Origin: Citreicoccus inhibens
GTDB lineage: Bacteria; Myxococcota; Myxococcia; Myxococcales; Myxococcaceae
Length of the DNA: 64,000 nt
Direction of reading: 5' to 3'
Assembly (NCBI RefSeq): GCF_019039035.1
Contig: NZ_JAHNZT010000011.1
Location: 62,001 to 126,000 of the forward strand
How positions within the stretch are numbered: position 1 is the stretch's first letter; each line of letters begins with the position of its first letter. The translations under genes were made by a program, and so were the position numbers. The notes below the pieces were generated by a model. The model was not told where the DNA came from, ran no database searches, and saw nothing but the letters and a program-made list of their open reading frames with translations. Positions 1-64,000 of the stretch are shown here, in pieces.

Positions 1-61
1 CGCAGCCCAGCAGGAGCAGCAGCGCGGCGAGTCCAGGGAGGGACACGCGTGGATGCGTCAT
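1..61 (-). CDS. Lipoprotein, N-terminal fragment cut by window edge
   Basis: Only the first 20 codons are inside the window. They encode a typical type II signal peptide: MTHPR, then a Leu/Ala-rich core ending in a lipobox-like LLGC, so the Cys at residue 20 would be lipidated after export. A purine-rich GAGGGGG lies directly before the ATG. The gene starts 49 bp after the stop of the next minus-strand lipoprotein, so the two are probably co-transcribed. The mature protein is outside the window and its function cannot be judged. The lipoprotein call rests only on the signal peptide. Confidence 0.6.
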   Translation of the reverse strand, partial: MTHPRVSLPGLAALLLLLGC

Positions 62-110
62 CCCCCTCGCATCGCCAACGCCGCCGAGGGCGCGAGGCCC
101 CCTGATGGAC

Positions 111-578
111 TCAGTGCGCGGGCGCATCGGGTGTCGCCGAGACATGGGGGCAGGCCCGGGTGAGGCGCTCCTTCCGTTCGCAATGACATGCACACGACGT
201 GGGGCTGAAGCAGGCGTCTATCTGCTTGGGCTGGGCGCAGTCGCACTCGGGGCGGGCTGGCATCTCGCGCAGCTCTTGCTCCGCGCGACGCGAGCAGGGA
301 TCGCAGGGGGCGCAGTCGCTCGGGCAGGCGTCCTGCGACGCCGCCTCGGAGTTGTACCAGGGCTGGACCGAGCCGGCCTCAGCGCCACCTGTCCAGCTTC
401 GGACCGTGCAACCTCCAGGAGAGGGGTCGCAGCATCTCGCGCAGCCAGACTCGTCGGGCGCGCGGCAAGCCCGCGGCGCCGAGGCCCCCGGAGGTTCGGA
501 GGGCTTCTCTTCGGGCGTGTGCTTGCATCCCGTCACGCACAGCCACAGCACGGCCCAGCACCACCATGAGCGGGACAT
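111..578 (-). CDS. Cysteine-rich hypothetical lipoprotein
   Basis: This 155-residue protein opens with a signal peptide (MSRSWWCWAVLWLCVTGC) whose lipobox places the lipidated Cys at residue 18. A Pro/Glu-rich linker follows. The mature part holds 16 further cysteines, many as CC, CxxC or CxC pairs, suggesting a small disulfide-stabilised or metal-binding exported protein. An AGGAGG sequence sits about 5 nt before the ATG and fixes the start. It lies upstream of the edge-truncated lipoprotein in a likely operon. I recognise no named family. A secreted Cys-rich domain is all that can be supported. Confidence 0.65.
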   Translation of the reverse strand: MSRSWWCWAVLWLCVTGCKHTPEEKPSEPPGASAPRACRAPDESGCARCCDPSPGGCTVRSWTGGAEAGSVQPWYNSEAASQDACPSDCAPCDPCSRRAEQELREMPARPECDCAQPKQIDACFSPTSCACHCERKERLTRACPHVSATPDAPAH

Positions 579-712
579 CGTTCCTCCTCGGATGGGCGCC
601 AGGTCCTCGCGGCGCAGGCGGGGTGTAGCAGGCAGGGCTTCGCGCGAGCGACCCGGTTGGCAAACAAGGGTGAAGCGGGCAACGTTGGCGTACTCCTCAC
701 GCCGTCCCCTTC

Positions 713-1987
713 ATGATCGCCAACCTCCACAACGCCGACATCCCTCGCCCTGTCATCGAGGTCATCTCCCGCCTGCGCGAGCTGGGCCACGCCGTCTACC
801 TGGTGGGCGGCTGCGTCCGAGACATGGTCCGGCAGGTCCAGCCCAAGGACTTCGATGTCGCCACGAGCGCGCTGCCTCAGGAGGTCCAGGCCGCGTTCCG
901 CAAGGTGATTCCCACGGGTATTCAGCACGGCACCGTCACGGTCGTGACGGGTGGCAACCACGTGGAGGTGACCACCTTCCGATCGGAGGGCGACTACCTG
1001 GATGGCCGGCGTCCCAGCTCCGTGGCGTTCGAGCGGGACATCGTGAAGGACCTGTCCCGGCGCGACTTCACCATCAACGCGATGGCCTACAACCCGCTCG
1101 ACCGTGAGCTGGTGGATCCGTTCGAAGGGCAGAAGGATCTCCAGGCCCAGCTCATTCGCTGCGTGGGCTCGGCTCAGGAGCGCTTCTCCGAGGATGGACT
1201 TCGGCCGCTGCGCGCGGTGCGCTTCGCCGCCGTGCTGGGCTTCACGCTCGACGCGTCCACGCGCGATGCCATCCCCGCAACGTTGGACGTGTTCCGCAAG
1301 GTGGCGCTGGAGCGCGTGCGCGAGGAGTTCGTGAAGCTGCTCATGTCGCCCCGCGCGGAGAGCGGGCTGCTGTTGCTCGAGCAGACCGGATTGCTCGACG
1401 TGTTCCTCCCCGAACTGGCGCGGGCCGAGCCCGAGGTTGCGCGGCAAGCACGGCACGCGGCGCAGGTGGCGGCGCATGCGCAGGAGATCCGGCTCGCGGC
1501 GCTGCTCGCGGACCTGAGCACCGGGCCGCACGCGCGCGACCTCTGTCTGCGCCTCAAGTTCTCCAACAAGGCGGCGGACCTGGTCGGGCTCCTGGTGGAG
1601 CACGCGAAGCTGGAGGCTCGGCTGGAGGACTCGGATCCCGCGCTGCGGCGGCTGCTTGCGCGGTTGGGCGTGCCTCAGCTCCCGGACTTGCTGGCGGTGG
1701 CCCGCGCGAGGGTGGAGGCCCGAGCCCCCGAGCTGCGGCCCGCGCTGGAGCAGCTCGGCGCGCGACTGGAGGCGATCGCCGCCACGAAGCCGCCCCTGGT
1801 GGCCAGGGATCTGGCGCTCACGGGCAAGGACATCATGGCCACGCTGGGGGTGAGCCCTTCGCCCATTGTCGGCGAGGCGACGCGGTTCCTGGTGGAGGCG
1901 GTGCTCGACGACCCATCGCTCAACACCCCCGAGCGGCTCCAGGACGCGCTGCGAAACTGGAGGTCGCGTCCGACGGGCGGCGCCTGA
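713..1987 (+). CDS. cca: CCA tRNA nucleotidyltransferase / poly(A) polymerase family
   Basis: This 424-residue class II nucleotidyltransferase would add or repair the 3' CCA end of tRNAs in the cytoplasm, or act as a poly(A) polymerase. The signature is clear: the VGGCVRD loop at residues 31-37, the metal-binding acidic pair in KDFDVAT (46-48), the RRDFTINAM motif near 120, and the neck motif with ERFSEDGLRPLRAVRFA near 160. The C-terminal region is helical and less conserved. CCA-adding enzymes and poly(A) polymerases are hard to separate by sequence, so the symbol is tentative. It lies on the plus strand about 100 bp before mnmA, another tRNA gene. Confidence 0.88.
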   Translation: MIANLHNADIPRPVIEVISRLRELGHAVYLVGGCVRDMVRQVQPKDFDVATSALPQEVQAAFRKVIPTGIQHGTVTVVTGGNHVEVTTFRSEGDYLDGRRPSSVAFERDIVKDLSRRDFTINAMAYNPLDRELVDPFEGQKDLQAQLIRCVGSAQERFSEDGLRPLRAVRFAAVLGFTLDASTRDAIPATLDVFRKVALERVREEFVKLLMSPRAESGLLLLEQTGLLDVFLPELARAEPEVARQARHAAQVAAHAQEIRLAALLADLSTGPHARDLCLRLKFSNKAADLVGLLVEHAKLEARLEDSDPALRRLLARLGVPQLPDLLAVARARVEARAPELRPALEQLGARLEAIAATKPPLVARDLALTGKDIMATLGVSPSPIVGEATRFLVEAVLDDPSLNTPERLQDALRNWRSRPTGGA

Positions 1988-2074
1988 GGGGGGAGCCCCG
2001 GCCAGGCGAGCAGGGGAGGGGGAATCGCGCTGCCCCCAAGTCCTCTGCCCGTGCGCGCGGGCCCGCGTGCGTGT

Positions 2075-2082
2075 AGGAAGGA
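2075..2082 (+). promoter_or_regulatory. Ribosome binding site deciding the mnmA start
   Basis: AGGAAGGA ends 4 nt before the ATG at 2087. It favours that start over the in-frame GTG at 2051, which would add 12 unconserved residues ahead of the [10 protein letters not shown] start typical of the family. Confidence 0.7.
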
Positions 2083-2086
2083 CCCC

Positions 2087-3133
2087 ATGCGAGTCGTCGT
2101 TGCCATGAGCGGAGGAGTGGACTCCTCGGCCGCCGCCGCGCTCCTCAAGGAGCAGGGGCATGAGGTCATCGGTATCACCCTGCGCGTGTGGTCCTACGAG
2201 GACAACGCGAAGTGCGGGAGCTGCTGCAGTCCCGATGACATCGATGACGCGCGCGCGGTGGCGAACACGCTCGGCATTCCGTTCTACGTCGCGAACGCGG
2301 AGGAGATCTTCCAGGAGCGCGTGGTCAGCCCGTTCGTCCAGTCATACCTGGGTGGGCGCACCCCCATCCCGTGCGTCGCTTGCAACCGCGACGTGAAGTT
2401 CAACTACCTCCTCAAGCGAGCGCGCGCGCTCGGGGCCCGGCTGGCCACGGGGCACTACGCCCAGGTCGAAGAGGTGGGGGGCCGCTACGTCCTGCGGCGC
2501 GCGGTGGATGCCGCCAAGGACCAGAGCTACTTCCTCTTCACGTTGGGCCAGGAGGAGCTGCGCGACGTGCTCTTCCCCGTGGGGCACCTCACCAAGCCCG
2601 AGGTGCGCGTCATCGCCGAGCGGCACCAGCTCCCTACGAGCCACAAGCCGGAGAGCATGGAGATCTGCTTCGTGCCGGACGGCGACTACGCGGGCTTCGT
2701 GGAGAAGGTGGCGGGCCCGCAGCCCGAGGGCGACATCGTGGACGCGTCCGGCACCGTGCTCGGGACGCACCAGGGCATCCACCGCTACACCGTGGGGCAA
2801 CGTCGGGGCCTCAACCTCGGCGGTGGAGAAGTGCGCTACGTCCAGCGTCTGGAGCCCGACACGAACCGCGTGGTGGTGGGGCCGGCGGAGGGCTCCGCGC
2901 GCGACACGTTCGGCCTGCTCCAACCCCACTGGGTGGACGCGGTGCCGCCGCCGGAGCAGACCGTGGAGGTTCGGATCCGGCATCGGCATGCGGGTGCGGC
3001 AGGTCGTGTGCAAGTGTCGCCGCACGGGCTTGTGTCAGTGAAGCTCGATGCGCCCGCGCGCGCCGTCACGCCGGGGCAGGCCGCGGTGGTGTACTCGGGA
3101 GACCGCGTGCTCGGGGGCGGGTGGATCGTCTGA
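2087..3133 (+). CDS. mnmA: tRNA-specific 2-thiouridylase MnmA
   Basis: This 348-residue enzyme thiolates U34 of tRNA-Lys, tRNA-Glu and tRNA-Gln in the cytoplasm, using ATP to adenylate the base and a persulfide relay for sulfur. The PP-loop SGGVDSS lies at residues 8-14. The catalytic cysteines are likely Cys99 (in [10 protein letters not shown]) and Cys194 (in [10 protein letters not shown]). The TGHYA motif (121-125) and the C-terminal beta-barrel region are present. Length matches the family. An extra Cys cluster, CGSCC, near 43-47 is seen in some homologues. It stands about 100 bp after cca, so the two may be co-transcribed. Confidence 0.95.
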
Positions 3134-3221
3134 CCTCGCGGGTCGGCGGGGGCTCGGTGGAGGCCGCCGCGCGGTGTCGCGACACTCGCTCGGCGCACGC
3201 TTCCGCACGGGTTCCGTGAAT

Positions 3222-3250
3222 TTGACCGACCTGGGGGTGGGGCGTACCTT
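3222..3250 (+). promoter_or_regulatory. Sigma-70-type promoter for the SPOR protein
   Basis: TTGACC (3222-3227) and TACCTT (3245-3250) are separated by 17 bp, close to the housekeeping consensus. They lie in the 182-bp gap after mnmA and would start a transcript near 3257, about 60 nt before the next gene. Confidence 0.55.
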
Positions 3251-3315
3251 GCGCCCACGCTGTCGCTACAGGGCGTTACACGGCCCGTGGCGCGCACAAG
3301 AGGTCTTGCACTGCC

Positions 3316-4230
3316 ATGCGTGACGCCCATCGGATGAAGGAGAAGTTCGACGTCTCGCTCGACAACCGGCAGATCGTCAGCTTGATGATCGCCGGCATCG
3401 TCGTGATGGGGGCCGTGTTCGTGCTCGGCGTGGTGGTGGGCAAGAAGCTCGCTGGCAACGCGCAGGCCGCGGCGGCGCCCGACCTGCTGTCCGCGCTGGA
3501 TGCCAACGCGCAGGCGCTGCAAGAGGTTCAGAAGGAGCCGCCGCTCACCTTCCAGGACGAGCTGACGCGCAAGTCCACCAGCGAGCCCGCGCTCCCGCCG
3601 GCGCCCAAGCCCGCGGCCCGCGCCTCGGACAAGCCCGCCGCGAAGCCGGTCGAGAAGCCCACCCTGGCGCCGACCCCGGACCCGGACACGGGCGAGCTGC
3701 CCATGTCGGACGAGGCGCGCGTCGCCGAGAAGCCCGCCGCGCCCAAGCCGGTGCCCGTGGCCGCCAAGCCCACGGAGAAGCCGGAGCCTGTCGCCGCCAA
3801 GCCCACGGAGAAGCCGGAGCCCGTGGCCGCCAAGCCCGCCCCGAAGCCCGAGACGGTCTCCGGCAAGGTCGAGGACGCCGCCGTGCCGACCCGGACCGCG
3901 TCGCGCGAGGGGGGGGGCCTGAAGGAGGCCATCGACCGCGTCACCCAGCGCCCCGCCGAGCCGCCCAAGCCCTCCGAGGCGGTGAAGGGGGGGGCGTTCA
4001 GCCTCCAGCTCTCGGCCTTCCAGAATCGTCCAGAGGCGGACCGTTTCGCCGCCCGGTTGCGTGACCGGGGCTATGCCCCCTATATCGTCCCGGCCGAGGT
4101 GCCTGGAAAGGGCACCTGGTACCGGGTCCGCATGGGCAGCTTCGCCTCGAAGGAGGCGGCGGGTCGGTACCTGGCAGACTTCAAGCGAGAGACCCAGCTC
4201 GACGCGTTCGTGGCCGGCACGACGAACTAG
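3316..4230 (+). CDS. Inner-membrane protein with C-terminal SPOR domain
   Basis: This 304-residue protein has a short cytoplasmic N-terminus, one membrane segment (about residues 22-44, hydrophobic and ending in GVVVGKK), a long Pro/Lys/Ala-rich periplasmic linker with a tandem repeat, and a C-terminal SPOR domain (about 225-300: FSLQLSAF, WYRVRMGSF). SPOR domains bind septal peptidoglycan stripped of stem peptides, and this FtsN/DedD-like layout suggests a cell-division or cell-wall role. An internal ATG at 3334 is an alternative start; both lie after the promoter at 3222. It is followed 26 bp later by a cupin gene of unrelated function. Confidence 0.8.
   Translation: MRDAHRMKEKFDVSLDNRQIVSLMIAGIVVMGAVFVLGVVVGKKLAGNAQAAAAPDLLSALDANAQALQEVQKEPPLTFQDELTRKSTSEPALPPAPKPAARASDKPAAKPVEKPTLAPTPDPDTGELPMSDEARVAEKPAAPKPVPVAAKPTEKPEPVAAKPTEKPEPVAAKPAPKPETVSGKVEDAAVPTRTASREGGGLKEAIDRVTQRPAEPPKPSEAVKGGAFSLQLSAFQNRPEADRFAARLRDRGYAPYIVPAEVPGKGTWYRVRMGSFASKEAAGRYLADFKRETQLDAFVAGTTN
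3757..3855 (+). repeat. 33-bp tandem repeat in the SPOR protein linker
   Basis: Three in-frame 33-bp copies encode VAAKPTEKPEP, VAAKPTEKPEP and a diverged VAAKPAPKPET. They extend the disordered periplasmic linker. Copy number may vary between strains through slippage. Confidence 0.75.
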
Positions 4231-4256
4231 GGCAGGGCGAGGAAGACGCAAGCACC

Positions 4257-4619
4257 ATGACGACGACGAGGCGGGTGGAGAAGCCCTGGGGCTACGAGCT
4301 GATCTGGGCTCACACCGAGCGCTACGTGGGCAAGCTGCTGCACGTGAAGCAGGGCCACAAGCTCAGCCTGCAGTACCACAACCGCAAGGATGAGACGATC
4401 CACGTGCAGAGCGGCAAGCTGCTCTTCGTCGTGGACGAGGGCCAGGGCCTCATCGAGAAGGAAATGCTTCCCGGTGAGAGCTACCACATCAAGCCCCTCA
4501 TGAAGCACCGCATGGTCGCCCTCACGGACTGCGACATCCTCGAGGTCAGCACCCCCGAGCTGGATGATGTGGTGCGGCTCGAGGACGCCTACGGCCGGAC
4601 CGGCACCAGCACTCCGTAA
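4257..4619 (+). CDS. Cupin, mannose-6-phosphate isomerase type II-like
   Basis: This 120-residue single-domain cupin begins with RVEKPWGYELIWA and continues with KLLHVKQGHKLSLQYHNRKDETIHVQSG, as in the C-terminal isomerase domain of bifunctional ManC/AlgA enzymes. Metal-ligand candidates are the His and Glu of YHNRKDE and a later His in SYHIKPLMKHRM. Stand-alone versions may interconvert mannose-6-P and fructose-6-P or act on other sugar phosphates. No nucleotidyltransferase domain is present. It is near two nucleotide-sugar epimerase genes, which fits surface-polysaccharide precursor supply. The exact substrate is not shown. Confidence 0.75.
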   Translation: MTTTRRVEKPWGYELIWAHTERYVGKLLHVKQGHKLSLQYHNRKDETIHVQSGKLLFVVDEGQGLIEKEMLPGESYHIKPLMKHRMVALTDCDILEVSTPELDDVVRLEDAYGRTGTSTP

Positions 4620-4682
4620 GAAGCAGGGCCTCGGCGCTCCCCGCACGCTCCCGCATCGTGGCGGTGAGCGCGGGGGCGCACG

Positions 4683-5312
4683 CTACTGTCGCGCGGCGCT
4701 CGGATTGCGCGTCCACTTGTCGACGTTGCCGTCGCCGTCCACGTCCTCGCCAATGCGATCGACCTGGTTGCCTTCCCAGTACTCCCAGTAGTCGACCCGG
4801 CCGTCGTGGTTGTTGTCGTTCTCCTTGCGGACCAGCACGCCTTTTTCGAAGAAGAGGAACGAGTCAGGGCGGCCATCGCCGTCGATGTCGCGCTCGCCCT
4901 TGACCTTGAGTCCCTTCTCGAAGGTGTACGTGGCGTCGACCTTGCCGTCGTAGTCCAGGTCCATGACCTCGCGGACCTTCTCGCCGTGCTCGTCGAAGTA
5001 CTGGGTGAGGTCCACCTTGCCGTCCCAGTTCAGGTCCAGCTCCTTGCGCACCACGCGCTCGCGCTCGCGGCCGTCCGGGGACTTCACCGTCACCGAGTAC
5101 GTCCACACATCCGGTGAGTGGTCGCCGTTGACGTCCATCTCCGTGACTTGCTCGTCTCGGGAGCGCTCGGGACGGATGGGCTCGGCCTTCCGGGGCCCCA
5201 GGGCACCCCCCGCGGACGCATCGTCGCGCCGGGCCCCCTTGTCGCCGCTACAACCGGGAAATACTCCCGCGGCCAGGAATCCCAACAAAATCCAACGGTT
5301 CACAGGAGACAT
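4683..5312 (-). CDS. Lipoprotein with EF-hand-like calcium-binding repeats
   Basis: The start is set at 5312, where MSPVNRWILLGFLAAGVFPGC forms a lipoprotein signal peptide; a longer frame would add 28 non-conserved residues. The 209-residue product carries at least six DxNxDGxxD-type loops (such as MDVNGDHSPD, LDLNWDGKVD, RDIDGDGRPD and EDVDGDGNVD) spaced about 20-25 residues apart, each followed by an aromatic strand. These resemble calcium-binding dockerin or thrombospondin type-3 loops. The protein is probably anchored in the envelope and folded or bridged by calcium. It is convergent with the cupin gene and divergent from the ribbon-helix-helix gene. No enzyme motif is visible. Confidence 0.7.
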   Translation of the reverse strand: MSPVNRWILLGFLAAGVFPGCSGDKGARRDDASAGGALGPRKAEPIRPERSRDEQVTEMDVNGDHSPDVWTYSVTVKSPDGRERERVVRKELDLNWDGKVDLTQYFDEHGEKVREVMDLDYDGKVDATYTFEKGLKVKGERDIDGDGRPDSFLFFEKGVLVRKENDNNHDGRVDYWEYWEGNQVDRIGEDVDGDGNVDKWTRNPSAARQ

Positions 5313-5379
5313 GCGTGCTCCGGGGCTGGCGGGGCGCTCCGTCCGCGCCGTCCGCAATCCGCGCTTCGCAGGCCACGTC

Positions 5380-5404
5380 ATTCCATATATTTTCACATAT
5401 CGCC
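5380..5404 (+). promoter_or_regulatory. AT-rich -10 region before the ribbon-helix-helix gene
   Basis: TATATT at 5386-5391 is an unusually AT-rich hexamer for this genome and lies 13 nt before the ATG. CATAT motifs on both sides of it could be operator half-sites for the ribbon-helix-helix protein itself. No convincing -35 box is seen. Autoregulation is inference. Confidence 0.35.
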
Positions 5405-5587
5405 ATGGCCCGAAAGAAGATCAGCACCACCATCTACATCACCCCGGAGCAGAACGATCTGCTCAAGGCGCTGAACCAGAAGACCAAGGTGCCCGTGGCC
5501 GAGTACATCCGCCAGGGCATCGACCTGGTCCTGGAAAAGTACAAGGCCCAGCTACCGGGGCAGGCAACCTTTGATGAGCTCTCCTGA
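5405..5587 (+). CDS. Small ribbon-helix-helix DNA-binding protein
   Basis: This 60-residue protein starts MARKKISTTIYITPEQNDLL, a basic beta-strand followed by two helices as in CopG/Arc-type repressors. The second helix includes KVPVAEYIRQGIDLVLE. It is a candidate dimeric DNA-binding regulator of unknown targets. The ATG at 5405 was chosen because the family begins just before the strand; a longer frame would add 30 residues. No Shine-Dalgarno is seen and an AT-rich segment with TATATT lies 13 nt upstream, so the mRNA leader may be very short. The epimerase gene follows 15 bp later and may be its partner in an operon. Confidence 0.7.
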   Translation: MARKKISTTIYITPEQNDLLKALNQKTKVPVAEYIRQGIDLVLEKYKAQLPGQATFDELS

Positions 5588-5602
5588 CGAGGGCTCGAAC
5601 CA

Positions 5603-6583
5603 ATGAGGCGTGACGTGACGAGCATGCATGGCAAGCGGATAGCCGTCCTGGGGGGCGCGGGGTTCGTGGGCTCGCACCTGTGTGAACGGTTGTTGGATGA
5701 CGGGGCCGCGGCGGTCTTCGCGGTGGACAACCTCATCACCGGAAACGAAGAGAACGTCCGCACGTTGAAGCCGCGGCCGGGCTTCACGTTCATGCGCCAG
5801 GACATCGTCGAGGGGCTCGAGGTGGAAGGCCCGCTCGACTACGTGTTCAACATGGCCTCGCCCGCGTCGCCCATCGACTACGCGAACCTCCCGCTGGAGA
5901 CGCTGCGCGTGGGCTCCATCGGGACGGAGAACGCGCTGAAGCTGGCCGAGCGCAAGGGCGCCGTGTTCCTCATGGCCTCCACCTCGGAGATCTACGGCGA
6001 CCCGGTGGTGCACCCGCAGCGCGAGGACTACTGGGGCAACGTCAATCCCATCGGGCCGCGCTCCGTGTACGACGAGGCCAAGCGCTACGCCGAGGCCATC
6101 ACCGCCGCCTACGGGCGCTCCCGCGGGGTGAAGACCCGCATCGTGCGCATCTTCAACACGTATGGGCCGCGCATGCGCCTCAACGACGGCCGCGTGGTGC
6201 CGGCCTTCGTGGGGCAGGCGCTCCAGGGCGAGGACTTCACCCTGTTTGGCGACGGCAGCCAGACGCGCTCGTTCTGCTACGTGAAGGACCTGGTGGACGG
6301 GCTGGTGCGCCTGGCGCTGTCGGACGTGACGGATCCGGTGAACATCGGCAACCCGCGCGAGATGACCATCCGCCAGTTCGCCGAGGCCGTGCGCGTGGCG
6401 GCGGGCGGTGGCGGCAAGCTCGTCTTCAAGCCGCTGCCCAAGGATGATCCGAAGCAGCGCCAGCCGGACATCACTCGGGCGCGCACGCTGCTGGGTTGGG
6501 AACCGAAGGTGGCCCTGGAGGATGGTCTAAGAGAGACCATCGCCTATTTCCGCGAGGTTGCCGGGCGCAGGGCCTCGGCATAG
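5603..6583 (+). CDS. UDP-glucuronate decarboxylase (UDP-xylose synthase) family
   Basis: This 326-residue extended short-chain dehydrogenase has the NAD-binding [15 protein letters not shown] glycine motif, the [10 protein letters not shown] segment, TSEIYGDP, and the active-site YDEAKRYAE with Tyr and Lys. The [17 protein letters not shown] block is typical of UDP-glucuronate decarboxylases, which make UDP-xylose for surface glycans. The N-terminus may start at 5603 or at the internal ATG 5624, seven residues later. A GalE-like epimerase follows 63 bp downstream, so the pair probably feeds polysaccharide or glycan synthesis. Substrate assignment is by motif similarity only. Confidence 0.82.
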
Positions 6584-6646
6584 GTTGCCGCCGCAATCGA
6601 TGTGCTCAACGGTGCGGCCACGACCGGTGGCCGGGAGCGTACTGGC

Positions 6647-7591
6647 GTGAAAGTCCTGGTGACGGGCGGCGCGGGCTTCATCGGCTCGCACGTGTGTGAC
6701 GAGTTCCTCAAGGGTGGCCACGAGGTCATCGCGCTGGATGATTTGTCCGGCGGCAAGCGCGAGAACCTGGACCCCCGCGTCCGGCTCGTGGTGCACGACA
6801 TCCGCAGCCGTGAGGCCTCGGAGCTCATCAAGTCCGAGAAGCCGCAGGTCATCTGCCATCTGGCGGCGCAGATGGACGTGCGCCGCAGCGTGGAGGACCC
6901 GAGCTTCGACGCGGACGTGAACATCCGCGGCATGCTCAACCTGCTGGAGGCGGCCCGTCACGCGGGCGTGAAGAAAGTCCTCTTCAGTTCGACGGGCGGC
7001 GCCATCTATGGCGAGCAGGACCTGTTCCCCGCCCCCGAGTCGCACCCGACGCGGCCGGTGTCTCCGTACGGCGTCTCCAAGGCGTCCGGTGAGCTGTATC
7101 TGGGCTACTACCGGGCGCAGTACGGCCTGCCGTACGTGGCCCTGCGGTACGCCAACGTGTACGGCCCGCGGCAGAACCCGCATGGCGAGGCCGGCGTGGT
7201 GGCCATCTTCAGCCAGCGCCTCATCGCGGGGCAGGGCTGCACCATCTTCGGAGAGGGCAAGCAGTCGCGAGACTTCGTCTTCGGTCCGGACGTCGCTCGC
7301 GCCAACTACCTCGCCTTCGAGAGCGACTACGTCGGGGCGGTGAACATCGGCACGGGCGTGGAGACGGACATCAACCAGCTCTACAAGGCCCTGGCTGACG
7401 CCGCGGGCTCCACCCAGCCGGCCACCCACGCGCAGGGCAAGCCGGGCGAGCAGCTCCGCTCGTGCATCGACAACAGCCTGGCGAAGAAGGTGCTGGGCTG
7501 GCACCCGACGGTGGACCTGGCCGAGGGCGTGCGCCGCACCATCGCGTACTTCCGTCAGAAGGCCGCCGCACCCACCCGCGCCATGGGGTGA
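6647..7591 (+). CDS. NAD-dependent nucleotide-sugar epimerase, GalE-like
   Basis: The GTG at 6647 is preferred because it puts KVLVTGGAGFIGSHVCDEFL at the extreme N-terminus, with GGGAG about 10 nt upstream; the 15 extra residues of the longer frame look non-coding. The 314-residue enzyme has the Rossmann glycine motif, SSTGGAIYG around the catalytic Ser/Thr, and YGVSKASGELYL with the catalytic Tyr and Lys. It belongs to the UDP-glucose 4-epimerase group, though substrates in this group vary (UDP-Glc, UDP-GlcNAc, uronic acids). It is the second of two tandem epimerase-family genes. Confidence 0.8.
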   Translation: MKVLVTGGAGFIGSHVCDEFLKGGHEVIALDDLSGGKRENLDPRVRLVVHDIRSREASELIKSEKPQVICHLAAQMDVRRSVEDPSFDADVNIRGMLNLLEAARHAGVKKVLFSSTGGAIYGEQDLFPAPESHPTRPVSPYGVSKASGELYLGYYRAQYGLPYVALRYANVYGPRQNPHGEAGVVAIFSQRLIAGQGCTIFGEGKQSRDFVFGPDVARANYLAFESDYVGAVNIGTGVETDINQLYKALADAAGSTQPATHAQGKPGEQLRSCIDNSLAKKVLGWHPTVDLAEGVRRTIAYFRQKAAAPTRAMG

Positions 7592-7610
7592 AGGTCTTGA
7601 GGGTGCCCGT

Positions 7611-7636
7611 GCCGTCCTCTCCAGGCGGAGGACGGC
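7611..7636 (+). terminator. Hairpin after the epimerase gene
   Basis: GCCGTCCTC (7611-7619) and GAGGACGGC (7628-7636) form a perfect 9-bp stem with an 8-nt loop, 19 bp after the stop. A second GC-only hairpin overlaps its right arm (7635-7642 with 7661-7668). There is no T-run, so termination may be Rho-assisted. Confidence 0.45.
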
Positions 7637-7765
7637 GCGCGGTGCCCGTTGGGAACAGCGCCGCGCGCGGACGGGTTGGCTGGGCGGCGGGCGCGCTCAC
7701 GCGTAGATTTTCGCGCGGTTTGGTGTTAGCCACGCCCGCTTCGATTAGCGACGAGCGTCCCGAGC

Positions 7766-9577
7766 ATGCCGGCCGAAAACGCGCACATCCGCAACTTCTG
7801 CATCATCGCCCACATCGACCACGGTAAGTCGACGTTGGCGGATCGCCTCCTCGAGAAGACTGGAACGCTGACCAAGCGGGAAGCGCAGGCCCAGTTCCTC
7901 GACAACATGGACATCGAGCGCGAACGGGGCATCACCATCAAGGCCCAGTCCGTGCGGATGACCTACACCGCCAAGGACGGCAAGAACTACGTCCTGAACC
8001 TCATCGACACGCCGGGACACGTCGACTTCGCCTACGAGGTGAGCCGCAGCCTCGCCGCGTGCGAGGGCGCGCTCTTGGTGGTGGACGCCAGCCAGGGCGT
8101 CGAGGCCCAGACGCTGGCCAATGTCTACATGGCGTTGGATCACGACCTGGAGATCATCCCGGTCATCAACAAGATCGACCTGCCGAGCGCGGACGTGGCG
8201 CGCACGCGGGCCGAGATTGAAGACGTCATCGGCATCGACGCCTCCGTGGCGGTGCCCACCTCCGCGAAGGAGGGCATTGGCATCCACGACATCCTGGAGT
8301 CCGTCGTGGCGCGCGTGCCGCCGCCGAAGGGCTCCGCGGACGCGCCGCTCAAGGCGCTCATCTTCGACTCCTGGTACGACAACTACCGGGGCGTGGTGAC
8401 GCTGGTGCGCGTGCTGGAGGGCACGCTCAAGCTGAAGCAGAAGATCAAGCTCTTCAGCAACAACAAGGTCTTCGAGGTGCAGGAGCTGGGCGTGTTCAGC
8501 CCGTTCTCGCGCCCGGTGCAGCAGCTCATTGCGGGCGAGGTGGGTGTCCTCGTCGCGAACATCAAGGAGCTGCAGGACGCGAAGGTGGGCGACACCGTCA
8601 CCGAGGAGGCGCGCTCCACGGAGGAGGCGTTCCCGGGCTTCCAGGAAGTGAAGCCGATGGTGTTCAGCGGCATCTTCCCGGTGGACTCCGCCGAGTACGA
8701 GAACCTGCGCGACGCGCTCGCCAAGCTGAAGCTGAACGACTCGGCCTTCACCTACGAGCCCGAGTCCTCCACGGCGCTGGGCTTCGGGTTCCGCTGCGGC
8801 TACCTGGGCCTGCTCCACATGGAGATCGTCCAGGAGCGCCTGGAGCGCGAGTACAACCTGAACCTCATCACCACCGCGCCGTCCGTGGTGTACCGCATCA
8901 CCACGAGCAAGGGCGAGGTGACGCTGGTGGACAACCCGGCGAAGCTGCCGCCCGTCCAGAACATCGCGAAGTTCGAGGAGCCGCTGCTCTCCTGTCACAT
9001 CCACGTCCCGAATGATCACCTGGGCGCCATCCTGAAGCTGTGCCAGGAGCGGCGCGGGGTGCAGAAGGACATGAAGTACCTGGGCAGCAGCGGGCAGCGC
9101 GTGCAGGTGACGTACGAGATGCCGCTGGCCGAGGTGGTGTTCGACTTCTTCGACAAGCTGAAGAGCGTGTCGCGCGGCTACGCGAGCCTCGACTACGAGC
9201 TGTCCGGCTACGCCGAGGCGGACCTGGCCCGGCTGGACATCCTCATCAACGGGGATCCGGTGGACGCGCTGAGCGTCATCGTGCACCGCGATCGCGCGTA
9301 CCTGCGCGGCCGCGAGGTCTGCCAGAAGCTCAAGGAAGTGATTCCCAAGCAGATGTACGAAGTGGCCATCCAGGCGGCCATCGGCGCGAAGATCATCGCG
9401 CGCGAGACCATCTCGGCCATGCGCAAGAACGTGCTCGCCAAGTGCTACGGCGGTGACATCAGCCGCAAGCGCAAGCTCCTCGAGAAGCAGAAGGAGGGCA
9501 AGAAGCGCATGAAGCAGGTGGGCACGGTGGAGATTCCCCAGGAAGCCTTCCTCGCGGTCCTCAAGACGGAGCAGTAG
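7766..9577 (+). CDS. lepA: Elongation factor 4 (back-translocase LepA)
   Basis: This 603-residue translational GTPase acts on the ribosome, where EF4 remodels post-translocation or stalled complexes. The G1 motif is AHIDHGKST near residue 16-24, G2 and G3 are RGITIKAQ and DTPGHVDF, G4 is NKID and G5 is SAKEGIG. The C-terminal LepA-specific domain is complete, ending in basic [16 protein letters not shown] and [13 protein letters not shown]. It is followed after 6 bp by the signal peptidase gene, the classic lepA-lepB order. The 174-bp upstream gap shows no clear Shine-Dalgarno. Confidence 0.97.
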
Positions 9578-9583
9578 GCCCCC

Positions 9584-10825
9584 ATGAACGCGGCCAGTCC
9601 TCCCGTGAAGCTCGGTGCGGCCATGGCCGCGCGTCGTACCCCGGAGCAGCTCAAGGCACGGCGCCAGTGGGTCTGGCGCGAGATGCTCACGAGCCTCTGG
9701 GCCCCGCTGTCGCTGCTGGGCATCGCGTTCGTGCCCTACGTCACGCTCATCGAGGTGGCGCCTTCGACCGCTGGCTGGGCGCAGCCGGCGATGAAGGGCT
9801 TCGGGCTCCTGATGGTGGCCTACTTCGTCGCGCTGCTCATCTGGCGCAACGTCTCCCCCAAGGAGAAGGCCATCCGGCAGCTGCGCCACGACGCGCGCGA
9901 GCTCATCGCCGAGGACGAGCGCATCCTCGCGCGCGTACAGGGCAAGGTGCCCGCGCAGGCCAGCGAGCGCATCACCGAGCAGGCCCTGCGCGTGGAGACC
10001 GCATCCATGGAGGGCGACGTCGCTCGGCTCCAGGCGGAGGTCAAGACGCTGGAGGCGCTCACCGCCGAGCACCTGGGCGCGTACCGCAAGCAGTCCGCGT
10101 GGGACTTCATCGGCGGGTTCGCCAAGGCGCTGCTCATCGCGCTGGTCATCCGCACCGTCATCGTGGAGCCGTACCGGATTCCCTCCGGCTCCATGCTGCC
10201 CACGCTGCAGATTGGCGATCAGGTCTTCGTCAACAAGTTCATCTACGGCGTGCGCATCCCGTTCCTCAACGTGGTGCCGTTCCGCATCGTCCGCGCGCCC
10301 GCGCGGGGCGACGTCATCGTCTTCAACAACCCCGTGGACGAGTCCAAGGACTTCATCAAGCGCGTCATCGGCGTGCCGGGTGACACCGTGGAGATCGTCG
10401 ACGGCGTGGTCGTCATCAACGGGCAGCCCCAGCCTCGCCAGCTCGTGTCCACGGACTACGTGGTGCACAACTGGAACGAGCAGGGGGGCGAGTGGTTCGA
10501 CGAGGAAGAGGTCCTCTACCGAGAGGACCTGGCCGGCGTGGAGCACGCCACGCTCCAGAACGCCGTCCAGCAGCCGAGCAAGGCCCGTGAGGGGCCGTTC
10601 GTGGTCCCCGCGGACCACGTCTTCGTGATGGGCGACAACCGCAACAACAGCTTGGACAGCCGCTACGGCCTCGGTGGGCCCATCCGCGTGGCCTACGTCC
10701 CGTTTGGCCACATCAAGGGCAAGGCGATGGTGGTGTGGTTGTCGCTGGGCTACGGCGGCCTGCTGAGCAACCTGTTCGGCGGCACGGGCCTGCGGGTGGA
10801 TCGCTTCTTCGAACCGGTGCGCTGA
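9584..10825 (+). CDS. lepB: Signal peptidase I
   Basis: This 413-residue membrane protease removes signal peptides from exported proteins on the outer face of the inner membrane. The catalytic Ser is Ser203 in PSGSMLPTL and the general-base Lys is Lys259 in DFIKRVIGVPGD. The GDNRNNSLDSR box starts at residue 350. The N-terminal part is longer than in typical enzymes: two hydrophobic segments (about 40-58 and 68-86), a charged coiled-coil-like stretch (about 95-160), then a third segment before the active site. A loop of about 50 residues precedes the GDN box. It is probably co-transcribed with lepA. Confidence 0.94.
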   Translation: MNAASPPVKLGAAMAARRTPEQLKARRQWVWREMLTSLWAPLSLLGIAFVPYVTLIEVAPSTAGWAQPAMKGFGLLMVAYFVALLIWRNVSPKEKAIRQLRHDARELIAEDERILARVQGKVPAQASERITEQALRVETASMEGDVARLQAEVKTLEALTAEHLGAYRKQSAWDFIGGFAKALLIALVIRTVIVEPYRIPSGSMLPTLQIGDQVFVNKFIYGVRIPFLNVVPFRIVRAPARGDVIVFNNPVDESKDFIKRVIGVPGDTVEIVDGVVVINGQPQPRQLVSTDYVVHNWNEQGGEWFDEEEVLYREDLAGVEHATLQNAVQQPSKAREGPFVVPADHVFVMGDNRNNSLDSRYGLGGPIRVAYVPFGHIKGKAMVVWLSLGYGGLLSNLFGGTGLRVDRFFEPVR

Positions 10826-10856
10826 TGTCCGTGTGACGGGGGCCTGCGCGCCGCGC

Positions 10857-10885
10857 TTGACGCAACGTGCGGCGCGGGGTACGCG
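10857..10885 (+). promoter_or_regulatory. Possible pyrB promoter with very short leader
   Basis: TTGACG (10857-10862) and TACGCG (10880-10885) are 17 bp apart. A start near 10892 would leave only about 7 nt before the pyrB ATG, which lacks a Shine-Dalgarno. The -10 match is weak, so this is tentative. Confidence 0.35.
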
Positions 10886-10898
10886 GCGCCCCCGGCCC

Positions 10899-11792
10899 AT
10901 GAGACACCTTCTTGGAATCGAAGGCTGGCGCCGGGATGAGCTGATCGCGCTGCTCGACCGCGCGCTCGCCCATCTTCCCGGTGGTCCAGATGCCTCGCAC
11001 ACCCTCCGGGGGCGCGTGGTCGCGAACCTGTTCTTCGAGGACTCCACCCGGACGCGCTCCTCCTTCGAGGTCGCCGCGCGAGGCTTGGGAGCGGACGTGC
11101 TCAATTGGGGCCTGGTCGGCTCCTCGGCCTCCAAGGGCGAGACGCTGCTGGACACCGCGCGCAACATCGAGGCGCTGGGGCCCGCGGTCATCGTCATCCG
11201 GAACCGAGCCTCGGGCGCGCCGCACCTCGTCGCTCGGCACGTGCGCTGCGCCGTGGTGAACGCGGGCGACGGTGCGCACGAGCATCCGTCCCAGGCGCTG
11301 CTGGATGCCTTCACGCTCCGGCGCCGCTGGGGAAGTCTGGACGGGCGCACGGTGCTGATTGTGGGCGACGTGCAGCACAGCCGCGTGGCGCGCTCGAACC
11401 TGCTGTGCCTCACGGCGCTGGGCGCTCGCGTGGTGCTGTGTGGTCCGCCCACGCTGATTCCGCCCGGCCTGGAGGAGATGGGCGGCGAGGTGACGCACCG
11501 CTTGGATGAGGTGCTGCCCCAAGCGGACGCGGTCATGTGCCTGCGCCTCCAGACGGAGCGGATGGGCGAGGCGTTCCTGCCCTCCACGCGCGAGTACGCT
11601 CGGCTGTTCGGCCTCAACGCGGCGCGCGCGGAGCGCATGAAGCCCGAGGCGCTGGTGCTTCACCCGGGCCCCATCAACCGCGGCGTCGAGCTTGCGCCCG
11701 GCGTGGCCGATGGGCCTCGCAGCGTCATCCTGGAGCAGGTGGCCAACGGCGTCGCGGTGCGCCGGGCCATCCTGGAGGTGTGCGCGTCATGA
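10899..11792 (+). CDS. pyrB: Aspartate carbamoyltransferase catalytic subunit
   Basis: This enzyme joins carbamoyl phosphate to aspartate, the committed step of pyrimidine synthesis. The 297-residue product starts MRHLLGIEGW; the carbamoyl-phosphate motif FFEDSTRTRSSFE is at residues 45-57 and EHPSQALLD near 128. The C-terminal HPGPINRGVEL is intact. The ATG at 10899 was chosen over an upstream alternative that would add 22 residues unlike the family. Its stop overlaps the next start in ATGA, coupling it to pyrC. No pyrI regulatory subunit is in the window. Confidence 0.95.
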   Translation: MRHLLGIEGWRRDELIALLDRALAHLPGGPDASHTLRGRVVANLFFEDSTRTRSSFEVAARGLGADVLNWGLVGSSASKGETLLDTARNIEALGPAVIVIRNRASGAPHLVARHVRCAVVNAGDGAHEHPSQALLDAFTLRRRWGSLDGRTVLIVGDVQHSRVARSNLLCLTALGARVVLCGPPTLIPPGLEEMGGEVTHRLDEVLPQADAVMCLRLQTERMGEAFLPSTREYARLFGLNAARAERMKPEALVLHPGPINRGVELAPGVADGPRSVILEQVANGVAVRRAILEVCAS

Positions 11793-13099
11793 GTTCTGTG
11801 CTCTTCCGGCGGGGGCGGCTCATCGATCCACGCCACGGTGTGGACGGCGTGCACGACGTGCTGGTGCGCGACGGCAAGGTCGTCGAGGTCTCGGCCCAGC
11901 CCATCGCCGCGCCCGCGGGCGCGCGCGTGGTGGAGGCGGCGGGGCAGTGGGTGGTGCCGGGCTTCATCGACCTGCACGTGCACCTGCGCGAGCCGGGCGA
12001 AGAGGGCAAGGAGACGGTGCTCACCGGGTGCCGCTCGGCGGTGGCGGGCGGCTTCACCGCGGTGGTGGCCATGCCCAACACGAAGATCGTCAACGACAGC
12101 GCGCTCGTCACCGAGCTGGTGCTGTCACGCGCCCGTGACGCGAACCTCTGTCACGTGTATCCGGCCGGGGCCATCACCAAGGGGCTCAAGGGCGAGGAGC
12201 TGGCGGAGGCGGGCGAGCTGGTCTCCGCGGGCTGTGTGGCCATCACCGACGACGGGCGCCCCGTCATGAACGCGGCGCTGATGCGGCGCGCGCTCCAGTA
12301 CGCCACGCTGTTCGACGTCCCCGTGATGGTGCACGAGGAGGACCTCACGCTGTCGGCTGGAGGCGCGATGCACGAGGGCGCCACGTCCACGCGCCTGGGC
12401 CTCCGCGGCATTCCGGCGTCCGCCGAGGTCGCCATGGTGGCGCGCGACATGATCCTGCTCGAGGAGACGAAGGGCCGGCTGCATGTGGCGCACGTCTCGT
12501 GCGAGGGCAGCGTGCGCCTCATCCGCGAGGCGAAGCGGCGCGGCCTGCGCGTCACCTGCGAGGTGGCGCCGCACCACTTCACGTTGGATGACCGGGCGGT
12601 GGGCCACTACGACACCCACGCGAAGATGGCCCCGCCGCTGCGCTCGGACCGTGACGTCCTGGCGCTGCGCGAGGCGCTGGTGGATGGCACGGTGGACGCC
12701 ATCGCCACGGACCACGCGCCGCACGGCGTGTTGGACAAGCAGGTGGAGTTCGAGAAGGGCATCAACGGCATCGTCGGCCTGGAGACCTCGTTGGCGCTGA
12801 CGATGTCGCTGGTGCATGGGGGGCTGTTGAGCCCTCGGCGCGCCGTGGAGCTGCTGTCGGAGGGGCCGGCGAGGGTGTTCGGCCTGCCGGGCGGTCACCT
12901 GGCCGTGGGGGCACCGGCGGACATCACGGTGGTGTCGCCGGATGAGGAGTGGACGGTGGACGTCCAGCGTTTCTATTCCCGCAGTCGCAATACCCCGTTT
13001 CATGGCCGGTCGATGAAGGGCCGCGTGACGCAGACGTGGGTGAGTGGTCGCTGCGTTTACGAGGGGGGCCAGGTGAGCCCCTCCAAGGAGTCACGGTGA
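11789..13099 (+). CDS. pyrC: Dihydroorotase
   Basis: This 436-residue amidohydrolase cyclises carbamoyl aspartate to dihydroorotate. The metal-binding HxH lies at His63 and His65 in [10 protein letters not shown], and later ligands fall in the HVSCEG and APHHF segments and in ATDHAPH. Length and order fit the class I multifunctional-type dihydroorotases commonly found next to pyrB. The start overlaps the pyrB stop by 4 bp, and the stop overlaps the carA start by 1 bp, so the three pyrimidine genes form one translationally coupled unit. Confidence 0.94.
13085..13090 (+). promoter_or_regulatory. Ribosome binding site for carA inside the end of pyrC
   Basis: AAGGAG ends 8 nt before the ATG at 13099. 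It sets the carA start at the pyrC stop rather than at the far upstream in-frame codon; a GTG at 13096 is a minor alternative. Confidence 0.65.
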
Positions 13100-14223
13100 T
13101 GACGAAGCGGGCGGTACTCGCGCTGGCGGATGGCACCACGTTCGAGGGTCGTGCTTTTGGCGCGACCTGTGAGCTGGTGGGCGAGGTGGTCTTCAACACG
13201 TCGATGTTCGGCTACCAGGAGATCCTCACGGACCCCTCCTACGTCGGGCAGATCGTCACCATGGCGTATCCGGAGATGGGCAACGTCGGCGCCAACCCGG
13301 AGGACGAGGAGGCGGGACAGCCGCACGCGGTGGGCATGGCGGTGCGCTCGCTGACGCCGCAGGCCTCCAACTGGCGCTCGAAGGAGTCGCTGGATGCGTA
13401 CCTGAAGCGGCACGGCCGCGCCGGCATCGAGGGCGTGGACACCCGGCGGCTCGTGCGCCACCTGCGCACGCATGGCGCGCAGATGGGGGTCATCTCGTCG
13501 GATGGGCACTCCGCCGCCGCGCTGGTGGAGCGGGCCCGGACCGCCCCCGGCATGGAGGGCATGGACCTGGCCACGGGGGTCTCGACGAAGACGCCGTACG
13601 TCTTCACCACGCCGTCGCCGGACGTGTTCCGCTCGCCGAATGATCCGCGCCCCACGCCGGAGCTGCGCTTCGACGTGGTCGCGTACGACTACGGCCTCAA
13701 GCGCTCCATGCTCCAGTACCTGGTGGATGAGGGCTGCCGCGTGACGGTGGTTCCGTCGAACACCACCGCCGAGGAGGTGCTGGCGCGCAAGCCGCACGGC
13801 GTCTTCCTGGCCAACGGCCCTGGGGACCCGGCCGCCGTGAAGGGCGCGGACCGCACCGTGGCGGCGCTTCTGGGCAAGGTGCCGGTGTTCGGCATCTGCC
13901 TGGGGCACCAGATCATGGCCCTGGCCCTGGGCGGCCGGACGTACAAGATGAAGTTCGGCCACCGCGGCGCCAACCAGCCGGTGAAGGACCTGACCACGGG
14001 CAAGGTGGAGATCACCGCCCAGAACCACGGCTTCGCCGTGGACGACGCCAGCCTCAAGGGCAAGGCGGTGGTGACCCACATCAACCTGAACGACGGCACG
14101 GTGGAGGGCCTGGCCGTCCCGGACGCGCGCGCCTTCAGCGTCCAGTACCACCCCGAGGCCTCACCCGGCCCTCACGACGCACGCTATCTCTTCGCCCGCT
14201 TCGCGAAGCTGATGGCGGGGTAG
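13099..14223 (+). CDS. carA: Carbamoyl-phosphate synthase small subunit
   Basis: This 374-residue glutaminase subunit supplies ammonia to CarB to make carbamoyl phosphate for pyrimidines and arginine. The N-terminal CPSase domain includes [17 protein letters not shown], and the class I glutamine amidotransferase domain holds the nucleophile Cys267 in FGICLGHQ, with His351 and Glu353 in YHPEASPGP completing the triad. The enzyme follows pyrC directly. carB is not in the window, so the large subunit must be encoded elsewhere, unless the run is broken further downstream. Confidence 0.96.
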
Positions 14224-14224
14224 G

Positions 14225-14905
14225 ATGCTCCACCGCCCCATGGACACGCCTCAGACCCCGCTCTCCTATCAGCCCTATCTGGATCAGCTCATCGCCTTTG
14301 GCAGCGAGGAGCCGCGCAAGGCGGACCTCCTGGTGGCCAAGGCAGAGTACTTCCGCCTGACGGGCGAGGTCTTCGAGGACGACAAGCTCTTCGAGCTGCG
14401 CATGGCGTCGTTCCTCGACTACTACCTCTACGACCGCGTCTCGCCGCTCACGGGCAAGACGCCGGCCGTGGAGCTGTACGAGGCGCGGGTGCAGAACACG
14501 GCCCCCGAGGAGGTCAACGCCTTCCGCAGCTTCACGGAGACCGTCCACGGCCTCTTCGAGGTGCGCAAGCTGGGCAAGGGGATGGTGCGCCTGCGTGAGC
14601 TGTTCTCCGGCAAGGACTTCGACGTGACGGAGCGCCGTCACGTCGCGGGCCTGGAGACGGGGGACGTGCTGGAGGCCCGCCTCATCCCGTTTGGCGGGCA
14701 CCTGCTGTTCTCCTCGGCGTTCTGCTACCACCCGAGCGCCGTGGTGAAGTCCATCAAGGCCGAGGTCAAGCGCCGCAAGAAGAAGGAGCCGGAGCGCCCC
14801 GCCAAGGAGCTCGTCTGGGAGTGTGCCCGACGCGCCCTCAACACGGAGCGCTACCGCCAGCTCGCCGTCGAGAAGCTCTACGACTTCGAGCAGAAGGTGC
14901 TCTGA
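14225..14905 (+). CDS. Conserved-looking hypothetical protein, 226 residues
   Basis: I do not recognise this protein. It begins one base after the carA stop, so it may be read through with the pyrimidine genes; an internal ATG at 14240 is an alternative start. The sequence is soluble and mixed in charge, rich in aromatic and acidic residues early (FELRMASFLDYYLYDR near 60-75), with a probable beta-rich middle (VLEARLIPFGGHLLFSSAF around 145-165) and a basic helix (KRRKKKEP near 180). No signal peptide, membrane segment or catalytic motif is visible. Codon use and GC3 match its neighbours, so it is a real gene. Confidence 0.7.
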   Translation: MLHRPMDTPQTPLSYQPYLDQLIAFGSEEPRKADLLVAKAEYFRLTGEVFEDDKLFELRMASFLDYYLYDRVSPLTGKTPAVELYEARVQNTAPEEVNAFRSFTETVHGLFEVRKLGKGMVRLRELFSGKDFDVTERRHVAGLETGDVLEARLIPFGGHLLFSSAFCYHPSAVVKSIKAEVKRRKKKEPERPAKELVWECARRALNTERYRQLAVEKLYDFEQKVL

Positions 14906-14935
14906 GTCGCTGCCGTGGCCGCCGCGCCGCGTCCC

Positions 14936-16348
14936 TCAGACGCGGTGCACGGTCATCAGGTTGGTGTTGCCGGGCACGTTGAGCGGGACGCCGGCGACGA
15001 TGACCACGGGCTCGCCTGGGGTGGCCAGCCGCTCCTCCAGGCACAAGCGGCGCACCTGGCGCAGCATGGCGTCCGTGGAGGTCACGCGCTTTACGCGCAG
15101 CCCCGTGACGCCCCAGTAGAGCGCCATGCGGTGCACCGCCTCCATGTTCGGGGTGAGCGCGACGATGCGCGCGTGCGGGCGGTACTCGGACAGGAGCCGC
15201 GCGGTGTGGCCGCTCTCCGTGTACGCGACGATGGTCTGACTGCCCAGCTGGTGCGCCGCCGCCACCGCGGCCGCGGCCACGCCCGTGCCCAGGTCATCCG
15301 AGTGCTCGAAGGGCGTGGGGTGCGGGGGCTTCAGGGTGCCACGCTCCGTCTCTTCCACGATGCGCGCCATGGTGGCCACCGCGTCGATGGGATGCTTGCC
15401 GGCCGCCGTCTCGCCCGAGAGCATCACCGCGTCCGCGCCGTCGAGGATGGCGTTGGCCACGTCGGACACCTCCGCGCGGGTGGGGCGGGGGTTGCTCACC
15501 ATGCTCTCCAGCATCTCTGTGGCGACGATGACGATGCCGCCTCGGCGGTTCACCTCGCGCACGATGTGCTTCTGGATGGCGGGGAGCTTCTCCAGCGGCA
15601 TCTCCACGCCCAGGTCCCCGCGGGCCACCATGACGCCGTCCGCCGCGCGCGCGATGGACTCCAGGTTCTGCACCGCCTGCGGCTTTTCAATCTTCGCGAT
15701 GAGGGGCGTCCGGTTCCGGGCCACGAGGGCCCTCGCTCGCTTCACGTCCTCCGCCGAGCGAACGAAAGACAGGGCCACGTAGTCCACGCCCAGCTCCTGG
15801 CCGAAGGCGAGGTCCTCCACGTCCTTGGGGGTGAGGGTGGGGACGGAGACCGCGGCGCCGGGCAGATTCAGCCCCTTGTGATCCTTGAGCAGTCCGCCCA
15901 CCTCCACGCGGCACGTCACCTCGCGCCCCTCCACCTTGCGCACGCGCAGGCGCACGCGCCCGTCATCCAGCAGCACCACCTCGCCGCGTGTCACGTCGCG
16001 GGGCAGGGTGCGCACGGGGGTGGGGATGAGCGAGCCATGGCCCAACACGGCCCGCGTGGTGAGCGTCACGGTCTGCCCCGTCTTCACCGTGAGGTGTCCA
16101 CCTTCGAACTTTCCCAGGCGAATCTTGGGCCCCTGCACATCCTGGAGAAGGGCCACGGGTACCCCCAGCTTTCGGGAGGCCTCGCGGACCCGCTCCACGC
16201 GGCGTCGGTGCTCCTCATGCGTCCCGTGGGAGAAGTTGAGCCGGGCCACGTTCATGCCGGCGCGAATCAGCCCCTCGATGACCTCGGGCGTGTTCGAGGC
16301 CGGCCCCAGCGTGCAGATGATTTTCGCCTTGCGCATAGGTCCGGCCAT
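14936..16348 (-). CDS. pyk: Pyruvate kinase
   Basis: This 470-residue glycolytic enzyme converts phosphoenolpyruvate and ADP to pyruvate and ATP. The N-terminus has KIICTLGPASNTPEVI and MNVARLNFSHG; the active-site signature is PLIAKIEKPQAVQNL with the catalytic Lys, then VMVARGDLGVE and MLSGETAAGKHP. The C-terminal allosteric-type domain ends in PLNVPGNTNLMTVHRV. The start may be 16348 or the ATG at 16336 (MRKAKIICT), which matches the family better; a TACGAT hexamer on the minus strand lies 10 nt before the latter and no Shine-Dalgarno is seen before either. Confidence 0.96.
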   Translation of the reverse strand: MAGPMRKAKIICTLGPASNTPEVIEGLIRAGMNVARLNFSHGTHEEHRRRVERVREASRKLGVPVALLQDVQGPKIRLGKFEGGHLTVKTGQTVTLTTRAVLGHGSLIPTPVRTLPRDVTRGEVVLLDDGRVRLRVRKVEGREVTCRVEVGGLLKDHKGLNLPGAAVSVPTLTPKDVEDLAFGQELGVDYVALSFVRSAEDVKRARALVARNRTPLIAKIEKPQAVQNLESIARAADGVMVARGDLGVEMPLEKLPAIQKHIVREVNRRGGIVIVATEMLESMVSNPRPTRAEVSDVANAILDGADAVMLSGETAAGKHPIDAVATMARIVEETERGTLKPPHPTPFEHSDDLGTGVAAAAVAAAHQLGSQTIVAYTESGHTARLLSEYRPHARIVALTPNMEAVHRMALYWGVTGLRVKRVTSTDAMLRQVRRLCLEERLATPGEPVVIVAGVPLNVPGNTNLMTVHRV

Positions 16349-16370
16349 CGTAGGCGGCGGACGGACCGGC

Positions 16371-16400
16371 TTGACAGGCTCGCGGAAGGGGGACTACTTC
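16371..16400 (+). promoter_or_regulatory. Strong orphan promoter match, plus strand
   Basis: A perfect TTGACA (16371-16376) and TACTTC (16395-16400) are 18 bp apart. They point rightwards between two minus-strand genes, with no plus-strand gene to serve. The predicted start near 16407 precedes two hairpins, so a short non-coding RNA is possible. Confidence 0.45.
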
Positions 16401-16406
16401 TGGAGT

Positions 16407-16479
16407 TGGTTCGCTGCAGACTCCTCCGTCGTCGGAGGAGAGAAAGCCCGGCTTCCCTGGGAGGGGGGGCCGGGCTTTC
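16407..16479 (+). ncRNA. Candidate short RNA with two hairpins
   Basis: Downstream of the orphan promoter, CTCCTCCG/CGGAGGAG (16421-16428 and 16433-16440) forms a tight 8-bp stem with a 4-nt loop, and GAAAGCCCGGC/GCCGGGCTTTC (16442-16452 and 16469-16479) forms a perfect 11-bp stem with a 16-nt loop. Together they would make an RNA of about 73 nt. The second stem could equally be the terminator of the minus-strand DUF151 gene, which ends at 16504. The 3' end lacks a long T-run. Expression is not shown. Confidence 0.3.
16442..16479 (-). terminator. Terminator-like stem after the DUF151 gene
   Basis: The perfect 11-bp inverted repeat GAAAGCCCGGC ... GCCGGGCTTTC lies 25 bp past the minus-strand stop and ends in TTTCTCTCC when read on that strand, a modest T-rich tail. 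Confidence 0.5.
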
Positions 16480-16503
16480 GCACGTCAGGCGCCGAGTCGC
16501 CGC

Positions 16504-17313
16504 CTAGAGGCTGATTTCCTTCCCCGCGCCCGCGGGCGGGGACTCGGGCTGGTGCGGCGTGACATCGGGTAGGTCGCCGCCGCCCGTGGGGCCATGGGGT
16601 GAGGGCACTGGAATCGCGTCGCTCCCCCCGCCCAGGTCGCCGCCCCCAGGACTCGGCCCGCTGCCGCCCACGCCGGGCCCTGCCTCTTCCTGCTTCTGGA
16701 GGGCCTCGATCTCCGCGCGGGTGATGCCGGCCATGGTCAGCACCTTGCGGGTGACGCGGATGCGGGCGTTGCTGTGCAGCGCCATGGCGATGGAGTCCGA
16801 CGGACGGGCGTCCAGGGTGACCTGCTTCTTGCCCTGCTGGAGGAAGAGCCGTCCGCTGTAGACGTTGTCGCGCAGGTCATCGATGCGGACCTCTGTCACC
16901 TGGCCCCCCAGCTTGGACACGACGTCATCCAGCAGATCCTGCGCCAGGGGTTGCGGGGGCGCTCGCTCGGCGAGGCGGAACGCGATGGAGATCGCCGCGG
17001 CCTCATCCACGAAGACGGGGAGCACCGTCTCGCCATCCTTGGTGGTCAGCACGACGGCGTGCGTCTGCGCCTCCACCAGAGGCACCACGTCCTTCACTTC
17101 CAGCTCGACCAGCTCGGTGCAGGCCTTGGGGTCGCCGCCCTTCTCCGTGAGGCAGGGCTGACTTGCGCCCGGGGCACCCTTCGCTTCGCCCTTTTTCGAG
17201 GAGGCGACAGCGCCGGGGATGCCGAACGCCGGGAGGAGAAGCAGCCCTCCGAGCGCCAGCACCACGGCGGACAGCGGAGCAAGAAACAGGTTGGCGCGGT
17301 TGGGCGTTTTCAC
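16504..17313 (-). CDS. Exported bifunctional-nuclease (DUF151) domain protein
   Basis: This 269-residue protein has an N-terminal hydrophobic segment (about residues 10-38), then the DUF151/BFN fold from about 65 to 200: VELEVKDVVPLVEAQTHAVVLTTKDG, VLPVFVDEAAAISIAFRLAE, LGGQVTEVRIDDL and LDARPSDSIAMALH. The C-terminal 70 residues are Gly/Pro-rich and likely disordered. Plant members are reported to have nuclease activity; bacterial roles are unsettled. Most bacterial DUF151 proteins I know of have no signal peptide, so an envelope location is unusual. It lies between pyk and the zinc-ribbon gene on the same strand. Confidence 0.75.
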   Translation of the reverse strand: MKTPNRANLFLAPLSAVVLALGGLLLLPAFGIPGAVASSKKGEAKGAPGASQPCLTEKGGDPKACTELVELEVKDVVPLVEAQTHAVVLTTKDGETVLPVFVDEAAAISIAFRLAERAPPQPLAQDLLDDVVSKLGGQVTEVRIDDLRDNVYSGRLFLQQGKKQVTLDARPSDSIAMALHSNARIRVTRKVLTMAGITRAEIEALQKQEEAGPGVGGSGPSPGGGDLGGGSDAIPVPSPHGPTGGGDLPDVTPHQPESPPAGAGKEISL

Positions 17314-17383
17314 ACCCCTAAGCTACGCACCCCCCACCTCCTCGGGAGGGCGCGCCGCTGTCACCTCGCCCAGGCAATCCACG

Positions 17384-17439
17384 ACCTCCTGCCTCCCAGG
17401 TTGAAGGGCAGGCAGGGAGGCGTGAGTGAAGCAGGAGGT
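17384..17439 (-). terminator. Nested inverted repeat after the zinc-ribbon gene
   Basis: ACCTCCTGC (17384-17392) pairs with GCAGGAGGT (17431-17439), and inside it GCCTCCC pairs with GGGAGGC (17415-17421). The structure begins immediately after the minus-strand stop and could end transcription or protect the 3' end. No T-run follows. Confidence 0.4.
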
Positions 17440-17811
17440 TCAGCGGTCGTCGTCGGACTCGTCTTCGTCGTCGTAGTCCTCGTCGTCCTCGACGTCCTCG
17501 TCCTCATCCTCGTCGGACTCGTCATCGTCCTCCTCGGATTCGTCCTCGTCGTCGTCCTCCTCTTCATCCTCGTCCTCGAGCTCGTCTTCGAGCTCCTCCG
17601 CCTCCAGCGTCATGGTGGCGGCGAACTTCTTGCTGAGGGCGGCGATCTGCGCGCGCATCTCCGTCAGCGCCGCGACGAAGTCCTCCGCGAGGTTGGTGGG
17701 CGCCTTCGAGTCGCAATGAGGGCAGACGATCTTCTCAGTCCCCTCGATGAGGTCCTGGGCGTCCAGCTCGAAGCTCGCCTCGCACTTCTGACAGGTGAAG
17801 TCGATGCTCAT
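17440..17811 (-). CDS. Zinc-ribbon protein with polyacidic tail
   Basis: This 123-residue protein starts MSIDFTCQKCEASFEL and carries two CxxC knuckles (FTCQKC near residues 6-9 and VCPHCDSKAP near 30-33), a zinc ribbon like those of the MJ0042 type. A helical stretch (about 40-65) leads to a tail of about 55 residues made almost only of Asp and Glu with a few Ser and Tyr. The ATG at 17811 is chosen because the ATG at 17826 overlaps the -10 box of the promoter upstream. Possible roles include nucleic-acid mimicry or protein binding; none is demonstrated. Confidence 0.72.
   Translation of the reverse strand: MSIDFTCQKCEASFELDAQDLIEGTEKIVCPHCDSKAPTNLAEDFVAALTEMRAQIAALSKKFAATMTLEAEELEDELEDEDEEEDDDEDESEEDDDESDEDEDEDVEDDEDYDDEDESDDDR
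17454..17600 (-). repeat. Low-complexity GAG/GAC/TCC tract coding the acidic tail
   Basis: The minus strand is a degenerate triplet repeat of GAC, GAG and TCC codons encoding the Asp/Glu/Ser tail. Such tracts can slip during replication, so tail length may differ between strains. Confidence 0.7.
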
Positions 17812-17822
17812 GGTCGGGCGCG

Positions 17823-17851
17823 GCATACAAAGCCATCCAACCAGCTGTCAA
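17823..17851 (-). promoter_or_regulatory. Sigma-70-type promoter of the zinc-ribbon gene
   Basis: On the minus strand a perfect TTGACA (17851-17846) and GTATGC (17828-17823) are 17 bp apart. The predicted start near 17816 leaves about 5 nt before the ATG at 17811, so the mRNA would be almost leaderless. Confidence 0.55.
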
Positions 17852-17892
17852 CGCCGGAGACGACAGACGTGGTCCGTCCCTGGGGGTTCCAC

Positions 17893-17898
17893 TAGCAT
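17893..17898 (+). promoter_or_regulatory. -10-like TAGCAT just before the acyl-CoA synthetase
   Basis: TAGCAT ends 7 nt before the ATG at 17906, which would place the transcription start at the start codon. No Shine-Dalgarno is present. The -35 region is weak, so a leaderless mRNA is inferred. Confidence 0.35.
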
Positions 17899-17905
17899 TC
17901 CGCGA

Positions 17906-19720
17906 ATGGCCCTTCCCAAGACGATGGTGCACGCGCTGCACGACCAAGCCACCCAACGCGAGCATCGGCCCGCGTTGTGGACCCGGCGAGGTCGGGACTT
18001 CGTGCCCACCTCCTGGTTCGAATACGCACAACGGGTCAAGCGATTCGCGCTGGGGTTGCATGCCCTGGGCTTCCGGGCGGGGGAGCCGCTGGCCATCATC
18101 AGCTTCAACCGCGAGGAGTGGCACGTCGCGGACCTGGCGGCCATGGCCTTGGGCGGCGTGCCCGTGGGGCTCTATGTCACCAGCAGCGAGGAGCAGCTGG
18201 AGTACATCCTCGGCCACTGCGGCGCGCGCTTCATGCTGGTGGAGAACGCCCGCTACCTGACGGCGGCGCTCGCGCTCCGGGCCCGGCTGCCGGCCCTCCA
18301 GCACATCATCGTCATGGACGCGCCCGCGCCATTGCCCGAGGGGGTGCTGCGCTACGCGGACGTGCTCTCTCGCGGCCTGGGGGTGGACGAGGGGCCCTAC
18401 TGGGACAGCGTCAACGCGCTCCAGCCTGAGGGGCTGGGCACGCTCATCTACACGTCCGGGACGACGGGCCACCCCAAGGGGGTGATGCTCAGCCACCGCA
18501 ACCTCGCCTGGACCGCGCGTCAGCTCATCGACACGCTGCGCGTGGCGCGGGAGGAGCAGACGCTCCTGTCGTACCTGCCGCTGTCTCACATCGCGGAGCA
18601 GATCATCTCGCTGCACGCGCCGCTGTTGCTGGGGCTGCAGGTGTACTTCGCGGACTCCGTGGACGCGATGGGCAAGAACCTCCAGGACGTGCGGCCCGCG
18701 CTCTTCTTCGGGGTGCCTCGCGTCTGGGAGAAGTTCAAGGCGAAGGCCGAGGACGGCTTCCGGGCGCAGTCTCCGCTCAAGCAGCGCCTGCTCGGTTGGG
18801 CGCGCCGGGTGACGCAGGAGCGCAACGGCCGGGCGCTGAGGCAGGAGCAGCGGCCCGTGTGGCTCGAGGCCCAGTACCAGCTCGCCCGGCGCCTGGTGCT
18901 GGCGCCCCTCAAGGCGCGCATCGGCCTGGAGCAGTGCCAGGTGTTCGCCACCTCGGCGGCGCCCATTGGCCGGGACGTGCTCGACTTCTTCACCTCCCTG
19001 GACATGGTCCTGCTGGAGGTGTGGGGCATGACGGAGCTGACCGGGCCCGCCACGCTCAACACGCCCGAGGCCACCCGCATGGGCACCGTGGGTCGCCCCA
19101 TGCTCGGCGTGCAGGTGCGCATTGGCGAGGACGGGGAGATCCTCGTCCACGGCGGCAACACCTGCATGGGCTACTACAAGAACCCGACCGCGACGCACGA
19201 GTTGCTCGCGGAGGGCTGGCTGCACACCGGGGACGTGGGCCAGCTCGACGATGGCGGCTACCTGCGGATTACCGGCCGCAAGAAGGAGATCATCGTCACC
19301 TCCGGCGGCAAGAAGACGGCGCCGTCCAACATCGAGGAGCTGATCAAGACGGTGAGCCCCGTGGGCCACGCCGTGGTGGTGGGGGATCGCCGCAACTACC
19401 TGGTCGCGCTCGTCACGGTGGACGTGGAGAAGCTGACCGGCGTCGCCAAGGCGCAGGGCTGGACGGAGGCGCCCGAGGGGCTCGTCCAGGATGCGCGGCT
19501 GCGCGCGCTGATCCATGAAGGCATCGAGCGCGAGGTCAACCCGAAGCTCTCCCGCTTCGAGACCATCAAGCGCTTCGCCGTGCTCCCCCACGACTTCACC
19601 GTGGAGAGCGGGGAGATGACGCCCACCCTGAAAGTGCGGCGCAAGGCCGTGGAGCAGAAGTACGCCGCGCTGATTGAGTCGCTCTACGCGGATGGCGCGC
19701 ACGCGCCTGGGCACGACTGA
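17906..19720 (+). CDS. Long-chain acyl-CoA synthetase (AMP-forming)
   Basis: This 604-residue member of the ANL superfamily activates fatty acids with ATP and CoA. The P-loop-like motif LIYTSGTTGHPKGVML is near residue 185, the VWGMTELTGP motif near 375, the HTGDVG hinge region near 440, and the catalytic Lys region KTAPSNIEEL near 470. The total and the long middle linker resemble FadD15-type bacterial long-chain ligases. The start at 17906 excludes 37 upstream in-frame residues that overlap the zinc-ribbon promoter. It is convergent with citrate synthase. Confidence 0.9.
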   Translation: MALPKTMVHALHDQATQREHRPALWTRRGRDFVPTSWFEYAQRVKRFALGLHALGFRAGEPLAIISFNREEWHVADLAAMALGGVPVGLYVTSSEEQLEYILGHCGARFMLVENARYLTAALALRARLPALQHIIVMDAPAPLPEGVLRYADVLSRGLGVDEGPYWDSVNALQPEGLGTLIYTSGTTGHPKGVMLSHRNLAWTARQLIDTLRVAREEQTLLSYLPLSHIAEQIISLHAPLLLGLQVYFADSVDAMGKNLQDVRPALFFGVPRVWEKFKAKAEDGFRAQSPLKQRLLGWARRVTQERNGRALRQEQRPVWLEAQYQLARRLVLAPLKARIGLEQCQVFATSAAPIGRDVLDFFTSLDMVLLEVWGMTELTGPATLNTPEATRMGTVGRPMLGVQVRIGEDGEILVHGGNTCMGYYKNPTATHELLAEGWLHTGDVGQLDDGGYLRITGRKKEIIVTSGGKKTAPSNIEELIKTVSPVGHAVVVGDRRNYLVALVTVDVEKLTGVAKAQGWTEAPEGLVQDARLRALIHEGIEREVNPKLSRFETIKRFAVLPHDFTVESGEMTPTLKVRRKAVEQKYAALIESLYADGAHAPGHD

Positions 19721-19740
19721 GGCGGGCCCGCAAAGCAGAA

Positions 19741-19771
19741 GGGGCGGGAACCCGGTTGGGTTCCGCGCCCC
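19741..19771. terminator. Convergent terminator between acyl-CoA synthetase and gltA
   Basis: GGGGCG-GGAACCC pairs with GGGTTCC-GCGCCCC around a GGTT loop, with a single bulged base. It lies 20 bp after one stop and 28 bp from the other, and could serve both strands. Confidence 0.6.
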
Positions 19772-19798
19772 TCATGCGTCACGCGGACTTCGCGTGGG

Positions 19799-21100
19799 CT
19801 ACTTGGCGGTGCGGGCGTTCATCGCGACGTAGTCGCGGCGCTTGGAGCCGGTGAACACCTGACGGGGCCGGGCAATCTTCTGCTCCGGATCCTTCACCAT
19901 CTCCTCCCACTGCGCGCACCAGCCCACCGTGCGGGGGATGGCGAACAGCACCGGGAACATCTCCACCTGGAAGCCCATCGCCTCGTAGATGAGGCCCGAG
20001 TAGAAGTCGACGTTCGGGTACAGCTTCCGCTTCACGAAGTACTCGTCCTGGAGGGCGATGCGCTCCAGCTCCAGGGCGATCTCGAGCAGCGGGTTCTTGC
20101 CCGTGACCTCGAAGACCTCGTCCGCCACGCGCTTGATGACCTTGGCGCGCGGATCGTAGGACTTGTAGACGCGGTGGCCGAAGCCCATCAGCTTCTTCTC
20201 GCCCTCGCCGCTCTTCACGGACTTGATGAAGTCCGGGACCTTGGAGATGTGGCCGATCTCACGGAGCATGCGCAGCACCGCCTCGTTGGCGCCGCCGTGC
20301 AGCGGGCCGTAGAGGGCGCCGATGCCCGCGCTCACCGCCGAGTACGGATCCACCTCGGACGAGCCCACCGTGCGCACCGACGTGGTGGAGCAGTTCTGCT
20401 CGTGGTCCGCGTGGAGGATGAAGAGCACGTCCAGCGCGCGCTCCAGCACCGGGTGAACCTTGTACGTCGTGGTGCCGATGCGCTTGATCATCGCCAGGAA
20501 GTTGGCGACGTAGGACAGGTCGTTGTCCGGGTAGATGTACGGAAGGCCCATCGTGTGCCGGTAGGAGAACGCGGCGATGGTGGGCATCTTCGCGATGAGC
20601 CGGGTGATCTGGATGCGGCGGCTCATCTCATCCTTGGTGTGCTTGGCGTCCGGGTAGAAGCCGGAGAGCGCCGCCACCGTGGAGGCCAGCATGGACATGG
20701 GGTGCGCGTCGTAGCGGAACCCGTCCATGAAGGACTTGATGTTCTCGTGCACGTAGGTGTGGTGCGTGACGAGGTGGGTGAACTGGTCGAGCTCCTTCTG
20801 CGTGGGCAGCTCACCGTTCAGCAGGAGGTACGCGACCTCCAGGTAGCTGGACTTCTCCGCCAGCTGCTCGATGGGGTACCCGCGGTACTCCAGGATGCCC
20901 TTGTCACCGTCAATGAACGTGATGGCGCTCTTACAGTTCGCCGTATTGAGGAACGCGGGGTCGTAGCCCATCAAACCGAAGTCGTCGTCACTGACTTTGA
21001 TCTGTCGCAGGGCGTTGGTGCGGATACAGCCGTTCTCGACCGGGACCTCGTACGTCTTCCCTGTCCGATTGTCGGTGATCGTCAGCGTGTCCTTGGGCAT
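19799..21100 (-). CDS. gltA: Citrate synthase
   Basis: This 433-residue hexameric-type citrate synthase condenses acetyl-CoA with oxaloacetate. The N-terminal beta domain (TLTITDNRTGKTYEVPV) and GYDPAFLNTANCKSAITFIDGDKGIL match the Gram-negative type I form. Active-site segments include GPLHGGANEAVLRML, LMGFGHRVYKSYDPRAK and VDFYSGLIYEAMGF, giving the catalytic His and Asp. The ATG at 21100 is preferred to the GTG at 21115. It follows aroA by 88 bp on the same strand but the gap contains a T-rich stretch, so it may have its own promoter. Other TCA genes lie at 43-51 kb. Confidence 0.96.
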   Translation of the reverse strand: MPKDTLTITDNRTGKTYEVPVENGCIRTNALRQIKVSDDDFGLMGYDPAFLNTANCKSAITFIDGDKGILEYRGYPIEQLAEKSSYLEVAYLLLNGELPTQKELDQFTHLVTHHTYVHENIKSFMDGFRYDAHPMSMLASTVAALSGFYPDAKHTKDEMSRRIQITRLIAKMPTIAAFSYRHTMGLPYIYPDNDLSYVANFLAMIKRIGTTTYKVHPVLERALDVLFILHADHEQNCSTTSVRTVGSSEVDPYSAVSAGIGALYGPLHGGANEAVLRMLREIGHISKVPDFIKSVKSGEGEKKLMGFGHRVYKSYDPRAKVIKRVADEVFEVTGKNPLLEIALELERIALQDEYFVKRKLYPNVDFYSGLIYEAMGFQVEMFPVLFAIPRTVGWCAQWEEMVKDPEQKIARPRQVFTGSKRRDYVAMNARTAK

Positions 21101-21187
21101 GGCGGGAGATTTCACAGTGCGCTCGAAGCTTTCAACAAAAAAGAACGATAAGTCGGTGAGGGTGACACTGATGGCTCCGCGCTGAGC

Positions 21188-22471
21188 TCAGGAAATACGG
21201 ACCCCGAGCCGCGAGAGCTGTCTCCAGAACCCCGGGAAGCTCTTCTCCACACACTCGGGGCCGGTCAGCTCCAAGGAAGCGCCCGACAGGATGCCCAGTG
21301 TCGCGGCCGTCATGGCCAGGCGGTGATCGCCGCGGCTGTCCACCGCGAACCGCTCGGGCGGGGCGGCGGGAGGGAGGATGCGGAGGCGTTCCCCCTCCAG
21401 CTCCGTGGTGCCGCCATAGGCCGACACCAGGGTGCGGATGCCCTCCAGCCGGTCGCTCTCCTTGACCCGGAGAATGCCCACCTCGGTCAGCGTGGACGGT
21501 TCCGGGAGCACACAGGCCAGCGCGGCCAGGGTGGGCAGGAGGTCCGGACACTCGGTGCCCGACGCGAGCAGTCCTCCTCGCGCGCGGCCCTCCATCCGCA
21601 GGGTGTGGGCCTCGCCCGCGGGGACGGCCCGCAGGCCCACCTGCTCGACGAGGCGCACGATGGCTTGATCCGGGTGGGCGCTGTTCACGTCCGCGCGCTC
21701 CACGACGCTCCCGGTCTTCCACGCCGCCAGCAACAGGTACCCCAACGAGGACCAGTCGCCGGGCAGCGACGGGACCTCCGAGGGCGGGTGGTAGCCGACC
21801 ACCGCGTAGCGCGACTCGGAGACCTCGAGTCCGAAGCCGAAGCGCTGGAGCCACGACACCGTGAGATCCAGGTAGCCAGCGCTCGTCAGCGGGCCTTCGA
21901 TCTCGACGCTCCACGGGCGCTGTTCGCGCATGAACAGCGAGGCGCACCCCAGCAGGAGGCTGGACGCGTACTGGCTGCTCTGCGCCCCGGGGACGCGGAA
22001 CACCGGCTTGGCCGTGGAAGTGCCCTGGGGCGCGGCGATCGTCACCGGCCACGGTTGGCCCTCGCGCAGCGCCAGCCCCGAGCTTCCCAGGGTGGCCCGC
22101 AGCGAGTTGAAGAGGGGCCCATGGGGACGCTCGCCCAGGCGGGGCGTTCCGGTCAGCCGGGCGTGGATGCCTGGGGTGACCGCGGCCTGGGTGACGAGAA
22201 TGCGGAACGGCGCGCCCCCATCCGCGCAGTCCAGGTCGCGCACCGGCCCCGCGGGCAGCCGCAGGGCCTCGATGCCCCGGCGGAGCACGCGCACATCGGC
22301 GGGCAGGTCGTCGTCGGCCTCTGCCTGGACACTCGGCAGGGGCCAGGCACCGGTGAGGTGGCCCAGCACCAGGGCGCGCTGCGCGTCCGACTTGGACACG
22401 GGCGGCGTGAGGCGTGAGGCCTGGAGGGTGCTGGCGTCAACGCGGATCCGCCCCGGATTCGCCGCGCTCAC
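21188..22471 (-). CDS. aroA: EPSP synthase (3-phosphoshikimate 1-carboxyvinyltransferase)
   Basis: This 427-residue enzyme joins shikimate-3-phosphate and phosphoenolpyruvate. Conserved parts are PPVSKSDAQRA (Lys27, Ser28, Arg32), the CPDLLPTLAAL aspartate motif, VKESDRLEG, DHRLAMTAATLG and VEKSFPGFWRQL. The usual phosphoenolpyruvate loop (GNAGTAMRPL in Escherichia coli) is replaced by DCADGGAPFR (81-90), so this is a divergent member. The GTG at 22471 overlaps the aroB stop by 4 bp (GTGA) and has GAGGGAG upstream, which fixes the start. It is the last gene of the shikimate operon. Confidence 0.9.
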   Translation of the reverse strand: MSAANPGRIRVDASTLQASRLTPPVSKSDAQRALVLGHLTGAWPLPSVQAEADDDLPADVRVLRRGIEALRLPAGPVRDLDCADGGAPFRILVTQAAVTPGIHARLTGTPRLGERPHGPLFNSLRATLGSSGLALREGQPWPVTIAAPQGTSTAKPVFRVPGAQSSQYASSLLLGCASLFMREQRPWSVEIEGPLTSAGYLDLTVSWLQRFGFGLEVSESRYAVVGYHPPSEVPSLPGDWSSLGYLLLAAWKTGSVVERADVNSAHPDQAIVRLVEQVGLRAVPAGEAHTLRMEGRARGGLLASGTECPDLLPTLAALACVLPEPSTLTEVGILRVKESDRLEGIRTLVSAYGGTTELEGERLRILPPAAPPERFAVDSRGDHRLAMTAATLGILSGASLELTGPECVEKSFPGFWRQLSRLGVRIS

Positions 22472-23538
22472 GGTCGCACTCCCTCGGTCCAGGCGGGCCA
22501 CAGCTCGCGCCAGGTGGCGGAGGCCACGTCGCGCACATCGGTGGCCCCCAGGGCCGTCAGCAGCACCATGCGCAGCTCGCCCCTGGCGCCGGCCTTCTTG
22601 TCGGCGTTGAGCAGCGCCACGACGTCTCGCTGGGAGGCGCGGCGCAAGAGGCGCGCGGCGTGGGCTCGGTCGAGCACGCCCGGGCCTTGCTGGAGCGCGG
22701 CCTCGACCTCGGCGGCCACGAGCCCCGGCGTCGCGCCCAGGTGTCGGCCCACGTCCAGGGCCATCAACATGCCGAGCCCCACCGCGTCGCCATGGGACAG
22801 CTGGAAGCTCGACAGGCTCTCCAGCACGTGCCCGAAGGTGTGCCCGAAGTTGAGCACGCGGCGCAGGCCCGTCAGCTCATAGGGGTCTCTGGCGCAGACG
22901 CTCTCCTTGAGGCGTCGCGCGTCGCGCACCAGCTTCTCCATCGTGGGGGGCGCGCGCACGTAGCGCTTGAACAGCCCCGCGTCGAGCGTGGCGACCATCT
23001 TCCACGCCTCGATGGAGCCCTCGCGGATCTGCTGAGGGGAGAGGGTGGCGAAGAGGTCCTGACAGAGCCAGCCCTCCTCCGCGTAGTGGAACACCCCGGC
23101 GGGGTTCTTCACCACGCGGCCCCGCACGGTGAGGTCCACCGCGCCCTTGCCACCGAGGCTGCTGTCCACCGCCGCGAGCAGCGTGGTGGGGACCTGCACG
23201 AGCCGCACGCCTCGCTTGAGCAGGTGCGCGGCGACCGTCGCGACGTCCCCCACGGTTCCTCCGCCCACCGCCACGAGCGTGCCGGACCGGGGCAGGTTCA
23301 CCCCGTTGGCCAGCACTTTCTCCAGGGACGCGAGGCTCTTGGCGCGCTCGCCGCCCACGAGCTGGATGATGGCTCGGGGGGCGCGGGCTTTCAGCGCGGG
23401 GATGAGGGCGGGGTGCAGCCGCGCCACGGTGCGGTCCACCACGGCCACGCAGCCCTCGGGCAGTCGCGCGGCGAGTCGGGTGAAGGTGCCCCACCGGTCG
23501 GCGGGGGGACGATAGGCGCCAGAGGGAAGGAGGCTCAT
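22468..23538 (-). CDS. aroB: 3-dehydroquinate synthase
   Basis: This 356-residue NAD- and metal-dependent enzyme makes 3-dehydroquinate from DAHP. Key segments are the NAD-binding VAVGGGTVGDVATVAA, the VPTTLLAAVDSSLGGKGAVDL block, REGSIEAWKMV, and the metal ligands in NFGHTFGHVLE and SHGDAVGLGM. The start ATG overlaps the aroC stop in ATGA, and the stop overlaps the aroA start. The C-terminal 60 residues are more variable but complete. No frameshift is seen. Confidence 0.95.
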   Translation of the reverse strand: MSLLPSGAYRPPADRWGTFTRLAARLPEGCVAVVDRTVARLHPALIPALKARAPRAIIQLVGGERAKSLASLEKVLANGVNLPRSGTLVAVGGGTVGDVATVAAHLLKRGVRLVQVPTTLLAAVDSSLGGKGAVDLTVRGRVVKNPAGVFHYAEEGWLCQDLFATLSPQQIREGSIEAWKMVATLDAGLFKRYVRAPPTMEKLVRDARRLKESVCARDPYELTGLRRVLNFGHTFGHVLESLSSFQLSHGDAVGLGMLMALDVGRHLGATPGLVAAEVEAALQQGPGVLDRAHAARLLRRASQRDVVALLNADKKAGARGELRMVLLTALGATDVRDVASATWRELWPAWTEGVRP

Positions 23539-24554
23539 GGAGTGTGGGGTCGGGCGTTCATCTGCAGGACGAGATCGGCGATGACCAGGGACACCATCGC
23601 CTCCAGGACAGGCACCGCGCGCGGCATGATGCAGGGGTCGTGTCGCCCGCCCTTGGCGTGCTCGGCGAGCGTCGCGGGGGGCTTGAAGTAGGCGCGCACC
23701 TGGAGCGGCTCGCCATTCGCGAGGCCGCCTTGCACGCCCCCGTACGCATCCTTCACGGAGTGGAAGGCGAGGCCCGGCTGTCCGATGCGCTCGAGCAGGT
23801 CCGGCGGTCCCCAGAGGACGCCCGTCACCGCGCCGATGCTGCCGAGCGCTTGCGCGATGAGCGCCTTGAGCTTGCCGAACACGGGCTCGCCCAGGCCCAC
23901 GGGCAGGCCCTCCACGCGCACGTCGATGGAGCCCCCCAGGCTGTCGCCGGCCTCCTTCGCGACGAGGATGCGGCGGGACATCTCGTCCCGCACCGAGGCA
24001 TCCGGGCACCGCGTGGGGTGCGCGTCCACGAGCGCACGCGTCAGACCCGGGGACGGCACCTGGGCCACGAGGTTCCCCACCTGGGACACATACGCCACGG
24101 TGGAGAGGCTGGGCAGGTCGCGCGCCAGGTACGCCTCGGCGATGGTGCCCCCGATGACGCGGCTGAGCGTCTCTCGCCCGCTGGTTCGCCCGCCGCCGCG
24201 GTGGTCGCGGTGCTTGAAGCGCTCGCGCCACACCGCGTCCGCGTGGCCGGGGCGGTCCTCCGCCTTCAGCTTGTCGTAGTCACCCGAGCGCTGGTTGGTG
24301 TTGCGCACCATGGCCGCGATGGGCGTGCCCAGCGTCTTGTCCTCGAAGACGCCGGAGAGGATCTCCACCGTGTCTGGCTCGCTGCGCGCGGTGGTGATGG
24401 TGGACTGGCCTGGACGGCGGCGATCCAACGCGGCCTGGAGCTGCTCGCGCAGGAGGGGGACGCCCGCCGGACATCCATCCACCACGGCGCCGAGCGCCGG
24501 GCCGTGGCTCTCGCCGAAGGTCGTGAGACGAAAGAGGCTGCCGAAGGTGTTCAT
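23535..24554 (-). CDS. aroC: Chorismate synthase
   Basis: This 339-residue FMN-dependent enzyme makes chorismate, the product handed to the divergent menaquinone operon. It begins MNTFGSLFRLTTFGESHGPA with the first signature, followed by RRRPGQSTITT, EILSGVFEDKTLGTPIA, and the second signature GRTSGRETLSRVIGG. The GGVQGGLANGEPL and KPPATL motifs close the active site. ATG at 24554 overlaps the upstream aroDE stop by 4 bp. Length is normal. Confidence 0.97.
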   Translation of the reverse strand: MNTFGSLFRLTTFGESHGPALGAVVDGCPAGVPLLREQLQAALDRRRPGQSTITTARSEPDTVEILSGVFEDKTLGTPIAAMVRNTNQRSGDYDKLKAEDRPGHADAVWRERFKHRDHRGGGRTSGRETLSRVIGGTIAEAYLARDLPSLSTVAYVSQVGNLVAQVPSPGLTRALVDAHPTRCPDASVRDEMSRRILVAKEAGDSLGGSIDVRVEGLPVGLGEPVFGKLKALIAQALGSIGAVTGVLWGPPDLLERIGQPGLAFHSVKDAYGGVQGGLANGEPLQVRAYFKPPATLAEHAKGGRHDPCIMPRAVPVLEAMVSLVIADLVLQMNARPHTP

Positions 24555-25804
24555 GACGCTGTCTCCCAGAGTTCGCGCTGTCGCCGGGCCTGCGCGACGA
24601 ACCAGGCCGCGCCGAGCATGAGCGGTGTGCCGCCTCGGCGGATGATGTCTTGGGCGATGCGCCGCCCGGGTGCGCCGTACGCGATGACCGCCACGCGCGC
24701 GCCCTCGAAGCGAAGGGACTCCGGCGCCGCCACGCGGTCCGGCCACGTCCAGACCACGTCGCCTCGCAGTGTCCCTTGCGCGTCCGCTCGGCGCAGCACG
24801 CGCAATGTTCGGCCCACGTCACTGGCCACGCCGCGCAGCGCGGCCGTGGTTCCGCCGTCCCCGAGCACGAGGCACTCGCCGCCGGAATCCAGGCGCTCGA
24901 GCACCGTGCGCGCGCCCTCGGTGTCGGTGTTGAAGGCCTCCCAGCGGGAGCCGCGACGCACGAGCGTGTTGATGGCCTCGAGCGTCGCGCCCACATGGCG
25001 CGCGAGCCGCAGCTTGAACGGGCTGGTGATGGCGAAGCCCGCGTAGTGCGGCAGCATCGCGTCCACCACCGCCTCCACCGGCGCGTCCTCGGGAAGGTCG
25101 ATGCGATCGAACGGCTGGAGGTGGATCCGCGGCGAGCGCGAATGCGCAATGGAGGTCCCGAGGATACCGAGGCGCGCGCGCGATCCCGACGGCGCTCGGG
25201 TCCACTCACGAACCGCGTCGTCGAGCAGCCGTTGTCCGGGGGCCGCGGCCCAGGCGCCGCCCGTGGCCACGTAGTCCAGGACGTTGCCTCGGGCCAACAC
25301 CGCGCGCGCCGGCAGCGCCAGGGCGCCCATGCCCAACACCGTGACGCGGTGGGCACCGTAGCGCTCGCTCAATCTCCGCTGCGTCTCCAACAGGACCGAG
25401 ACATGCGCGGACGCCTCCATGGGCTCCACGTGCTTGACGAGCGCGTCCTCGGGCAGCGGGCGCGACCACAGCGCCAGGGCCTCATCGGACGACAGCGAAC
25501 GCGCCGCGTGGTGCGACGCGAGCAGCTTCCCGACAGGTGCCGCGAGAACCTGGGCGTGCGCGACGTCGAAGTCCGCGCGCCAGCAGGCGTCGAGCCACGG
25601 CTCGGGAATGGGCTGACCTCGCTCCGAGACGAGCAGGGGCAGCACCTGGGCCAGCGCCCGAGGGTCGATGGCGTCGGGGGCATGCAGATCCGTGCGCACC
25701 TCCAGCACGTCCGCGCCCCGTTGCTGGGCGTTCCTGGCGAAGCGGACGGCCTCGGGGCCGACGAGGGACGGGGGCAGGGTGACGACGCGCCGGGCGGGCG
25801 TCAC
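24551..25804 (-). CDS. aroDE: Fused 3-dehydroquinate dehydratase (type I) and shikimate dehydrogenase
   Basis: One 417-residue chain carries two shikimate-pathway activities. Residues 1-210 resemble type I dehydroquinase: LEVRTDL (Glu35, Arg37, Asp39), the catalytic His in ASHHAARS (98-99), the Schiff-base Lys124 in ALVKHVEP, and a terminal AAAPGQ. Residues 212-417 resemble shikimate dehydrogenase: LGILGTSIAHSRSP, the catalytic Lys264 in TSPFKLRLA, AINTLV, FNTDTEGA and the NADP loop VLGDGGTTAAL. The dehydratase half is short and divergent. The order matches plant DHQ-SDH enzymes and chlamydial AroDE. The GTG start overlaps the aroK stop. Confidence 0.85.
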   Translation of the reverse strand: MTPARRVVTLPPSLVGPEAVRFARNAQQRGADVLEVRTDLHAPDAIDPRALAQVLPLLVSERGQPIPEPWLDACWRADFDVAHAQVLAAPVGKLLASHHAARSLSSDEALALWSRPLPEDALVKHVEPMEASAHVSVLLETQRRLSERYGAHRVTVLGMGALALPARAVLARGNVLDYVATGGAWAAAPGQRLLDDAVREWTRAPSGSRARLGILGTSIAHSRSPRIHLQPFDRIDLPEDAPVEAVVDAMLPHYAGFAITSPFKLRLARHVGATLEAINTLVRRGSRWEAFNTDTEGARTVLERLDSGGECLVLGDGGTTAALRGVASDVGRTLRVLRRADAQGTLRGDVVWTWPDRVAAPESLRFEGARVAVIAYGAPGRRIAQDIIRRGGTPLMLGAAWFVAQARRQRELWETAS

Positions 25805-26403
25805 GGGGACTCCTCGGGGATGAGGCAGCCCCGGAGGAAGTCGACCAGGGCCACCGTGGTGACGCGCGCGTGCAGTGCCTCGCGCTCATGGAACAACGTG
25901 GAGATCTCCTCCTCCAGCGACACCTCGGGGCGCAGCCGGGGGCGCGTGCGGTCGCGCAGCAGCCGCTCGCGGTAGGTCTCGAAGGTGAGCGGGACGAGCA
26001 GGGTGAACACCCCGGCGAGCGCGTCCGGATGATGTGAGAGGAAGCCCCCGCCCACGGACACCAGCGTGCCCCGCGGTTGGGCCAGCAGGGCCTGGCGCTC
26101 GGCGACGCGGAACTCGCCTGGTGCCTGGGCCACCCAGGTGCGCAGCGAGCGGCCCGAGGCGCGCTCCAGCTCCGCATCCAGGTCCAGCCCGGGGCGCCCG
26201 AGCAGCCGGGACACCAGGGGCAGCAGGCGGCTCTTGCCCGCGGCCCGATGCCCGGCGATGACCACGGTTTGGGTGGCGCTGGGGCACAGCGCCGGGCCTG
26301 GGGAGGCGAGCGCCTCCCTCAGTGACGACTTGAGACGCGGGTCCACCGCGTTGAGGACCTGCGTGACGAGCTGGCTGCGCGCTTCAGCGGACCGTTCCGA
26401 CAT
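25801..26403 (-). CDS. aroK: Shikimate kinase
   Basis: This 200-residue kinase phosphorylates shikimate. The Walker A is GHRAAGKSRLLP (51-62), the shikimate-binding Asp is in LDLDAELER, and SVGGGFLSHHP supplies the second substrate loop; RTRPRLRP is the lid. A helical extension of about 45 residues at the N-terminus is longer than in the usual 170-residue enzymes. The start at 26403 overlaps the end of menG by 20 bp, and the stop overlaps aroDE. It is divergent in sequence but contextually secure. Confidence 0.85.
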   Translation of the reverse strand: MSERSAEARSQLVTQVLNAVDPRLKSSLREALASPGPALCPSATQTVVIAGHRAAGKSRLLPLVSRLLGRPGLDLDAELERASGRSLRTWVAQAPGEFRVAERQALLAQPRGTLVSVGGGFLSHHPDALAGVFTLLVPLTFETYRERLLRDRTRPRLRPEVSLEEEISTLFHEREALHARVTTVALVDFLRGCLIPEESP

Positions 26404-27073
26404 AGACGAAGGCGGTCCCGAACAGCAGCGAGTGGGCATCGCGCGCGGAGTAGGCCTCGGCCTGCTCCATGAGGCCGATGAACTTCTCGCCCGCCGGGAA
26501 CGCCGCCGCGGTGCGCGGCAGGTACTCGTAGGCGGCGCGGTTGCCGGTGAGCAGTCCGCCCACCGTCGGCATCACGACCTTGCTGTAGAAGCGGAACAGG
26601 CCGCCGAAGAAGCCCGAGGGCTGTCCGAACTCCAGCACCACCACGCGGCCGCCGGGGCGCACCACGCGGGCCATCTCCTTCAGGCACTTCACGGGGTCGT
26701 CCACGTTGCGGATGCCGAACGCGATGGACGCCACGTCGAAGCTGTCATCCGCGAAGGGCAGGGCCATCGCATCCGCCACCTGGAACTCGACCTCGAGGCC
26801 CGCCTGCCGCGCCTTGTCCGGCGCGACCTGGAGCATCTCCGGGCAGAAGTCCGTGCCCACCACGCGGCCCTGTGCCCCCACCTTCCGCTTGAACACGAGC
26901 GCGAGGTCGCCCGTACCGGATGCGCAATCGAGGATGCGATCGCCCGGCTTCGCCCCGCTGAGGCGCACCGCGGTGCGCCGCCACAACCGGTGCACTCCAA
27001 ACGAGAGGACCTCGTTGGTCACGTCGTACCGCGTGGCGATGGAGGAAAACATCTGACGAACTTCGGTGCTCAT
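26384..27073 (-). CDS. menG: Demethylmenaquinone methyltransferase (UbiE/MenG family)
   Basis: This 229-residue SAM-dependent methyltransferase performs the last step of menaquinone synthesis. Motif I is [13 protein letters not shown], followed by DFCPEMLQ, the [13 protein letters not shown] post-I region and the [22 protein letters not shown] block typical of UbiE/MenG. The start ATG overlaps the aroF stop (ATGA). It is the only menaquinone gene on this strand and sits between two chorismate-pathway genes, while menFDHACE run divergently. A dual role in ubiquinone is unlikely unless ubi genes exist elsewhere. Confidence 0.9.
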
Positions 27074-27948
27074 CGCGCCCCCGCGATTTGGGCCGGAGTC
27101 TCCGGCCGCAGAAGGTGACGGTCCACGGCGTCTAGCACGGCTGGCAGCCGGCGCATCAGGTTCTCGAAGGCCGACGGCGTGAGGGCCTGATGCCCATCGC
27201 ACATGGCCTGCTCGGGCTTCGCGTGGACCTCAATCAGCAGCCCGTCCGCACCCGCTGCGGCGGCGGCCAGCGACATGGGAAGAATGAGCGACGGCTCTCC
27301 CGTGGCGTGCGAAGGATCCACGATAACGGGCAGGTGCGTGTGTTGCTTGGCCCACGCCACCGCGGCCAGGTCCAGCGTGTTGCGCATCGCCGGCTCGAAG
27401 GTGCGGATGCCGCGCTCGCACAGCAGCACCTGCTCGTTTCCGCCATCCAGGAGATACTCCGCGGCGAGCAGCCACTCCTGCAGGGTCGCGGCGAGTCCTC
27501 GCTTGAGCAGCACCGGCTTGCGCACCTTGCCCAGCGCGCGCAGCAGCGAAAAGTTCTGCATGTTGCGAGCGCCGACTTGGAGGATGTCCGCGTGCTGTTC
27601 CATCAGCGGAATCTGCGCGGTCTCCATCACTTCGCTGATGATGGGAAGCCCATGCCGGCGCCCCGCGTCCGCGAGCAGCCGCAGCCCCGGCTCACCCATT
27701 CCCTGGAAGGCATAGGGGCTCGTGCGGGGCTTGAACACGCCGCCGCGCAGGACATGCGCGCCAGCGCTCGCCACCGCCGCGGCCGAGTGCTCCACCTGCG
27801 TCGCGCCCTCCACCGCGCACGGCCCCGCCATCACCACGAAGCCTCGCCCGCCAAACTCCACGGGCCCGACTTGGACCCGCGTCCCCTCCGGACGTGCCGC
27901 ACGCGACACGCGGAGCGCGCCCGGGCCGTCTGGCTGCTTGCCTCCCAC
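27070..27948 (-). CDS. aroF: 3-deoxy-7-phosphoheptulonate (DAHP) synthase, type I-beta
   Basis: This 292-residue enzyme condenses phosphoenolpyruvate and erythrose-4-phosphate, the first shikimate-pathway step. The fold segments are [47 protein letters not shown], and [10 protein letters not shown] with [18 protein letters not shown]. It lacks an ACT or chorismate-mutase domain and has only a short N-terminal leader strand, so allosteric control is not evident. The GTG at 27948 has GGAGG 5-6 nt upstream. It is the first gene of the operon. Confidence 0.95.
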
Positions 27949-27964
27949 GACGCCTCCAGTTCAT

Positions 27965-27988
27965 GGAGTTCAAGTGGTTTTGAACTCC
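27965..27988. promoter_or_regulatory. Perfect 24-bp dyad, candidate operator between aro and men operons
   Basis: GGAGTTCAA (27965-27973) and TTGAACTCC (27980-27988) form a perfect 9-bp inverted repeat with a 6-bp spacer. It spans about +2 to +26 of the predicted aroF transcript, a typical repressor site, and lies upstream of the men operon. As RNA it could also fold as a leader hairpin. No regulator gene lies nearby. Confidence 0.5.
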
Positions 27989-27996
27989 TTGGTGCA

Positions 27997-28024
27997 TGTA
28001 TAGCCGAGATGGCTTAGAAGACAA
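27997..28024 (-). promoter_or_regulatory. Sigma-70-type promoter of the shikimate operon
   Basis: On the minus strand TTGTCT (28024-28019) and TATACA (28002-27997) are separated by 16 bp. The predicted start near 27990 leaves a leader of about 40 nt before the aroF GTG. Confidence 0.5.
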
Positions 28025-28064
28025 CCGAAGGTGATGGGCTGTGCGACATGGATGAGGAAGGCTG

Positions 28065-29375
28065 ATGAGGACGCTCACTCCCGTTGAGGGACAGCGCTGG
28101 GTGGCGGGGTGGGTTCCCTTGCCAGCGGTGGATCCGCTGGCGGGAGCGGACGTGTTGGGGCCTCCGTCGGTCTACTGGGAGCGTCCGCTCGCGCAGGAAG
28201 CGGCGGCGGGTTGGGGGGAGGCGGCGGCGTGGGAGGCGCGGACTCCGTCCGAGGCGCACACGGTGTTGGCCTCGTTGGCGAGCCAGGGGCTGCGCTGGCT
28301 GGGCTCGGCGCCAGGGGAGTTGTTGGGGCCGTGGTTCGGTGGGATGCGGTTCGGGGCCACGGGTGCGCCGGACTCCGCTTGGGATTCGCACGGCGTGGCC
28401 CGTTGGGTCCTCCCTGAAGTGCTGGTCTGTCGCGCGGGAGAAGGTGTGGTGATTGCCGCCTTCTCTCCCGATGTCGATGGCGGCGAGGCCCAGGTCCGCG
28501 CGCGACTGGAGCAGGTGCGCGGGTCGTTCCCCGCGGCGTACCGCCATCCTCGTGGCGGCGCGGTGGAGGTGCGCACCCGCTCGTCTCGCTCGGACTTCGA
28601 GGCGCGTGTGACGCGGGCGGTGGAGGACATTGGCGCGGGCCACTTCCAGAAGGTGGTGCTCGCGCGCGCGATGGACGCCGAGGGCCCGGACGACTTCGAC
28701 GTGGTGGACGTGCTGTCGCGGCTGCGAGAGCAGAACCCGCGCTGCGCCACCTTCTTGTTTCGCGCCCCGGATGGAGCCTGTTTCCTGGGCGCCACGCCCG
28801 AGACGTTGTGTCGAGTCGAGGGGCGGGTGTTGGAGACGGAGGCGCTGGCCGGCTCCGCGGCGCCGGGCCAGACGGAGGGCCTGGGCGCGAGCGACAAGGA
28901 TCGGCGCGAGCATGAGGCGGTGGTGCGCTACATCCTCGCGGCGCTGGCCCCGGTGGCCGAGCACGTCTCCGCGGATGCGCAGCCCGCGTTCCTGACCTTG
29001 AAGAACGTGGTGCACCTGCGCACGGGCATTCGCGCGGAGCTGCGCGAGAACGCCACGGCCGCGCAGGTGGTGGCGGCCCTGCACCCGACGCCCGCGGTGG
29101 GCGGGACGCCGCGTGAGCGCGCGCTGTCGTTCCTGGTGGAGCACGAGGCCTTGGACCGAGGGTGGTACGCGGGGCCGGTGGGGTGGGTGGGCGCGGGGCG
29201 GGCGCACTTGATGGTGGCATTGCGCTCGGCGCTGGTACGCGGGCCGCGGGCACGCCTCTTCGTGGGAGCGGGCATCGTCGCCGGCTCCAGCGCGGAGGCC
29301 GAGTGGCGGGAGACGGAGATGAAGAGCCTGGCGATGTTGCGGGCCTTGGGAGGCGGGGATGTCGTCCGACGCTAA
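28065..29375 (+). CDS. menF: Isochorismate synthase
   Basis: This 436-residue enzyme isomerises chorismate to isochorismate, the entry to menaquinone. The chorismate-binding domain occupies the C-terminal two thirds: FQKVVLARAMD, CFLGATPETLCRVEG, ETEALAGSA, LHPTPAVGGTPRERAL and the Mg-binding VGAGIVAGSSAEAEWRETEMK. The N-terminal third is variable as in MenF/EntC. Salicylate or anthranilate synthases share the fold, but the gene order supports MenF. It opens the men operon 116 bp from aroF and overlaps menD by 17 bp. Confidence 0.9.
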   Translation: MRTLTPVEGQRWVAGWVPLPAVDPLAGADVLGPPSVYWERPLAQEAAAGWGEAAAWEARTPSEAHTVLASLASQGLRWLGSAPGELLGPWFGGMRFGATGAPDSAWDSHGVARWVLPEVLVCRAGEGVVIAAFSPDVDGGEAQVRARLEQVRGSFPAAYRHPRGGAVEVRTRSSRSDFEARVTRAVEDIGAGHFQKVVLARAMDAEGPDDFDVVDVLSRLREQNPRCATFLFRAPDGACFLGATPETLCRVEGRVLETEALAGSAAPGQTEGLGASDKDRREHEAVVRYILAALAPVAEHVSADAQPAFLTLKNVVHLRTGIRAELRENATAAQVVAALHPTPAVGGTPRERALSFLVEHEALDRGWYAGPVGWVGAGRAHLMVALRSALVRGPRARLFVGAGIVAGSSAEAEWRETEMKSLAMLRALGGGDVVRR

Positions 29376-31128
29376 CCTCAACCAGCTCTGGGCCCGGGCC
29401 CTGCTGGAGGAGCTGATCCGCGGCGGCGTGCGCCACGCGGTGGTGTGTCCGGGCTCGCGCTCCTCGCCGCTGGCCCTGGCCTGCGCGAGCGCGGACGGGC
29501 TGCGCACCTGGTCTGTCATTGATGAGCGGAGCGCGGGCTTCTTCGCGCTGGGACTCGCCAAGCACTCGCGGGCGCCGGTGGTGCTGGTGGCGACGAGCGG
29601 CTCGGCGGGAGCGCACTTCTATCCCGCGGTCATCGAAGCGGCCATGTCGCACGTGCCGCTGATCATCCTCACGGCGGATCGTCCTTTGGAACTCCAGGGG
29701 TGGGGCGCGGCGCAGACCGTGCCACAGGCCCGATTCTACGGCGAGTTCAGTCGCTTCTACGCGGACGTGGGGCTGCCCGAGTCGGGGAACGCGCCCATCG
29801 CGCACCTGCGAGCCACCGCGGCCCGCGCGGTCGGTTGCGCCACGCGCGCGCCGCGCGGTGCGGTGCAGCTCAACGTTCCATTCCGTGAGCCGCTCGCGCC
29901 GACGCCCGAGGCCCATGGCGCCGAGCAGCTCTCCGCGCTCGCGAGAGACGGACGCCCCGGAGTGCCGCTCACGCGCATCGTGCCGCCCTCGCACGGGCCC
30001 GACGCGAGCACCCTGGATGAGGTGCGCCGCCGTGTCTCCGTCACCGCGAAGGGCGTCATCGTGTGCGGTCCTCGTGATGAGGATGATGGCTTCAATGAGG
30101 CCATCACCGCGCTGAGCCTCGCGACAGGCTACCCCGTGCTCGCGGAGGCCGTGTCCCAGGCCCGCTACGGTGGTGGGCCCCTCACGGTGTCCTGCTACGA
30201 CACATTGCTGCGCCATGGTCCATTCGCGCAGGCGCATCGGCCCGAACTGGTGCTGCGTTTTGGTGGCGGGCTGACCCCGAAGACCCCCCAGCAGTGGATC
30301 GACGCGTCGGGCGCGGAGATCGTCGTGTTCAGCGACGAAGGCGCGCTGTTCGACCCCACGCATCGCGCGGCGACGGTGGTGGAGGGCTCCGCGGTCCTCG
30401 CGTGTCGCGCGCTGGCGACGGGCCTGTCTCGTGGACCGGGGAGGTGGGCGGAGTCCTTCCTCTCCGCCGAGCGCCGCGTTCGTGGTGCGCTGTCGGCTGC
30501 GTTCGAGGAGCGGCCCGACGTTCTGACGGAACCGCGCGTGGCCAGCGAGGTGGTGGCCGCATTGCCCGCTGGCGCGCAGTTGTTCGTGTCGAGCAGCATG
30601 CCCATTCGCGCGATGGACGCCTTCGCGCCGTCCAGCGCGGGGCCCATGCGCGTGCTCGCCAACCGGGGCGCGAACGGCATCGATGGCATTGTGTCCACGG
30701 CGGCGGGCATGGCTTCCGCGGCGGGTCGTCCGGCGGTGCTGCTGACGGGGGACCTGGCGCTGCTCCACGACGTGGGCGGCCTGATCACCGCGGCGCGCGC
30801 CCGGGTGTCGCTCACGGTCGTGGTGGTGAACAACGACGGCGGCGGCATCTTCTCGTTCCTGCCCATCGCGCAGTCGGCGCCGCGCGAGGCCTTCGAGACG
30901 CTGTTCGGTACCCCGCACGGCGTGGACCTGTCGCATGCGGCGTCCCTGGCCGGAGCCCGATTCTCGCGTCCCACGACGCCTTCGGGGCTGCGCTCCGCGG
31001 TGCGCGAGGGGCTCGAGGGCGGATTGCGCGTGGTGGAGGTGCGAGTGGATCGGGCCACGAACGTGGATGAGCACCGGCAGCTCTTCGCGCGGATGGCGAC
31101 CGCACTGGGAGACGGACCATGGGCGTGA
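29359..31128 (+). CDS. menD: SEPHCHC synthase MenD
   Basis: This 589-residue thiamine-diphosphate enzyme adds a succinyl semialdehyde unit from 2-oxoglutarate to isochorismate. The N-terminal domain has VVCPGSRSSPLALA and the cofactor-activating Glu in DERSAGFFALG; TADRPLELQGWGAAQTV is family specific. The C-terminal cofactor domain shows LTGDLALLHD and VVNNDGGGIFSFLP. It overlaps menF and menH, so the set is translationally coupled. Length is close to the 550-590 residues usual for MenD. Confidence 0.95.
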   Translation: MSSDANLNQLWARALLEELIRGGVRHAVVCPGSRSSPLALACASADGLRTWSVIDERSAGFFALGLAKHSRAPVVLVATSGSAGAHFYPAVIEAAMSHVPLIILTADRPLELQGWGAAQTVPQARFYGEFSRFYADVGLPESGNAPIAHLRATAARAVGCATRAPRGAVQLNVPFREPLAPTPEAHGAEQLSALARDGRPGVPLTRIVPPSHGPDASTLDEVRRRVSVTAKGVIVCGPRDEDDGFNEAITALSLATGYPVLAEAVSQARYGGGPLTVSCYDTLLRHGPFAQAHRPELVLRFGGGLTPKTPQQWIDASGAEIVVFSDEGALFDPTHRAATVVEGSAVLACRALATGLSRGPGRWAESFLSAERRVRGALSAAFEERPDVLTEPRVASEVVAALPAGAQLFVSSSMPIRAMDAFAPSSAGPMRVLANRGANGIDGIVSTAAGMASAAGRPAVLLTGDLALLHDVGGLITAARARVSLTVVVVNNDGGGIFSFLPIAQSAPREAFETLFGTPHGVDLSHAASLAGARFSRPTTPSGLRSAVREGLEGGLRVVEVRVDRATNVDEHRQLFARMATALGDGPWA

Positions 31129-31973
31129 CGCTGGCGTATGAGACGTGGGGCGAGGGGCCTCGGACCGTGGTGCTGCTCCATGGCTTCACGGGCAGCCGCG
31201 CGTCCTTCGAGCACCTGAAGCCACTGCTGAGCCGCTCGGTGCGCGCCGTGGCGGTGGACCTGCCGGGTCACGGCGCCACGCCGCTGCCAGAGCGCTCGGG
31301 GCGAGAGGGCTTCATCGAGACGGTCGACGCGGTGATCCAGCTCGCGCGGAGCCTGGGCGAAGGCCCGGTGGACCTCCTCGGCTACTCGCAGGGCGCGCGT
31401 GTGGCGCTGGCCGCCGCGGTGACAGCCCCCGACGTGTTTGAGCGCCTCATCATGGAGAGCGGCTCGCCCGGCCTGCATCGCCGCCAGGAGCGCGCGGCCC
31501 GGCGCGAGTCGGATGCGCAGCTCGCGGGCTTCATCCAGGCGCGCGGCGTGGACGCCTTCGTCGAGCGCTGGGAGTCACTGCCGCTGTTCGACGGTGTGCG
31601 CCAGCTTCCCGCGCAGCAGCAAGCGGCGCTGCGGGAGCGGCGTCGCGCCTGCACGACCGATGGGCTCGCGGGCGCGCTGGGGGCGCTGGGCGTCGGGGTC
31701 CAGCCTGACTACTGGCCAAGCCTGCACCGACAGCGCCTGCCCACGTTGTTGCTGACGGGGGCGCGGGACGAGAAGTTCACCCAGCTCGCGCGGCGCATGG
31801 CGGCGGAGCTTCCGGTGGTGTGGCGGCACGCGTTCGCGGACTGCGGACACACGCCCCATCTGGAGACACCCGAGGCGTACGTGCGCGAGGTGCTCTCTTT
31901 TCTCCAGACACCCTGGTACGAAGCGCCGCAGTTCGAGCACACCGCGTTGCGCAGAGAGGCTTCGACTCCATGA
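31119..31973 (+). CDS. menH: SHCHC synthase MenH (alpha/beta hydrolase)
   Basis: This 284-residue alpha/beta hydrolase removes pyruvate from SEPHCHC in menaquinone synthesis. The oxyanion region is [12 protein letters not shown], the nucleophile elbow is [12 protein letters not shown] with Ser near residue 88, the acid is Asp in LTGARDEKF, and the base is His in [10 protein letters not shown]. MenH enzymes carry a GxSxGG/A elbow like this one. It overlaps menD by 10 bp and menA by 4 bp (ATGA). The assignment relies on both motif and position. Confidence 0.88.
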
Positions 31974-32890
31974 GCACCACCGTTCCCACCCTGGCCACGC
32001 CGGGACAGCCGCAGCCTTCCGTGAAGACGTGGTTGATGGCGGCGCGTCCGAAGACCCTCACCGCGGGCTCGGTGCCCGTGGTGGTGGGGACCGCGCTGGC
32101 GTTCGCCGAGGGCGTGGGGCGTTGGCTGCCCGCGATCGCCGCGTTCGTGGGAGCGGTGCTCATCCAGATCGGGACGAACTTCGTCAACGACTACTACGAC
32201 TTCAAGAAGGGCGCGGACACGGCGGAGCGCCTCGGTCCCACGCGCGTGACGCAGAGCGGGCTCATCTCTCCGCGCACGGTCATGGCGGGCGCGCTGGTGT
32301 GCTTCGGGCTGGCCACGCTCGTGGGAGTGTACCTGGTGGCGATCGCGGGCTGGCCCATCCTCGTCGTGGGGCTGGCCTCGCTCCTGTGCGGCTATGCGTA
32401 CACGGGCGGCCCGTATCCCCTGGGGTATCACGGCCTGGGTGACCTCTTCGTCCTCCTCTTCTTCGGCTTCGCCGCCGTGGCGGGCACGTACTTCGTGCAG
32501 GCGGGCATGGTGAGCACCGCCGCGTGGTGGGCCGCGGTGCCGGTGGGCGGCTTGGGCACGGGCATCCTCGTGGTGAACAACCTGCGCGATGCGACCACGG
32601 ACGTGAAGGCGGGCAAGCGCACGCTCGTCGTTCGTTTCGGTTCGGGCTTCGGCAAGGCGGAGTACGTGCTGCTCCTGGCGCTGTCCTATGGCACGCCGGT
32701 CGCGCTGCTGGCGATGGGGCTCGCGAGCCCGTGGGTGCTGCTGCCGTTCCTGAGCCTGCCGCTGGCGGTGTCGCCCTTGAAGCTCGTGCTCAAGTCCCAG
32801 GGCGCGGCGCTCAACCCGGCACTGGGGGGCACGGCGAAGCTGCAACTCGTGTTCGGGGTGCTCTTCGCGGTGGGGCTGTACCTGCGCTGA
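31970..32890 (+). CDS. menA: 1,4-dihydroxy-2-naphthoate polyprenyltransferase
   Basis: This 306-residue UbiA-family membrane enzyme prenylates and decarboxylates dihydroxynaphthoate. The first aspartate motif is [14 protein letters not shown] and the second lies in [17 protein letters not shown]; both bind Mg-diphosphate. About eight or nine hydrophobic helices run from residue 32 to the C-terminus. The ATG at 31970 overlaps the menH stop; a longer frame would run back through menH. It is followed 8 bp later by menC. Confidence 0.95.
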
Positions 32891-32898
32891 CGAGCGCC

Positions 32899-34047
32899 AT
32901 GCGCATCACCCACGCGACGCTGACCCCGCTGCGGCTGGACTTCGCTCGGCCATTGCGGACGGCGCGCGCGACGTATGCGGCGCGCGAAGGTTGGCTCGTG
33001 CGCCTCGTCGATGAGTCCGGCCACGTGGGCCGAGGCGAGGCCATGCCGCTGCCGGAGTTCGGCACGGAGTCGCTCTCCGAGACCGAACGCGCACTGAGAC
33101 AGTGGTCAGCCACGCTGGTGGGGCAGCCTGTCTCTGATTCGCTCGATGCGATCGCATCCACGCGGAGCGGTGACCTCGCCAGGGTGGAGCGGTGGGGCGG
33201 CGCACGGGTGCGAGCCCAAGGGAGTGCGGCGGATCCGCGATTGCCCGCCGCGGAGCACGCACTGGAGCAGGCCCTGCTGGAGCTGCTCGCGCTGCGCCGA
33301 GGGATTCCGCTCCGCCAGCTCTTCGCTGATGCCGCGCGCTCCGAGGTTCGCGTGAATGCGCTCCTGGGGGCCGCGACTCCCGACGCGCTGGCAGACGAAG
33401 CGCGCCGCGCCGTGGCGGAGGGCTTCGACACCCTGAAGGTCAAGGTTGCAGGGCGCTCGCTTGGCGAGGACGACGCCCGAGTGTGCGCGGTACGCGAGGC
33501 CGCGGGCCCAAGCGCGCGGATCCGCCTGGATGCGAACGGCGGCTGGTCCGAGCCCGAAGCGATTCACGCCCTCCGAAGCCTTCACCGGTACTCGCCGGAG
33601 CTGGTGGAGCAGCCCACGCCCGCAGAGGACTGGGCCGCGCTCGGTCGGGTGGCGCAGGCGGTGCCATGTCCCATCGCCGCGGATGAGTCGCTCGCGTCGC
33701 CGGAGTGGCGGCGTCACGTGTGGGCGTCCGCCGAGGGCAATCCCTCCGCGAGCGCGTGGGTCCTCAAGCCGATGGTGCTCGGGGGCCTGTTGGTCACGCT
33801 TGAATGGGCACGCCAGGCGGAGCGACGCGGCGTCCGGACGTTCGTCACCAGCTCACTGGATGGGGTGATTGCACGCGCGGGCGCGGCGCACCTCGCGGCG
33901 GCGCTGCCATCGGGGGAGCTGGCCTCGGGGCTCGCGGTCGGGCGCTTGTTCACGAACGAGCCCCCGGGCCATCCGTATCAACCCGTGGCGGGGCGGATCC
34001 ACTTGTCCGGTGCCCCCGGAATCGGTTGGGAGGAGCAGCAGGGATGA
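32899..34047 (+). CDS. menC: o-Succinylbenzoate synthase
   Basis: This 382-residue enolase-superfamily enzyme dehydrates SHCHC. The catalytic KxK is in DTLKVKVAG, metal ligands are Asp in RLDANGGW, Glu in LVEQP and Asp in IAADES, and the second Lys is in VLKPMVLGG. The N-terminal capping domain starts MRITHATLTPLRLDF. OSBS sequences diverge widely and share their fold with dipeptide epimerases, but the position between menA and menE settles the role. The stop overlaps the menE start. Confidence 0.9.
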   Translation: MRITHATLTPLRLDFARPLRTARATYAAREGWLVRLVDESGHVGRGEAMPLPEFGTESLSETERALRQWSATLVGQPVSDSLDAIASTRSGDLARVERWGGARVRAQGSAADPRLPAAEHALEQALLELLALRRGIPLRQLFADAARSEVRVNALLGAATPDALADEARRAVAEGFDTLKVKVAGRSLGEDDARVCAVREAAGPSARIRLDANGGWSEPEAIHALRSLHRYSPELVEQPTPAEDWAALGRVAQAVPCPIAADESLASPEWRRHVWASAEGNPSASAWVLKPMVLGGLLVTLEWARQAERRGVRTFVTSSLDGVIARAGAAHLAAALPSGELASGLAVGRLFTNEPPGHPYQPVAGRIHLSGAPGIGWEEQQG

Positions 34048-35489
34048 CGTTCGACTGCCCCATTCATGAGGGCGCCCAGCGGCACGCGACCGCGGAGGCC
34101 CTGACGTTCGCGGGACAGACGTGGACCTACGCGGCGCTGGATGCGGAGGTCGCGCGTTGGACCGCCGCGTTGGAGCAGCGAGGCGTGGGCCACGGCTCGC
34201 GGGTCGCGGTGTTGTCCACGAGCCACCCGTCGGTCGTGTTCCTGTTCTGGGCCTTGGGGCGTCTGGGCGCCATCCATGCGCCGTTGAATGCGCGGCTCAC
34301 GGCGGTGGAACTGGCGCCGCTCGTGGAGGACATCGGGCCCGTGCTGCGGCTCGCGCAGACGGCTCTGGCGGAGCGCCTCCCTGGAGCCGAGCCGCTGGAG
34401 TCATGGGCCACGAACTCCCGCGTGCCTTCATCCACACGAGTGTCGCTCCATCGAGATTCGCCGCGGGTCATCCTCTTCACGAGTGGCACGACGGGGCGAC
34501 CGAAGGGCGCCGTGCTGGCGGAGGGGGCATTCCGCGCGTCGGCGCGAGCCTCCGAGGCGAACCTCGGCGCGCACCGTGCGCCGCGCTGGCTGGGCACGTT
34601 GCCGCTCTTCCATGTCGGGGGGCTCGCGATGCTCACGCGCACGGCCTACGAGGGCGGCTGCCTCCTCCTGCACGAGCGCTTCGATGCGAGCGCGGTCAAC
34701 CACGCCATCGACGTCGCGGGCGCCACGCACGCCAGCTTCGTGGCCACCACGTTGGAGCGGGTCCTCGATGAGCGCAGGGATCGGCCGGTGCCAGACACCT
34801 TCCGTCTCGCGCTGATTGGCGGAGGCCCGGTGCCCACGCCGTTGTTGGCGCGCGCGCGCGCGGCCAGCCTGCTCGCGCTCCAGACCTACGGCTTGACCGA
34901 GGCCTGTTCGCAAGTCGCGACAGAGCGTCCCAGCGAAGCCGATGGCCGCACCGCCGGCCCACCGCTTCCCAGCATTGAGGTCCGCATCGTTGATCCTCGG
35001 GGGCACATTCTCGCGGTGGGCGAGGAAGGTGACCTCGAGGTGCGGGGCGAGACCGTCATGGCGGGCTACTGGAACCGCCCGGATGCGACGCGCGAGGCCC
35101 TGCGAGACGGCTGGCTGCGCACGCGAGACGTTGGCGTGCTGGATGCGCGAGGCCGGTTGACCTTGCTCTCACGCCGCACGGACCTCATCGTGCGCGGCGG
35201 TGAGAACCTCTATCCCGCGGAGATCGAGGCCGTGCTCGCCAACCATCCCGCGGTGCAGGAGAGCGCGGTCGTCGGAGTGCCGGAGCCACGCTGGGGCGAA
35301 GTCCCCGTCGCGTTCGTGGTGGCTCGCGCGGGGCGACCCGCTCCGACGGGCGATGACCTCACGGCCTGGTGCCGGCAGTCGCTCGCGGGGTTCAAGGTGC
35401 CCGCGCGATTCCTCTTCATCGCGGAGCTGCCACGCAATGCGATGAGCAAGGTCGAGCGCGGAGTGCTGCGCCAGCAAGCCACGCGCTGA
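34044..35489 (+). CDS. menE: o-Succinylbenzoate-CoA ligase
   Basis: This 481-residue AMP-forming ligase activates o-succinylbenzoate for ring closure by MenB. It has the ILFTSGTTGRPKGAVL motif near residue 145, QTYGLTEACSQV, LRTRDVG, and GGENLYPAEIEAVL; the catalytic Lys is in AMSKVERG near the C-terminus. The ATG lies in an ATGA overlap with menC and has GGAGGAGCAGCAGGG upstream. It is the last gene of the operon. menB and the thioesterase are not in the window. Confidence 0.92.
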   Translation: MTFDCPIHEGAQRHATAEALTFAGQTWTYAALDAEVARWTAALEQRGVGHGSRVAVLSTSHPSVVFLFWALGRLGAIHAPLNARLTAVELAPLVEDIGPVLRLAQTALAERLPGAEPLESWATNSRVPSSTRVSLHRDSPRVILFTSGTTGRPKGAVLAEGAFRASARASEANLGAHRAPRWLGTLPLFHVGGLAMLTRTAYEGGCLLLHERFDASAVNHAIDVAGATHASFVATTLERVLDERRDRPVPDTFRLALIGGGPVPTPLLARARAASLLALQTYGLTEACSQVATERPSEADGRTAGPPLPSIEVRIVDPRGHILAVGEEGDLEVRGETVMAGYWNRPDATREALRDGWLRTRDVGVLDARGRLTLLSRRTDLIVRGGENLYPAEIEAVLANHPAVQESAVVGVPEPRWGEVPVAFVVARAGRPAPTGDDLTAWCRQSLAGFKVPARFLFIAELPRNAMSKVERGVLRQQATR

Positions 35490-35543
35490 GGTTCGACCTC
35501 GAGTTCGTGTGACGGGGCTGCCTCGGGAGCGCTCGAACACAGT

Positions 35544-35588
35544 GCCTCCCGCCCCGGCCCGCGTGATGCGGAGCCGGGGCAGGAGAGG
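35544..35588. terminator. Convergent GC-rich terminator after menE
   Basis: GCCTCCCGCCCCGGC pairs imperfectly with GCCGGGGCAGGAGAGGC; the GCCCCGGC/GCCGGGGC core is perfect. It lies about 55 bp after menE and abuts the end of the small minus-strand gene. Confidence 0.55.
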
Positions 35589-35589
35589 C

Positions 35590-35790
35590 TCAACACTCGG
35601 AGGCGGGGTGGCCCCACGGATTGGTGCGCGTGTACTTCCTCAGCAGCGTGCACATCCGATGCGCCAGCGTGCTCGCTGACTTCACGGGGGCCGCGCGCCG
35701 GTACGCTACGGTCCTCTCCAGACGGGACACCTGGAGCGCCAGCTTGCGCTGCACCTCAGGGGACCACCGCTGGAAGTCGAGCCATTCCAT
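35590..35790 (-). CDS. Small hypothetical protein, 66 residues
   Basis: I do not recognise this protein. The ATG at 35790 has AAGGAG about 9 nt upstream and starts MEWLDFQRWSPEVQRKLALQ, which reads as an amphipathic helix. The rest is basic (RLERTVAYRRAAPVKSAS, LLRKYTRTNP) with two cysteines. It has no membrane segment or known DNA-binding signature. It is separated from the methyltransferase-like gene on the same strand by about 117 bp, with no overlap. The ribosome binding site is the main support that it is real. Confidence 0.5.
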   Translation of the reverse strand: MEWLDFQRWSPEVQRKLALQVSRLERTVAYRRAAPVKSASTLAHRMCTLLRKYTRTNPWGHPASEC

Positions 35791-35907
35791 GTGTCTGCTC
35801 CTTCGCGAGACTGCGCGGGAAGCAGCCATTGAACGCCTGATGCCGAGGGAAAGCACGACGCCCCGCGCTAACGCGAGGCGCCACTGCGCGCTTCCCGACA
35901 GGGCAAC

Positions 35908-36702
35908 TCAGGCCTTCGGGGTCGACGCGGGTCGCCCAATGAGCATCATCAAGCCAAAGGGATTCCCCGCGTTCGTCAGGCGATCAATCTCCCAGATGTA
36001 GTCGTCGCTCAGGCCCTGCGTCAGCTCGCGCATCTCCTCGACCGAGTAGGTCCGCAGGCACGACACGACGCCGTCAAACGCGGCCGCGAAGGGGATGAGC
36101 GGCAACAAGTACGTGAACGCCAGCCGATCCAGCTTCACCGGGCGGATGAACGGGGTGGTCAAGGGCACGTTGAGCAGCGCCGCGGCCGTCATCGCGATCG
36201 CCGGCCCGCGCCGCTCCACCAGCTCCATGATGGCGATGCCGCGCCGCTGCGCCACCGCGTCCGCGAGCACCTTGCGCGCCTGCTCGGGCGGCAGGTGGTG
36301 GAACGAGTTGCACATGATGCGGAAGCCCGAGTACTCGGGCGGAACCGCGGTCGCGTCCACGGGCGTCGCCACGTAGTCGATGCGCCCTGTGTGTTGCGTC
36401 TTCACCTTCTCGAACGTCTCCACGTCCGGATACAGGTCCGTCAGCAGCGCGTCGACCTTGTAGTTCTCCCGCTCCTCCATCAACTGGATGAGCTTGGGCA
36501 CCGGGCCCGCGCTCCCGGACGCCATGTCCAGCAGCGTGTGCTCACCCATCGCCTCCATCGCCTTCTTCAGCCGCGTGACGAACTCCGAATATCGGTCGTC
36601 GGACAGGCCCCAGACGAAAGCCAGGAAGTCCGTCACACCTCGCCGGAGCGTCGCGGGGAACCACGGCTGATCCTCAAGTTCGAAAAGTTGCAGTCTGGGC
36701 AT
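35908..36702 (-). CDS. Methyltransferase-like protein
   Basis: This 264-residue protein has a degenerate class I SAM-binding motif (LLDMASGSAGPVPKLIQL near residues 55-73), an acidic second motif (ALLTDLYPDVETFEKV near 85-100) and GFRIMCNSFHHLPPEQARKVLADA, which matches the post-II helix region of methyltransferases. The middle has a hydrophobic stretch (AIAMTAAALLNVPLTTPFIRP) and AFTYLLPLIPFAAAFDGVVS, possibly a membrane-associated or lipophilic-substrate pocket. The ATG at 36702 starts MPRLQLFELEDQPWFPATLR. The substrate is unknown. It is divergent from the FAD hydroxylase across a 425-bp gap. Confidence 0.65.
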   Translation of the reverse strand: MPRLQLFELEDQPWFPATLRRGVTDFLAFVWGLSDDRYSEFVTRLKKAMEAMGEHTLLDMASGSAGPVPKLIQLMEERENYKVDALLTDLYPDVETFEKVKTQHTGRIDYVATPVDATAVPPEYSGFRIMCNSFHHLPPEQARKVLADAVAQRRGIAIMELVERRGPAIAMTAAALLNVPLTTPFIRPVKLDRLAFTYLLPLIPFAAAFDGVVSCLRTYSVEEMRELTQGLSDDYIWEIDRLTNAGNPFGLMMLIGRPASTPKA

Positions 36703-36896
36703 AATCGCTGGGCACTCCAAGGGGCGGGGGGCAGGTGGGGGCCGCCAATCTCGCCGAGTTCTGCAACTCACACAAGCGGTCCGTGCAGGGCCTTCGCATT
36801 CATCTGATGCATCAATTTAACCAGACTGTTCTAGGAGTTCCGCGCGGTAGGGGCGCAATGTTGAACCTCCAGGGTAAGCGTTGAGCCAGTTTTCCA

Positions 36897-37011
36897 TGTT
36901 TCACCGGGACAATTGCCAGACATGCAAGGAATTTCGCGCGCGGCGTTTGGTGAAGAGAGAGACGTGAAATCGCGTCGGGGGTGTGTCGCGCGAGACACAT
37001 GCGGTGAAACA
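36897..37011. repeat. Long-range perfect 10-bp inverted repeat
   Basis: TGTTTCACCG (36897-36906) is matched exactly by CGGTGAAACA (37002-37011), 95 bp apart. The spacing suits two regulator sites joined by a DNA loop, but chance occurrence cannot be excluded. Confidence 0.4.
36982..36999. promoter_or_regulatory. 18-bp dyad TGTGTC-N6-GACACA
   Basis: TGTGTC and GACACA form a perfect 6-bp inverted repeat with spacer GCGCGA, about 130-145 bp before the hydroxylase start. It looks like an operator for a dimeric repressor. Confidence 0.4.
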
Positions 37012-37127
37012 AATCGCAATGGTGCGAGTGCTGGATGTTGGGGCTAGACTGAACTCCACGCTCAACGGGGGGATTCAGACAGGCGCACGCTCAACATCAC
37101 GGCACGCACGCAACGGGGAGTGGGCAG

Positions 37128-38759
37128 ATGTCTCCAGAGTCTGTGGATGTGATCATCGTGGGATGCGGCCCGGTTGGGGCCATGGCAGCCAACTTCTTGG
37201 GCCAGCAGGGACTGCGCACCCTGATCATCGAGAAGGAGACGACGGCCCACGGCCAGTCTCGCGCCATCAACGCCGACGACGAGACGCAGCGCATCTTCCA
37301 GGCTGCGGGCCTGATGGATCTGCTGGGGCCCGACCTGCATCCCTGCCAGCGCATGGCGTATGTCGATGACGAGCTGCGTGTGTTGGCGGAGGTGGACTTC
37401 GCGAAGGTGGAGCGCCCGAACGGCCACGCCATCGGCGCGTTGTTCACGCAGCCGCGCTTGGAGGCCGCGCTTCGCAAGGGCTTCCAGCGCCACGCGAGCG
37501 TCTCGTTCTGGCCGGGCTCGGAGGTCGAGTCCTTCGTGCAGGACGAGGACGGCGTGTCGGTGCGCGTGAAGGAGCTCGCCTCGGGTCGCACCGAGTCGGT
37601 GTACGCGCGCTACCTCCTGGCGTGCGATGGCTCGCACAGCAGCATCCGCCGGCGGCTCGGTCTTGCGTTGCAGGGCACGACGGCGCAGGCGCACGCGCTG
37701 GCCATCGCGGTGGGAACGACGTCGGAGGCGCCGGACTTCACCTACTACCCCTGCGGCCCGGAGCGCGTGGGCATCGCGACGCGGACGGCTCGCGACGAAC
37801 TGCGCTTCGACATGGTGGTGCGGCCGGGGCAGGACCTGGAGGAAGTGCGCCGGCCCGAGTACGTGCGCAAGATCATCTCGGCCTTCGTGGATCCGGCGAC
37901 GGTGACGGTGAAGAGCGTCAACGTGTACGCGTACCACAGCCGCATGGCGGAGAAGTGGCGCGTGGGCCGGGTCTTTCTGCTCGGCGACGCGGCGCACCTC
38001 ATGCCGCCGTTCCTGGGGCAGGGCCTGTGCTCGGGCCTGCGCGACGCGGCGAACCTCACGTGGAAGCTGGCGCAGGTGCTCGGCGGCGGCGCGGACGACT
38101 CGCTGCTGGACACGTACGAGGTGGAGCGGCGTCCCCACACCGCGGAGATGATGCGCATCTCCGATTCGCTGGGGCACATGCTGTCCTCGGGCGGTCCGCT
38201 GATGTCTCGCGCGCGCAACGCCTTCATCCACCTGCTGTACCGGCTGCCGGTGACGGGGCCATTCATCCGCGAGTACCGGATGAAGCCGAACCTCTTCTTC
38301 TCCGAGGGCTTCATGCGGGGCGGACGCCGCGAGGGCAAGGATGCGGCCGAAGGGCTGCTCATCCCCCAGCCTCGCGTGCAGCGCGCGAACGGCGAGACGC
38401 TCCTCCTGGACGACGCGCTGGGGGACGGCTTCGCGGTCATCACCCGGCCGGGCGCGACGGTGGAGGTGCAGCAGGGCGCGCGAGAGCTGGCCGAGGAGCT
38501 GGGCGCGCCTTGGGTGCACCTGGCGCCCGCGGCCCGCGTCGATGCGGGCCGCTCGGGGGAGCTCGTCGATGTGGAGGGGCGCCTCGGAAGCTGGTTCGCG
38601 AAGCACGCGGCGGACGTGGTGGTGGTGCGGCCGGATCGCTACGTGTACGGCACCGCGGACGCGACCACGCTGAGCGACCTGCACGGCTCGCTCAAGGGCC
38701 GGATTCGTCCCTGCACGCGGCGGGGCGGGCGGGTGGCGCGGCGCGCCTCGAGCGCATAG
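37128..38759 (+). CDS. FAD-dependent aromatic hydroxylase (PheA/TfdB/MhpA type)
   Basis: This 543-residue group A flavoprotein monooxygenase has the dinucleotide motif VIIVGCGPVGAMAANFL (9-25), the YLLACDGSHSSIRRRLG DG motif (about 163-180), and the GD motif VFLLGDAAHLMPPFLGQGLCSGLRDAANL (about 283-311). A thioredoxin-like C-terminal domain (about 400-530, DRYVYGTAD near the end) is typical of phenol and 3-hydroxyphenylpropionate hydroxylases. It would hydroxylate an aromatic or quinone-like substrate with NAD(P)H and oxygen. No ring-cleavage genes are nearby, so a tailoring role is more likely than catabolism. Confidence 0.82.
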   Translation: MSPESVDVIIVGCGPVGAMAANFLGQQGLRTLIIEKETTAHGQSRAINADDETQRIFQAAGLMDLLGPDLHPCQRMAYVDDELRVLAEVDFAKVERPNGHAIGALFTQPRLEAALRKGFQRHASVSFWPGSEVESFVQDEDGVSVRVKELASGRTESVYARYLLACDGSHSSIRRRLGLALQGTTAQAHALAIAVGTTSEAPDFTYYPCGPERVGIATRTARDELRFDMVVRPGQDLEEVRRPEYVRKIISAFVDPATVTVKSVNVYAYHSRMAEKWRVGRVFLLGDAAHLMPPFLGQGLCSGLRDAANLTWKLAQVLGGGADDSLLDTYEVERRPHTAEMMRISDSLGHMLSSGGPLMSRARNAFIHLLYRLPVTGPFIREYRMKPNLFFSEGFMRGGRREGKDAAEGLLIPQPRVQRANGETLLLDDALGDGFAVITRPGATVEVQQGARELAEELGAPWVHLAPAARVDAGRSGELVDVEGRLGSWFAKHAADVVVVRPDRYVYGTADATTLSDLHGSLKGRIRPCTRRGGRVARRASSA

Positions 38760-38776
38760 TCCCTCGTGAAAACGAC

Positions 38777-38812
38777 TCCGGGCGCCCTGGAGACACACCA
38801 GGCGCGCCCGGA
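38777..38812. terminator. Convergent terminator after the hydroxylase
   Basis: TCCGGGCGCCCTGG pairs with CCAGGCGCGCCCGGA around a 7-nt loop, with one bulge. It sits between converging genes, 17 and 22 bp from their stops. Confidence 0.6.
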
Positions 38813-38834
38813 CGGACTTCGGACGGGGAGGGGC

Positions 38835-39587
38835 TCAGGCCGCGGCGGAGCTCATCATCTTGCGCGCGCGCTCCAGGCAGTCGCCGTAGAAGCGCAGGTA
38901 GATGTCCAGCGCGCGTGCGCCCGTCTTCCCGATGGTGTCCGCGTGCGCGGGCACCTGACCCAGCAGCCGGGTCAGCATGTTCTCGTTGAGCGCCGTGTGG
39001 CCCACGTCCAGCTCCACGTGCTCCTCGATGAAGGACAGCGACTTCATGATGTCCTTGCCGAGCACGCGCTTGCACTGCTCGATGAGCTTGGGCGCGAACT
39101 GCACGGAGAGGTTCTCGATCTCGTACTCGATGGCGACCTGACCGCCCGGCATGGCGCTGGCGATGGTCTCCTCGTGAATCTCGCGGTACTCCTGCATGGC
39201 CCGGCTGGGGGGCTGGTTGAGGAGCTGCTCCGCGTCGAGCTTCGGCGTGCGGCGCTGGTTCCAACTGGCCACGAGGTTCTTTGTGTCCTGCACCATCATC
39301 AGGTGGTGCCCCGCCTCGTGCTTGGCGTGGGTGATGAGCTGTCTGCCGATCTCGTCCAGGCCCACGCGCAGACAGGACTCACCGGCGCGGCGGATCCAAC
39401 CGTCCACGGGCTCGGTCATGTACACGCCGAGGGAGCACAGCTGGATGAGGAAGGCCTCGAGCAGCATCGGGTCCACGTTCGGATCCAGCAGGGTGCGAAC
39501 GGCGGGGCCTGACTGAAGGGCCTCACGGACAGTGGCCACATGCGGCATGTACTGCTCGGCGACGAGGTTCTTGTTCATGGGGTTCAT
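38835..39587 (-). CDS. Haem-oxygenase-like diiron (iron-containing redox) enzyme family
   Basis: This 250-residue all-helical protein resembles the Haem_oxygenas_2/HDO superfamily. Likely metal ligands are in HAKHEAGHHLMM (about residues 85-96), the IEYEIENLS helix, and EEHVELDVGHTALNE (about 186-200), where HxExDxxH is the family hallmark. Known HDO enzymes oxidise or fragment small molecules (UndA, SznF, BesC), but many are unassigned. The ATG at 39587 overlaps the upstream stop by 4 bp, so it is translationally coupled to the PilZ protein. Alternative start ATG 39578. Substrate unknown. Confidence 0.68.
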   Translation of the reverse strand: MNPMNKNLVAEQYMPHVATVREALQSGPAVRTLLDPNVDPMLLEAFLIQLCSLGVYMTEPVDGWIRRAGESCLRVGLDEIGRQLITHAKHEAGHHLMMVQDTKNLVASWNQRRTPKLDAEQLLNQPPSRAMQEYREIHEETIASAMPGGQVAIEYEIENLSVQFAPKLIEQCKRVLGKDIMKSLSFIEEHVELDVGHTALNENMLTRLLGQVPAHADTIGKTGARALDIYLRFYGDCLERARKMMSSAAA

Positions 39588-41740
39588 CCTTGGCGGGGGG
39601 AGTGGGCGCCACGGCGCCCGATCGTCAGTTCGCTGATGTGCTCGAGGAAGTCCGGGACGAGCTTGGAGGAGATGATCCACAGGTAGGGATCCGGCCCGTC
39701 GTGCAGCCCGGACTCCTCGACGTAGCTGCCGCCCTCGTCCTCGCGCAGGAAGAGGAACGACTCCCGGTTGCGCGCCGCGTACCACCGCCGCGCCTCGTCC
39801 ATCAGGGCCGCGTACGTCCGCTGGCCGTCCTCGACGAGGGAGAACATCCGGGTGTTGTCCAGCAGCCGGAACAGGTTGGTCCCGAGCTGCCCCAGCTCCA
39901 CGACCGCCGCGGCCTGCGGCACGCCCGCGCGACGGGCGACCAGGATGGCGCGCTCGCGCTCCATGCCGAAGCTCTTCCACTTCTGCGTCACCGGCGTCAG
40001 GTCCAGCCGGTCCCGCGTGAAGTCGAGCGACTCCACGTAACACTCCGGGAAGGAGCGGGCCACGCTGGCCGCCAGCAGCGACAGCTCCCCCGGCGTCGCG
40101 GGCCCGATCTCCAGCTCTCGGAAGTCTCGGCCGCTCAGCTCATGGCTGTAGGCCTTCATCTTCTGGATCTTCCGCGTGTAGGCCAGCCCCGAGCCCTGCT
40201 CCATCTGGCGCTGCGCGTAGCGCACGTGCGCCTTGGCGATCCACGGGTTCAACGCCTCGACGTAGGCCACCACCCAGTGGAAGTCCGGGTCGCTCTGCGG
40301 GTGCTCGAACGTGCGCAAATAGATGTCGCGCATGATCTGCCCCGGCTCCTGAACGCCGGTGGGCGGCTTGCCGGGGCGCTTGGCCACCTGATGCCCCAGC
40401 CACGCATGGCGGTAGGGCTTGGTGAACGACAGGGTCGCCTCGATGCCGCGCTCGGACGGCCACACCGCCTGGCAGAAGAGCTGGGGAACGTCAGCGGCCC
40501 GGCGCGCGAGCGACTCGAAGTTCATCTTCAGCTCCTGGAACGCCTCCGGGGAGCTGCCGCCCAGGTTGAAGAAGCCCGAGCGCGTGAAGAGATCCCAAAG
40601 GCCCTCCACCAGGTCCTCGCTGGTGCGGGTGGCCGGCGACATCGTCTGCGACACGAAGCGCACCCACCGCGCCTCGTCCACCGAGTACGGCTGGATGCTG
40701 ATGCCGCACAGCACGGTGCCATCCGCGCGGGGGCGGGTGACGTAGCGAAGCTCGCCGCGCAGGCTGAGCGTCTGGCCGTTGCCGGTGTCCAGCTCGATGA
40801 GCGGCGGCAGCAGGCCCGGGAACATCAGGTCCTCCGGCGCGCACCGCACGCACAGCCCGGAGAAGGACAGGTCGAGGACCTCGCGTTCCAGCTCCCCCAG
40901 CTCACGCCACAGCGGGTGGTGAAAGCGAACGCGCACGCCCTCGGGGGCCGGGACGCGCCGATGCCACCGGTGGCGGATGCGGAAGAGGTGCTCGGGCAGC
41001 GTCGTGAAGAACCGCGAGCCCTCGCCATGCCCCTCCTCGAGCCGCATTCGGTACGCGGAGTTGTAGCCGATGACGTCGATGTCGTAGGAGGGCGCGCCCC
41101 ACTCGGGCTCCGCCTCGTCGGTGCGCCACTCCAGCTGTCCGGTGGCCGGGTTGTAGCGCTCCAGCTCCATCCGCACCGTGCGGCCCATGCGCCGCAGCAC
41201 GCCCTTGTTTCCCGCGGCGCAGATGGCCACGAGGATGGAGCGGATGCGATCCGCGTCCGCGATGGTGTCCTGCACCGGCAGCGCGGAGGCCGCGGGCTCC
41301 GCCACGCCCCGGCGCAGCGCATCCGCCAGCAGCGCGACAATCTCCCGGCCCTGCTCCAAGGAGACGCCTACCAGCTGAAGGCCCACCGGCGCGTGAGCGA
41401 CCTCGGCATCCGTCCGGATGAACGCTCCGTGAAGCGGCCCCAGCGTGACGCCGTTGCCGGACAGGTACACCGGCAGGGGACGGCTCTCGCTGGTGTCCAC
41501 CTGCGCCTGTCGGGGCGTCACCCACACGATGGTGGGGCTCAGCCGGGTGATCTCCCCGAGCACGTTCTCGGGCGTACCGAGCGAGCAGGTGAGCGCATTC
41601 ACGCCCGTTCCGTGCAGGGAGTACCCAGAGTCGTCGAGGGCGGCCTCGGCCGGCGGAAGTGGGATGACGTTTCGCAGCGCGTCACCACTGCCGAACTCGA
41701 CCCCGCGGCGCGCCGATGTACCCGGAGTGCCTCCTTCCAT
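39584..41740 (-). CDS. Large PilZ-domain protein with GNAT-like C-terminal region
   Basis: The start is set at 41740, below the promoter at 41856-41883, with GAGGG about 10 nt upstream; the longer open frame runs through that promoter. The 718-residue protein has a YcgR-like N-terminal region (LPEHLFRIR), a PilZ domain with RHRWHRR (about 252-258) and DLSFSGLCVR (about 290) that should bind cyclic di-GMP, and a C-terminal half (about 365-700) resembling tandem acyltransferase (GNAT/FemX-like) folds, with MERERAILVARRAGVPQAAAVV. The enzyme half is unassigned. It shares an operon with the diiron protein. Confidence 0.68.
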   Translation of the reverse strand: MEGGTPGTSARRGVEFGSGDALRNVIPLPPAEAALDDSGYSLHGTGVNALTCSLGTPENVLGEITRLSPTIVWVTPRQAQVDTSESRPLPVYLSGNGVTLGPLHGAFIRTDAEVAHAPVGLQLVGVSLEQGREIVALLADALRRGVAEPAASALPVQDTIADADRIRSILVAICAAGNKGVLRRMGRTVRMELERYNPATGQLEWRTDEAEPEWGAPSYDIDVIGYNSAYRMRLEEGHGEGSRFFTTLPEHLFRIRHRWHRRVPAPEGVRVRFHHPLWRELGELEREVLDLSFSGLCVRCAPEDLMFPGLLPPLIELDTGNGQTLSLRGELRYVTRPRADGTVLCGISIQPYSVDEARWVRFVSQTMSPATRTSEDLVEGLWDLFTRSGFFNLGGSSPEAFQELKMNFESLARRAADVPQLFCQAVWPSERGIEATLSFTKPYRHAWLGHQVAKRPGKPPTGVQEPGQIMRDIYLRTFEHPQSDPDFHWVVAYVEALNPWIAKAHVRYAQRQMEQGSGLAYTRKIQKMKAYSHELSGRDFRELEIGPATPGELSLLAASVARSFPECYVESLDFTRDRLDLTPVTQKWKSFGMERERAILVARRAGVPQAAAVVELGQLGTNLFRLLDNTRMFSLVEDGQRTYAALMDEARRWYAARNRESFLFLREDEGGSYVEESGLHDGPDPYLWIISSKLVPDFLEHISELTIGRRGAHSPRQG

Positions 41741-41855
41741 GGTCTGGAACCCTCTTCTCCGGGCGACGACGCCATTCATGGACGGCGATGTTGCGAGCAC
41801 AACAGTCCCTCCCTGCTCCGGCGCTCCTGCGGTCGGCAACTTGACTCTGCGTCGC

Positions 41856-41883
41856 ATCATATGGACTGACGAGAAACAGTCAA
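41856..41883 (-). promoter_or_regulatory. Strong sigma-70-type promoter of the PilZ/diiron operon
   Basis: On the minus strand TTGACT (41883-41878) and TATGAT (41861-41856) are 16 bp apart. The start near 41849 gives a leader of about 109 nt before the ATG at 41740. Confidence 0.6.
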
Positions 41884-42072
41884 ATCGAATTTGTGCATCC
41901 TGGCTGTTTTTGCGGAGCTGGGTGGTTTCTGAATCAGGGTTCCATGTGACTAAGTGATTGCCCGTATTCCGTGATTCTTGAGCGCCTCGCGGAACGACTC
42001 CACACCCAAGTCCTGGCGTCACCGGAATGTCACAAAGGCGGTTTCCCTCGGGGGCAGATGCAGGGGAGAGGG

Positions 42073-42102
42073 TGGACGTGTGTCGGAGGAGCCCGGTACA
42101 GT
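42073..42102 (+). promoter_or_regulatory. Possible promoter of the ATPase-domain gene
   Basis: TGGACG and TACAGT are separated by 18 bp. The predicted start near 42109 is 26 nt before the ATG, which has GGAGAGG 6-12 nt upstream. Confidence 0.4.
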
Positions 42103-42134
42103 TCTGATCCGCAGCCAAGCGGAGAGGTGCCCCG

Positions 42135-42692
42135 ATGAGCGCAGCCCTGAGTGCCGTGGGAGCCAAGGCCCTTCAGAAAGAACCGCAAGGACGTTCCCAG
42201 GCGCTGGAGCCGGTGGACGTGCCGGACGTACTCCAAGTGGATGTCGCGGTCGCGGCGCACAACGCCCTGGAGCTGCTCGGCGCCACGCGCCGGCTGCGCG
42301 GGGTGGAGGTGAAGCTGTCGCTGCCGGATGAGCCGGTGATCGCGCGCGTCAGCCGGCGCCGGTTGGAGCAGGTGTTGTTGCTGCTCCTCGCTCACGCGGC
42401 GGACACCCTGGGCGGTGAGTCACCGGGGGTGCGCCTCACGGTGGAGCCTCCGGATGACTTTGGTGACGTGGGGCCGCGCTTCCACGTCGTCACGCCGGGC
42501 GCGAACCTGTCGGATCGCGAGATCCAATCCATTCTCCTGGCGCCGCTGCTGGTCAGCTCGCCGCACCGGCGACTGGCGCGGGCGCGCGAGTTGCTCGAGT
42601 CGGTGGGCGGCACGCTGAGCGTGGCGCGAGAGCTTCCCTCTGGGACGCGTGTCACCGTGGAGCTGCCCGCTCCGGGGCTCGCGAGCTGGTAG
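42135..42692 (+). CDS. Degenerate histidine-kinase-like ATPase domain protein
   Basis: This 185-residue protein matches the C-terminal ATPase (HATPase_c) fold: an N-box-like helix (RRRLEQVLLLLLAHAADTLGG near 72-92), beta strands (VRLTVEPPDDF), a G-box region reduced to RLARARELLESVGGTLSVARELPSGTRVTVELP. The Asn of the N-box is replaced and no phospho-accepting His motif is present, so phosphorylation is unlikely. It might be a phosphotransfer or sensor partner (ChpT-like shape) or an anti-sigma-like protein. No response regulator is adjacent. It stands alone between a promoter and terminator. Confidence 0.6.
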   Translation: MSAALSAVGAKALQKEPQGRSQALEPVDVPDVLQVDVAVAAHNALELLGATRRLRGVEVKLSLPDEPVIARVSRRRLEQVLLLLLAHAADTLGGESPGVRLTVEPPDDFGDVGPRFHVVTPGANLSDREIQSILLAPLLVSSPHRRLARARELLESVGGTLSVARELPSGTRVTVELPAPGLASW

Positions 42693-42705
42693 GGCAGGTC
42701 GGGGA

Positions 42706-42729
42706 GGGGGCCGGCACCGGCTCCCTTTT
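42706..42729 (+). terminator. Intrinsic terminator after the ATPase-domain gene
   Basis: GGGGGCCG (42706-42713) pairs with CGGCTCCC (42718-42725), one G-U pair, loop GCAC, followed directly by TTTT. It lies 14 bp after the stop. Confidence 0.7.
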
Positions 42730-42875
42730 CTGGCGTGGGGTGCGCGGCCTCTCTGGCAGAGGCCCCCTCGCGCGGCGGTCTCGGACGGTGATTCCCAGCG
42801 AACGCGGGGGCGCGCTGATCGCGCCGCGCCGTTGGCTTCGATAAGTCCAGCACTCCGAGCGGAAGGCCAAACTCC

Positions 42876-42905
42876 TTGACGGCGGGGGGGCGGGTTCCCG
42901 ACTAT
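42876..42905 (+). promoter_or_regulatory. Promoter of icd
   Basis: TTGACG (42876-42881) and GACTAT (42900-42905) are 18 bp apart, giving a start near 42912 and a leader of about 41 nt. The TTGAC part is strong; the -10 is moderate. Confidence 0.45.
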
Positions 42906-42952
42906 CCGCCGCCTCTTCTTCTTACACGGCCACACCCCCAGGAGTTCCGTCC

Positions 42953-45228
<2,276 letters not shown>

Positions 45229-45244
45229 TCAAAGTCTCGGGTTC

Positions 45245-45275
45245 GCGGTCCGTCGGGAGGTTCCTGACGGGCCGC
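45245..45275 (+). terminator. Hairpin after mdh
   Basis: GCGGTCCGTC (45245-45254) pairs with GACGGGCCGC (45266-45275), one G-U pair, 11-nt loop, 16 bp past the mdh stop. No T-run follows. Confidence 0.45.
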
Positions 45276-45447
45276 TGCCTGATGCCGCGGATGACGCGGG
45301 CTTATCGCCCGGCGCATCGACGATGCGGCGAGGTTCCCTCAGTTTAACTAGCCTGTAGAACTCGCACTGGACGTCCAGGCGCGGGCCGCCGCTGGCAGCG
45401 GGGTCCGCCGGATGTATGCCCGGCGTCTGGCAGTCAAGGAGACGATG

Positions 45448-47325
45448 ATGGCAGCAGCAGCGCGGTTCACAGTGGTGGGCGGCGGTCTCGCCGGGCTGAT
45501 GACGACAATCAAGCTGGCGGAGGCGGGCCACCAGGTGGACGTGCTCTCGCTGGTGCCCGTCAAGCGCTCCCACTCGGTTTGCGCCCAGGGCGGCATCAAC
45601 GGTGCCGTGAACACCAAGGGCGAGGGTGATCACCCGGACATCCACGTGAAGGACACGCTGCGCGGCGGCGACTTCCTCGCGGAGCAGACGTCCGTGAAGG
45701 GCATGTGTTACGCGGCCCCGGGCATCATCTACCTGCTCGACCGCATGGGCGTGACGTTCAACCGCACGCCGGAAGGTCTGCTCGACTTCCGCCGGTTCGG
45801 CGGCACGCTGCACAACCGCACGGCCTTCGCGGGCGCCACCACCGGCCAGCAGCTCCTGTACGCGTTGGACGAGCAGGTCCGCCGCTACGAGGCCGAGGGC
45901 AAGGTCACCAAGTACGAGTACTGGGAGTGGCTCGGCACGGTGAAGGATGACGCGGGCCGGGTCATCGGCAGCGTGGCCATGGACCTGCGCACCATGGAGA
46001 TCCGCACGTTCCCCGCCGAGGCCGTGTGCCTCGCCACGGGTGGTCCGGGCATCGTCTTCGGGCGCTCCACCAACTCCATCATCAACACCGGTACCGCGGC
46101 GGGCCGCGCCTTCATGGAGGGCGCCATCTACGCCAACGGCGAGTTCATCCAGGTCCACCCGACCTCCATCCCGGGCGAGGACAAGCTCCGCCTGATGAGC
46201 GAGTCGGTGCGTGGCGAGGGTGGCCGTGTCTGGGTGCCGCGCAAGAAGGGCGACGTGCGCAGCCCCCGGGACATTCCGGAGAGCGAGCGCTGGTACTTCC
46301 TCGAGGAGAAGTACCCCAAGTACAAGAACCTGGTTCCGCGCGATGTCGCCACGCGCGAAATCTTCATGGTCTGCCGCGACCTGGGCATGGGCATCGGTGG
46401 GCGCGACGGCGTCTACCTGGACGTCACCCACATCCCGGCCAAGACGCTCGACGCCAAGATCAAGGGCGTCATGGAGATCTACGAGAAGTTCGTGGGCGAT
46501 GACCCGCGCCACACGCCCATGGTCATCTTCCCGGGCATGCACTACTCGATGGGCGGCCTGTACGTGACCTTCGAGTCCGACGCGAAGACGAACATGCCGG
46601 TGGACGGCAGCCCGAAGAACCAGTCCACCAACATCCCGGGCCTGTACGCCGCCGGAGAGGCGGACTACGCGTTCCACGGCGGCAACCGGCTGGGCGCCAA
46701 CTCGCTGCTCTCGTGCATCTACTCGGGCATGATCGGCGGTCCGGCCATGGCGAACTTCGCCAAGAGCCAGTCCACCAGCGCGGCGGCGATGCCGGAGAAG
46801 TTCTTCCAGAGCGCCAAGGCGTATTGGGCGGATCGCTTCGCCACCATCAAGAAGATGGCCGGCCCGGAGAACCCGTACCAGCTTGCGCGTGAGCTGGGCG
46901 ACGTGATGACGGAGAACTGCACCGTCGTCCGCTACAACGACCGCCTGAAGAAGACGGTGGAGAAGATCCGCGAGCTGAAGGACCGCTGGAACCGCGTGAA
47001 CGTGCTCGACACGGGCGAGGTGGCCAACCGCGCCCTCTCGTACACGAATCAGGTCTGGAACATGCTGGAGCTGGGCGAGGTCATCGCCACGAGCGCGCTG
47101 TTGCGCGACGAGAGCCGCGGCGCGCACTACAAGCCGGAGTTCTCGCTGCCCGAGCCCAAGAGCAAGGACCCGACGCAGGATCCCGAGTGGATGGCCCTGT
47201 GGCGCAAGCGCCACGAGAAGTGGGCGAAGACCACCATGGCGCGCTACGCCTCGGAGGGCCCGCAGATCTCCTACGAGCCCATCGCGACGCCCGTGCTGGA
47301 TCCCGAGCCGCGCTGGTACGCGTAG
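45448..47325 (+). CDS. sdhA: Succinate dehydrogenase flavoprotein subunit
   Basis: This 625-residue FAD subunit oxidises succinate to fumarate at the cytoplasmic face of the membrane. FAD-binding segments are FTVVGGGLAGLMTTIKL and HSVCAQGGINGAVN, where His is the probable covalent FAD site; active-site residues lie in HPTSIPGEDKL and the MHYSMGGLYV and GEADYAFHGGNRLGANSLLSC segments. It resembles Bacillus-type (two-haem cytochrome b558 group) enzymes, not the Escherichia coli type. AAGGAG at 45436-45441 supports the ATG at 45448. No anchor subunit gene precedes it. Confidence 0.94.
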   Translation: MAAAARFTVVGGGLAGLMTTIKLAEAGHQVDVLSLVPVKRSHSVCAQGGINGAVNTKGEGDHPDIHVKDTLRGGDFLAEQTSVKGMCYAAPGIIYLLDRMGVTFNRTPEGLLDFRRFGGTLHNRTAFAGATTGQQLLYALDEQVRRYEAEGKVTKYEYWEWLGTVKDDAGRVIGSVAMDLRTMEIRTFPAEAVCLATGGPGIVFGRSTNSIINTGTAAGRAFMEGAIYANGEFIQVHPTSIPGEDKLRLMSESVRGEGGRVWVPRKKGDVRSPRDIPESERWYFLEEKYPKYKNLVPRDVATREIFMVCRDLGMGIGGRDGVYLDVTHIPAKTLDAKIKGVMEIYEKFVGDDPRHTPMVIFPGMHYSMGGLYVTFESDAKTNMPVDGSPKNQSTNIPGLYAAGEADYAFHGGNRLGANSLLSCIYSGMIGGPAMANFAKSQSTSAAAMPEKFFQSAKAYWADRFATIKKMAGPENPYQLARELGDVMTENCTVVRYNDRLKKTVEKIRELKDRWNRVNVLDTGEVANRALSYTNQVWNMLELGEVIATSALLRDESRGAHYKPEFSLPEPKSKDPTQDPEWMALWRKRHEKWAKTTMARYASEGPQISYEPIATPVLDPEPRWYA

Positions 47326-47406
47326 TCGGGGCATCGCATCCTCGGGCCCTGGCGACACGCGGGGCCCGCCACATGACTTTTGAAGTGAAGGGAAGGGCTC
47401 AGCATC

Positions 47407-48213
47407 ATGGACACCGCACAGGCCAGCGCCGTCAGCAACCAGTCCATCACCTTTCGCATCTGGCGGCAGGACGACCCGGCGAAGCCCGGGCACTTTGACG
47501 AGTTCAAGGTCCCGTATCGCAAGGGCGCCAACGTTATCTCCTGCCTGATGGAGATCCAGCGCAACCCCGTCACCTCGGATGGCAAGAAGGTGGCCCCGGT
47601 GGTGTGGGACGCCGCGTGCCTCGAAGAGGTCTGCGGCAGCTGCGCGATGAACATCAACGGGCGGGTGCGCATGGCGTGCTCGGCGCTCATCGACAAGCTC
47701 GAGCAGCCCATCACCCTCACGCCGATGACGAAGTTCCCCGTCGTGCGCGACCTCGCGGTGGATCGCGACCGCATGTTCGAGGCGCTCAAGCGCGTCAAGG
47801 GCTGGGTGCCGGTGGACGGCACGTACAACCTGGGGCCCGGTCCGCGGCAGTCCCAGAAGGATCAGTCCGTGATGTACGTGCTGTCCACGTGCATCACCTG
47901 CGGCAGCTGCCTGGAGGCCTGTCCGCAAGTCTCCCAGGACAACGAGTTCATCGGCGCGGCGGCCATCAGCCAGGCGCGCCTGTTCAACATGAACCCGACG
48001 GGCAAGCTCAACTCCGAGGAGCGCGTGCGCGCGCTCATGGGGCCGGGCGGCATCCAGGACTGCGGCAAGGCGCAGAACTGCGTGAAGGTCTGTCCGAAGG
48101 AGATTCCGCTGACGACGTCCATCGCGGTGATGAACCGCGAGGTGACGAAGCTCGCCATCAAGGACATCTTCTTCAAGGAAGACGAGCAGAAGGGCAGCAG
48201 CGGGCCGGCGTAG
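47407..48213 (+). CDS. sdhB: Succinate dehydrogenase iron-sulfur subunit
   Basis: This 268-residue electron-transfer subunit carries the [2Fe-2S] ligands in CLEEVCGSCAMNINGRVRMAC (residues about 74-94), and the [4Fe-4S]/[3Fe-4S] ligands in CITCGSCLEACP and CGKAQNCVKVCPKEIPL. The layout fits the Bacillus-like b558-group enzymes. It follows sdhA by 81 bp. The final few residues are hydrophilic. The membrane anchor that should receive electrons is not encoded on either side. Confidence 0.95.
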   Translation: MDTAQASAVSNQSITFRIWRQDDPAKPGHFDEFKVPYRKGANVISCLMEIQRNPVTSDGKKVAPVVWDAACLEEVCGSCAMNINGRVRMACSALIDKLEQPITLTPMTKFPVVRDLAVDRDRMFEALKRVKGWVPVDGTYNLGPGPRQSQKDQSVMYVLSTCITCGSCLEACPQVSQDNEFIGAAAISQARLFNMNPTGKLNSEERVRALMGPGGIQDCGKAQNCVKVCPKEIPLTTSIAVMNREVTKLAIKDIFFKEDEQKGSSGPA

Positions 48214-48237
48214 GTTCGCCTCGCGGCTCGGTGCTCA

Positions 48238-48281
48238 CGGCCCCGTGCTGGCGCTCTCTTGGGAGCCGCCAGACGGGGCCG
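48238..48281 (+). terminator. Large hairpin after sdhB
   Basis: CGGCCCCG-CTGGCG-CTC pairs with GAG-CGCCAG-CGGGGCCG with small bulges, 25 bp past the stop, then GCCGTCGTTGG. It separates sdhAB from sucCD. Confidence 0.5.
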
Positions 48282-48490
48282 CCGTCGTTGGTATTGCCCC
48301 GTCCGGCTGGCGGGCGGGCTTGAAGGGCGGCTCATTCCGCCCGACATTCGCGGTTATGTCGTGTCGGGGGCCCTCGACTTCGACCGCCGCCGGAGGGCAA
48401 ACAGTCTTGCCATCCGTCGTTTTCTGCGCAATGAGGGCCCCGCGCTGACGCCCCGCCGGGGCTGTCTCCCTCGTCTCACCCGGAGCCTCG

Positions 48491-49651
<1,161 letters not shown>

Positions 49652-49692
49652 TCGCGCGCACCGTCTTCGAACTCTTTTCCTGAAGGAACGCC

Positions 49693-50592
49693 ATGAGCAT
49701 CCTCGTCAACGAGAACACGAAGGTCCTCTGCCAGGGCATCACCGGCTCGGCGGGCTCGTTCCACGCCAAGCAGATGTTGGACTACGGGACGAAGCTGGTG
49801 GCCGGCGTGACGCCGGGCAAGGGCGGTACCGACTTCGAGGGCAAGGTCCCCGTGTTCAACACGGTGGCGGACGCCGTGAAGCAGACGGGGGTCAACACCT
49901 CCGTCATCTTCGTGCCGCCCCCCTTCGCCGCCGACTCCATCATGGAGGCCGCCGACGCGGGCATCTCCCTCATCATCACCATCACCGAGGGCATCCCGGT
50001 CAACGACATGGTGCGCGCCAAGCGCTACCTGCAGGGCAAGCCGGTGCGCCTCATCGGCCCGAACTGCCCGGGCGTCATCACCCCCGGCGCCAAGTGCAAG
50101 ATCGGCATCATGCCGGGCCACATCCACAAGCCGGGCCGCATCGGCGTGGTGTCCCGCTCAGGCACGCTGACGTACGAGGCCGTGCACCAGCTCACGCAGC
50201 TGGGCCTGGGCCAGTCCACCGCGGTCGGCATCGGCGGTGACCCGGTCAACGGCACGGACTTCGTGGACGTGCTGCGCCTGTTCAACGCGGATCCGGAGAC
50301 GGACGCGGTCATCATGATTGGTGAGATCGGCGGCAGCGCCGAAGAGGCGGGCGCGGAGTACATCGCGCGCGAGTTCACCAAGCCGATCGCCGGGTTCATC
50401 GCCGGCCAGTCCGCGCCCCCGGGCAAGCGCATGGGCCACGCGGGCGCCATCATCTCCGGCGGCAAGGGCACCGCGTCGGAGAAGATCAAGGCGATGGAGG
50501 CCGCGGGCGTGCTGATGGCCGCGAGCCCCGCCGAGCTGGGCACCACGCTCCAGGAGGCGCTGAAGCGCGGCGCCCCCAAGAAGAACCGCTAA
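49693..50592 (+). CDS. sucD: Succinyl-CoA synthetase alpha subunit
   Basis: This 299-residue subunit binds CoA and carries the phosphorylated His. CoA binding is in [17 protein letters not shown] and [26 protein letters not shown] and the active-site His in [18 protein letters not shown] complete it. TGAAGGAA sits 6-9 nt before the ATG. It follows sucC by 41 bp and is followed by ndk after 35 bp, so the three form one likely operon. Confidence 0.97.
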
Positions 50593-50627
50593 CCGCTACT
50601 CACGCGAACACACAAGGACTCACCGAC

Positions 50628-51065
50628 ATGGCCATCGAGCGTACGCTGTCCATCATCAAGCCGGACGGTCTGGAGAAGGGCGTCATCGGCAAGATCATCA
50701 CCCGCTTCGAGGGCAAGGGCCTCAAGCCGGTGGCGATCCGCCTGCAGCAGCTGTCCCAGGCGGAGGCCGAGGGCTTCTACGCGGTCCACAAGGCCCGGCC
50801 CTTCTTCAAGGACCTGGTGCAGTTCATGATCTCCGGCCCGGTGGTCCTGATGGTGCTGGAGGGCGAGAACGCCGTCCTGGCCAACCGCGACATCATGGGC
50901 GCGACCAACCCGGCCAACGCGGCCGAGGGCACCATCCGCAAGGACTTCGCGACCAGCATCGACAAGAACACGGTGCACGGCTCGGACAGCCTGGAGAACG
51001 CGAAGAACGAGATCGCGTACTTCTTCCGCGAGACCGAGATCCAGAGCTACACGTACACGAAGTAG
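50628..51065 (+). CDS. ndk: Nucleoside-diphosphate kinase
   Basis: This 145-residue enzyme equilibrates nucleoside di- and triphosphates by a phospho-His ping-pong mechanism. The catalytic His117 is in [30 protein letters not shown] and [19 protein letters not shown] complete the fold. Its place after sucCD fits published reports that Ndk can associate with succinyl-CoA synthetase and set which nucleotide it makes; this is inference here. Myxococcus Ndk was one of the first bacterial ones studied. Confidence 0.97.
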
Positions 51066-51096
51066 TCCCGTCCGGCGCTCCGCCGCCGACGACTCC

Positions 51097-51130
51097 GGCC
51101 CGGTTCCCACGCCCTGCGTGGGGCCGGGCC
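51097..51130 (+). terminator. Terminator-like hairpin after ndk
   Basis: GGCCCGG-CCCACG pairs with CGTGGG-CCGGGCC around CCCTG, followed by GTTGTCGTTGT. It lies 31 bp past the stop. Confidence 0.6.
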
Positions 51131-51260
51131 GTTGTCGTTGTGGCAACCACTCCTCTCGGTGCGTTGCGCGGGCAGGGGAGGGGACGTGGGGCGCTTTGAC
51201 TTGCTGGGTCCAGGTGTGGGAAGGGACAGCCGCGTACCCTCCGTTACAGTCGACTGAACG

Positions 51261-52388
51261 ATGTCCGAGCCCTCCGCCACTGCCCTCCCTGTCACTGAGC
51301 CGCTGGCCGCCCCCGCGCCGGCGAAGCTCGTCGACGTGGCCAGCCTCTCGCTCGACGGGCTGACGCGCTTTCTCACCGAGCGACTGGGCGAGCGCGCGTT
51401 TCGCGCGGCCCAGCTCTACCGGTGGTTGCATCAGCGCGGCGCCACGTCCTTCGACGAGATGACCGACCTGTCCAAGGTGCTGCGCGAGAAGCTGCGCGCC
51501 CAGGCGGAGATCGTCCCGCTGGTGAAGGACCTGGAGCAGCGCAGCGTCGACGGGACCATCAAGTACCGCTTCAAGACGCGGGACGGGCGCTTCATCGAGT
51601 CCGTCTACATGCCCTCCGAGGACCGCAAGACGCTCTGCGTGTCCACCCAGGTGGGCTGCGCCATGGCGTGCACGTTCTGCATGACGGGCACGCTGGGGCT
51701 CAAGCGCAACCTCACGCCTGGGGAGATCGTCGCGCAGGTGCACGCGGTCAACCGCGAGGTGCGCCGCAACGAGAGCCTGGAGACGCTCCGCCCGCTCACC
51801 AACCTGGTGTTCATGGGCATGGGCGAGCCCCTGCACAACTTCGAGAACCTGAAGACGGCGCTCTCCATCCTTCAGTCCGAGGACGGGCCCAACTTCAGCC
51901 ACCGGCACATCACCGTCTCCACCGTGGGCCTGGTGCCCATGATTGAACGTTTCGGTCAAGAGACGGACGTCAAGCTGGCCATCTCGCTCAACGCGAGCAC
52001 GGATGAGCAGCGCAGCCAGACGATGCCGGTCAACCGGAAGTGGAACATCGCGGCCCTGTTGGACGCCTGCCGCAAGTTCCCACTGCGCCAGGGCCGGCGC
52101 ATCACCTTCGAGTACGTACTGCTCAAGGGCTTCAACGACACGGACGCGGACGCGTACCGGTTGATGGAGCTGCTCCGGGACATCCCGGTGAAGGTGAATC
52201 TGATCCCGTACAACGAGAACCCGGGCTTGGGCTTCCAGACCACCGGCGAGCAGCGCGCCGAGGAGTTCCGGGCCATCCTCGCCGAGGGGCATGTTGCTGC
52301 CTATATTCGGCGGAATCGGGGGCGGGACATCGCGGGGGCGTGCGGTCAGCTCGCCAATCGGGGAGAAGCCGCGCCCCAAGTGACATAA
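51261..52388 (+). CDS. rlmN: 23S rRNA/tRNA adenine-C2 methyltransferase RlmN
   Basis: This 375-residue radical-SAM enzyme methylates A2503 of 23S rRNA and A37 of some tRNAs. The cluster motif CAMACTFC has Cys133, Cys137 and Cys140. The substrate-linked Cys lies in the C-terminal ACGQL, near residue 360. FMGMGEPLHNF and NRKWNIAALLDACR are family blocks. The N-terminus has a nonconserved 20-residue leader rich in Ala/Pro. It is separated from ndk by a terminator and from rpsP by a hairpin/promoter element. Confidence 0.96.
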   Translation: MSEPSATALPVTEPLAAPAPAKLVDVASLSLDGLTRFLTERLGERAFRAAQLYRWLHQRGATSFDEMTDLSKVLREKLRAQAEIVPLVKDLEQRSVDGTIKYRFKTRDGRFIESVYMPSEDRKTLCVSTQVGCAMACTFCMTGTLGLKRNLTPGEIVAQVHAVNREVRRNESLETLRPLTNLVFMGMGEPLHNFENLKTALSILQSEDGPNFSHRHITVSTVGLVPMIERFGQETDVKLAISLNASTDEQRSQTMPVNRKWNIAALLDACRKFPLRQGRRITFEYVLLKGFNDTDADAYRLMELLRDIPVKVNLIPYNENPGLGFQTTGEQRAEEFRAILAEGHVAAYIRRNRGRDIAGACGQLANRGEAAPQVT

Positions 52389-52402
52389 GCACCCGAGCTT
52401 CC

Positions 52403-52432
52403 TTGACAATCTGCTAGGAGGGGCGCTAAGAG
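52403..52432 (+). promoter_or_regulatory. Promoter of the rpsP operon
   Basis: A perfect TTGACA (52403-52408) is followed 18 bp later by TAAGAG (52427-52432). It lies just after rlmN and drives the ribosomal-protein cluster, with a start near 52439. Confidence 0.5.
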
Positions 52433-52446
52433 CGCCCCCCTCCTAG
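52414..52446. terminator. Palindrome over the rpsP -10 region / rlmN terminator
   Basis: CTAGGAGGGGCGCT (52414-52427) pairs with AGCGCCCCCCTCCTAG, with a 2-base bulge and a short loop. It may end rlmN mRNA, but it also spans the -10 of the rpsP promoter, so it could be a protein-binding site. Confidence 0.5.
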
Positions 52447-52476
52447 TCTGACGTAACCTGTTCGTTGGAGTTCTCC

Positions 52477-52737
52477 ATGGCCGTCGTCCTCCGTCTTGCC
52501 CGCGCGGGCGCCAAGAAGATGCCGTACTACCACGTGGTCGCCACCGATTCCCGGAACCCCCGGGATGGCAAGTTCATCGAGGCGGTCGGTGCGTACGACC
52601 CGAACATCTCGCCGCCGAAGGTGGAGTTCAACGAGGAGCGGCTGAACTACTGGCTGAAGACGGGCGCGACCCCCTCCGAGACGGTTTCGGACCTGATCAA
52701 GGTCGCCAAGAAGGCCAAGCCCGCGACCACCGCCTGA
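52477..52737 (+). CDS. rpsP: 30S ribosomal protein S16
   Basis: This 86-residue ribosomal protein begins MAVVLRLARAGAKKMPYYHV and contains SRNPRDGKFIEAVGAYDP, the standard S16 block, and NEERLNYWLKTGATPSETV. GGAG lies 6-10 nt before the ATG at 52477; a TTG 12 nt earlier would be an unlikely start. It heads the rpsP-khpA-rimM-trmD-rplS order conserved in many bacteria. Confidence 0.97.
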   Translation: MAVVLRLARAGAKKMPYYHVVATDSRNPRDGKFIEAVGAYDPNISPPKVEFNEERLNYWLKTGATPSETVSDLIKVAKKAKPATTA

Positions 52738-52760
52738 GCGCGCACCCGTCTGGACAAGAC

Positions 52761-53048
52761 GTGGAGCCGCTTCTCACGTATCTGGCGAAGGCCCTGGTCG
52801 ACCAACCAGACCAGGTGAGCCTGCGCATCTCCGAGGCGGACGGCGGACAGCTCTTTGAGCTGAAGGTCGCCCCCGAGGACGTCGGCAAGGTCATCGGCCG
52901 TGACGGGCGCACCGTGAACGCCCTCCGGACGCTGCTCGGCGCCGCCGCCCAGAAGCAGGGCCAGAAGGTCCGCCTCGAGATCCTGGATGATCGGCGCAAT
53001 GCGGCCAGTGGGCCCGCGGCGCCGTCTTCACCGGAAGCCGCGCCGTGA
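52761..53048 (+). CDS. khpA: KH-domain RNA-binding protein KhpA
   Basis: This 95-residue protein has one type II KH domain. The GRDG RNA-binding loop lies in DVGKVIGRDGRTVNALRTLL, preceded by the beta strand LFELKVAPE. The GTG at 52761 is the natural start, since the protein begins MEPLLTYLAKALVDQPDQ as in the YlqC/KhpA family. In other bacteria KhpA and KhpB form an RNA chaperone. Its place between rpsP and rimM is conserved. The last 15 residues are Ala/Pro-rich. Confidence 0.92.
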   Translation: MEPLLTYLAKALVDQPDQVSLRISEADGGQLFELKVAPEDVGKVIGRDGRTVNALRTLLGAAAQKQGQKVRLEILDDRRNAASGPAAPSSPEAAP

Positions 53049-53584
53049 CGTCTCATCTGCAGCTCGGATACGTCGCGCGCGCGCATGGCCTCAAGGGCGA
53101 GGTTGCCATCCGCAGCTTCGATCCCGCGTCTCAGACGCTGGACGAGGTGGAGCGCATCTTCGTGCGGCTGCGCTCGGGCGAGGAGCGCGAGCTGCGTGTG
53201 AAGTCCCTGCGCAATGCTCCCAAGGAGGACATTGTCGTCCTCGTGGGTGTCTCTTCCCGGACGGATGCGGAGGCCCTGGTGGGCGCCACCGTCTTCGTCT
53301 TCCGCGAGGACCTGGAGCCGCCCGAGGAGGGTGAGTTCTTCCAGGGCGACCTCGTGGGGCTCACGGCCGTGGATGAGGCGGGCAAGGCGCTGGGGACGGT
53401 GGAGGAGATCTGGGCCACCGGTGAGGTGCCGAACCTGGTGATCCGCGCCGCGGGCGCCGAGGAACTGGTGGTGCCGTTCGCGGATGAGTTCGTCCCGGCG
53501 GTGGACCTCGCCGCTCGGCGCATCGTCATTCGTCCGCCTCGGTTCCTGGACGCGGACGACTCGGAGTTCAGCGGAGACCCATGA
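53045..53584 (+). CDS. rimM: 16S rRNA processing protein RimM
   Basis: This 179-residue factor assists maturation of the 30S head. It has an N-terminal RimM beta-barrel ([19 protein letters not shown]) and a C-terminal PRC-barrel ([45 protein letters not shown]). The GTG start forms a GTGA overlap with khpA, and its stop overlaps trmD. RimM binds ribosomal protein S19 and interacts functionally with the adjacent S16 and TrmD genes. Confidence 0.95.
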
Positions 53585-54318
53585 GCTACCCGGTGGAGAT
53601 CCTCACCCTCTTTCCGGGCATGGTGTCGGGTTATCTGGGGGCGAGCATCCTGGGGAAGGCCCAGGAGAAGGGCCTGCTCGCCGTCACGCTCACGGACATC
53701 CGCGAGTACGCCGAGGGCAAGCATCGCGTCACCGACGATGCGCCCTATGGCGGCGGCGCGGGGATGGTGATGAAGCCCGATCCCCTGGTGGCGGCCATCG
53801 AGGCGGCGCGACAGCGGCTGCCGGGCGCCAGGGTGCTGTTGATGAGCCCGCGGGGGCCGGTCTTCACGCAAGGGACCGCGAAGGCCCTGGCTGCGCATGC
53901 GGAGGGGCTCATCCTCGTGTGCGGGCGCTACGAGGGCGTGGACGAGCGGGTGATGCCGTTCCTCGACGGGGAAGTGTCCCTGGGGGACTTCGTGCTCACG
54001 GGCGGCGAGGTGGCGGCGCTGGCGGTGGTGGACGCGGTGGCGCGGTTGGTGCCGGGGGTGCTCGGCAACGTGGCCTCGTCGGTGTCGGAGAGCTTCGAAG
54101 AGGGGTTGCTGGAGTATCCCCAGTACACGCGCCCGCCGGTGTTCCGAGGGGCCGAGGTGCCTGCTGCCCTCCAGTCTGGCGACCATGCGCGCATCGCGCG
54201 GTGGCGCCGATGGAAGGCGCTCATGCTCACGCGGGAGCGTCGCCCCGAGTTGTTCGAGCGTGTGGCGCTGGACCGCGCGGATCAGAAACTTCTCGCCAAG
54301 CGCGAGGAAGAGCTGTAA
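53581..54318 (+). CDS. trmD: tRNA (guanine-N1)-methyltransferase TrmD
   Basis: This 245-residue SPOUT-class enzyme methylates G37 of tRNAs to prevent frameshifting. The trefoil-knot SAM site includes [24 protein letters not shown] and [15 protein letters not shown]; the catalytic Asp is in [27 protein letters not shown] is also conserved. ATGA overlaps the rimM stop. Length is normal. Confidence 0.96.
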
Positions 54319-54353
54319 CGCTGTCTGTTCTCGTCCGGAGCCGATCTGCGGGC

Positions 54354-54382
54354 TTGTCCGAGACGCTTGTCTCTGCTAGTAC
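54354..54382 (+). promoter_or_regulatory. Internal promoter of rplS
   Basis: TTGTCC (54354-54359) and TAGTAC (54377-54382) are exactly 17 bp apart in the 118-bp gap after trmD. rplS can thus be made independently of the upstream genes. Confidence 0.55.
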
Positions 54383-54436
54383 GGCCCGCTCTTTCCACGC
54401 GTCCTACGCGTCAAGTTCTGTATTCTGGAGTCCGTT

Positions 54437-54826
54437 ATGCGCCGCGACCTCATTCAGCACGTTGAAAGCAAGTACCTGCGCCAGGACGTCACCTCGTTCC
54501 GTACCGGTGACTCCGTTCGCGTTCACTGGAAGGTGAAGGAGGGCGAGAAGGAGCGCGTGCAGGCGTTCGAGGGCGTCGTCATCCGGAAGAAGAAGGGCCA
54601 GCACCGCGCCACGTTCACCGTACGCAAGATGTCCTTCGGCGTCGGCGTGGAGCGCATCTTCCCGCTGCACAGCCCGCGCTACGAGAAGATCGAGGTCCTG
54701 ACCCACGGCGACGTGAACCGCAACCGTCTCTTCTACCTCCGCGGCCTGAAGGGCAAGGCGTCCCGCGTGGCGGTGCAGGAGGACACGGAGGCGAAGGCCG
54801 CCGCGAAGTCCTCCAAGGGCGCGTAG
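54437..54826 (+). CDS. rplS: 50S ribosomal protein L19
   Basis: This 129-residue ribosomal protein contacts the 30S-50S interface. Signature segments are [52 protein letters not shown] and [19 protein letters not shown]-like text. The C-terminus has a short acidic/basic extension. It is preceded by an internal promoter and followed by a strong terminator. Confidence 0.96.
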
Positions 54827-54881
54827 GCATCTGGACGGCGTGTCGACCGTCCCCTTCGCGGCGTAAGGCCGTGAGCGAAAA

Positions 54882-54911
54882 GGAGCGTCCAGCAATGGAC
54901 GCTCCTTTTTT
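54882..54911 (+). terminator. Textbook intrinsic terminator after rplS
   Basis: GGAGCGTCCA pairs perfectly with TGGACGCTCC around a GCAA tetraloop of the GNRA type, followed by TTTTTT. It lies 55 bp past the stop. Upstream As make it potentially bidirectional. Confidence 0.9.
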
Positions 54912-54935
54912 CGTTCAGGCTAGACTGAGGGTGCC

Positions 54936-56834
54936 ATGCACTTCGTCGAGGTTGCCGTCCAGAACGTCCGGGGCTTCTCACCCGCGGGGCGTTTTCCACT
55001 CAAGACCGGATACCTCATCCTCAAGCCGCCCGCGGAAGCGGCGCCGCTCGCGGGGCTGACGCTCTCGCTCCTGTTCTCCGATGGCCGCGGCGGTGACGTG
55101 GCCTACGTGGGGCCGGGCGGGAAGTCGGGCAAGGCGGCGCTCACGTTCGTGGGGCAGGACGGCGCCACGTACCGCGTGCTTCGCGAGTTGGGGGGCTCAG
55201 GGACGTTGCATCGCATGGGCGCGGGCGCGGCCCAGCCCGAGCTCATCTCCTCGGATGCGGCGGAGATCAGCCAGTACCTCCGTGGTCAGGCCGGCCTTCC
55301 GCCTCGGGGCACGTTCGAGCAGGTGTATTGCCTTCAGTTGGCGATGTTGCCGTCTCGTCGTCCGAGGAAGTCGGCCGCCGCTGCGAAGGTGGATCCGAAG
55401 ACGACGGGGAAGTTTCCGGCGCTGGCTCAGGCGGCCACGGTGCAGGCCGCCGAGGACATCCCCGCGGCCGAGGCGAAGCTTCGCGCGCTGGAGACCGAGG
55501 CGGTCAGTGCTCGCGAGGTGGATCAGATCCAGTTCCGCGTCGATGAGCTGAACTCGCTCATCTTCGAGGCGGACTCGAAGCTCAAGAGCACGGAGGGGCT
55601 GAAGGTCGCTGTCGCGGACGCGGAGGCGGCGTGGCGCTCGGCTCCTGCTCCCGAGACGCTCGGGCTGCCTCAGGACATCATCTCGCGCGTGCAGCGCTAC
55701 CCCAAGGCGGTGGCGAAGCGCGACGACGCGCTGATGAAGCTCAACGCGGATCGCGAGGTCGAGGCGCAGGACGTGCCCTCGTCCGTGGAGCCGCTCACGC
55801 AGAATCGGATCTTCTGGGCCGGGCTGGGGGCGGGGGTGTTCTTCCTCGCGCTGAGCGTGGGCCTGGGGCTGTCGGTGGGACCGCTGTGGCGCTACCTGGC
55901 GCTCTTCAACATTCCCGCCTTCGGCACGGCGGCGCTCATGGCGCTCCGCTACGTGGATGACCTCCAGAAGTCCACGCGGCGGGGGAGCAAGGAAGGCCGC
56001 TTCGACTCGCGCGAGAAGAAGATCTCCGACGAGTTCGAGGCCGAGGCCGCGCCGGTGCGCATGGCGCTCAAGGCGCTCGGGCTGGAGAACATCGACGACA
56101 TTCCCGGGGCGTTGGAGCGCAAGGATTTGCTCGGCGTTCGCGTGGGAGAACTCCAGGTCCAGCTCGAGCAGATGGAGGCGGATCCCGAGTTCGTGGCCGC
56201 GTCCTCCCGTCGCCAGGCGCTGAAGGATGAACTCGAAGGGCTCAACGGTCAGCTCTCGCAGAAGGGCGCCTACGTGCGCGAGCTGCGCGAAGTGGAGCGG
56301 GAGATCGCCCGCATCAAGGAGTCCATCACGCTGGCCAAGGCGCCGCCCTCCGCGGCGGCCCCAGGCGCGCAGCCCGGCGGGACTCCCGCTGAGCCATTGG
56401 AAGATCCTTCCCCTGCGTTGCTCGCGCAGGCCGCGGACGTGTTGACCCTGGACATCCTGGCCACGCAGGCGCTTCTGCGCGACCGCTGCGTTCAGTACCT
56501 CACGGCACTGACGGATCGCCGCTACCAGGGCGTCGAGTGGGACAAGGAGGGGCGCGCCTTCGCGCTGGCCCCTGGCAAGCGAACGCCGGTGGGCGAGCTG
56601 CCGCCGCGCGACCTGGACCTCTACTACCTGGCCCTGCGGATGACGGTCGTGGAGAAGGCGAGCGCCCGCGTGAAGCAGCCGTTCCTGCTCGAGGATGTGT
56701 TGACGGGGGTGGAGGAGGCGAAGCTGCCGCTGGTGGCTCGCATGCTCAAGCACCTGGGCACGCTGACCCAGGTGCTCCACGTCACGGCGCACCCCGGCTT
56801 CGCCCAGATGTCGGACGGCACCGTTAACGTCTAG
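54936..56834 (+). CDS. Membrane SMC/YhaN-like protein with degenerate ATPase
   Basis: This 632-residue protein starts with an ABC-ATPase-like strand pair (FVEVAVQNVRGFSPAGRFPL), but the region where a P-loop should lie reads AYVGPGGKSGKAALTF, an incomplete Walker A. Coiled coils (about 165-230 and 375-460) flank two membrane segments (about 290-312 and 318-336). The C-terminal lobe has a signature-like PRDLDLYYLALRM and a degenerate Walker B (PFLLEDVLTGVEEAKL). The layout recalls Bacillus YhaN, an SbcC relative with central membrane helices. Nucleotide hydrolysis is doubtful. It lies in its own unit after the rplS terminator. Confidence 0.65.
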   Translation: MHFVEVAVQNVRGFSPAGRFPLKTGYLILKPPAEAAPLAGLTLSLLFSDGRGGDVAYVGPGGKSGKAALTFVGQDGATYRVLRELGGSGTLHRMGAGAAQPELISSDAAEISQYLRGQAGLPPRGTFEQVYCLQLAMLPSRRPRKSAAAAKVDPKTTGKFPALAQAATVQAAEDIPAAEAKLRALETEAVSAREVDQIQFRVDELNSLIFEADSKLKSTEGLKVAVADAEAAWRSAPAPETLGLPQDIISRVQRYPKAVAKRDDALMKLNADREVEAQDVPSSVEPLTQNRIFWAGLGAGVFFLALSVGLGLSVGPLWRYLALFNIPAFGTAALMALRYVDDLQKSTRRGSKEGRFDSREKKISDEFEAEAAPVRMALKALGLENIDDIPGALERKDLLGVRVGELQVQLEQMEADPEFVAASSRRQALKDELEGLNGQLSQKGAYVRELREVEREIARIKESITLAKAPPSAAAPGAQPGGTPAEPLEDPSPALLAQAADVLTLDILATQALLRDRCVQYLTALTDRRYQGVEWDKEGRAFALAPGKRTPVGELPPRDLDLYYLALRMTVVEKASARVKQPFLLEDVLTGVEEAKLPLVARMLKHLGTLTQVLHVTAHPGFAQMSDGTVNV

Positions 56835-56880
56835 TCGGTGCGAGGCGGTCCGCGCGAGACGCCTTGGGGGAGTGGGTGGG

Positions 56881-57264
56881 ATGGGACGGGCGGCGGCGCC
56901 GGGGGACCGGCGTGGGTGGGGGAATACGGCGGAAGACAGCGCGGTGCGCTTCCTGGAGGCCCGAGGGTGGCGCGTGCGGGCCCGCAACTGGACGTGCCGT
57001 TACGGTGAGCTGGATGTCGTGGCAGAGCGCGACGAGTTCGTCTGCTTCGTCGAGGTGCGCATGCGCTCCTCTACCGTGTGCGGTGAGCCCGTGGACACGG
57101 TGTCCTTCGCCAAGCAGCGCCGCGTGGTGAAGGCGGCGATGCACTACCTCTTCCAGTATGACGTCCGCGAGCGCATGGTGCGCTTCGACGTCATCTCCGT
57201 GGTGGGGCGCGGCGCGCACGCCACGGTGGAACACATTCCTGGCGCCTTCGACGCCGGTATGTGA
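56881..57264 (+). CDS. yraN: UPF0102 / YraN-family endonuclease-like protein
   Basis: This 127-residue protein has the YraN core: NTAEDSAVRFLEARGWRV, NWTCRYGELDVVAERDEFVCFVEVRMR and AKQRRVVKAAMHYLF. The GELDxVA, FVEVR spacing is a PD-(D/E)XK nuclease-type arrangement. Family function is not settled. GGGGGAG ends 9 nt before the ATG at 56881; a GTG at 56872 is an alternative. It overlaps nothing and precedes rsmI by 10 bp, as in many genomes. Confidence 0.88.
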   Translation: MGRAAAPGDRRGWGNTAEDSAVRFLEARGWRVRARNWTCRYGELDVVAERDEFVCFVEVRMRSSTVCGEPVDTVSFAKQRRVVKAAMHYLFQYDVRERMVRFDVISVVGRGAHATVEHIPGAFDAGM

Positions 57265-57274
57265 GGAACGCCCC

Positions 57275-58108
57275 ATGGCTGGAACGCTCTATCTCGTCGC
57301 CACTCCCATCGGAAACCTGGGGGACATCACCTCACGGGCGCTGGAGACGTTGCGCACCGTGCGCTTCCTTGCGTGCGAGGACACGCGGCACTCGCGGGTG
57401 TTGCTCGACCACTTCGGAATTGGGGGCAAGGACCTCGTGAGCCTGCCAGCCTTCGCCGAAGGCCAGCGGGCCGGACGCATCCTGGAGCGCATCGTGGAGG
57501 GCGAGGACTGCGCCCTCATCACCGATGCGGGGAGCCCCGGCATCAGCGACCCGGGCGAGAAGCTGGTCGCCGAGGCCCTCGAGCGAGGGGTGACGGTGGT
57601 GCCCGTGCCTGGGGCCACCGCGTTGGTGTCCGCGTTGAGTGCGTCGGGGCTGCCCACGGGGCGGTTCCACTTCCTGGGCTTCCTGCCTCGGAAGGGGCCT
57701 GAGCGACACGCGATGCTGGAGGAAGTGGCTCCGCTGTCCGCTACGCTCGTTCTCTATGAGTCGCCTCGCCGGCTGGGCGAGACGCTCGTGGATCTCCATG
57801 CGGCCTGGGGCGAGCGGCGAGCATGCGTGGCCCGTGAGCTGACCAAGCTGCACGAGGAGTTCGTTCGCGCCCCCTTGTCGGAGCTGGCCGCGCGCTATGC
57901 CGCCGAGGAGGCCCGGGGCGAAGTCGTGGTGTTGGTGGAGGGACGCACCGGCGAGCGGCGCTGGTCCGAGGACGAGCTGAAGCGCGCGCTGCAGGAGGGG
58001 TTGGGGCGGGGCGAGAAGCTCAAGGCGCTGAGCACCGAGCTGGCTCGCCGCGCGGGCTGGGCCGGTCAGGAAGTCTACCGGCTTGGCCTGGGACTGAAGC
58101 AGCGGTGA
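57275..58108 (+). CDS. rsmI: 16S rRNA (cytidine-2'-O)-methyltransferase RsmI
   Basis: This 277-residue tetrapyrrole-methylase-fold enzyme modifies C1402 of 16S rRNA. Key segments are GTLYLVATPIGNLGDIT, FLACEDTRHSRVLL, ALITDAGSPGISDPGE, VVPVPGATALVSALSASGL, FLGFLPRKG, and ELTKLHEEF. The ATG at 57275 has GAGGAACG upstream. It is convergent with a beta-barrel gene. Confidence 0.96.
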   Translation: MAGTLYLVATPIGNLGDITSRALETLRTVRFLACEDTRHSRVLLDHFGIGGKDLVSLPAFAEGQRAGRILERIVEGEDCALITDAGSPGISDPGEKLVAEALERGVTVVPVPGATALVSALSASGLPTGRFHFLGFLPRKGPERHAMLEEVAPLSATLVLYESPRRLGETLVDLHAAWGERRACVARELTKLHEEFVRAPLSELAARYAAEEARGEVVVLVEGRTGERRWSEDELKRALQEGLGRGEKLKALSTELARRAGWAGQEVYRLGLGLKQR

Positions 58109-58151
58109 AGCAGGGCCCCAGGGCAGGACGCCCCGGGGCCAGGGCCCGTGG

Positions 58152-59447
58152 TCAGAAGCTGAAGCTGGCCGACAGGTCGAAGCGGAACGTGGTGCTCTCC
58201 GTGGCGCGGAAGCGACGGCCGGCCACGTCGTAGCGCCAGTCGAAGTTCGGGTTCACCTCGGAGGGGTTCGCGGCCACGTTGACGGTGCCGCTGCTGTCCT
58301 CGTCCTTGCCAATCGTCTCGGACGTCAGCAGGTGGTCCGAGTTGTAGAGGAAGGTGCCCGAGGCGCGGATGGTGAACGCCTCGGCGGCGCGCGCCGACAC
58401 GCCCACGAGTCCGCCGACCTGGAAGTAGTCCTCCGACGTCAGCAGCTTGCGCAGCGCCGAGCTCAGCTCATTGTAGTAGCGGCCCTTGCCCACGTAGTTG
58501 CCGATGGCGCGCAGGTCGAAGGCGAACTTCTGGAACTTCTTGTCGTTCTGGAAGGGCACCAGCTCCACGCCGAAGAGCATGCTGGCCTGGGTGGGGGACT
58601 TGATGCCCGTCTCCTTGCGGTCCCACGGCCCCGTGAGGCAGTTCTCCGGCGCGCCCAGGTTGGAGGGCGAGGCGTCGCGCTGATCGCAGTTGGAGTAGAA
58701 CTTCGGGCCGCGCACCGGGATGGTGTACGAGGCCCGGAAGTACGGGTCCGCGATGCCCATGCGCCGCGAGAACGACGTGTAGATCTGGTACTTGTGCACC
58801 CGGTCACCCACGTTGCCGCGGTTGTCCGGATCCGTGGTGTCCAGACTCGGGTCGCGCTGCTTCGCGGTGGGGGCCTCCCAGTCCAAGCCGATGATCCACG
58901 TGGGCTTGGTGTCATCCTTCTCCTGGTTGAAGAAGGCGTAGGCCATGCCGAAGTGCATGTTGCCCAGGCCACCGCGGAAGCTCTCCTGCGGCACGCCGAA
59001 CAGGGGATGCCCCAGCCCGGCCGGGTCCGCCAGGCAGCCCGGAATGGTCGAGCCGTCCGCGTTGATGCAGTTGTTGGTGAGGGTCGAGTTGGTCAGCGTG
59101 GTGCCGCTGACGAAGTCCCAGCGCTCGTTCTGCTGGAAGACGATGGGGACCGCGAAGGAGAACTCGAGGTCGCGGTAGAGGCCGAAGGCCAGCCGCAGGT
59201 TCAAGCGCGAGTCCACGCCCTTGTACCAGAGCTCGTTGCTCTCCTGGAGGTGACCGCCTTCGACCGACGGGGCCTGCTCCCGGACGAGCTTGGCGCGGGT
59301 CTGCGTCCGCTCGAACCCCACGTCGATGAAGAGATCGAACGGATCGTCATCCTCGAACGAGGACGCGATCCGCGTGATATCCGCCGCGCTGGCGGCCAAC
59401 GGCGCGCCGAGCGTCAGCGCGGCGAGAACGGCGCGAAGCCTGTGCAT
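58152..59447 (-). CDS. Predicted outer-membrane beta-barrel protein
   Basis: This 431-residue protein has a Sec signal peptide (MHRLRAVLAALTLGAPLAASA) and alternating amphipathic strands through its length, ending in FRFDLSASFSF with the C-terminal Phe typical of BamA substrates. Segments such as LEFSFAVPIVF, DPYFRASYTIPV and DYFQVGGLVGVSARA read as transmembrane strands. One disulfide-capable loop has several Cys. No family is recognised; porin, adhesin or lipid-transport barrels are all possible. GGAGGT precedes the ATG closely. Confidence 0.7.
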   Translation of the reverse strand: MHRLRAVLAALTLGAPLAASAADITRIASSFEDDDPFDLFIDVGFERTQTRAKLVREQAPSVEGGHLQESNELWYKGVDSRLNLRLAFGLYRDLEFSFAVPIVFQQNERWDFVSGTTLTNSTLTNNCINADGSTIPGCLADPAGLGHPLFGVPQESFRGGLGNMHFGMAYAFFNQEKDDTKPTWIIGLDWEAPTAKQRDPSLDTTDPDNRGNVGDRVHKYQIYTSFSRRMGIADPYFRASYTIPVRGPKFYSNCDQRDASPSNLGAPENCLTGPWDRKETGIKSPTQASMLFGVELVPFQNDKKFQKFAFDLRAIGNYVGKGRYYNELSSALRKLLTSEDYFQVGGLVGVSARAAEAFTIRASGTFLYNSDHLLTSETIGKDEDSSGTVNVAANPSEVNPNFDWRYDVAGRRFRATESTTFRFDLSASFSF

Positions 59448-59522
59448 CCGACCTCCGACGACAAATGGCCAGGGCTTCCAGCTAGCCGTGCCCTCGGAGG
59501 GGTGTCAAGAATCCGATGACGT

Positions 59523-60584
59523 TTACTTGCCCGCGACCGGAGTCCCGAGGAGTCCATCGAGCCGGCGGACCTCTTGTTCAAAGGCCGACTTCTGCGTCGC
59601 CTTAAGTGCGCCACGGTAGGTCTTGTGCTGATCGAACGGGTCCAGCACGCGGTCATCCTGCGTCATGAGCTGGTAGTGCAGGTGGGGCGCGAAGGAGTGG
59701 CCGGTGTTGCCGCTGTGGGCCAGCACCTGGCCGACGTTGAAGCGCGCCCCGGCCTGGAGGCTCTTGGGCAGCTCGGACAGGTGCAGGAAGAGGGCACGGC
59801 GCGCCTTGCCGCCAGACTCGACCAGCTCCAGTGAGTTGCCGTTGCTGCCCCAGTTCCAGTTCTTGCGCTTGATGACGCCGGCGAACGGCGCCTTGACGGG
59901 CGTGCCCACCGGGGCGCGGAAGTCCACGCCCTTGTGGCCGCGGCCGTCGCGCAGCAGGGACGTCACCTGCTCGTACGTGTCGATGGGGGAGTGCTCGAGC
60001 CGCAGCTCCAGCTCCTCACCCGTGGGCAGGTAGTAGCGGGCGTTGGCCTCGCCCTCGGGCTGGAAGCGATAGGCCCGGTGCGTCTGGCCCGTCTTCGCGC
60101 TGACGAACCGCACGGCGTACACGAGCGGCTCCTCGCCGTCGCGCCGCTGGTAGATGACGTCGAGCGTGTCACCCCGGAGCACCTCGCCTGGGACGCGCAC
60201 CCACCACACCAGCGTGCGGGTGACGACCTGGGACAGCGCGGGGCCCACGTCCGAGCCGGCCGCCTGGACGAACGCGGTCTCCAGCGGGCCGTTGATGCGC
60301 ATGGAGGCGTGCTCGAGGCCCGCGGCCTTCACGGGATTCTCGGGCGTCGCGGGGGGCGTCGTCGCGCCCGGAGCGGCGGCGGTTGCCTGCTGAGGAGTCG
60401 GCGTGCCGGCATCCGGCGCGGGGGCCTGCGCCTCCGCGGTGACTTCTTGCGTGGCCTGCGCCATGCGCTGCTTCCACCACCACACGCCTCCCGCGGCGGC
60501 GCCGAGGATGACGGAGACGGCGACCACCGGTCCGAAGGGGTTGCGCTTCGGTGGGGCACCGAGGGTGGGAAGGTTCGGCCGCAT
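59523..60584 (-). CDS. Membrane-anchored M23-family peptidase
   Basis: This 353-residue protein has an N-terminal membrane segment (about 20-36), a Pro/Ala/Thr-rich linker, a middle domain (about 90-200, probably LysM-like or G5-like, unassigned) and a C-terminal M23 domain. The metal motif HKGVDFRAPVG supplies HxxxD and HLHYQ supplies HxH, so the zinc site looks complete. It should cleave cross-links or bind peptidoglycan in the periplasm. The ATG at 60584 has GGGAG upstream. It is downstream of the NtrC-type regulator on the same strand. Confidence 0.85.
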   Translation of the reverse strand: MRPNLPTLGAPPKRNPFGPVVAVSVILGAAAGGVWWWKQRMAQATQEVTAEAQAPAPDAGTPTPQQATAAAPGATTPPATPENPVKAAGLEHASMRINGPLETAFVQAAGSDVGPALSQVVTRTLVWWVRVPGEVLRGDTLDVIYQRRDGEEPLVYAVRFVSAKTGQTHRAYRFQPEGEANARYYLPTGEELELRLEHSPIDTYEQVTSLLRDGRGHKGVDFRAPVGTPVKAPFAGVIKRKNWNWGSNGNSLELVESGGKARRALFLHLSELPKSLQAGARFNVGQVLAHSGNTGHSFAPHLHYQLMTQDDRVLDPFDQHKTYRGALKATQKSAFEQEVRRLDGLLGTPVAGK

Positions 60585-60682
60585 GCAGGCTCCCGGAGGG
60601 TGGCAATGGGTACGCGGGCCCGAAACCGCCGGCATTCCGGCGATATTTCGGCACGCGGTCGTGGGTGGGGGACAGCGAGGGG

Positions 60683-62104
60683 TTACTCGTCCGGCCCCTC
60701 GTCCTGGCCGTCCGGCGACGGGTCGCGGAGGCCAAACTCTTTCATCTTCGTCTGGAGCGACTTGCGGCTGATCTGCAGCAGGCGCGCGGCCCGCGTGACG
60801 TTGCCGCCCGTCTCATCGAGCTTCTTCACGATGAGGTCGCGCTCCAACTCGGCCGCCTTCATCCGGACGATGTCCTTGAGGCCCACTTCGCCCGTGGGGA
60901 CCTCGAGCGTGGCTGAGGAGGACGGGCTGGTGCCCGCGGTCATGCTCGTGCCCTGTCTGACGGGCTCGGGCAGGTCCTTCGCGGTGATGAGGGGACCATC
61001 CGCGAAGAGCAGCACGCGCTCGATGAGGTTCTCCAACTCGCGGATGTTGCCGGGCCACGCGTAGGTCTGCAGCAGGGTCAGCGCGTCGTCCGCGATGCCC
61101 TCGATCTTCTTGTTGAGGCGCCGGTTGTACTTGTCGACGAAGTGCTGGGCGAGCATGGGGATGTCGCTCCGGCGCTCGCGCAGCGCGGGCAGCACGATGG
61201 GGACCACCGCCAGCCGGTAGTACAGATCCTTGCGGAATCGGCCCGCTTCAATCTCGGCCTGCAGGTCCCGGTTCGTGGCCGCCACCAGGCGCACGTCCAC
61301 GCGCGTCGTCTTGATGCCGCCCACGCGCTCGAACTCACCCTCCTGGAGCGCTCGCAGGAGCTTCACCTGCATCTCGACGGGGATCTCGCCAATCTCGTCG
61401 AGGAAGAGGGTGCCTTCGTCGGCCAGTTCGAAGCGGCCTGGCTTGGAGGTGACCGCCCCGGTGAAGGCGCCCTTCTCGTAGCCGAACAGCTCGCTCTCCA
61501 GCAGCGTGGCGGGGATGGCCGCGCAGTTGATCTTGATGAAGGGCTTGTCGCGCCGGCTGGAGGCGCCGTGCAGCGCGGTGGCGATGAGCTCCTTGCCCGT
61601 GCCGCTCTCGCCCGTGATCAGCACCGTCGAGGGCGTGTCCGCGACCTTGTCGATGATCTTGTAGACGTCCTGGATGGGCGGGGACTCGCCGATGATGGCC
61701 GCTCGTGCCTTGTGGTCTGGGCGCACCGAGCGCTTGGCGCTCTCGTTCGTCTTGGCGGCCTTGGCCACGACGGAGGACAGCTCGGCTTGATCGAACGGCT
61801 TGGTGATGTAGTCGAACGCGCCGGCCTTGATGGCCTCGACCGCCGAGTCCACGGTGCCGTGCGCGGTGATGATGATGACGGGCACGTCCGAGTTGGCCGC
61901 GCGCACGGAGGCGAGGACCTCCATGCCGCCCACCTTGGGCATCACCAGGTCCGTCACCACGATGTCCGCGCCGTTCTTGTGGAACTCGGCGAGCCCTTGC
62001 TCGCCGTTCTCCGCGACGGTGACGTCAAAGCCGTCCCGGCGCAGCAGCGCGGCCAGCACCTTGCGCAGGTTGGCCTCGTCGTCGATTACCAGGACCTTGG
62101 CCAT
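60683..62104 (-). CDS. NtrC-family sigma-54-dependent response regulator
   Basis: This 473-residue regulator has a receiver (1-120: Asp8, Asp9, phospho-acceptor Asp52, Lys in ITKPF), a sigma-54 AAA+ domain (about 140-370: Walker [15 protein letters not shown] loop, Walker [18 protein letters not shown]) and a C-terminal Fis-type helix-turn-helix ([17 protein letters not shown]). It would activate -24/-12 promoters when phosphorylated. No sensor kinase is adjacent. It sits directly after the encapsulin shell gene (11-bp gap) and may be co-transcribed with it. Targets unknown. Confidence 0.93.
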
Positions 62105-62115
62105 GGAAGCGGGGC

Positions 62116-62982
62116 CTACGGCTGGCGCTGGGTCGAGGTCGCGCCCTCGATGGTGCAGATGGCGTCCGGGTGTTTGATGCGCAACAGCAGCGACTCCAGG
62201 ACCCGGAACGGGTGGTTCATCTTGCTGGCGCCCAGGTAGGCGGTGACCATGTCCATGGCCACCGCGAGGTCCATGTTCTCGCGGCCGGTGGAGACCACCA
62301 CGCCCGAGTCACCGCGCAGGCGGTTGGACTGGAAGATGCCGTCCGAGGCGAGCTGCCGGATGGTTTCGATCTCCAGGACGCCGGACTTCTCGTAGATGCG
62401 GTGCAGCTGCGAGTACAGGCGCGGCGACAGCACCACGGCGTAGGGGCCGTAGTGGCCGTGCTCGTTGAGCTTGCGCGTGGCCTCGACGATGGCCTGGAAG
62501 CCGCCACCCGCGGCCGTCCAATCTCCGAGCGAGACCGAGAGCCGGCCCACGGCTGTCATCAAGCCCTCGTAGCCGAGCTTGGTGTCGCCGTAGAAGATGA
62601 GCTCGTCCTCCTGCTGGGCGCAGAGCGCGGCGGCGCCCGCGGCGGCGGACACATCCAGCGGCATGTTGTGCGAGCGCGCCGCCTCGATGTCCCGCCAGTG
62701 CAGCAGGAAGTCCTTGTAGATGATGGGGATGGTCTTGAACTTGCGTGCGTCGGTGAAGACCATCGCGGTCTCCTGCTCTCCGACGATGTCCACGGCGCCG
62801 GGGGACACGCCCTGATACTCGTCGTAGGGCACCGTCTGCACGCCCGCGCCGAGCGGACCGTAGATGTCCAGGATGCGGCGGCCGACGAGCGAGCGGCGGG
62901 CGACCTGGATCACCGTCTCGTTCAGGCGCGCCCATTCCTCTTCGCGCAGCGGGTTCTCGGCATGTCCAAGAAAGTCAGGCAT
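62116..62982 (-). CDS. encA: Encapsulin shell protein
   Basis: This 288-residue HK97-fold protein starts [20 protein letters not shown], which I recall as identical at the start to Myxococcus xanthus EncA. It also keeps the blocks [39 protein letters not shown] and [13 protein letters not shown]. EncA builds a protein nanocompartment of about 32 nm that stores iron through ferritin-like cargo. GGAG lies about 8 nt before the ATG. The cargo gene ends 50 bp upstream on the same strand. Confidence 0.95.
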
Positions 62983-63032
62983 CGGATGGCTCCGTCACGA
63001 CGGCAACAAACGGGAGGAGAATCGAAAAGGGC

Positions 63033-63491
63033 TCAGCGTCCACCGCCGCCGCCTCGGCGCAGGGGACCCACGGTCAGCGGATGGCTGCCCTCGGAAGGGG
63101 GCGGGGCCGGCATGCCGTAGATGAGGCGGTGCGGGGGCAAGGGCGTCAGCGGCTCGGGCGGCGTGCGGCCATGGGGCGCGGCCGTGGAGGGCGAGGGCGG
63201 CGGCGTGGGCACCGCGGCCTTTCCTCCGGCGACGGCCTGCTGGAAGTGACCGGGCGCGATGGGGTGCGCGAAGTGCGCGTCCTGTCCGGCGTCCAGCATG
63301 CGCAGCATGTGGGTGGCCTCGAAGACGTGCTCCTTCTCCTCGGCCGCCAGGTGCAGGAAGAAGGCGCGGACTTCCGGGTCGGTCGAGGCCGCCGCGAACG
63401 CCTCGTACTCGTTGATGGTCTCCAGCTCGCGCGCCAGCACGGCGCGGATGCGCGCCACGTCAGACCGCTCGGTGTCGGAGTTTCCAGCCAT
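63033..63491 (-). CDS. encB: Encapsulated ferritin-like cargo protein EncB
   Basis: This 152-residue protein pairs an N-terminal encapsulated-ferritin helix pair with a long Pro-rich tail and an encapsulin loading peptide. Likely ferroxidase ligands are Glu24 (ELETINEYE), Glu52 and His55 (EEKEHVFE). The tail ends in LTVGPLRR (139-146), close to the LTVGSLRR loading motif known from Myxococcus, followed by GGGGGR. The ATG at 63491 has GAGGG 9 nt upstream. A longer frame adds 28 residues. It should dock inside EncA and oxidise iron(II). Confidence 0.9.
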   Translation of the reverse strand: MAGNSDTERSDVARIRAVLARELETINEYEAFAAASTDPEVRAFFLHLAAEEKEHVFEATHMLRMLDAGQDAHFAHPIAPGHFQQAVAGGKAAVPTPPPSPSTAAPHGRTPPEPLTPLPPHRLIYGMPAPPPSEGSHPLTVGPLRRGGGGGR

Positions 63492-63580
63492 GGGTTGGCG
63501 ACCCTCGCAATCCGTTGGGGGCACCGTCAAGTGAAAGAGGGCTCGGTGGGTTTCCTGCTTCATGGCGCTGGACACGGCGT

Positions 63581-63586
63581 TAGAGT
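63581..63586 (+). promoter_or_regulatory. -10-like TAGAGT before murJ
   Basis: TAGAGT ends 10 nt before the GTG at 63597, and no Shine-Dalgarno is present, so the murJ mRNA may have a leader of only a few nucleotides. The -35 is not convincing. Confidence 0.3.
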
Positions 63587-63596
63587 CCGCGCCCGC

Positions 63597-64000
63597 GTGA
63601 CCGCCCCAGCACCCGCATCGCCCGCCGAGTCGCCGAAGCCCTCAGTCCCCCCGCCGGCCCCGTCGGAGCGGGGGAGCGGACGAGGGGCCATGCTCGTCGC
63701 CATCGGCATCCTGGCCTCGCGCCTGATGGGGCTCGTGCGCGAGCGCGTGTTCGCCCACTACCTGGGCAACGCCGCCGCGGCCGCCGTTTTCAAGGCCGCG
63801 CTGCGCATCCCCAACTTCCTGCAGAACCTCTTCGGTGAGGGCGTGCTGTCCGGCTCCTTCATCCCCGTCTATGCCCAGCTCCTGGGCAAGAAGGACTCGG
63901 AGGAGGCGGACCGGGTGGCGGGGGCGGTGTTCGGGCTGCTCGCGCTGGTGACGGGGCTGACGGTGGCGGCGGGCATGTTCGCCACCCCGATGTTCGTGGA
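63597..64000 (+). CDS. murJ: Lipid II flippase MurJ, N-terminal part (truncated by window edge)
   Basis: The GTG at 63597 opens a frame that runs past the right edge (134 codons seen). After a 30-residue Pro/Ala/Ser-rich leader, AMLVAIGILASRLMGLVRERVFAHYLG, AAAVFKAALRIPNFLQNLFGEGVLSGSFIPVYAQLLG and the beginning of the third helix match MurJ/MviN, which moves lipid II across the inner membrane. The RIPNFLQNLFGEG block carries conserved Arg and Gly residues. It is divergent from encB across about 105 bp. The 30-residue cytoplasmic leader is longer than usual. Confidence 0.9.
   Translation, partial: MTAPAPASPAESPKPSVPPPAPSERGSGRGAMLVAIGILASRLMGLVRERVFAHYLGNAAAAAVFKAALRIPNFLQNLFGEGVLSGSFIPVYAQLLGKKDSEEADRVAGAVFGLLALVTGLTVAAGMFATPMFV

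Follow-up and report, generated by a model that had tools for sequence, protein, structure and literature searches.

The nearest characterised protein to the one described here is PixB (MXAN_2604) of Myxococcus xanthus, itself a PilZ-GNAT protein, which binds c-di-GMP and regulates motility and development; its AT domain controls Frz-dependent reversals and suffices for motility control, while development needs all domains (PMC8316039). Another c-di-GMP effector, HfsK of Caulobacter crescentus, is built as a tandem GNAT (FemX-like) and is tied to the holdfast adhesin; it is said to lose its activity when the ligand binds, the residues involved being placed in a GNAT domain and at the C-terminus instead of in a PilZ domain, and no HDO-type partner oxidase is described for it (PMC5362036). 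The known substrates of haem-oxygenase-like diiron oxidases (HDOs), e.g., CADD, UndA, BesC, HrmI and AetD, are mostly fatty acids or amino acids, and a review of this group reports no connection with GNATs, acyltransferases or c-di-GMP (PMC13108848). In the acyl-oxazolone pathways (TrzA/TrzS, TyzA/B/C, OxzA/B), an acyltransferase gene is followed by that of an O2-using tailoring oxidase: Rv1355c, i.e., TrzS, cyclises and desaturates the N-acyl-tryptophan delivered by the adjacent acyltransferase TrzA (PMC12856293), and tyrazolones are made similarly by TyzABC (PMC10404671). Hence, the PilZ domain, the GNAT fold and the HDO are each of a known kind, and so is the PilZ-GNAT architecture. On the other hand, no report joining c-di-GMP or PilZ to an HDO, and none of an HDO with a GNAT or with N-acyl synthases, was found in the literature searched (subscription papers mostly outside it), in line with the initial annotation, which knew of no described pathway connecting cyclic di-GMP sensing with an HDO enzyme; the same literature yielded no description of the combination, of the obligate pairing or of the wider partner-swapping family documented below.

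The window, i.e., the whole stretch of 64,000 nucleotides that was analysed, is situated on contig C22 of a genome of 9.05 Mb in 123 contigs. Both reading frames claimed for it initially, of 718 and 250 aa, were found on the minus strand (Table 1) and are referred to below as P0001 (PilZ-GNAT) and P0002 (HDO).

Table 1. Features of the PilZ-GNAT/HDO locus (positions in the window)
Feature	Position	Strand	Basis
PilZ-tandem-GNAT protein P0001	39584..41740	minus	ORF; 718 aa counted from ATG; AlphaFold model
Probable N-terminal extension of P0001	41741..41800	minus	GTG at 41800, GGGAGG 7 nt upstream
PilZ-like beta barrel and C-terminal helix, residues ~40-145	41306..41623	minus	model secondary structure
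YcgR-N (PilZN)-like domain, residues 153-258	40967..41284	minus	model fold match
PilZ domain, residues 255-370	40631..40978	minus	RxxxR (254-262), DLSFSG (290-295), fold match
Tandem GNAT acyltransferase domain, residues ~370-708	39617..40633	minus	model fold matches, invariant residues
HDO P0002	38835..39587	minus	ORF; 250 aa; AlphaFold model
Promoter-like TTGACT-16 nt-TATGAT	41856..41883	minus	sigma-70-like match, predicted; inside conserved AAATTCGATTTGACTGTT block

The N-terminus of P0001 is probably 20 codons longer than the ATG-initiated frame, since the frame from the GTG is maintained across a 3-nt indel in the relatives and the Shine-Dalgarno-like GGGAGG is conserved among them. The HDO, in turn, probably starts at its second Met (ATG 39578), since AAGGA precedes this codon at a suitable spacing and the relatives begin at the equivalent Met (MNK/MSK); P0002 would then comprise 247 aa. 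The 4-bp overlap of the two genes reported earlier (ATGA, 39587-39584) is thus present as sequence but, depending on the use of the first HDO ATG, is perhaps not a feature of gene structure: with the second ATG favoured, the spacing is probably +5 nt, and the gaps at other loci range from -20 to +58 nt (gene calls, 40 loci). The promoter surmised by the initial annotation has a counterpart in the predicted TTGACT-16-TATGAT, the sole sigma-70-like match in 38500-42400 (3.9 kb; 0.1 expected); AAATTCGATTTGACTGTT, the block with its -35 element, recurs across genera and is conserved upstream of seven loci. Both genes display dN/dS far below one in comparison with another genus (0.16/0.36; 0.13/0.60). 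The gene pair is not a chance feature and, as far as can be judged from the sequence, it belongs to a single unit, preceded by a putative promoter which other genera share.

The architecture of P0001 was deduced from an AlphaFold model built with 41 relatives (mean pLDDT 83). The first barrel can be called PilZ-like by analogy, an assignment made from secondary structure alone with no fold match behind it, and RxxxR is absent from this barrel. The two domains that follow are better defined in the model: residues 153-258 match YcgR-N (5y6h; Z 13.5, rmsd 2.4, 102 residues), residues 255-369 match the c-di-GMP-bound PilZ 4xrn (Z 13.8, rmsd 1.9, 104 residues), and the whole of residues 153-370 aligns to YcgR 5y6f, MrkH 5kgo and PP4397 3kyf. 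Both the RxxxR (RIRHRWHRR) and the [D/N]xSxxG (DLSFSG) motifs are present and are over 90% conserved in the relatives. A PilZ fold adjoining YcgR-N and carrying both motifs characterises YcgR-type PilZ receptors, so P0001 is predicted to bind c-di-GMP. The PilZ domain proposed initially is thereby borne out by its motifs and by the modelled fold, with the Pfam PilZ match (residues 260-358, E=0.0019) remaining under the curated cut-off; surveys of c-di-GMP receptors relying on Pfam could therefore overlook this family.

What the initial annotation called a GNAT-like half appears in the model as two GNAT folds in tandem, matching 3tt2 (Z 14.8), VipF (7wx7; Z 14.5) and a histidine acetyltransferase (9emp; Z 14.8). 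This region contains 21 residues invariant across 41 sequences, including W447, H450, R595, R597 and E615. The assignment comes from the structure model, the GNAT half having no Pfam, NCBIfam or PDB sequence match; specifically, residues 372-718 gave no PF21926, PF13444 or NCBIfam match that would place them with FeeM or the N-acyl amino acid synthases, and the tandem GNAT has no detectable sequence similarity to the FeeM-like partners described below (hhalign probability <1%). The acetyl-CoA motif [QR]xxGx[GA] (beta4/alpha3) is not at its usual place, its lone match being QGSGLA at 515, and 21 of the 41 relatives are without any match. Accordingly, the label GNAT denotes here a fold, and the acyl donor of P0001 may be other than acetyl-CoA.

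P0001 shares with PixB the PilZ domains, the C-terminal GNAT acyltransferase domain and the operonic arrangement with downstream genes, at ~24-25% identity in the C-terminal half. Nevertheless, PixB harbors two PilZ domains with RxxxR in both and without the motif Ser, whereas P0001 combines one complete PilZ motif with a motif-less barrel. Read with Met63 as the start, the PixB orthologue among the loci (L172) has its RxxxR arginines, R121 and R331, at the published positions, and its second motif, DLHTGG, is without Ser, again as published. Where P0001 has an HDO gene, the PixB-type operon has a methyltransferase gene and, at most of the loci inspected, also a large kinase gene downstream. 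Orthology of P0001 with PixB was rejected in view of the first barrel devoid of RxxxR, the HDO gene downstream and a separate PixB-like gene in the same genome (on C34). The likeness to HfsK is limited to the tandem GNAT and to a c-di-GMP effector role, which for P0001 is a prediction.

The protein encoded by the second gene was modelled with high confidence (pLDDT 92.9), and its best matches are HDO-type: 3dde (Z 22.9), CADD (Z 20), HrmI (Z 18.8) and UndA (Z 18.7); the model matches BesC and AetD as well. The first of these, 3dde, is an uncharacterised protein of the haem-oxygenase fold. P0002 resembles the known HDOs in fold (Z 18-23), size and the ExxH plus HxxxDxxH ligand pattern, at an identity of ~10-18%; its match to Haem_oxygenas_2 (E=5.2e-6) is slightly under the cut-off. 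The HxExDxxH motif pointed out initially is indeed there (H190-V-E-L-D194-V-G-H197), in a region which aligns, via a close relative, with that of CADD. The candidate ligands, i.e., E91 and H94 (ExxH), E154/E156, and H190, D194 and H197 (HxxxDxxH), would, as judged from sequence, make up the 3 His/3 carboxylate set typical of HDOs, with either Glu154 or Glu156 as one of the carboxylates, so metal binding is predicted. All of them are retained in P0002 and most relatives, including very distant ones, although in the wider scan this conservation is partly by construction, the scan patterns including the ligand residues (the neighbours are unaffected). In one paralogue clade the loss is stepwise, four HDOs having lost H197 alone (L068, L070, L093, L094) and four more E91, H94 and H190 (L073, L074, L090) or nearly all ligands (L075), and the adjacent GNAT gene persists. 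Since ligand-depleted HDOs are still paired, their catalysis is seemingly dispensable in some lineages.

The initial annotation had set co-occurrence of the two genes in other genomes beforehand as a test by which its proposal could fail, and the pair turned out to be conserved. When both proteins were used as queries against 98 related genomes, all 40 HDOs with at least 37% identity were encoded directly behind a PilZ-GNAT gene, and 40 of the 41 PilZ-GNATs of the same subfamily had an HDO (the exception being L096). The pair occurs in at least six syntenic contexts (gene calls, 40 loci), and 17 of 23 genomes harbor two pairs. The two proteins yield nearly identical paralogue clades, and their distance matrices are strongly correlated (Mantel r 0.86, with 0.215 as the highest value in 5000 permutations); this correlation and the 40/40 pairing rule out chance adjacency. 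The close relatives revealed by the wider scan belong to Myxococcaceae (Corallococcus, Myxococcus, Archangium, Pyxidicoccus, Hyalangium); in the class around G114, 4 genomes yielded no locus beyond the one already known. A more distant PilZ-GNAT subfamily (~35% identity; in the window genome, C27:29066-30856) has no partner enzyme adjacent. The flanking genes of the window, e.g., an FAD 3-HPP-hydroxylase-like gene (37128-38759), menaquinone genes and icd/mdh/sdh, were considered as a pathway and placed outside the unit, because their synteny is limited to one paralogue clade and other clades have other neighbours.

The HDO subfamily extends well beyond this family: one scan of named genomes returned 51 loci in several phyla. 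The PilZ-GNAT/HDO pair is kept in L149/L173 and L192, from other Myxococcota or unclassified MAGs; in L149, the two genes overlap, and the PilZ domain, unseen by Pfam, was assigned by reading RRYPR..EDLNAAG. In Alphaproteobacteria MAGs, the HDO and an Acetyltransf_5/FeeM-like domain form one polypeptide (L219, L220 and, with a weaker match, L216). At other loci, the HDO gene is followed by a FeeM gene (L212; E=2.5e-12, above cut-off), an Acetyltransf_5/Autoind_synth gene (L211) or an Acetyltransf_5 gene (L217). The GNAT match is weak in Actinomadura (L215); the neighbour in Nannocystis (L193, L199), having no Pfam match, is GNAT-like by reading alone, and the L218 locus ends before its neighbour can be judged. 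Overall, the HDO subfamily pairs obligately with acyltransferases and has done so independently and repeatedly. The PilZ part is missing from the pairs L080, L081, L203 and L206. Because of these PilZ-less paralogues and the plain FeeM/GNAT partners outside Myxococcota, GNAT and HDO are regarded as the enzymatic core and PilZ as an added control part. Hence, the second-messenger-controlled enzyme system suggested initially stands as to the pair and its conservation, the domains, the operon and the promoter, but not as to its center, which is the GNAT-HDO core.

The PilZ-GNAT proteins, for their part, are found with other partners. The gene directly downstream encodes a B12-radical SAM protein in L151 and L155 (the same kind of partner accompanies a GNAT part without PilZ in L158) and a methyltransferase in L160, L154 and L156 (the pixB operon). 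In L150, the single locus from which a TrzS-type partner was deduced, PilZ-GNAT overlaps by 4 bp a ThiF-nitroreductase fusion which passes NF005901 (Rv1355c family; 786 bits vs the cut-off of 476), and no second acyltransferase was recognised at this locus.

Taken together, the best explanation, considered moderately likely, is a c-di-GMP-gated acyltransferase with a tailoring HDO, the product being an oxidised N-acyl metabolite that probably derives from an amino acid. The YcgR-N plus PilZ module would bind c-di-GMP and set the activity of the attached tandem GNAT, which would acylate an amine, an amino acid being the likeliest; the HDO, translated from the same mRNA, would use its diiron center and O2 to oxidise the GNAT product (or its precursor, be it the amino acid or the acyl compound), e.g., by desaturation, decarboxylation or hydroxylation. 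The oxidised N-acyl metabolite, most likely a small molecule of signalling or lipid type, would thus be produced upon a change in c-di-GMP and could plausibly serve motility, development or the chemistry of envelope lipids, as for the relative PixB. Accordingly, the link is best read as a gated acyltransferase whose product is tailored by the HDO, rather than as direct control of the latter by c-di-GMP sensing. The control by c-di-GMP may not extend to all functions, because the AT domain of PixB alone is enough during growth. The proposed acyl-amino-acid chemistry draws on association, given that the GNAT half has neither detectable FeeM similarity nor a match to a Pfam or NCBIfam GNAT family. 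In comparison with the acyl-oxazolone pathways, the oxidase is an HDO instead of a flavin oxidase, a ThiF cyclase is absent from the pair, and the acyltransferase combines PilZ with a tandem GNAT lacking detectable similarity to the FeeM/TyzA type.

Among the alternatives, P0001 might be a protein acyltransferase, as is assumed for PixB, acylating motility or polarity proteins upon c-di-GMP binding, with the HDO produced alongside for a role of its own in oxidation or stress. The Frz-dependent reversals controlled through the AT domain of the distant relative PixB (PMC8316039) and the presence of protein-targeting tandem GNATs (VipF, NMT) among the fold matches are in favor of this idea, but we deem it unlikely: in other phyla, small FeeM/GNAT acyltransferases recur as neighbours or fusion partners of the HDO subfamily, and the exchanged partners (TrzS, B12-radical SAM protein, methyltransferase) are metabolic enzymes, a better fit for a shared small molecule.

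The order of steps might also be the reverse, the HDO making an unusual (N-hydroxylated, desaturated or ring-forming) amino acid or amine subsequently acylated by the GNAT. HrmI, BesC, AetD and PolF use free amino acids (PMC13108848), and the model of P0002 matches the first three; weak counterarguments come from the TrzA/TrzS, TyzA and Oxz pathways, where acylation precedes oxidation (PMC12856293, PMC10404671), and from the Myxococcota operons, where the GNAT gene precedes that of the HDO. On balance, this order seems rather improbable. Even less credence is given to the idea that the HDO, without being a catalyst, serves the acyltransferase as a structural component or as a sensor of O2 or iron: the clade with ligand-depleted but still GNAT-adjacent HDOs is suggestive of it, yet the degenerate forms look late and are confined to that one clade, the full ligand set being kept in P0002 and most relatives. 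Finally, the HDO as a CADD-type supplier of p-aminobenzoate, suggested by CADD being among the closest solved folds and by chorismate and menaquinone genes at ~22-35.5 kb of the window (gene names by reading), is hardly credible, considering 12.6 bits with the CADD family model TIGR04305 against a cut-off of 200, the other contexts of most relatives of the pair, the two copies in several genomes and a partner which is always an acyltransferase.

The gated acyltransferase with its tailoring HDO may represent a particular case of a broader and new design of lipid signalling gated by a second messenger, which is put forward here tentatively: a PilZ-GNAT synthase switched by c-di-GMP and equipped with interchangeable partners (HDO, TrzS-type enzyme, B12-radical SAM protein, methyltransferase) would give rise to distinct N-acyl amino acid signals, the substrate of PixB being of such a kind. 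If true, this would join c-di-GMP signalling, the biosynthesis of N-acyl amino acid or oxazolone lipids and HDO chemistry, which have been separate hitherto. The chemistry of the compact HDO subfamily identified here would then be accessible via two genes. If the design holds, PixB, which regulates both motility and the development of fruiting bodies, would also gain a concrete candidate substrate.

The pairing of the PilZ-GNAT protein with the haem-oxygenase-like diiron oxidase (HDO) is kept even in loci where the HDO has lost metal ligands, several of them in L073, L074, L075, and L090, and only the candidate ligand H197 in L068, L070, L093, and L094, the PilZ-GNAT partner being intact throughout. 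Judged by their sequences, these ligand-deficient copies are predicted to be natural pseudoenzymes of one clade. Around the pair, the gene for the FAD hydroxylase is convergent with the HDO gene, a synteny kept in related genera. A DUF2378 protein is found close to the pair in two paralogue clades and is absent from that place in the window. The database records of L183 and L203, titled ‘Comamonas sp. KCTC 72670’, correspond to Myxococcaceae loci; the title looks like mislabelling.

Features in and beyond the window (L, compared loci)
Feature	Location	Strand	Remark
FAD hydroxylase, 3-(3-hydroxyphenyl)propionate hydroxylase subfamily (NF004829)	window 37128-38759	+	
DUF2378 protein	L066:6583-7230, also other c2 loci		near PilZ-GNAT + HDO pair
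HDO fused to Acetyltransf_5/FeeM-like acyltransferase	L216, L219, L220; HDO ORFs ~4740-6390		Alphaproteobacteria MAGs
Third PilZ-GNAT subfamily member	L062:7067-9109 (window genome, contig C27:29066-30856)		~35% identity to P0001 (window PilZ-GNAT)
B12-binding radical SAM proteins	L151:10278-11879, L155:6981-8627, L158:9223-10881		directly 3' of PilZ-GNAT or GNAT relatives
PilZ-GNAT gene + overlapping TrzS/Rv1355c-family oxazolone synthase gene	L150:7985-12351 (genome G163)		

The alphaproteobacterial fusion loci are mutually syntenic; the neighbors, named by reading, are a dehydrogenase of the SDR type, a protein resembling rhomboids, and transporters of the auxin-efflux type. The third PilZ-GNAT subfamily, present as a single copy in most searched genomes that have the pair, has no partner enzyme adjoining it. 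The radical SAM partner loci are hosted by other Myxococcota families. Upstream of the PilZ-GNAT and TrzS-family genes of L150 lie genes for a switch of the STAS/anti-sigma/PP2C type and for an FAD protein resembling Trp halogenases; this locus is likely an oxazolone cluster gated by c-di-GMP.
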